Source: a virus
Virus record (IMG/VR): IMGVR_UViG_3300012920_007062
Coordinates: 1 to 21,880 of that record
Length of the DNA stretch: 21,880 nt
Direction: 5' to 3' (one strand)
Shown here: piece by piece, positions 1 through 21,880 of the stretch
How the letters are laid out: every line of letters starts with the position of its first letter
How positions within the stretch are numbered: the first letter of the stretch is position 1
Translations under genes and position numbers: made by a program
Notes under the pieces: model-generated
Databases searched by the model: none
Seen by the model: the letters and a program-made list of their open reading frames with translations, nothing else
Told to the model about the DNA's origin: nothing

Positions 1-73
1 ACTTTTTTTCGTCTGTTTCAAAGAACATACTAAAAGCATCACCGTTGTTTGTGTTAAAAAAATTATATGTCAT
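1..73 (-). CDS. Unknown protein, N-terminal fragment (runs off left edge)
   Basis: The ATG at 71-73 overlaps the TGA stop of the upstream 56-residue gene as ATGA, and the frame stays open for 24 codons to the window edge. The visible N-terminus begins MTYNFFNTNNGDAFSMFFE. The only support is the ATGA coupling, which continues the chain of overlaps seen in the preceding genes. No family can be assigned from so short a piece. Confidence 0.5.
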   Translation of the reverse strand, partial: MTYNFFNTNNGDAFSMFFETDEKK

Positions 74-240
74 TCGCCTACTCCAAAACATGGTAGTATA
101 GGAGTCATCTTACAGTATTTTCCATAATCATCATGTCCTACACTCATATAAGTTATGCCCATTGGCACAAATAAAATAAAGCCTACTAGTATTAAAGTAG
201 CCCAACCAAGTCCTCTTGTTGTACAATAATTCTCACTCAT
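70..240 (-). CDS. Small single-span membrane protein (56 aa)
   Basis: The preferred start is the ATG at 238-240 (MSENYCTTRG), because it overlaps the TGA of the upstream 43-residue ORF as ATGA. An in-frame ATG four codons upstream lies inside that ORF. Residues about 11-31 (GLGWATLILVGFILFVPMG) form one hydrophobic segment, followed by a polar C-terminal part with two cysteines. The gene is the third in a coupled series after the DoxX-like gene, so it is probably co-expressed with it. I recognise no family. A small accessory membrane subunit is possible but is only inferred from context. Confidence 0.65.
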   Translation of the reverse strand: MSENYCTTRGLGWATLILVGFILFVPMGITYMSVGHDDYGKYCKMTPILPCFGVGE

Positions 241-368
241 AAGTTTATCCATTCTATTCTACCAACATAATGAGCATCTAATGTATCTCTATAGTCCATT
301 GCGTCCCACTCATTGTCAAATATGCGTGATACAACTCTATCTCTAAAATATCCAATTATTTTTATCAT
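237..368 (-). CDS. Small hypothetical protein (43 aa)
   Basis: The ORF begins MIKIIGYFRDRVVSRIF and ends WINL. Its ATG (366-368) overlaps the TGA stop of the DoxX-like gene (365-367), and its own TGA (237-239) overlaps the ATG of the next small membrane gene. This double ATGA arrangement is the main reason to accept so short an ORF. It is soluble and charged, with aromatic residues near the C-terminus. No function is recognised. Confidence 0.6.
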   Translation of the reverse strand: MIKIIGYFRDRVVSRIFDNEWDAMDYRDTLDAHYVGRIEWINL

Positions 369-793
369 GTCAATCTATTTCCTCTGAGTGCAAATACCAA
401 TCCACCTACCCATAAGAATACATGTAAGTTGTCATATAGTATTACGTCCATAATGCTTGCTGGTTCGCCTATCCAAATTACACCTGTCATAATACAACAC
501 AATGTAATACCACTAAAACGTGTAATAGTATCACCTATCCAAGGCCAATTTGCTAACCACTTGTTATCCATTAATCCTCCTGCAAGAAGTCCAAGTCCTC
601 CTAACAGTTCACCATAAGCAACAAACCACCAAACAAGATACGGCAAGTCAAATGAACTTGCCGTTTCTATGTCTACTGGAATTTTGTCTAATCCTTGTTG
701 GATAAAAACTATTGCTAGAGGTATTCTGAGTAACCAGTGACTCAAACAAAACTCTGGTAACCGATTACTAATACTACTAAGTTTTTTAAACAT
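365..793 (-). CDS. DoxX-like integral membrane protein
   Basis: This 142-residue protein has four hydrophobic segments at about residues 20-36, 53-72, 92-110 and 120-137. Its first helix region carries the DoxX-family pattern RxxLAxxFxxxGxDK (RIPLAIVFIQQGLDK). DoxX and DoxD proteins are small four-helix membrane proteins linked in some organisms to quinol oxidation or redox stress, and many have no defined role. The gene has a CTGGAG ribosome binding site and a TATAAATA late promoter (810-817) 16 nt before its ATG. It follows pseudoazurin and is coupled by ATGA to the next small ORF. The neighbouring blue copper protein makes a respiratory or redox role plausible, but that is inference. Confidence 0.75.
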   Translation of the reverse strand: MFKKLSSISNRLPEFCLSHWLLRIPLAIVFIQQGLDKIPVDIETASSFDLPYLVWWFVAYGELLGGLGLLAGGLMDNKWLANWPWIGDTITRFSGITLCCIMTGVIWIGEPASIMDVILYDNLHVFLWVGGLVFALRGNRLT

Positions 794-809
794 TTATTCT
801 CCAGTTTTT

Positions 810-817
810 TATTTATA
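810..817 (-). promoter_or_regulatory. T4-type late promoter for the DoxX-like gene
   Basis: The minus strand reads TATAAATA, an exact match to the T4 late consensus. It lies 16 nt before the ATG at 793, leaving room for the CTGGAG ribosome binding site. The TAA stop of pseudoazurin (813-815) is embedded in the motif. Confidence 0.7.
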
Positions 818-1268
818 GTTCTGAAATCAATTTCTTCAATAACTTTTTACTTTTACCACGTACTTTTGCTTTTGCAATAGCATCTACGTTTGACGTATCT
901 TCGCCTACTACTACAAGTCCAATCATGCCCATACTAGCATGTGGAGTACACTGATACAAGTATACACCCGGAGTATCAAATGTCAATACCACTTCTTTAC
1001 CATTTTTACTTTTCTTTGGTAGATCCCAACCATCTGGACCTGCAATAAAATGTACATTGTGTCCTTTGGTAGTTGGTGTCCATGTTATAGTATCTCCAAC
1101 ATCAATTCTTGCGATATCTTCACTGTATACCATTTTTGCACCATCATCTCTGCGGTTAAGCATTTCTACTTCCATATCTGCCGCATATAATGTTGGTGTT
1201 ACTACTACTGCCATAATTAATGTTAAAAATAGTGCTGTAATTTTTAGTCTTCTGAGATCTTGTGTCAT
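813..1268 (-). CDS. Pseudoazurin-like blue copper protein (periplasmic)
   Basis: The 151-residue precursor has a signal peptide: basic N-terminus, hydrophobic core at about 9-25 and a TLYAA cleavage region near residue 30. The mature start (ADMEVEMLNRRDDG) resembles pseudoazurin. The four type 1 copper ligands are in place: H70 in KGHNVHF, then C107, H110 and M115 in YQCTPHASMGM, with family spacing. Pseudoazurins carry electrons in the periplasm, for example between cytochromes and nitrite reductase. A lysine-rich C-terminal tail (about 132-147) matches the usual basic docking surface in character. The ATG overlaps the stop of the preceding 44-residue ORF. Cyanophages carry the related plastocyanin; a pseudoazurin in a phage without photosynthesis genes is notable. 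Confidence 0.88.
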   Translation of the reverse strand: MTQDLRRLKITALFLTLIMAVVVTPTLYAADMEVEMLNRRDDGAKMVYSEDIARIDVGDTITWTPTTKGHNVHFIAGPDGWDLPKKSKNGKEVVLTFDTPGVYLYQCTPHASMGMIGLVVVGEDTSNVDAIAKAKVRGKSKKLLKKLISEL

Positions 1269-1399
1269 TTTTTTACCTTTTCTAATTCTTTTATTTCCAT
1301 CATTAGTCTTTTTGCATCTTCGTGATAGCCTAAACGTGTCATATGAGCCGCCGCTCTTGCTCTGCCTATTGTTTCAAACCAATCCATTAAACAACGCAT
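1265..1399 (-). CDS. Small hypothetical protein (44 aa)
   Basis: The ATG (1397-1399) overlaps the TAA of the upstream gene as TAATG, and the TGA (1265-1267) overlaps the pseudoazurin ATG. A second in-frame Met at residue 5 (MDWFETIGRARAAAH) is another possible start. The protein is short, helical and basic, with the stretch GRARAAAHMTRLGYHEDAKR in its middle. It has no membrane segment and no recognised family. Its position suggests that its translation sets the level of pseudoazurin. Confidence 0.65.
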   Translation of the reverse strand: MRCLMDWFETIGRARAAAHMTRLGYHEDAKRLMMEIKELEKVKK

Positions 1400-1554
1400 T
1401 AAATCCATCCTTTAAGATTAGGATTTACGTTGCCATAAAGAATCGCTTTTTGTCTTTGTTCTAAGTCTACTAAATCTACTGAATTTGCTAGATATTTTTC
1501 GACGGGATTTTGTCTTTCCCAGCCAAATTTAAATAATTTTCTAAACCATTTCAT
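1399..1554 (-). CDS. DUF3563-like small protein (51 aa)
   Basis: The ATG (1552-1554) overlaps the TGA of the upstream gene as ATGA, and the TAA (1399-1401) overlaps the next ATG. The central segment EKYLANSVDLVDLEQRQK resembles the YLAxSVDLxDLExR core of the short proteobacterial DUF3563 family, which I recall from memory and did not search. The N-terminus is basic and aromatic (MKWFRKLFKFGWERQ). The function of that family is unknown. Confidence 0.65.
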   Translation of the reverse strand: MKWFRKLFKFGWERQNPVEKYLANSVDLVDLEQRQKAILYGNVNPNLKGWI

Positions 1555-1712
1555 TTTGTCCATGCTCCTGTTCTTTCATATTCGTCCAGTAATCTACGAT
1601 ATTCATGTTGCCAATCTTTTTTGTATTCTGTTTTCGCATAAGTGAGTATATCTGATGCGGCACTGTTATGTCGACCAAACACGCTCACAAGTACATTGAC
1701 TAAACTAGTCAT
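1551..1712 (-). CDS. Small hypothetical protein (53 aa), first gene of the pseudoazurin chain
   Basis: The ATG at 1710-1712 is preceded by a strong AAAGGAG ribosome binding site 7 nt away. The product begins MTSLVNVLVSVFGRH and continues with a charged helical segment (YAKTEYKKDWQHEYRRLLDE). Its TGA overlaps the ATG of the DUF3563-like gene. It is the only gene in this chain with a strong independent ribosome binding site, so the three genes that follow probably depend on its translation. No family is recognised. Confidence 0.7.
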   Translation of the reverse strand: MTSLVNVLVSVFGRHNSAASDILTYAKTEYKKDWQHEYRRLLDEYERTGAWTK

Positions 1713-1925
1713 AACTTGTCTCCTTTAATTTAGTTTGGATGCTTGAGGGAAGCAATACCCCGGTCTGTTTCCGGCGTCACTTAGTCTTTCCCAAGTGCCA
1801 CTCATTTTTTCTGAGCTGAGGTCGCTCTAGATATGAACCGAACTGTTCACTGATATTTAGTACAGTAAGGCTGACCTAAGCCATGTTTTTAATGCATAAC
1901 GCCTGCGTAATATTTACACACCTTA
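1713..1925 (-). ncRNA. Intergenic leader with several potential RNA helices
   Basis: About 210 nt without a credible ORF separate the 358-residue gene from the pseudoazurin chain. In the minus-strand RNA I see a GGCU/AGCC hairpin, an ACUG/CAGU hairpin, and a CUUG-GGAA helix (1788-1795 with 1742-1751) enclosing a CCGG/CCGG hairpin (1760-1774). Two overlapping helices share one segment and cannot form together: GAGC/GCUC (1813-1816 with 1824-1827) and CUCA/UGAG (1801-1804 with 1812-1815). The region ends about 17 nt before an AAAGGAG ribosome binding site. I could not match it to any riboswitch class I know. It could be a regulatory leader or simply a processed 3' UTR. Confidence 0.35.
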
Positions 1926-3002
1926 TTACATTTTTGATTTATTAAGTGTAAGTTGTGCCCATTGTTCTCTGCCGGCACCAGCTTGAGACGGAATCATGCT
2001 TATAGCTCTTGATTGAGCATGTCCACTTTTAGTAAAAGCAATTAAGTCGTTGTCATTTTTAATCATAGCAAATTTTTCATTTGCAAAACTACACAACATA
2101 AGAGCATCAAAATCATCTCTGTTTTTATACCATGCAAAGTTTGCTCGTAGATATGCCTCTTCAATAGCAACAGGATCATCTGTTCTCATAAAGGCATCTA
2201 TTACTGGGCCTGCAAAACTTTCTAAATCCATAGTAATAAGGTCTTTTATAATTGCACCTCTGAGTTGTTTGCTTTCATTATCATTCAATGGCAAGTCTTG
2301 CACAAGTGGTGGTATAAATTTATTGAAACCTAAACTACCAGCGGCATTGTTTTTAAGTGTTGCCATGACTGTGGGAATACGTTCTGCATACTTTTGTAAT
2401 GCTTGTGTTTTTGCTTTTTGTGATCCTCCGCCATATCCAATTCTACCGCCAGTACTAGATACTGCTGACTTTAATTCAACTTTGCCGATTCCATCAAAGT
2501 CTAAATCACCTTCACCTGCCGCAAGTCTAATTTGATTACTCAAACATGCTAGTGCATATTCGCCAGGACCTTTTTGTTTTTTACCAACACCATAGGTTTT
2601 TAATGCATGAAATACTTTTATTGCTGATGGATGAGTAAACACTTGACTAAAAGATGTTAAAGGCGAATTTAACGCTTGTAGATTGATTACTCCGCCTTTT
2701 TCTAACTGTGCTATCATTCCTTGTAGTGATTTATAATCATTATCAGATTGTGAAATAATCTGAGTCATGTCTTGTATTACTTGTTGTTTTTCATTATCGC
2801 TTAATGGTTCACCTTCAAGTGGTACTGCAAAAGCATTAGAAATATTTTGTCCTATTTGCCCTGTATTTAGAATTTTATAAATTCTATCAAGTAGTTTTGC
2901 ATCTTGTTCGTTGTCAGCACGAAGACCACTGATAGCAGAAATTATTCCTTGTTTTTCTGCTTCTAAATCATCATACTCTTTTAAAAACTGTGTTGCTCTC
3001 AT
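1926..3002 (-). CDS. Unknown phage protein with possible PD-(D/E)xK nuclease signature
   Basis: The 358-residue protein has a helical, charged N-terminal half that begins MRATQFLKEYDDLEAEKQ. At residues 145-180 it reads GPGEYALACL, then AAGEGDLDFDGIGKVELKSA. The pattern E148, D166 and E176-x-K178 on a predicted beta hairpin fits the E..D..ExK arrangement of PD-(D/E)xK nucleases, but the fold is not proven. A glycine-rich stretch follows (SSTGGRIGYGGGSQ). Similar long hypothetical proteins occur in T4-like cyanophages as far as I recall. It is transcribed from a GATAAATA promoter only 5 nt before the ATG, with no Shine-Dalgarno sequence, so it is probably a late gene. A structural role is an alternative. 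Confidence 0.75.
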   Translation of the reverse strand: MRATQFLKEYDDLEAEKQGIISAISGLRADNEQDAKLLDRIYKILNTGQIGQNISNAFAVPLEGEPLSDNEKQQVIQDMTQIISQSDNDYKSLQGMIAQLEKGGVINLQALNSPLTSFSQVFTHPSAIKVFHALKTYGVGKKQKGPGEYALACLSNQIRLAAGEGDLDFDGIGKVELKSAVSSTGGRIGYGGGSQKAKTQALQKYAERIPTVMATLKNNAAGSLGFNKFIPPLVQDLPLNDNESKQLRGAIIKDLITMDLESFAGPVIDAFMRTDDPVAIEEAYLRANFAWYKNRDDFDALMLCSFANEKFAMIKNDNDLIAFTKSGHAQSRAISMIPSQAGAGREQWAQLTLNKSKM

Positions 3003-3007
3003 GCTAT

Positions 3008-3015
3008 TATTTATC
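3008..3015 (-). promoter_or_regulatory. Late promoter with 5-nt gap to ATG
   Basis: The minus strand reads GATAAATA, then ATAGC, then the ATG of the 358-residue gene. The gap is too short for a ribosome binding site, so the transcript is predicted to start at or next to the ATG. Confidence 0.6.
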
Positions 3016-3017
3016 AG

Positions 3018-4292
3018 TTAACTTTGGTTTGACAAAACGTATTCTAATTCAGGAAACACAGTATGCCAAGATTCATTTCTTACTCTATCATAAAGTGACA
3101 ATGTAGACAATAAATCTAAATTAGGTTGCTGATCACTGTGTATAAATTTTATAAGTCCGTCTATCCATCCTAAAATATTTTCTATTTGGTCAAGATTATA
3201 ACTTTGTTTTAACCATTCTTTGTGTCCTTTCCATCTATCAACTACACGATTTTTATAATCATCAGGTAGATTTCTAATACAAAATTCCTGAGGAAAAAAC
3301 AACGGATGAAATCTAAAGTGATTAGGGTGAGCTAACAATTCCTGTTCAAGCCATTCTTGATGAAAGTCAGGCAAATGTAAAACATTTAAAATACTTACAG
3401 TAGGTGTGATTTCAAATTGAATATCCGGACAGTGTTCCAACATTAGATTTCTATTTTCTACAACTTGATTCCAATCTAAACCTTTTCGTATGTACTCACC
3501 TCGCTCCCAAGCACCATCTAAGCTAGCATGTACTTTGACTTCTTTGAATGGTTTCCATAGATCAAACAAATTTCTATTTTTGTATTTTAATTGGCTAAAG
3601 TTAGTTGTGTAATCAATTGAAATATCTTTTGCTTTGTTATTTGCGATCCAATAGTCCATTACATGCCAATGTTCTCTTGTTACAAAAGGTTCTCCTCCTG
3701 CCCAATACACACCTTCGGTTACATCTATTAAATTTAATATTTCATCAAGCAGTTTGTCTTTGTCAGTAATTTGTATAAATTTCTTTTCAGCTACGCTTTT
3801 AGGCACAGAACCATGTGCTTTTTCATAGTCATCATACCAACTACTACTCCAAGTTGGGTTACATGTTCTACACTTTAAGTTACATATATTGCTGAAACGA
3901 ATATCCATGTATACAAAATTTGGATCTGGATGCGATCCATCTTCTTGTGTTTGCAATACTTTGTTAAAATGGTTCTCTCCATATCTTAAATTTAAACTTT
4001 TTCTTAGCGAATAAGCATCTGCATTTTTTTCAAGTTCGTAACAGTTTGTACAATATTTACTGGCTTTGCCATTTAACATATCCAACCGTAGTTGTTTTAA
4101 ATTAGTAGAGTTCCAAATTTCTTTTAGTGTATTTTTGTGTGTATCGCCAAGTTGATCTTTTGTAGGTGTGTTAGTAACACAGCAAGGCATGACTGTACCA
4201 GTGGGCCAAACATGCAGATGTATCCATGGAGCCATACAAAATACATTTGATTTTTCTAATTGTTCATAGGTTGGTATTTTTTTGGTCGACAT
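3018..4292 (-). CDS. Radical SAM protein with N-terminal twitch-type cysteine domain
   Basis: The protein has 424 residues. The radical SAM cluster motif CxxxCxxC is C137, C141, C144 in SNICNLKCRTC, and the SAM-binding GGEP motif is at 199-202. Ahead of it lies a cysteine-rich domain with FCMAPW (18-23), PCC (36-38) and CTNC (81-84), as in the N-terminal twitch radical SAM family. The N-terminal domain would bind an auxiliary Fe-S cluster. These enzymes often modify peptides, but the substrate here is unknown and I see no obvious precursor peptide gene. It follows GMP reductase closely (6 nt gap), so it should belong to the clpS-guaC transcription unit. The ribosome binding site is weak. Confidence 0.88.
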   Translation of the reverse strand: MSTKKIPTYEQLEKSNVFCMAPWIHLHVWPTGTVMPCCVTNTPTKDQLGDTHKNTLKEIWNSTNLKQLRLDMLNGKASKYCTNCYELEKNADAYSLRKSLNLRYGENHFNKVLQTQEDGSHPDPNFVYMDIRFSNICNLKCRTCNPTWSSSWYDDYEKAHGSVPKSVAEKKFIQITDKDKLLDEILNLIDVTEGVYWAGGEPFVTREHWHVMDYWIANNKAKDISIDYTTNFSQLKYKNRNLFDLWKPFKEVKVHASLDGAWERGEYIRKGLDWNQVVENRNLMLEHCPDIQFEITPTVSILNVLHLPDFHQEWLEQELLAHPNHFRFHPLFFPQEFCIRNLPDDYKNRVVDRWKGHKEWLKQSYNLDQIENILGWIDGLIKFIHSDQQPNLDLLSTLSLYDRVRNESWHTVFPELEYVLSNQS

Positions 4293-4298
4293 AAATTG

Positions 4299-5417
4299 TT
4301 AGTTACCTGTAGTGGTAGCTTCATACGTTCGATTGAACTGATTGTGTACTCTGACAAAGGTTGTGCATTTGGCTAGTTGTTTTAATTTAATAGCACCAAC
4401 ATAAGTTAGTGTGCTTCTCACACCACCTAATACGTCTTGTAATGTAGTAATTACAGGTCCTCTGTATGGTACTAGAACTGTGCGTCCTTCACTGCTACGA
4501 TAATCTTTTAGACCGTCAAAGTGTTTATCATTAGCAGTTTTACTGCTCATACCATAGAACTGCACAAACCGTTTTTCTTCAATGACTCTACTGTCACCAT
4601 TTATTTCGTTTGTAAAATATCTTTTGGTAATTACTTCCCCGCCACCTTCATCATGCCCAGCAAGCATACCGCCAAGCATAACAAAATCTGCACCTCCTGC
4701 AAAGGCCTTTGCAACATCACCGGGACAAGTACAGCCACCATCAGCAATAATATGTCCGCCGAGACCATGCGCCGCGTCAGCACATTCAATAACCGCAGAC
4801 AATTGGGGATAGCCCACCCCAGTCTGTATGCGAGTCGTACAAACCGACCCTGGACCGATTCCGACTTTGACGATGTCTGCTCCATTTAATATTAACTCCT
4901 GTGTTTGATCTGCGGTAACAACATTACCTGCAATAATTACTATGTTAGGATACTGTTGTCTAAATTCTTTTACATATTCAATAAAACGTTGACTGTAACC
5001 ATTGGCTACATCAATACACACATATTTGAGTTGATCTCCAACTTGTTCGTACACATTTCTAAATTTTTGTAGGTCTTCGTCTTTGATACCAATACTCATT
5101 GCAACATTTTGTGTACGAAATGTTTGTGTGTCATCAAAATAGTCAACAAGTTCATTTACACTATATGTTTTGACAAGACATGTAAAAACATTAAATTCTG
5201 CTAGTCTATCAGCCATTTCGAATGTACCGACGCCATCCATGTTACTAGCCATAATAGGAATGCCTTCATAATGATATTCAGCATTTTCTTCATTAGCATA
5301 ATTAACAAATTCAAATTTACGTTCCATGCGTACTTCTTTACGTGAGCCCAAAGTACTACGTTTGGGTCGGATCAAGACATCGCTGTAATCCAACTTTACT
5401 TCATCTTCAATTCTCAT
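4299..5417 (-). CDS. guaC: GMP reductase
   Basis: The 372-residue TIM-barrel protein starts with the GMP reductase signature LDYSDVLIRPKRSTLGSR. The active-site loop GIGPGSVCTTR contains the catalytic cysteine C193, followed by TGVGYPQLSAV. The phosphate and flap regions are also present (DGGCTCPGD, FYGMSS, EGRTVLVPYRGP). It lacks the CBS domains of IMP dehydrogenase, and the TGVGYPQ sequence favours GMP reductase. The enzyme converts GMP and NADPH to IMP and ammonia, feeding purine back toward AMP. It is about 25 residues longer than the E. coli enzyme, partly through an insert near residues 36-52. The ATG directly abuts the TAA of clpS, so the two are co-translated. The phage may use it to favour adenine nucleotides, which is inference. 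Confidence 0.9.
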   Translation of the reverse strand: MRIEDEVKLDYSDVLIRPKRSTLGSRKEVRMERKFEFVNYANEENAEYHYEGIPIMASNMDGVGTFEMADRLAEFNVFTCLVKTYSVNELVDYFDDTQTFRTQNVAMSIGIKDEDLQKFRNVYEQVGDQLKYVCIDVANGYSQRFIEYVKEFRQQYPNIVIIAGNVVTADQTQELILNGADIVKVGIGPGSVCTTRIQTGVGYPQLSAVIECADAAHGLGGHIIADGGCTCPGDVAKAFAGGADFVMLGGMLAGHDEGGGEVITKRYFTNEINGDSRVIEEKRFVQFYGMSSKTANDKHFDGLKDYRSSEGRTVLVPYRGPVITTLQDVLGGVRSTLTYVGAIKLKQLAKCTTFVRVHNQFNRTYEATTTGN

Positions 5418-5720
5418 TTAAACCTCTTCTATGTCTAAGGCAAGGGGATATCCTGCACTACGGCTAATCATAGTGCTTTCAGCAACTTTTTGTTCTGCTA
5501 TTTCGTAGTAGTAAATTCCAGCAACACCTTTACCTTCATTGTGGACTTGTGTCGTGATAGTTTTTGCTTCTTCTTCATTATGACCAAAAATACTTTTTAG
5601 TAATTCGATTACAAACTCAATTGGAGTAGTGTTATCGTTATGAAGCACGACTCTAAATTTATTAGGTCGTTTTATAACAATATCTGTGTTTTTTTCTACT
5701 ATTGTTTGTGTTGCTTCCAT
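5418..5720 (-). CDS. clpS: ClpS adaptor protein
   Basis: The 100-residue protein matches the ClpS core: FRVVLHNDNTTPIEFVIELL, then VHNEGKGVAGIYYYEIAEQK, then a GYPLALDIEE C-terminus. N28, D29 and H60 correspond to the residues that grip N-degron substrates in ClpS. ClpS delivers such proteins to ClpAP. The ATG at 5718-5720 is chosen because the family N-terminus begins there. An in-frame ATG at 5762 lies inside the hairpin that follows hsp20. A GATAAATA promoter sits 5 nt upstream with no Shine-Dalgarno sequence. guaC follows without a gap. A phage ClpS could redirect host proteolysis or block N-degron turnover of phage proteins; which one is not visible. Confidence 0.92.
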   Translation of the reverse strand: MEATQTIVEKNTDIVIKRPNKFRVVLHNDNTTPIEFVIELLKSIFGHNEEEAKTITTQVHNEGKGVAGIYYYEIAEQKVAESTMISRSAGYPLALDIEEV

Positions 5721-5725
5721 ACTAA

Positions 5726-5733
5726 TATTTATC
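5726..5733 (-). promoter_or_regulatory. Late promoter with 5-nt gap to clpS ATG
   Basis: The minus strand reads GATAAATA, then TTAGT, then ATG. No ribosome binding site fits in the gap, which predicts a leaderless clpS transcript. Confidence 0.6.
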
Positions 5734-5740
5734 GTAAATC

Positions 5741-5762
5741 GTGGGAGGATTTCTCCCCCCAC
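5741..5762 (-). terminator. GNRA-capped hairpin after hsp20
   Basis: In minus-strand RNA, GUGGGGGGA (5762-5754) pairs with UCCUCCCAC (5749-5741) over 9 bp with one G-U pair, closed by a GAAA tetraloop. It starts 6 nt after the hsp20 stop and precedes the clpS promoter. There is no U tract, so it may protect the mRNA 3' end rather than terminate transcription by itself. Confidence 0.6.
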
Positions 5763-5768
5763 TTTATT

Positions 5769-6200
5769 TTATTTGATAGCGATTGTTTTAGGTTTCTTTT
5801 CCTCTGGAATGATTCGCTCTAGTTCAATATAAAGCATACCATTTTCCATTCTTGAACCTTGTACAACAATGTCATCACTCAGTGTAAAGTTTCTCTTGAA
5901 GCTTCTTTGTGCAATACCTTTGTGAATCCAATCCCATTTACCGGCTTCTACTTCACCTTCTGGATTGTGTTCAATGGTAAGTACACCATCTGCTACTGTG
6001 ATTTCTAAATCTTTTTTATCTACACCTGCTAGTGCGATTTCGATTTGAAACTTCTCACCATCTCTGATGATGTTGTATGGGGGATACCCTGTGCTTGAAG
6101 TATTATGTTCGATGTACTTGAACATATCGTCAAATACTCTATCGAATCCTACTGCATAGGGTGTAAGTTTATTAATGTCAAGGGTTGTTAATCTATTCAT
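5769..6200 (-). CDS. Small heat-shock protein, Hsp20/alpha-crystallin family
   Basis: This 143-residue protein has an IbpA-like layout. A short N-terminal arm (MNRLTTLDINKLTPYAVGFD) is followed by the alpha-crystallin domain at about 38-130, with YNIIRDGEKFQIEIALAGV, VLTIEHN, and the family-typical IAQRSFKRNFTLSDDI. The C-terminal tail contains TIAIK in place of a clear I-x-I anchor. Small heat-shock proteins hold unfolding proteins without ATP, and T4-like cyanophages commonly carry one. It has an AAAGGAGA ribosome binding site 6 nt before the ATG and a GATAAATA late promoter about 63 nt upstream, so unlike clpS it has a normal leader. Confidence 0.92.
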   Translation of the reverse strand: MNRLTTLDINKLTPYAVGFDRVFDDMFKYIEHNTSSTGYPPYNIIRDGEKFQIEIALAGVDKKDLEITVADGVLTIEHNPEGEVEAGKWDWIHKGIAQRSFKRNFTLSDDIVVQGSRMENGMLYIELERIIPEEKKPKTIAIK

Positions 6201-6262
6201 TTGCTATCTCCTTTATTAAGCAAGATTAATGTTAAGTAGACCCATCATTGGCATCTACACTG

Positions 6263-6394
6263 TTATTTATCATGTGAGAAGCTAACCTTGGCTTCTCGCG
6301 GGCATATTACGGTGCCAACCTTCTTGTTGTGTATTTCTTGTCTCACACACATATTCTTATCAGTATGGTCTGACTGTAATCCTATTACTGTCAT
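6263..6394 (-). CDS. Possible small ORF (43 aa) overlapping the structured RNA
   Basis: An ATG at 6392-6394 opens 43 codons (MTVIGLQSDHTDKNMC at the start, VSFSHDK at the end) that stop at TAA within GATAAATAA. No ribosome binding site lies at a proper distance: the nearest GGAGG is 31 nt away and paired in a hairpin. Ending inside a late promoter is a pattern shared with real genes here. The ORF may still be chance within the 3' half of a noncoding RNA. Confidence 0.25.
   Translation of the reverse strand: MTVIGLQSDHTDKNMCVRQEIHNKKVGTVICPREAKVSFSHDK
6264..6271 (-). promoter_or_regulatory. T4-type late promoter for hsp20
   Basis: The minus strand reads GATAAATA, 63 nt before the hsp20 ATG. 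The predicted transcript keeps the AAAGGAGA ribosome binding site. The TAA of a possible 43-codon ORF (6263-6394) overlaps the motif. Confidence 0.6.
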
Positions 6395-6612
6395 GTTAAA
6401 GTGAGTAGGGAGGACTTGGGTTTCACCTCCAACCAGGTCGACCGAGATACCATTCTCAAAATCCCCTGGAACTTACTTCCGCCCGGGAGGGCGATGTGAT
6501 TCTTGGTCGCTAAACTTCGAACCTGGCTACCACGCCTAAGCAATCAAGTTATGCCTCTTGGTCAGACACGTTTCCTTGCACTACTCTAGTAAGACCGTCG
6601 CCTTGCTATACT
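6276..6612 (-). ncRNA. Candidate structured noncoding RNA with its own promoter
   Basis: A region of about 330 nt between bS21 and hsp20 has locally higher GC and strong helices in minus-strand RNA. These are CGCCC/GGGCG closed by a 4-nt loop (6480-6493), CCAGG/CCTGG (6433-6437 with 6465-6469) enclosing GAGA/TCTC (6444-6457), GGAGG/CCTCC (6409-6413 with 6426-6430), GGCA/TGCC (6301-6316), and a final 7-bp GAGAAGC/GCTTCTC hairpin (6276-6297). Near the 5' end are ACTA/TAGT, CAAG/CTTG and GGC/GCC hairpins. A consensus-like sigma70 promoter (6617-6645) would start the transcript at about 6610. I looked for tmRNA, RNase P, 6S, SRP RNA, tRNA and group I intron landmarks and found none. The exact 3' end is unknown. 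Confidence 0.55.
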
Positions 6613-6616
6613 TATT

Positions 6617-6645
6617 AATATAATACTTCTTATACCAGAAGTCAA
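6617..6645 (-). promoter_or_regulatory. Sigma70-type promoter for the structured RNA
   Basis: TTGACT (6640-6645) and TATATT (6617-6622) on the minus strand are separated by exactly 17 nt. It lies just past the bS21 stop and points only at the noncoding region, so it is expected to drive the RNA with the host polymerase. Confidence 0.65.
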
Positions 6646-6652
6646 CCTTTTT

Positions 6653-6895
6653 TTACCAATTATCTTTATTTTTTTCTACTAGTTTTAACCAACGTTTACG
6701 TGCTTGTGCTTTTTCTCTTTTTCTCTTAATACTTGGTTTTTCATAGTATTCATTTTTTCGCATGTCTTTGATCATACCTTCTGCATTCATTAACTTCTTA
6801 AGTTTACGCAATGCACGATTCACGTCATTGTTACGAACTTCTACAAAAAGCCCAGGTTTACTAAAATCTTTTTCTATTGGTCTAAATTTGCTCAT
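6653..6895 (-). CDS. rpsU: Ribosomal protein bS21
   Basis: The 80-residue basic protein matches bS21: VEVRNNDVNRALRKLKKLM, then the EYYEKPSIKRKREKAQARKR tail. bS21 sits on the 30S platform near the 16S rRNA 3' end, where the anti-Shine-Dalgarno sequence pairs with mRNA. Its ATG overlaps the TGA of IF-3 as ATGA, so the two are probably made together. Phage bS21 homologues are known from pelagiphages and other marine phages and are thought to replace or compete with host bS21. It is the last gene of the unit that starts at the SNase late promoter, unless transcription continues into the RNA. Confidence 0.93.
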   Translation of the reverse strand: MSKFRPIEKDFSKPGLFVEVRNNDVNRALRKLKKLMNAEGMIKDMRKNEYYEKPSIKRKREKAQARKRWLKLVEKNKDNW

Positions 6896-7419
6896 TCTTT
6901 CCTCATTAGTATTCCAATTAAACGATTACCGTTTAAGTTTGGTTTAGATTCCCATTGGGAATTTTCTATGTTATCTACAATGCGTTGTAATACTTCAAAG
7001 CCTAGTTGTTTATTTGCGTTTTCTCTGCCTTTATATCTTATAACACATTTAACCTTGTTGCCTTTATTTAAAAATTTTTCAATATTTTTTAATTTAATAT
7101 CAAAATCGTTATCGCCAATTCCGAGCCTAAACTGCATTTCCTTAACAACAATAGTATTCTCTCTTTGTTTTTTTGCAGTTTCTTTTTCACGTTTCTTTTG
7201 TTCGTAAAAGTATTTGTTGGCATCTAGTAATTTTGCAACAGGTGGTTTACTTTTTTCACTTATTACTACTAGATCTGTTTTATGTTGTCTAGCTAAGTCT
7301 AATGCTCGATTTAGACTGATCACTCCAAATTGACCTAATTCACTAACAACTCTTAATTCTTTATGCCTAATATCTTCATTTATAGGTTGCTTAGGCGCAA
7401 CCCTTTGAAATCTACGCAT
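6892..7419 (-). CDS. infC: Translation initiation factor IF-3
   Basis: The protein is full length, 175 residues from the preferred ATG (7417-7419, MRRFQRVAPKQPINEDIR). GGAG lies 10 nt before this ATG but only 2 nt before the alternative ATG at 7428. The N-domain has PINEDIRHKELRVV, DLVVISEKSKPPVAKLLDANK and YEQKKREKE. The linker helix is lysine-rich, and the C-domain contains VKEMQFRLGIGDNDFDIKLKN and RYKGRENANKQLGFEVL, matching the bacterial GRExxxxQLGxEVL segment. IF-3 binds 30S, prevents 50S joining and checks the start codon and initiator tRNA. The start overlaps the preceding gene by 8 nt and the stop overlaps bS21. IF-3 is rare in phages; reports from huge phages are the closest precedent I know of. 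Confidence 0.92.
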   Translation of the reverse strand: MRRFQRVAPKQPINEDIRHKELRVVSELGQFGVISLNRALDLARQHKTDLVVISEKSKPPVAKLLDANKYFYEQKKREKETAKKQRENTIVVKEMQFRLGIGDNDFDIKLKNIEKFLNKGNKVKCVIRYKGRENANKQLGFEVLQRIVDNIENSQWESKPNLNGNRLIGILMRKE

Positions 7420-7846
7420 ATGGAACATTCTCCATTACAAGATCTCTATATTCTTCGATACAATCTACAATTGTAAATCTTTTTTCATTTATTGTCATGG
7501 TGTTTAAAATTTTTATTAATCCTTTCTTTTTATTATTTTGGTTTACAAATATTGTTGTTTTGTTACTTAGCAATACTAAACTAAGACTTAATTCGTTTAC
7601 ATCATCCATATCAACGTAAACAGTATCACTAAATCTAATCATGCTAATTATCCATGCACTATTAGATTCTGTTACTTTACCATTTGGGTGATATAATGTT
7701 ACACTAACACTTTTAAAAATATCTTCATACAATGATTCAATTTTTGCAACAAAACTTTTGTTACTACTAACTACAGTTATAATAGGACCTGATTCAGGTA
7801 ACATTATATCCGGAGGAGTTACTGTGTAAATTGCGTTTTCCCTCAT
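7412..7846 (-). CDS. Hypothetical protein (144 aa)
   Basis: The protein begins MRENAIYTVTPPDIMLPESGP and has alternating hydrophobic strands (ITVVSSN, VSVTLYHP, AWIISMIRF, TVYVDMDD, LSLSLVLLS, TTIFVNQ), suggesting a mostly beta or alpha/beta fold. It has no membrane segment and no motif I recognise. It ends inside the start region of IF-3 (8 nt overlap) and follows the coiled-coil membrane gene by a few bases, so it belongs to the same unit. The ribosome binding site is weak. Function is unknown. Confidence 0.7.
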   Translation of the reverse strand: MRENAIYTVTPPDIMLPESGPIITVVSSNKSFVAKIESLYEDIFKSVSVTLYHPNGKVTESNSAWIISMIRFSDTVYVDMDDVNELSLSLVLLSNKTTIFVNQNNKKKGLIKILNTMTINEKRFTIVDCIEEYRDLVMENVPYA

Positions 7847-7851
7847 TGGGT

Positions 7852-9735
7852 TTACTGCGGATCCTTCTTAATTTTAATACTCTTTATATTTTTTCCAACT
7901 GAACTAGCAAGTCTTCCATCTGGACTATACAGTTTCATATTTCTTCTTTGACTAAGTTCATCAGCTGTAAGTTCTTCATCAGCTCTAGTATCAGTATAAG
8001 GGTCATATGGAGGTTTGTCAACCGGTTTTTCAATATCTAGTTCTTTGGCTACTTCTTGTAATACTTCTGGATCTGCTTTTTCAAGCATAAATTTTAGTTG
8101 GTCGTCTCCACTGTCAAGAACTTGTTCTTGGTCTTCCTCCACTGTCTCCCGTTCATGAACACTGTCTTCATTATTGGTTTCTCCATCTCGTTCATCAAGT
8201 TCCACATGTTCTTCTTGTACAGATTGGTCATCTTTTTTCCCATCATCTGATTCATAAACTGTAGGTGTTGGTTCAACAATTGGTCGTAAAAGTTCTCCAT
8301 CTTTTCTTCTCCATTCAAATGTATATTGGCTAGCAATAAGAAGTAAAACTGCCAATGGATCAAATACAAATATAATTGTAATAATAACCCAACGTACTGC
8401 TTGCTCTAATATATCTCTATCAGCTTCTTCATATATAAACTCTGCAATGTATTTGATAGGTCCAACTTCTGCTTCTAGTTTTCTATACTCTGCTTCGATA
8501 GCATACTTTTCTTCAGTCAACTCGTCTATAAGTTTATTAGCATCAGCTATTCTTGCAGTTTGTGCGTCTATAATTGCATCAATATCTTCGCCACCATCTA
8601 CTGAAATTTTTTCTCTTAATTGTTGTATAAGTGTCTGACTTGCTTTGACTTGTTCATCTGCACTAGCTCTTATCCTTGCAATTTCATCTCTAGCAGTAGT
8701 TACTATTGGAGATTCAGTTGCACGAACTTCGTCTATTTTAGCAAGCATTTGGACTTCTCTGTCTTTTAATGTAGGTATTTGTACATTACGTATGTCATTT
8801 ACAATGGCACTAAGTCTGTTGCGTTCATCATCTACTGTAGTTTTTGCTTCTATTCTTAATTGTGAGATTTGTTCTTGTAGTTCACTTATACGTTCTTTTT
8901 GTAATCCAATCCAAGTATTTGCACTACGTCTTGTGTTTGGTCCTGCTTGTCCATCTGCATTTGAACCAATAGTAAGTTGTGCTTGTTTTATTTGTTCACG
9001 TTCTCCACTAGCAATTTGTCCTTCAACTTTTGCTATTGTATTTTTAATAGTTGCAATTTGTGCTTGTATTGGATCTATAGCACTTGTATCAACATCCAAT
9101 CCGGCAATAGTTGTTTCATATTCTTTTGCACTATTTTCTAATCTGACTAACTCTTCTGTAATTTTGGTTAATTGGTCTTCATATGGTTTAGTTCTATCAG
9201 CATCACTAAGTCTGGCATCTGCAATAATTTTTTGTTGTTCTTCAATTGCAGGCTTGATACGTTCATATGCATTGTCTATGCGTTTTTGTTCTTTTTCAAT
9301 CTGTGCATTAATATCGTCATTGCGATTTCCTGTGCTATTTTCAGCTTCATCTATTTTGATTTCAGCACGATCAATAATTGCTTGCTGTCTTGCTAGTTCT
9401 GTATTAATACGTTCAACTTGCTCTACACTTTCAATACTAGCACTAGTCTGTTCAATATGTGCTTTACTAAGGAAACCAAAGATGCCCATACTAGTGATAA
9501 ACATAAGCACTACAACTGCCAGTGCCAAATAATATCTTAACCACCAAGTTGCTCTACGCCAATATTTGTGTAACCAAACGGCTGTTACCAGTTTACCTAC
9601 TTCTAATGTACCGCCCATAATAATAATTGGTATAGCCGCGGCGGCGAATATTGCAACTAAGCCAGCTACACTATAATATATTGCTACGGCACTGATACAC
9701 AGTGCGATAAACATTGTTAAAAATCCAAATAGCAA
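7852..9735 (-). CDS. Large coiled-coil inner-membrane protein (627 aa)
   Basis: The protein starts with three hydrophobic stretches at about 2-28, 28-46 and 66-90. A long heptad-rich coiled coil follows (about 95-435, rich in E, Q, R and I/L), then a further membrane segment at about 446-468 (AVRWVIITIIFVFDPLAVLL) and an acidic C-terminal tail (about 485-590). The start is TTG, with GGAGAT about 7 nt upstream and the SNase stop just before it. Similar long coiled-coil membrane proteins occur in T4-like cyanophages without an assigned role. Possible roles include membrane remodelling, superinfection exclusion or lysis timing, none shown here. An antisense ORF of 295 codons at 8645-9532 is a compositional shadow. 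Confidence 0.8.
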   Translation of the reverse strand: MLFGFLTMFIALCISAVAIYYSVAGLVAIFAAAAIPIIIMGGTLEVGKLVTAVWLHKYWRRATWWLRYYLALAVVVLMFITSMGIFGFLSKAHIEQTSASIESVEQVERINTELARQQAIIDRAEIKIDEAENSTGNRNDDINAQIEKEQKRIDNAYERIKPAIEEQQKIIADARLSDADRTKPYEDQLTKITEELVRLENSAKEYETTIAGLDVDTSAIDPIQAQIATIKNTIAKVEGQIASGEREQIKQAQLTIGSNADGQAGPNTRRSANTWIGLQKERISELQEQISQLRIEAKTTVDDERNRLSAIVNDIRNVQIPTLKDREVQMLAKIDEVRATESPIVTTARDEIARIRASADEQVKASQTLIQQLREKISVDGGEDIDAIIDAQTARIADANKLIDELTEEKYAIEAEYRKLEAEVGPIKYIAEFIYEEADRDILEQAVRWVIITIIFVFDPLAVLLLIASQYTFEWRRKDGELLRPIVEPTPTVYESDDGKKDDQSVQEEHVELDERDGETNNEDSVHERETVEEDQEQVLDSGDDQLKFMLEKADPEVLQEVAKELDIEKPVDKPPYDPYTDTRADEELTADELSQRRNMKLYSPDGRLASSVGKNIKSIKIKKDPQ

Positions 9736-9737
9736 AT

Positions 9738-10085
9738 TTAATCTCCAAATCTAACAGCAAAACCTTCTTTAATCAGCTGTTCATTTATATTGACTTTGCT
9801 ACCGTCTGGATTGTTAACAAAAACGTTACCCATTATACGTCCTGCTTTGCCTCTTTTATTGAGTTGAGTTTCACAAATAAATTGTGTTCCAAGCAATTCG
9901 GTCAAGCGACTTTTGCTTGCAATTGCTTTACTTTTTTTATCATTATCTACACTACGAATATCTTCAACATTTATTCCGTATAGTTTAATTCGTTGTCTTA
10001 TAGTGACATTAAATCCTAAGTCGATGACTGCATCAACTGTATTACCGTCTATCACTCTAATTGTATTGCATTCATATGTATACAT
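9738..10085 (-). CDS. SNase-fold (thermonuclease-like) protein with altered active site
   Basis: The 115-residue protein has the staphylococcal nuclease layout: RVIDGNTVDAVIDLGF, IRQRIKLYGINVEDIR, a central helix (SRLTELLG), GRIMGNVFV, and NINEQLIKEGFAVRF at the end. The key positions differ from the family: DGNT replaces DGDT, and KLYGINVED replaces RLxGIDxPE. By simple alignment the first catalytic arginine becomes lysine, the calcium-binding aspartate becomes asparagine, and the catalytic glutamate becomes aspartate or shifts by one. It may be weakly active or inactive. The ribosome binding site is AAGGAA and the late promoter GATAAATA lies 24 nt upstream. It heads the unit that ends with IF-3 and bS21. 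Confidence 0.82.
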   Translation of the reverse strand: MYTYECNTIRVIDGNTVDAVIDLGFNVTIRQRIKLYGINVEDIRSVDNDKKSKAIASKSRLTELLGTQFICETQLNKRGKAGRIMGNVFVNNPDGSKVNINEQLIKEGFAVRFGD

Positions 10086-10108
10086 GCAAAATTCCTTACT
10101 CGTTTATA

Positions 10109-10831
10109 CTATTTATCGGATTTTGCACGATCCTGTTGCTGTTTTGCGAACCAGGACTTTGCTTGAGGCTTACGTGGAGGTGAATTAATAAATGCTCTAA
10201 TTGCTTTTTCAACTGCCTCAAAGTTTTCCTTGCGTTCTGGATCTTCCAAACCTCCGCTATTGTCTACAATATAGAAATGTTGATTACCAAACAATTGTTG
10301 AAATTTCATCATATTGTCTTGTACTGAATGCCACATATTGGTCACCATTTCATCTGGTAATTGGCGGGGTCTAAGTGTATTTCTATATTGTGCTACATCT
10401 AGGTTTGTGTTAACAAATACCATCATTGTATCATAACCTAGTTGCTCTAGTTTTTGTTTTTGATCTTTTGTTTTAGCAACATCTTTGGCTGTACCATCAA
10501 TAATCAAACCAAGTCTACCATCAATATAGTTTCCTTGTTTTAATTTAGTCAAACGTTTTGCTTTTTCTCTGGCTTCTTGTCCTTGTGGACTTGCAACAAC
10601 TTCCGGATCTTTAAGATCTAAAGGTTCTGGCTTAGCTAGACTAGCTAATTTTTCATAAACATCATCACTGTTTACTACTTTTAAACCAGTTGAATCTGCA
10701 CCCATTAAATTGGATACAACAAAGCCCTTTCCTGAGCCAGGACCACCAGCTAAGAAAACGGCTTTAAAAATATGAGGATCATTTGGACCCTCATTTAAAT
10801 TAGATGTTTTTATAATTTCATTTACTAGCAT
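10109..10831 (-). CDS. P-loop kinase, zeta-toxin-like
   Basis: The 240-residue protein has a clear Walker A motif GGPGSGKG (29-36) after a beta strand (AVFLA). It is followed by VVNSDDVYEKL (52-62), which resembles the NxDD element of zeta-toxin and PNK-like kinases. A second strand with GLIIDGTAKD (about 108-117) probably carries the catalytic or Walker B-like acidic residue, and LRPRQLPDEM is a plausible lid with arginines. The substrate is unknown; T4-like marine phages carry related predicted kinases. There is no antitoxin next to it, so a toxin role is not supported. A CATAAATA motif sits 5 nt before the ATG with no ribosome binding site. Confidence 0.8.
   Translation of the reverse strand: MLVNEIIKTSNLNEGPNDPHIFKAVFLAGGPGSGKGFVVSNLMGADSTGLKVVNSDDVYEKLASLAKPEPLDLKDPEVVASPQGQEAREKAKRLTKLKQGNYIDGRLGLIIDGTAKDVAKTKDQKQKLEQLGYDTMMVFVNTNLDVAQYRNTLRPRQLPDEMVTNMWHSVQDNMMKFQQLFGNQHFYIVDNSGGLEDPERKENFEAVEKAIRAFINSPPRKPQAKSWFAKQQQDRAKSDK
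10110..10117 (-). promoter_or_regulatory. T4-type late promoter for the SNase-to-bS21 unit
   Basis: The minus strand reads GATAAATAG 24 nt before the SNase ATG, with AAGGAA in the leader. The TAG stop of the kinase gene (10109-10111) is embedded in the motif. Confidence 0.6.
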
Positions 10832-10836
10832 GTGTA

Positions 10837-10844
10837 TATTTATG
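10837..10844 (-). promoter_or_regulatory. Late promoter variant with 5-nt gap to ATG
   Basis: The minus strand reads CATAAATA, then TACAC, then the ATG of the kinase gene. The first base departs from the TATAAATA consensus. The 5-nt gap without a ribosome binding site is the same as at clpS, PAAR and the 358-residue gene. Confidence 0.5.
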
Positions 10845-10855
10845 CTAGTTTTAAG

Positions 10856-11506
10856 TTATTCCCACCGATAAAAAATATGGCTACCAATACGTCCAACGTG
10901 TTGCATGCCTCTATCATTACGCCAATTTGGTCTTACATAAGTCGCATGATAATGTGTTGCGCCTTCTGTAATTCCACGATGTTTGTTTGCAAACAAAATA
11001 CTTCCTGCCACCATTTGTGCAGTTGCCCAACCTGTTTCATCTTTTGGAATATCATTTTTTCCATCACAATACCAACTAAACTGACACATGTGTCTTACAG
11101 GATTGTAAACTCTTTGTTCATCTGGCAAATCAGGATCCTGTTTTGTTTTCCAACTTTCACGAGTTGGACCTTGATAAACTACTTCACATATTGTATTAGG
11201 ATACCGCGAATCACGCACACGATTTAATACAACATCACTAACTGCATACATATCAGCTAGGTTACTACCCCTAGCTTCATAGTAAACATTAAGTGCCAAA
11301 CAATGTGCTTGTCTATTATCTATTAATGTAGGATAAGTTGGTTTTTTAATATCTTCTTTTTCTTGAATATCAATTATATCAAGAGTTTCAGGACTACTAA
11401 TTAGTGTTGCTCCTGATGCCATTGTGGCTGTATGGTAAACGGTTACCATAGATATAACAATAATACTGTTCAAAAGTATAGTCAGTATTGATACTAGTAA
11501 CTTCAT
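10856..11506 (-). CDS. SleB-type cell wall hydrolase (probable endolysin)
   Basis: The 216-residue protein has an N-terminal hydrophobic segment (residues 2-24) that could be a signal anchor or signal-arrest sequence. The Hydrolase_2 (SleB) domain covers about 65-216: CLALNVYYEARGS with the probable catalytic glutamate E77, VVLNRVRDSRYPNTICEVVYQ, CQFSWYCDG, GATHYHATYVRPNW and IGSHIFYRWE. These enzymes cleave peptidoglycan glycan strands. The membrane-anchored N-terminus suggests a signal-arrest-release style endolysin, which is inference. A GAGG ribosome binding site lies 7 nt before the ATG. No holin is evident next to it. Confidence 0.88.
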   Translation of the reverse strand: MKLLVSILTILLNSIIVISMVTVYHTATMASGATLISSPETLDIIDIQEKEDIKKPTYPTLIDNRQAHCLALNVYYEARGSNLADMYAVSDVVLNRVRDSRYPNTICEVVYQGPTRESWKTKQDPDLPDEQRVYNPVRHMCQFSWYCDGKNDIPKDETGWATAQMVAGSILFANKHRGITEGATHYHATYVRPNWRNDRGMQHVGRIGSHIFYRWE

Positions 11507-11529
11507 AATTATGCCTCAATTTTAGTTAT

Positions 11530-11754
11530 CTACAATTCGCCTAGACTTAACTGCTCTTTAATTTTTCCATATTCATCAACTAATTGCACAGTTCCGTCTT
11601 TAATTTTACCACGTTGCACCAAATATGTTTTGTTCTTAATCTGACTATTCATATGATTTACTGCTTGTTTTCTTGTACTGAACAAGTCATAATTTTTTGT
11701 TTGGATACCGCCGTGATTATTATAAAACACAGTTTCAACTTCATAAGTACTCAT
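11530..11754 (-). CDS. Small hypothetical protein (74 aa), early-type
   Basis: The ATG at 11752-11754 (MSTYEVETVFYNNHGGIQTK) is chosen over an in-frame upstream ATG at 11796, because AAAGGAG lies 6 nt before it and the upstream ATG would fall inside the promoter. The product is short, polar and probably beta-rich (TYLVQRGKIKDGTVQLVDEYG). It has its own strong sigma70 promoter. No family is recognised; early phage genes of this size often modify host functions, but nothing here shows which. Confidence 0.7.
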   Translation of the reverse strand: MSTYEVETVFYNNHGGIQTKNYDLFSTRKQAVNHMNSQIKNKTYLVQRGKIKDGTVQLVDEYGKIKEQLSLGEL

Positions 11755-11777
11755 TGTTCGCTCCTTTATTTTATAAC

Positions 11778-11806
11778 AATATAGTACTTTTGACATTAAA
11801 TGTCAA
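11778..11806 (-). promoter_or_regulatory. Sigma70-type early promoter with palindromic -35 region
   Basis: TTGACA (11801-11806) and TATATT (11778-11783) are separated by 17 nt. The -35 hexamer is part of a perfect palindrome, TTGACATTTAATGTCAA (11790-11806), with 7-bp arms. It overlaps the end of the upstream 60-residue gene. Confidence 0.72.
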
Positions 11807-11978
11807 GTTCAAACTGATATTCAGGAGCTTGCTTTTCAAACTCCTCTACAACTGCTTTCTTTTCAGCAATCATACTTTCAAGCGAATATATAGCCATTCG
11901 CTTTTCATCACTTGCACCTTCAGTTAAATTAATAACTGCACTTTCCAGTCTTTCAATGTCTTGGATTAAATCGTTCAT
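11796..11978 (-). CDS. Small helical protein (60 aa)
   Basis: The product MNDLIQDIERLESAVINLT... is strongly helical and acidic, with heptad-like spacing through most of its length (SLESMIAEKKAVVEEFEKQ). A GGAG ribosome binding site lies 5 nt before the ATG, and the gene follows the preceding one by 8 nt. A small coiled-coil partner protein is likely. No family is recognised. Its 3' end contains the promoter of the next gene. Confidence 0.7.
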   Translation of the reverse strand: MNDLIQDIERLESAVINLTEGASDEKRMAIYSLESMIAEKKAVVEEFEKQAPEYQFELDI

Positions 11979-11986
11979 AACGTCTC

Positions 11987-12172
11987 CTAGTCTAGGTCAC
12001 AGACCCATTCATTGTTAGTCCATTCGCAAACCAGTGTATCACCGTTCCACCAAGGGTTTGCTATTATAAGTTGAGGAGCATTGGTAAACTTATTAAGTTC
12101 AGTTGCTACAACATCAACTTCTTTCATTCCATCATCGGTCTTCCAACCTCTATTGATAAATCTAACTAGCAT
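11987..12172 (-). CDS. Small hypothetical protein (61 aa)
   Basis: The protein begins MLVRFINRGWKTDDGMKEVD and ends with a tryptophan-rich, beta-like stretch (ANPWWNGDTLVCEWTNNEWVCDLD) containing two cysteines. An AGGAGG ribosome binding site lies 6 nt before the ATG. It is in the early-type block of small genes. I do not recognise it. Confidence 0.7.
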   Translation of the reverse strand: MLVRFINRGWKTDDGMKEVDVVATELNKFTNAPQLIIANPWWNGDTLVCEWTNNEWVCDLD

Positions 12173-12180
12173 TATTCCTC

Positions 12181-12354
12181 CTAGTTAAAGTCTGCAGGAC
12201 GAAGCTCAACGGCTTCTTCTAGTTCAGCATACATTGTATAGATGTGCTTTACTAAATCACGTTTTACACTATCTTGAAGTGGCATACTCATAACAAGTGC
12301 ATCTACTTCATCTAATTTACTATCTATAGCTTCGAGTGTATCTTGTACTGACAT
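12181..12354 (-). CDS. Small helical acidic protein (57 aa)
   Basis: The ATG at 12352-12354 (MSVQDTLEAIDSKLDEVDAL) overlaps the TAA of the upstream gene as TAATG, and GAGGAG lies 6 nt before it. An in-frame ATG eight codons upstream is less likely because the ribosome binding site would be inside its coding region. Two acidic helices are predicted. No family is recognised. Confidence 0.68.
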   Translation of the reverse strand: MSVQDTLEAIDSKLDEVDALVMSMPLQDSVKRDLVKHIYTMYAELEEAVELRPADFN

Positions 12355-12521
12355 TATTTGCTCCTCGGAAATACCCATTTAACAACTGTAAATGGATCTT
12401 CTCTTCTAAATATTGCAACTGGGCCAACATCTTTGGCAACTTTTTTTGCTTTCTTCTCTGCATCAGCTAGAGTTAAAGCACTACGGATAGTTCCGATTTT
12501 ATCTGAAAATACATCAAACAT
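12354..12521 (-). CDS. Small hypothetical protein (55 aa)
   Basis: The ATG at 12519-12521 (MFDVFSDKIGTIRSALTLAD) overlaps the TAA of the upstream gene as TAATG, with AAAGG 7 nt before it. The upstream in-frame ATG at 12554 lies inside the preceding gene. The C-terminal half is basic, then beta-like (GPVAIFRREDPFTVVKWVF). Function is unknown. Confidence 0.68.
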   Translation of the reverse strand: MFDVFSDKIGTIRSALTLADAEKKAKKVAKDVGPVAIFRREDPFTVVKWVFPRSK

Positions 12522-12868
12522 TAAGCAACCTTTTGCCAACCAATTGATGCACAAACAAATTGTTCACCATCTTCATTTTCAACTACGTCACTAACACTAA
12601 CAGAATACATAGGAGCCAATCGCTCAATGTTTTCTTCTGGACCAATATTACCTATTTCAAACACTTTTTCTAAACTGTTAGCGGTAATGTTTGATACATG
12701 AGTGTACCAATTGTTATCCATTGCCTTTTTAGCTAATGAACCTACTTCATTTTTAGCAAAAGACATGTCACACTTAGTTAGATGCTTAGGAACACTATTA
12801 TGTCCTTCAGCATTTACTTTGTCAACTTCTGCATCTGTAAGATGTATTTGGAAAAGTTTGAATTTCAT
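12521..12868 (-). CDS. Early-type phage protein (115 aa), unknown function
   Basis: The protein MKFKLFQIHLTDAEVDKVNA... ends with IERLAPMYSVSVSDVVENEDGEQFVCASIGWQKV. The MYSVSVSDVV segment resembles a short motif found in small phage and plasmid proteins of unknown function, recalled from memory. It is the first gene behind a near-consensus sigma70 promoter, and AAGGAGT lies 11 nt before the ATG. Four coupled or closely spaced small genes follow it. Confidence 0.75.
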   Translation of the reverse strand: MKFKLFQIHLTDAEVDKVNAEGHNSVPKHLTKCDMSFAKNEVGSLAKKAMDNNWYTHVSNITANSLEKVFEIGNIGPEENIERLAPMYSVSVSDVVENEDGEQFVCASIGWQKVA

Positions 12869-12896
12869 TGTCTACGACTCCTTATTAACTATATAC

Positions 12897-12925
12897 AGTA
12901 TAGCACCAAGAAGTCTTACTGTCAA
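12897..12925 (-). promoter_or_regulatory. Sigma70-type early promoter
   Basis: TTGACA (12920-12925) and TATACT (12897-12902) are separated by 17 nt on the minus strand, directly after the stop of the 106-residue gene and 29 nt before the ATG of the 115-residue gene. Confidence 0.75.
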
Positions 12926-12930
12926 CCTTT

Positions 12931-13251
12931 TTATTCATCTTTTTCGTTAGTATCTAGTTTTAGGAATATATCGTTTTCAAATTCTACACCATCTACTGTT
13001 ATAGTATATGGTTGATCATCATCAAGAAGTTTGATATCTGTATACAAACGGTGTATCGCTTCGTCTGTCCAATTATGCTTTACGTCTGTATATATTACAC
13101 TTTCAAACTTTTTCCATTCGTAGTAGTTGTGCAAATCCAATGGATCATTTGGATCATAACCTTCATCAATTATATCTTTTAATAATGATTTATCTTTTAT
13201 CCCGCTACTACGAAATGCACGTTCAACTCGTAAATCTATTATCTCCGACAT
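12931..13251 (-). CDS. Acidic hypothetical protein (106 aa)
   Basis: The ATG at 13249-13251 (MSEIIDLRVERAFRSSG) overlaps the TGA of the upstream gene as TGATG; a TTG one codon earlier is not needed. The protein is acidic with aromatic clusters (NYYEWKKFESVIYTDVKHNW) and ends in DTNEKDE. It could be a DNA mimic or inhibitor, given its charge and early-type position, but nothing specific is visible. No family is recognised. Confidence 0.7.
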   Translation of the reverse strand: MSEIIDLRVERAFRSSGIKDKSLLKDIIDEGYDPNDPLDLHNYYEWKKFESVIYTDVKHNWTDEAIHRLYTDIKLLDDDQPYTITVDGVEFENDIFLKLDTNEKDE

Positions 13252-13541
13252 CAATCACACTCCGGAAATTTATACTTTACTAACTGTTCAATTGGTTGAA
13301 AATGTCCGTTCATATGTTCTGCGACATATGCTTTGGGTTCTTCTGTTCCCCAACGAAATATAGCGAGTTTTGCCATATTGAATATTTCTCTTTTGTTACT
13401 GTTAAGTAGTGTATCCTTAGGATCATCGTCGCCAATTTCATCTAGATATCGCAATGCATATGTTGCAATATCTTCTACACTTAATGGGACTTCTACTTTA
13501 GCCAGTATACGCCTTCCGTTGCCAGTGTCTTTAGACCTCAT
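13251..13541 (-). CDS. Early-type hypothetical protein (96 aa)
   Basis: The preferred ATG is 13539-13541 (MRSKDTGNGRRILAKVEVPL), with AAAGG 7 nt before it and coupled by ATGA to a 15-codon leader ORF. A longer form starting at 13598 (115 residues) is open but has no ribosome binding site, and its extra N-terminus is basic and low in complexity. The core LSVEDIATYALRYLDEIGDD looks helical. It is the first long gene after a strong sigma70 promoter and its TGA overlaps the next ATG. Function is unknown. Confidence 0.68.
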   Translation of the reverse strand: MRSKDTGNGRRILAKVEVPLSVEDIATYALRYLDEIGDDDPKDTLLNSNKREIFNMAKLAIFRWGTEEPKAYVAEHMNGHFQPIEQLVKYKFPECD

Positions 13542-13585
13542 TTTTTTGCCTTTCTTTTGCCTATTTTTATTCTTCGATGTGCCAT
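13538..13585 (-). CDS. Possible 15-residue basic leader peptide
   Basis: An ATG at 13583-13585 with GGAG 7 nt upstream encodes MAHRRIKIGKRKAKK and stops at TGA inside the ATGA that starts the 96-residue gene. Its ribosome binding site is better than that of the longer alternative frame. Eight or more arginine and lysine residues in 15 codons would make its translation sensitive to charged tRNA supply. It could instead be a side product of the longer 115-residue frame. Confidence 0.4.
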   Translation of the reverse strand: MAHRRIKIGKRKAKK

Positions 13586-13600
13586 GACATCTCTCCATTA

Positions 13601-13622
13601 AATCTTACATGTAAGTAAGATT
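13601..13622. promoter_or_regulatory. Inverted repeat overlapping an early promoter start region
   Basis: AATCTTAC (13601-13608) is repeated inverted as GTAAGATT (13615-13622) around a 6-nt spacer, and a perfect 12-bp palindrome, CTTACATGTAAG, lies inside. The right arm overlaps the -10 box, and the rest covers the predicted start site. It may be a repressor operator or a 5' mRNA hairpin. Confidence 0.5.
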
Positions 13623-13648
13623 GTATGGCAAGATGACTCGAATGTCAA
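13620..13648 (-). promoter_or_regulatory. Strong sigma70-type promoter of the early block
   Basis: TTGACA (13643-13648) and TACAAT (13620-13625) are separated by 17 nt on the minus strand, directly ahead of the first small gene of the block. Confidence 0.78.
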
Positions 13649-13679
13649 GAAAAAAATTTACTTTTTTTTGCTGACTTAG

Positions 13680-13687
13680 TATTTATA
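13680..13687 (-). promoter_or_regulatory. TATAAATA motif at the end of the fibre-like gene
   Basis: An exact late consensus overlaps the TAA of the 837-residue gene and points toward the early-type block. It lies about 95-140 nt before the candidate starts there, so it may allow late transcription of that block. It could also be chance, since coding context supplies part of it. Confidence 0.4.
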
Positions 13688-16196
13688 CTTCTAAAAAGGT
13701 AATTCTAACATTCCATGCTACACTAGGTGCATTTGCATCACCTTTTACTTTGAATCTCAATCCACCGCCGTCTATTTCAGCAGTAAAATTCCACCCAGTG
13801 TAACTTACTGTCCAATTACTGTTTTGATCTGGACTTAGTTCGCCTGCACTTACATTTGTATTTGCTTGATATGTGTTACCATTATATTCAACTGAATCAT
13901 TTGTATTATATGCAGTCATCGGATCCCATAGATTTACAGTAGCATCAGCTGTGCTACGTTGGTAATCTGTTTTCATAATAGTATTGCCAACAATTGTAGG
14001 AGTACCTGTTTGATTATCAGCAACGCCTTCAATTTTAAAACTCTGCACTTGACCTGTGCTTGCACGACCGAGTGCAAAAGCAGTAAAAAACCATGTTTTA
14101 CCAGTAGCCGGTTGTGGATATGCTCCATTAACTTGAACAGCAGTTGCACTATTTCCACTGGTGCTAACCGATGTTTTTTGTACATTTTCATCACCACTTA
14201 TATCTATAGTATCTGCATTTTGTGTAAATGTAATACTATTATCCGTACTAGTAAGTGTTCTAAATTGAAAATTATTTACAGATCTTTGTTTGAATAATTC
14301 AGTACCTCCGCCAACGTTACTGCTTGTAATAGTATCACTAATTGTTAAATCATCTGTGTTTTGTGTTATGCTTATTCCACCTGATTGTACAAGTGACCTA
14401 AAATCTAATATAGAACCAGAGAGTTGTTTAAATACTCCACTACCTGTTCCAACATTATTAGCATTTGTTAAAGTTCCAGAGCCACCACCCGTGCCAATAT
14501 TACGCCAACTACTAGTATCACCAAAGTAACCTTCTATCTGGTGTGTATCAGTATTATAACGAATTTCACCTACTTCTGTATTAGGTCTTTGTGCAGTTGT
14601 GCCAGTTGGAATTTTGACTGCGGCTGTACCTGGAAGTCTTGGATTTTCTTCCAATTCAATCTGTATATCACCGCCACTACCGTCTCCATTTGTAACTTTT
14701 ATAGATCCTGTAGCACCTTGAATTTGTCTTGCTCTACTTGTGCCTCCATCTTTTACAACTAAACCATTTCCACTTTCAGTATTTAAATTGTTTAAGAAAT
14801 CAAAAAGTGTACTGGTTGCTTGTTGAAAATCTGCTATTGTACCTGTATTGAAAGCTGAAGTATCTTTTCGTGTAAAGATAGTTAGTATATCTGTTCTTAC
14901 AATAATATCATCAGTATTTGCTTGTAATGCCAACATACCAGCTTCACTGCTTACTAAAAATAAAGTTGCTCCTGAGTTATTAAAATTATTAATGACTGTG
15001 GTTCCACTAACACTTGAAGTATCACCTATATTTGAAGTGTTGTCTGTAATTAAACCTCCAGCTTTGTAGCCCGGACTATTTGGTGTTGTCGGAGTACTTC
15101 CTGCACTGGTTTGTTCTTCTTTTTGAGTAAATTCTGTTGTATAACCAATTATATTTCCGCAATAATCGTAAACAGGAGTTTGGTTATCAATGGAAGGTTG
15201 CGGATTGTCTAAAGCTCTTAGTAAATTGAGCATTTCTTCATCAAATAATAAATGGAAAATATTTGGATATTCTATAATATCACTAGGAAATGTTCTATTA
15301 CCATTTGCATCATATTCACTTCCCAAACTATATTGTACAGGATATGCTCCTAACCTATCATATAAACTTTTAAGTTGAGATGTAATTCTACTATTACCAC
15401 TTATAGGTCCAGAGCCTGGATTGTGTAAAACTCCTATTTCTGTGTTACAATTTGCGTCAGGTGTTGCAAATTGACTTCCTCCTGGTGAATATGAACCAAT
15501 AATATTATTTTCAAAATCTATTAAATTTGTAACTCTACTAGCAATACCTGATACATCACTTACAATTGCATCAATTTCACTTTGAATAAGAGAACCATTT
15601 GATATTTGACTAAAATTATTTGCAATATTTTTTAATATTCCTCCATTGAATACACTAGCATTAAAGCCGCCGCCTGAACTTATACATGCACAAACATTAC
15701 CTGGGTCCATGCTACCTATATCATTTGCAATTTGTTTACCTGCTCCTAAGAAACTACCCATTGCACGTTCTATTAGATTTGGTATAGCAATAGGATCTAC
15801 TGGAGCACTACAAAAGTTGATAAGATTTGCAACATTTTGTGCTTCTGCTAATACCATGTTTAGTCTTCCAAGCACATTATCTATTTTTGTATGATCCATA
15901 AATGCTTCTACACTGTCTAGCAATTGATTAAGTGCATCAGCAATCTCGCCTTGTATATTTGGAAGTTTAAGTAATTCTAGAATATTTGCATGCAAACATA
16001 GTTGCACATTTGGCATTTTTACACCATTACCACTCAATACTTGGCATAGTAATTCTCTGAGGGTAAAACTATACTGAGCACCTGTAACTACACGAAGTGC
16101 ATCTTCTCCAGCGGCACTAGTGCCACTTATATGATGTTTAGCATCTAAATAATCGCTAGCATTTTGTAAACCAGCGACAAAATCCTTGTAGCTCAT
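13683..16196 (-). CDS. Large virion protein, fibre or baseplate-like, with carbohydrate-binding-like C-terminus
   Basis: The 837-residue protein has a helical N-terminal half (about 1-330, SFTLRELLCQVLSGNGVKMP) and a glycine, serine, threonine and asparagine rich C-terminal half typical of fibres. KIPTGTTAQRPN...GEIRYNTDTHQIEGYFG (about 525-560) is a fibre-type shaft motif. Two related repeats follow at about 577-620 and 622-665 (NVGTGSGVFKQ and NVGGGTELFKQ, each ending in a TQN...D..TIS-like segment). Residues about 755-795 (WDPMTAYNTNDSVEYNGNTY) resemble short chitin-type carbohydrate-binding domains. The ATG overlaps the PAAR gene's TAA as TAATG, so it shares the late PAAR transcript. It probably helps in host recognition, by inference from its domains. 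Confidence 0.82.
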   Translation of the reverse strand: MSYKDFVAGLQNASDYLDAKHHISGTSAAGEDALRVVTGAQYSFTLRELLCQVLSGNGVKMPNVQLCLHANILELLKLPNIQGEIADALNQLLDSVEAFMDHTKIDNVLGRLNMVLAEAQNVANLINFCSAPVDPIAIPNLIERAMGSFLGAGKQIANDIGSMDPGNVCACISSGGGFNASVFNGGILKNIANNFSQISNGSLIQSEIDAIVSDVSGIASRVTNLIDFENNIIGSYSPGGSQFATPDANCNTEIGVLHNPGSGPISGNSRITSQLKSLYDRLGAYPVQYSLGSEYDANGNRTFPSDIIEYPNIFHLLFDEEMLNLLRALDNPQPSIDNQTPVYDYCGNIIGYTTEFTQKEEQTSAGSTPTTPNSPGYKAGGLITDNTSNIGDTSSVSGTTVINNFNNSGATLFLVSSEAGMLALQANTDDIIVRTDILTIFTRKDTSAFNTGTIADFQQATSTLFDFLNNLNTESGNGLVVKDGGTSRARQIQGATGSIKVTNGDGSGGDIQIELEENPRLPGTAAVKIPTGTTAQRPNTEVGEIRYNTDTHQIEGYFGDTSSWRNIGTGGGSGTLTNANNVGTGSGVFKQLSGSILDFRSLVQSGGISITQNTDDLTISDTITSSNVGGGTELFKQRSVNNFQFRTLTSTDNSITFTQNADTIDISGDENVQKTSVSTSGNSATAVQVNGAYPQPATGKTWFFTAFALGRASTGQVQSFKIEGVADNQTGTPTIVGNTIMKTDYQRSTADATVNLWDPMTAYNTNDSVEYNGNTYQANTNVSAGELSPDQNSNWTVSYTGWNFTAEIDGGGLRFKVKGDANAPSVAWNVRITFLEV

Positions 16197-16495
16197 TATC
16201 CGTTACCTGCTCTTACATTTCCACTAGCACTAGTGGCTTTGGGCTCACAATGAGGACCTCCTGGAATAGGACACAAACGATCCGGACTTGCTGAATCATT
16301 TAAAACAATTACGGGAATACTATTAGCTCTTACTTTGCCCACAGTAACAGAGGCTTTAAGATTTCCGCCTCCATGAGTATTAGGATCTCCATCTACACTA
16401 ATATTTCTATTATTCACCCTTACATTGCTCACTCTAGCAATAGTAGTTGCTCCGCATGACCTAGAATCAGATTGTCTATGTACGTATTGTGCCAT
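16196..16495 (-). CDS. PAAR-motif spike-tip protein
   Basis: The 99-residue protein has the PAAR layout: RQSDSRSCGATTIA, NISVDGDPNTHGGGNL (conserved THGGG), short beta hairpins (VRANSIPVIV), a Cys/His region (DRLCPIPGGPHC), and a final SGNVRAGNG repeat. PAAR proteins form the sharp metal-bearing tip of contractile tail spikes, as T4 gp5.4 does. It is expressed from a TATAAATA promoter 5 nt before the ATG with no Shine-Dalgarno sequence, and the following large virion protein is coupled to it. Confidence 0.88.
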   Translation of the reverse strand: MAQYVHRQSDSRSCGATTIARVSNVRVNNRNISVDGDPNTHGGGNLKASVTVGKVRANSIPVIVLNDSASPDRLCPIPGGPHCEPKATSASGNVRAGNG

Positions 16496-16500
16496 ACAAC

Positions 16501-16508
16501 TATTTATA
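16501..16508 (-). promoter_or_regulatory. Consensus late promoter with 5-nt gap to PAAR ATG
   Basis: The minus strand reads TATAAATA, then GTTGT, then ATG. The TAA of the Sm-like gene (16504-16506) is embedded in the motif. No ribosome binding site can fit, so a leaderless mRNA is predicted. Confidence 0.7.
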
Positions 16509-16821
16509 GCTGTAATGAACTAGCTGGTGCAATTCCTGTGGTGCTTTGTGTATAACTATCTGCTAAACTTTTGATAGTTCTAGCAGTTGCAACTATTTGA
16601 TTACCTTTTATGCTCACTGGCTCACTATTGTGTGCATCTATGCTCATTAGCCAGGCAATAAGCATTGCTTGTCCGTTTTGTGGATTAAGTGTAAGCACTG
16701 TAGGCTTTACTACTTTAAGTTCATCCATATTAAAACTTTCAAAACGTGCTACAATTTCTTCGCCAGTGCTTAATTTTACAGTGACAATATCACCTTTTTT
16801 AAAGTTTGAAACCACTAACAT
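16504..16821 (-). CDS. Sm-like (LSm-fold) small protein
   Basis: In the 105-residue protein, residues 7-45 (FKKGDIVTVKLSTGEEIVARF, then ESFNMDELKVVKPTVLTL) fit the strand order of an Sm-like barrel: GDxVxVxLxxGexixGxf. The C-terminal half is polar and Ser/Thr-rich. LSm proteins often bind RNA, but related phage proteins have no assigned role. AGGAG lies 6 nt before the ATG, inside the 3' end of the glutaredoxin gene (23-nt overlap). It is the last gene of the nrdA-nrdB-grx unit. Confidence 0.7.
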   Translation of the reverse strand: MLVVSNFKKGDIVTVKLSTGEEIVARFESFNMDELKVVKPTVLTLNPQNGQAMLIAWLMSIDAHNSEPVSIKGNQIVATARTIKSLADSYTQSTTGIAPASSLQL

Positions 16822-17071
16822 CGACTTCTCCTATGAGTTCTCTTACTGTGTTTGGATTCATACGAACTAGTGCTTGCCCTCCACCAGATACTAGAAGTTT
16901 GCCTTTGTGATAGATTTGAGGCATAGTTCTATGCCCCTCACTTATCAAAAACTCTCTAGCTTCAGGATTGGTATCCACTCGTATTTCTTCGTATTCGAAT
17001 CCGTTTGTTTCAAGGTATTGTTTAGCCATTGTGCAATAATGACACAATGGCTTACTGTATACCGTAATCAC
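16799..17071 (-). CDS. Glutaredoxin, probable electron donor for NrdAB
   Basis: The 90-residue thioredoxin-fold protein has a CHYC active site (C10, C13) after MITVYSKPL, a TMPQIY cis-proline loop, and a GG motif (LLVSGGGQAL), which are standard glutaredoxin features. It would reduce the C-terminal cysteines of NrdA. The start is GTG, overlapping the nrdB TGA as GTGA, with AAGG about 10 nt upstream. T4 has a similar protein, NrdC. Confidence 0.9.
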   Translation of the reverse strand: MITVYSKPLCHYCTMAKQYLETNGFEYEEIRVDTNPEAREFLISEGHRTMPQIYHKGKLLVSGGGQALVRMNPNTVRELIGEVDVSGFKL

Positions 17072-18195
17072 AATTTCATACCTTGGAATGTGCTACCGTT
17101 AACATCTTGTTTAGTGCCACCAATGACATAACTGCTGATCTCAGTTTCTTGTGGTGCTACTTGTACTTCTGCACCTGCAATCCACTTTTGTGTCCAAGGT
17201 AAAGGATTACTTACACCTTTATATGGGCTTTCTAATCCTACTGCCGTCATACGTTTATTAGCGGTCCATTCGACATATTCGCCTAATAATTTTGCATTTA
17301 ATCCAATCATACTGCCATCTTTGAACAAATAATCTGCCCATGCTTTCTCTTGATCCACAGCATCTACAAATAGTTGTACCATTTCATCTTTTGTTTCTTC
17401 TTGGATACGAGCAAAGTCAGGATCATCTTTGGGCATAAGTTTTAGTAGTGTTTGGGTACTGCCCAAATGCACATTCTCATCTCTGCAAATAAGTTTAATA
17501 ATTTTTGCATTGCCTTCCATCTTCTTAAGTTCAGCAAATGCCCAACTACATGCGAACGATACATAAAAGCGAACACCTTCAAGAATGTTCACACTCATCA
17601 TAGCTTTCCATATTAGCTTTTTAAGTTCATATAAATCAACTGTAACTTTCTTACCGTTAACTGTATGTGTACCTTCGCCTAGTAAATTATAGTACATGCC
17701 CATTTCAATAAGGTCATCATAGTGTTTGCTGATGTCAGTTGCACAATCCATAATGGGTGCAATGTCCATCATCTCGTCAAAAATAATGCTTGGGTTAGAA
17801 TATACATTTCTAATAATATGTGTGTAACTGCGACTGTGGATAGTTTCGTTGAATGTCCAAGTTGTTACCCAATTCTCTAGTTCAGGTAAACTTACAAGTG
17901 GATTAAAACTGTCAGCTGGGGCTCTACCTTGCACACTATCTAACAAAATTTGTCTTTTTAAGTTACTGGTAAAAATATGTTGTTCATGATCTGTAAGTTC
18001 TTTAAAATCCTTAGCATCACGCAATACATCTACTTCTTCAGGTCTCCAAAAGAAACCCAACTGTTTGTCAGTCAATTTGTCAAACTGACGATACTTTAAA
18101 GTATCATAACGTTGAATATCAACGCCTCCATTTGGATCCAAGAACATCAAACTTTCGAGGTGCTTGTTCCGTGCCTTTTCATTTAATACACTCAT
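17068..18195 (-). CDS. nrdB: Ribonucleotide reductase class Ia, beta subunit
   Basis: The 375-residue protein (E. coli NrdB has 376) keeps the diiron ligands D86, E117, H120, E206, E240 and H243, and the radical tyrosine Y124 within NETIHSRSYTHIIRN. It forms the radical used by NrdA. It lies 15 nt after nrdA and overlaps the glutaredoxin gene, giving a compact dNTP-synthesis unit. The intact ligands argue for an active enzyme. Confidence 0.95.
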   Translation of the reverse strand: MSVLNEKARNKHLESLMFLDPNGGVDIQRYDTLKYRQFDKLTDKQLGFFWRPEEVDVLRDAKDFKELTDHEQHIFTSNLKRQILLDSVQGRAPADSFNPLVSLPELENWVTTWTFNETIHSRSYTHIIRNVYSNPSIIFDEMMDIAPIMDCATDISKHYDDLIEMGMYYNLLGEGTHTVNGKKVTVDLYELKKLIWKAMMSVNILEGVRFYVSFACSWAFAELKKMEGNAKIIKLICRDENVHLGSTQTLLKLMPKDDPDFARIQEETKDEMVQLFVDAVDQEKAWADYLFKDGSMIGLNAKLLGEYVEWTANKRMTAVGLESPYKGVSNPLPWTQKWIAGAEVQVAPQETEISSYVIGGTKQDVNGSTFQGMKL

Positions 18196-18210
18196 CTTTC
18201 TTCTTTCTAT

Positions 18211-20517
18211 CTAAATTACACAGCTTTCGCAGTCTTCTTCTTCAATTAAATCATCTTCGGATACAGTTATATTAGTTGATTCTGTTAATTTGTCAATGTC
18301 TAATTCACCTTGTCCATCATAGGTGTTGAAATAATACAACTGTTTACCACCATATTTGTAGAAGATCATTAAATGTCTTAGCATTTCACTCATACTAATT
18401 TTTTCATCTTCATAAAATACTGGATTGTAACTAGTGTTTACACTAATGCCTTGGTCAATATACTTTTGTAATACTGCCATAATTTGTAAGTATCCTTCAG
18501 GTGATCTTTGATCCCATAGTAGTTCATACTTGTTTTTCAATTTGTGTATGCTTGGTACCACTTGTTTTAGGACACCATGCTTACTTTGCTTGACACTTAC
18601 AAGACTGCGAGGTGGTTCAATGCCGTTTGTAGCATTTGAGATTTGTGCTGATGTTTCAGCTGGCATTAGTGCCATTAATGTACTATTTCTAATTCCTGTA
18701 CGTTTTAGTTGCTCTCTAAGTTCTTTCCAAGGCATACGTTCTTTGTGTGGCACTAGTTCATCTACATCTTGTTTGTACGTTTGATTAGGTGTAAGACCTA
18801 CACTATACTTTGTTTGTTCATTCCACAAACATGCACCTTGCTCTTCAGCTAGGTCTGCACTTGCTTTGATCAAATAGTAACTCCATGCTTCTGCAAACTC
18901 ATCAATCATTTCTAAGTCTGGATTTGTGTATGACATATTGTTTTTTGCCATCCAAAATGCCAAGTTAATAATACCAACACCCAAAGGACGTCTACCTTCT
19001 GTTGCAGTCTTAGCCGCTTTGACAGGATAGTCTTGATACGTTAATAATGCATCAAGTCCTCTTACTGCTAGTTCACATGGCTTTGCAAACTCTTCTGGGC
19101 TTTTAATTTTACCCCAATTGATTGCACTTAATGTACACAATGCAATTTCACCTTCTTCGTCGTTGAAATCATTCAATGGCTTAGTAGGCAAATCAATTTC
19201 TGCACACAAGTTACTTTGCCTAATAGGAGCAACATCTTCTTTAAAACTACTGTGACTGTTAGCATTGTCTACATTTTGTAGATATATTCTTCCTGTATTT
19301 TTGCGTTCTTCCATAAATTGACTAAAAAGTTCTGTTGCACTAATTACTTTCTTACGTAGTCTTGTGTTGCGTTCTGCACGTTCATATAACTCTTTAAATT
19401 TTTCTTGGTCTGAGAAAAATGCTTCGTATAAACCAGGAACATCACTTGGTGAAAATAGTGTAATATCACCATTAACAATAAGTCTTTCATAGAACAATTT
19501 ATTAAATTGTACACCATAATCCATATGACGCACACGGTTATCATCTGTACCTTTATTATTCTTAAGTACAAGTAGGTCTTCTACTTCGTAGTGCCATATA
19601 GGATAGTATAGTGTTGCGGCTCCGTTTCGCACTCCTCCTTGACTGCAACTCCTTGTTGCACTTTGAAACATTTTGTAGAAAGGTACGACTCCTGTGTGGT
19701 AGGCGTCACCCTTACGAATGGGACTTCCGAGAGCCCTAATACTACCGGCACCGATACCGATTCCTGCTTTTGCTGAAACATACTTAACAATGCTACTAGT
19801 AGTAGCATTAATGCTATCCAAACTATCGTCAGTCTCAATAAGTACACAACTCGAGAATTGACGTTGCGGAGTTCTAACGCCAGCCATAACAGGAGTAGGT
19901 AAGCTAATATAAAAAAGTGAAATTGCGTCATAATAATCCTTTACCCATTGCAATCTTGTTTCTCTTGGGTATTCAGCAAACAATGTTGCTGAGATTAGCA
20001 TATACGCCATCTGTGGAGTTTCTTTGATAATATTTGTGACACGATTTTGTACAAGATACTTACCACGCCATTGCTCCATTGCCGCATATGTCATAGTTTC
20101 ATCTCTATCATGTTTAAGATGCGAATTTAATTCATTCCATTCTTCTTCAGTATATTTTTCTAGTAGACTTGGATCGTAAAATCCTTCATCTACATTTGTT
20201 TTAATTAGTTTTAAGATGTGCCACGGGTCGAATTGTCCATAAACCATTTTACGAAGGTGATATACAATAAGTCTTCCTGCAACCCATTGATAATTTGGTT
20301 GTTCTTCACTTATTAAATCTGCGGCACTTTTAATAAGTGTTTCTTGAATCTCGCTACTGGTAATACCACTATAAAATTGTAAACTGCTTTTAATCTCAAC
20401 TTCACTTGCACTTACTCCATTTATTCCGTCACATGCATAGAATACTACTTTATGTAATTTTTCTAAATCTAGTGTGTCTTTATTACCGTCTCGTTTGATT
20501 ACTTGAATTTCACTCAT
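18211..20517 (-). CDS. nrdA: Ribonucleotide reductase class Ia, alpha subunit
   Basis: The 768-residue protein starts with an ATP-cone (IQVIKRDGNKDTLDLEKLHK, about 4-92), the allosteric activity domain. The catalytic barrel has C224 in FSSCVLIETDDSLDS, N436, C438 and E440 in QSNLCAEIDLPTKP, and C461, matching the E. coli residues with an offset of one. The radical-transfer tyrosine pair is in QLYYFNTYDG, and the C-terminal redox pair is CESC. It makes dNDPs from NDPs. An extended -10 promoter lies upstream. The complete set of residues predicts a working enzyme. Confidence 0.96.
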   Translation of the reverse strand: MSEIQVIKRDGNKDTLDLEKLHKVVFYACDGINGVSASEVEIKSSLQFYSGITSSEIQETLIKSAADLISEEQPNYQWVAGRLIVYHLRKMVYGQFDPWHILKLIKTNVDEGFYDPSLLEKYTEEEWNELNSHLKHDRDETMTYAAMEQWRGKYLVQNRVTNIIKETPQMAYMLISATLFAEYPRETRLQWVKDYYDAISLFYISLPTPVMAGVRTPQRQFSSCVLIETDDSLDSINATTSSIVKYVSAKAGIGIGAGSIRALGSPIRKGDAYHTGVVPFYKMFQSATRSCSQGGVRNGAATLYYPIWHYEVEDLLVLKNNKGTDDNRVRHMDYGVQFNKLFYERLIVNGDITLFSPSDVPGLYEAFFSDQEKFKELYERAERNTRLRKKVISATELFSQFMEERKNTGRIYLQNVDNANSHSSFKEDVAPIRQSNLCAEIDLPTKPLNDFNDEEGEIALCTLSAINWGKIKSPEEFAKPCELAVRGLDALLTYQDYPVKAAKTATEGRRPLGVGIINLAFWMAKNNMSYTNPDLEMIDEFAEAWSYYLIKASADLAEEQGACLWNEQTKYSVGLTPNQTYKQDVDELVPHKERMPWKELREQLKRTGIRNSTLMALMPAETSAQISNATNGIEPPRSLVSVKQSKHGVLKQVVPSIHKLKNKYELLWDQRSPEGYLQIMAVLQKYIDQGISVNTSYNPVFYEDEKISMSEMLRHLMIFYKYGGKQLYYFNTYDGQGELDIDKLTESTNITVSEDDLIEEEDCESCVI

Positions 20518-20561
20518 TATTGTTTTTCCTTCTCATCCGTATATCATATACTTATTGTGCC

Positions 20562-20570
20562 ATTATACCA
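20562..20570 (-). promoter_or_regulatory. Extended -10 promoter upstream of nrdA
   Basis: The minus strand reads TGGTATAAT, an extended -10 element. No good -35 hexamer is present 17 nt upstream (TCAAAT), so activation by a phage factor or extended -10 recognition is likely. It lies about 45 nt before the ATG. Confidence 0.5.
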
Positions 20571-20579
20571 AGTTATGTA

Positions 20580-21032
20580 TCAAGATTTGATAACATCTGC
20601 AATTTTCTCACGAAAACTAATTGATACGTTGCCGGTTGGTAGTGTACTTATCGCACCGTATTCATAATTAAGCAGATACTTATTATCTATCCATGTACAT
20701 AATTTTTGTGTACTGTTCTCCCGACATGTAATGAACATCAGTTCATTTGGTATGTTTTCGTTTGCATAAAAAATAGTATAGCTCATACCTAAAGCTATAC
20801 TATTTTCACAAAAATCTCCACTGTGTAACATCTCCCAAGGTGTAAGCCAAGTTCGACTGTCAACAGGGTCGATGGTCATTTTACTTATAGGTGCCATCTT
20901 CCACCAATTTACTACTGTATCACAGACTTCAAGAGTATTGTCTGTATCCAAACCTTTACGAAACTCCCTCCATTTGCTGAGTCTAATGCTAGGAGATTCA
21001 AACCAAGCTGTGTGTGTTAACTGCTGTTCCAA
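20580..21032 (-). CDS. Conserved T4-like phage protein of unknown function (150 aa)
   Basis: The likely start is a TTG (MEQQLTHTAWFES), overlapping the stop of the fibre-like gene by 16 nt; no ribosome binding site is evident. The core DTVVNWWKMAPISKMTIDP, then TWLTPWEML and GDFCENSIALGMSYTIFYA, looks like a protein I associate with marine T4-like phages, with no function known to me. A perfect 14-bp inverted repeat sits in the codons for the SIALGMSYTIF region. Confidence 0.72.
   Translation of the reverse strand: MEQQLTHTAWFESPSIRLSKWREFRKGLDTDNTLEVCDTVVNWWKMAPISKMTIDPVDSRTWLTPWEMLHSGDFCENSIALGMSYTIFYANENIPNELMFITCRENSTQKLCTWIDNKYLLNYEYGAISTLPTGNVSISFREKIADVIKS
20770..20806. repeat. Perfect 14-bp inverted repeat inside a coding gene
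   Basis: AAAATAGTATAGCT (20770-20783) is repeated inverted at 20793-20806 with a 9-nt loop. On the minus strand the hairpin is followed by more T residues (six in a row), giving a terminator-like shape inside the 150-residue gene. Confidence 0.8.
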
Positions 21033-21670
21033 GATTGATAAGTGTATTTAAAGTTACTAATAAGATTATCGCTGTCTGTGTATTGTAGTTTCATTGTATT
21101 TGGTGTTCCAATATCTAAATTAAAAACTATACCCACAGCACCAGTTTCAGTAAAAATGTCATCTATTGTGCTTGTACTTGCACTTGTATCTGTAGCAAAT
21201 TTCAATTGACCTACCCGAACACCGTTTGTACTTTCTAAGGTGTAATCCATTATTACAATATTATGTTGTGTTGTAATTACACTAAACCCAGTATCAGCAT
21301 TGTTACCATTGGCGGCTAACTGTATTTGCACAGGAACATCTTCACCTAAATCTATTTCACTATTAAATCCAACTGTGATAGCGCCTGTAGGAGCAGTGCT
21401 AAATGTCAGTGTTGTACCAGACAGTGTAAAATCACTTGCATTAACTGCGGTGCCATTTACAAAAACTCTTAATAAACTTGGTTCTGTTAATCCGATTGGA
21501 ACTGTGAACTGTGTAAGTATACCATTTCCTGTTCCAACACTTACTGTATCATTGCCAATAAAAAGTCTTCTCTGATCTTTGGCGAAACCAAATTCACCAG
21601 GATCTAAATTAGGCAAGTCTGAGAAATTACCCTGCCTTACTTTAATTTTACTTATTCTTGTATCTGCCAT
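21017..21670 (-). CDS. Fibre-like virion protein (217 aa)
   Basis: The N-terminal segment ISKIKVRQGNFSDLPNLDPGEFGFAKDQRRLFIGN matches the repeated KxRxGxxxDLPxLxxGExGxxxDxxxLYIGN attachment module common in marine T4-like fibres. Beta-rich stretches follow (GILTQFTVPIGL, LRVFVNGTAV, FTLSGTTLTFSTAPTG). The AGGAG ribosome binding site and a CATAAATA motif suggest late expression. It is short for a full fibre and is probably an adaptor or small fibre. Confidence 0.78.
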   Translation of the reverse strand: MADTRISKIKVRQGNFSDLPNLDPGEFGFAKDQRRLFIGNDTVSVGTGNGILTQFTVPIGLTEPSLLRVFVNGTAVNASDFTLSGTTLTFSTAPTGAITVGFNSEIDLGEDVPVQIQLAANGNNADTGFSVITTQHNIVIMDYTLESTNGVRVGQLKFATDTSASTSTIDDIFTETGAVGIVFNLDIGTPNTMKLQYTDSDNLISNFKYTYQSWNSS

Positions 21671-21688
21671 TTCTTACTCCTGATACAG

Positions 21689-21696
21689 TATTTATG
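21689..21696 (-). promoter_or_regulatory. Late promoter variant for the fibre-like gene
   Basis: The minus strand reads CATAAATA 18 nt before the ATG at 21670, with AGGAG between. The TAA of the upstream exonuclease-like gene (21692-21694) is embedded in it. Confidence 0.5.
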
Positions 21697-21880
21697 ACAA
21701 GTTGTAGAACTCTTCTACTCTCTTTGCCCATTTATCTTCCCATTGTTTAAATTCTGCTGGACCAACTTCAAACAGTTGAAATTCACACTCTCTACTGCAC
21801 ATAAAAATAGCTGATCTTTGAATTTTAGTTTCAAATATTTCATTGTGAGCCATACCATATGCCGCGGCTTGCATAAAGTA
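21692..21880 (-). CDS. C-terminal end of a RecB-like (PD-(D/E)xK) exonuclease
   Basis: The frame is open to the right edge, so the true start lies outside. The first visible residues YFMQAAAYGMAHNEIF contain QAAAY, the QxxxY motif that closes the active site in RecB, Cas4 and Dna2-like nucleases. The rest is a typical short C-terminal part ending in a helix (FKQWEDKWAKRVEEFYNLS). T4-like cyanophages encode similar exonucleases. Only the last motif can be checked here, so the assignment is moderate. Confidence 0.6.
   Translation of the reverse strand, partial: YFMQAAAYGMAHNEIFETKIQRSAIFMCSRECEFQLFEVGPAEFKQWEDKWAKRVEEFYNLS

Follow-up and report, generated by a model that had tools for sequence, protein, structure and literature searches.

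The window analysed here, meaning the whole 21,880-base stretch that makes up an IMG/VR virus record, carries intact infC and rpsU reading frames on one strand (Table 1). The infC frame runs from an ATG at 7419 to a stop at 6892; a second in-frame ATG lies upstream at 7428, and the start was placed at 7419 because the homologues and the Shine-Dalgarno (SD) spacing favor it. An earlier note on this DNA described a full-length IF-3 overlapping bS21 by ATGA, which is correct to the base, and both proteins score above the curated family cut-offs. IF3 reached 80.9 bits for Pfam IF3_N (cut-off 26.9), 87.2 bits for IF3_C (cut-off 34.8), and 150.5 for NCBIfam TIGR00168 infC (cut-off 60), and matched the phage family PHROG 9787 at 3.1e-48. 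bS21 reached 67.9 for PF01165 (cut-off 27) and 64.8 for TIGR00030 (cut-off 28.95). The predicted model of IF3 shows a two-domain fold with a pLDDT of 83 and, at a pTM of 0.49, an uncertain interdomain placement; it matches the 30S-bound IF3 structure 5lmn with TM scores of 0.79/0.83.

Table 1. Features of the infC-rpsU locus and its surroundings in the window.
Feature	Positions	Strand	Basis or remark
infC, viral IF3, 175 aa (MRRFQR...)	6892..7419	-	ORF, Pfam, PHROG 9787, TIGR00168, predicted model, fold match
rpsU, ribosomal protein bS21, 80 aa, N-terminal extension of ~14 aa	6653..6895	-	ORF, Pfam, PHROG 21469, TIGR00030
infC stop/rpsU start overlap, ATGA, 4 nt	6892..6895	-	sequence and family alignment
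ATGAGGAAAGA, rpsU Shine-Dalgarno (GAGG) inside the last infC codons, family-conserved	6896..6906	-	alignment, SD scan
Late-promoter-like GATAAATA	10110..10117	-	32 nt before SNase, 2.7 kb before infC
SNase-like nuclease, first gene of the putative five-gene unit with infC-rpsU	9738..10085	-	Pfam, PHROG
ORF7852, membrane protein with long coiled coil, block-conserved, also in other large phages	7852..9735	-	
ORF7412, conserved protein, Rossmann-like alpha/beta predicted model, overlaps infC start by 8 nt	7412..7846	-	
Sigma-70-type promoter TTGACT-17-TATATT directly after rpsU, heads manA RNA-hsp20-clpS unit	6617..6645	-	
manA RNA (RF01745) in hsp20 leader, a neighbor outside the IF3-bS21 pair	6399..6607	-	
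Hsp20, conserved downstream neighbor of the pair	5769..6200	-	
ClpS adaptor, conserved neighbor of viral IF3	5418..5762	-	

The window also codes for NrdA/NrdB, endolysin-like, PAAR-like, and minor-head-like proteins. The phage gene block reported by the earlier note is thus confirmed, with phage genes flanking the pair in a virus record. Cellular contamination was ruled out by these two points and by the divergence of cellular IF3s, the closest of which were 37-44% identical among the matches listed. In the pairs tested, dN/dS was 0.07-0.24 for IF3 and 0.04-0.23 for bS21 (overall about 0.04-0.24), which indicates that both proteins are under purifying selection. Judged by these ratios and by the trees described below, neither gene resembles the recent, unlinked host fragment with disabling mutations that the earlier note had considered, and neither looks to be decaying. 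These results support a long residence of the pair in phages. In the same gene block, at 3018-5417 (-), lie a GMP reductase scoring over the NCBIfam cut-off and a radical SAM protein with a twitch domain.

The earlier note had proposed searching related phages for infC beside rpsU. A first scan of virus contigs with a single IF3 protein as query returned 25 contigs, and bS21 immediately followed IF3 in every one of them. An IF3 profile scan returned 62 loci, some of them on near-duplicate contigs. In 51/51 related IMG/VR family contigs, with IF3 58-78% identical, bS21 lay directly 3' of IF3, overlapping it by 4 nt in 30 contigs (-4 members) and by 8 nt in 21 (-8 members). The order also held in two divergent contigs, L078 (IF3 37%) and L082 (46%), with spacings of 0 and +2 nt, respectively. 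One related contig, L058, with an IF3 62% identical to that of the window, is also exactly 21,880 bases long, which we regard as a coincidence. A single bS21 query in tblastn failed to pick up divergent partners, RpsU3 among them, and profiles were therefore used for the unpaired loci; bS21 was missing beside IF3 at 9 of the 62 profile loci, namely L079-L081, which form one lineage, and L083-L088. In the cultured Vibrio phage 2.275.O (MG592671), IF-3, RpsU3, and a ClpS-like gene are consecutive. It resembles our locus in this adjacency and differs in a 10-nt gap instead of an overlap, in its very divergent proteins, and in an IF3 that the tree places among those of jumbo phages.

Outside these phages the two genes were found apart. 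No close infC-rpsU pair was seen in 200 Pseudomonadota genomes, where the nearest pair on one contig was ~79 kb apart among the matches listed and read by eye. The pelagiphage HTVC008M (Mizuno et al., 2019, PMC6375957) is similar to our phage in that a marine phage bS21 is followed by Hsp20. However, it and Mosig, both cultured SAR11 phages that carry bS21, have no IF3 anywhere in the genome. IF3 was likewise found at 0/80 HTVC008M-type phage bS21 loci (flanks of up to 3 kb, with both flanks complete at 45 loci); Hsp20 was present at 62/80. The unlinked genes in Pseudomonadota and at the HTVC008M-type loci indicate that the IF3-bS21 linkage arose in phages, and chance adjacency was ruled out by the family-wide pairing against unlinked cellular genes and solo bS21 loci. 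The statement that an IF-3 partner is unusual therefore holds for the HTVC008M-type loci and the two SAR11 phages. It does not hold within this lineage, where pairing is the rule, and the pair is already annotated in Vibrio phage 2.275.O.

The 3' end of IF3 reads GAGG AAAGA ATGA in all -4 members examined, so that the rpsU SD lies 5 bases ahead of the bS21 start. Most -8 members retain an identical or very similar element, so that nearly all family members have it. The embedded SD includes the Arg codon AGG, which accounts for 12/241 Arg codons (5%) in the window genes counted. At its other end, the infC start overlaps the ORF7412 stop by 8 nt (ATGCGTAG). The conserved overlap and SD support genuine coupling of infC and rpsU. 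It should be considered whether IF3 and bS21 are separately useful and their adjacency is only historical. The whole block SNase-ORF7852-ORF7412-IF3-bS21-Hsp20-ClpS is conserved across relatives, and bS21-Hsp20 occurs without IF3. Since the neighbors are conserved too, an inherited gene order could account for part of the pairing. However, relatives with as little as 58% IF3 identity still have the overlap and the embedded SD, although the overlap shifts from -4 to -8. The pair is also found in Vibrio phage 2.275.O, which has an IF3 that clusters with those of other jumbo phages. We therefore regard a purely historical adjacency as very improbable.

With regard to transcription, the earlier note had assigned the pair to a late promoter and suggested that it may act late. 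The window contains nine ATAAATA sites, which is not above chance (mean 12.7); all nine are on the coding strand, and most closely precede a gene start. In 10/18 relatives a site is likewise present before SNase, at -25 to -37, and in 8/18 it is absent. The motif is thus credible, but it lies 2.7 kb upstream and heads SNase-ORF7852-ORF7412-IF3-bS21 rather than the pair itself, so late action is weakly indicated. Candidate marks of a T4-like marine myovirus are these GATAAATA-type sites and, in relative G001 (172 kb), a DNA polymerase (phrog_262); no head or tail proteins of the T4 type were identified. Behind the pair, the TTGAC-17-TATATT promoter between rpsU and manA was conserved in 11/11 loci compared, and the pair accordingly seems to close one unit, and manA RNA-hsp20-clpS to open the next. 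The manA RNA was rejected as first choice for a regulator of the pair, as this sigma-70-type promoter intervenes and manA was already known upstream of ibpA/hsp20 (PMC2864571). It occurs in part of the family only and was not detected in L009, L045, and L049 of the -8 group. A ROSE-like thermosensor match before hsp20, at 6195-6260 (-), scored 30 against a gathering score of 43 bits and was also weak in L012 and L018. ORF7412 is conserved out to L078 and L082, and it was absent from the named phages at the sensitivity used; its model gave no significant match in the PDB fold search. ORF7852 is partly common to pelagiphage Mosig and several jumbo phages.

The viral IF3s have several characteristic sequence features. 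The interdomain stretch Y75-V93 has 21 residues in all marine rows, in L078, L082, and L079, and in all 7 jumbo-phage rows. In the cellular sample of 116 rows, which over-represents Pseudomonadota and rows close to the query, it has 19 residues in 112 rows and 17 in the remaining 4, and 21 in none. All 77 marine IF3 rows, which include duplicates and represent 52 distinct contigs, carry Y70A and R168N (E. coli numbering), whereas cellular IF3s have Y/F at position 70 in 115/116 rows and R168 in 114/116. These residues are outside the curators' family definition, and their loss is a divergence inside IF3 rather than a ground for exclusion. The loss of R168 could weaken 30S binding. We take R99, K110, R112, R116, R129, R133, and R147 of E. 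coli to be the basic 30S-contacting residues of the C domain. The residues aligned to K110, R133, and Y75 are invariant, R129 and R147 are nearly so, and R99, R112, and R116 are mostly R or K.

Trees of both proteins, as the earlier note had recommended, gave no sign of a recent host origin. The marine family of IF3 grouped together, with the jumbo-phage IF3s separate, and a single clade of all viral IF3s was not rejected by the tree test (AU p = 0.72). The +2 linker common to the viral IF3s lends support to such a clade. The bS21 tree was weak, the protein being too short to resolve; in it, the HTVC008M bS21 fell with cellular ones, apart from the IF3-linked group.

Viral IF3 also has recurrent neighbors in jumbo phages. 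IF3-ClpS are adjacent in 121Q, GAP32, and XaC1, and ClpX-IF3 (Clp ATP-binding subunit) in Atu_ph07 and Phosso. Jumbo-phage AP-J-162, which carries IF-3, S21, and ClpX, is similar to our phage in having viral IF3 beside ClpS or ClpX (PMC11242549). The jumbo-phage IF3s compared in the alignment share the +2 linker with the marine family. However, their loci differ in having no bS21 in the inspected flanks; in Phosso it is ~7 kb away. The ClpS and ClpX neighbors would fit viral IF3 acting mainly as an anti-association factor, either once translation has terminated or when ribosomes have stalled, in concert with Clp adaptors and a phage tmRNA; PMC7824862 lists this among the possibilities. The alpha-type tmRNA and the ClpA-like protein encoded by relative G001 are also in line with a recycling or rescue function. 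Such a function leaves the strict pairing with bS21 in this lineage unexplained, and we find it quite improbable as the main one. The tmRNA of G001 is permuted, lies at L259:7484-7821, and has the tag ANDNRAPEMALAA; no tRNAs were detected in this genome. The tag resembles ANDNRAPAMALAA of a MAG of the order Rhodobacterales, which is only suggestive of a Rhodobacterales-like host. The ClpA-like ATPase (L261:1965-4202) scored under the NCBIfam cut-off; together with the phage ClpS it may possibly form a phage-run adaptor set for protein degradation.

We propose that the translationally coupled viral IF3-bS21 cassette retunes host 30S initiation, with a probability of roughly one in two. Late transcription of the SNase-ORF7852-ORF7412-infC-rpsU unit would lead to both proteins being made together. 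bS21 is exchangeable on ribosomes, and the viral copy might replace host bS21 or fill its site beside the anti-SD, while viral IF3 on the 30S platform would keep the subunits apart and check start sites. A 30S dressed in this way may then favor SD-led phage mRNAs. Strong SDs were found in 16/30 phage genes against a background of 10%, and leaderless or SD-independent phage initiation is accordingly unsupported. A viral bS21 from a pelagiphage enters 70S ribosomes, as shown in E. coli (PMC6375957), and in Flavobacterium, 30S complexes were IF3-dependent with intact bS21 and independent of IF3 when the bS21 C-terminus was missing (PMC9976891). This functional interaction of IF3 and bS21 in 30S complex formation makes it plausible, by analogy, that the pair remodels initiation rather than supplements a ribosomal protein, as the earlier note had suggested. 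Late expression of bS21 has been reported in other phages (PMC9723584).

Several observations count against retuning. E. coli ribosomes with pelagiphage bS21 had ~5% activity (PMC6375957), which could mean inhibition, and the far-upstream position of the late promoter, with its motif lacking in eight relatives, speaks against retuning by a late unit. The main rival is simple supplementation, in which the phage copies only make good a shortage or loss of host IF3 and bS21 at a time of massive late synthesis and leave specificity unchanged. The family folds and most of the basic 30S-contacting residues kept in both proteins, the placement of IF3 and bS21 in a plausible late unit, and the ordinary SD sites on phage mRNAs agree with it. 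However, Y70A, R168N, and the +2 linker are fixed at near-invariant IF3 positions, and bS21 has an N-terminal extension, suggesting an altered rather than a copied function, and we consider supplementation fairly unlikely. A more specific form of retuning is that the altered IF3 (Y70A, R168N, linker +2) needs 30S subunits with viral bS21 for proper function, which would give a specialized phage initiation state and two ribosome populations with different start-site rules. This idea is tentative, and we think it rather unlikely.

Parts of this proposal have been published before. IF1, IF3, and S21 in huge phages, together with a hijacking model, were reported by Al-Shayeb et al. (2020, PMC7162821). 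Their translation-interception genes are similar to ours in including phage IF3 and S21 with N-terminal extensions and in the proposed redirection of host initiation. However, those genes are listed across genomes, whereas the marine lineage described here has them as a single overlapping and near-invariant pair. The phage bS21 of Bacteroidetes phages is comparable to ours and was tied to late replication (Chen et al., 2022, PMC9723584); the terms IF-3, infC, and initiation factor do not occur in the text of that study. Jumbo-phage IF3 and ClpS were noted separately in PMC7824862. The literature searched, with subscription papers outside its scope, yielded no description of IF3 and bS21 as a coupled pair, nor of the linker mark in viral IF3. 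Thus phage IF3, phage bS21, and the hijacking model are known (Al-Shayeb et al., 2020; Mizuno et al., 2019), while the coupled pair and the linker mark are apparently new.

The two-residue linker insertion is a sequence mark by which viral IF3 can be recognized in metagenomes, and the pair is a compact set for reconstitution, requiring two small proteins, host 30S, and defined mRNAs. Phage ribosomal proteins and initiation factors are usually listed singly. That two of them occur as a coupled, near-invariant pair, meeting at the 30S mRNA channel and platform, is strong genetic evidence for a tuning of initiation itself by phages. Taken together, the presence of both start-site-controlling proteins as one conserved unit in a marine phage suggests retuning of the host ribosome, beyond the mere supply of one spare part.
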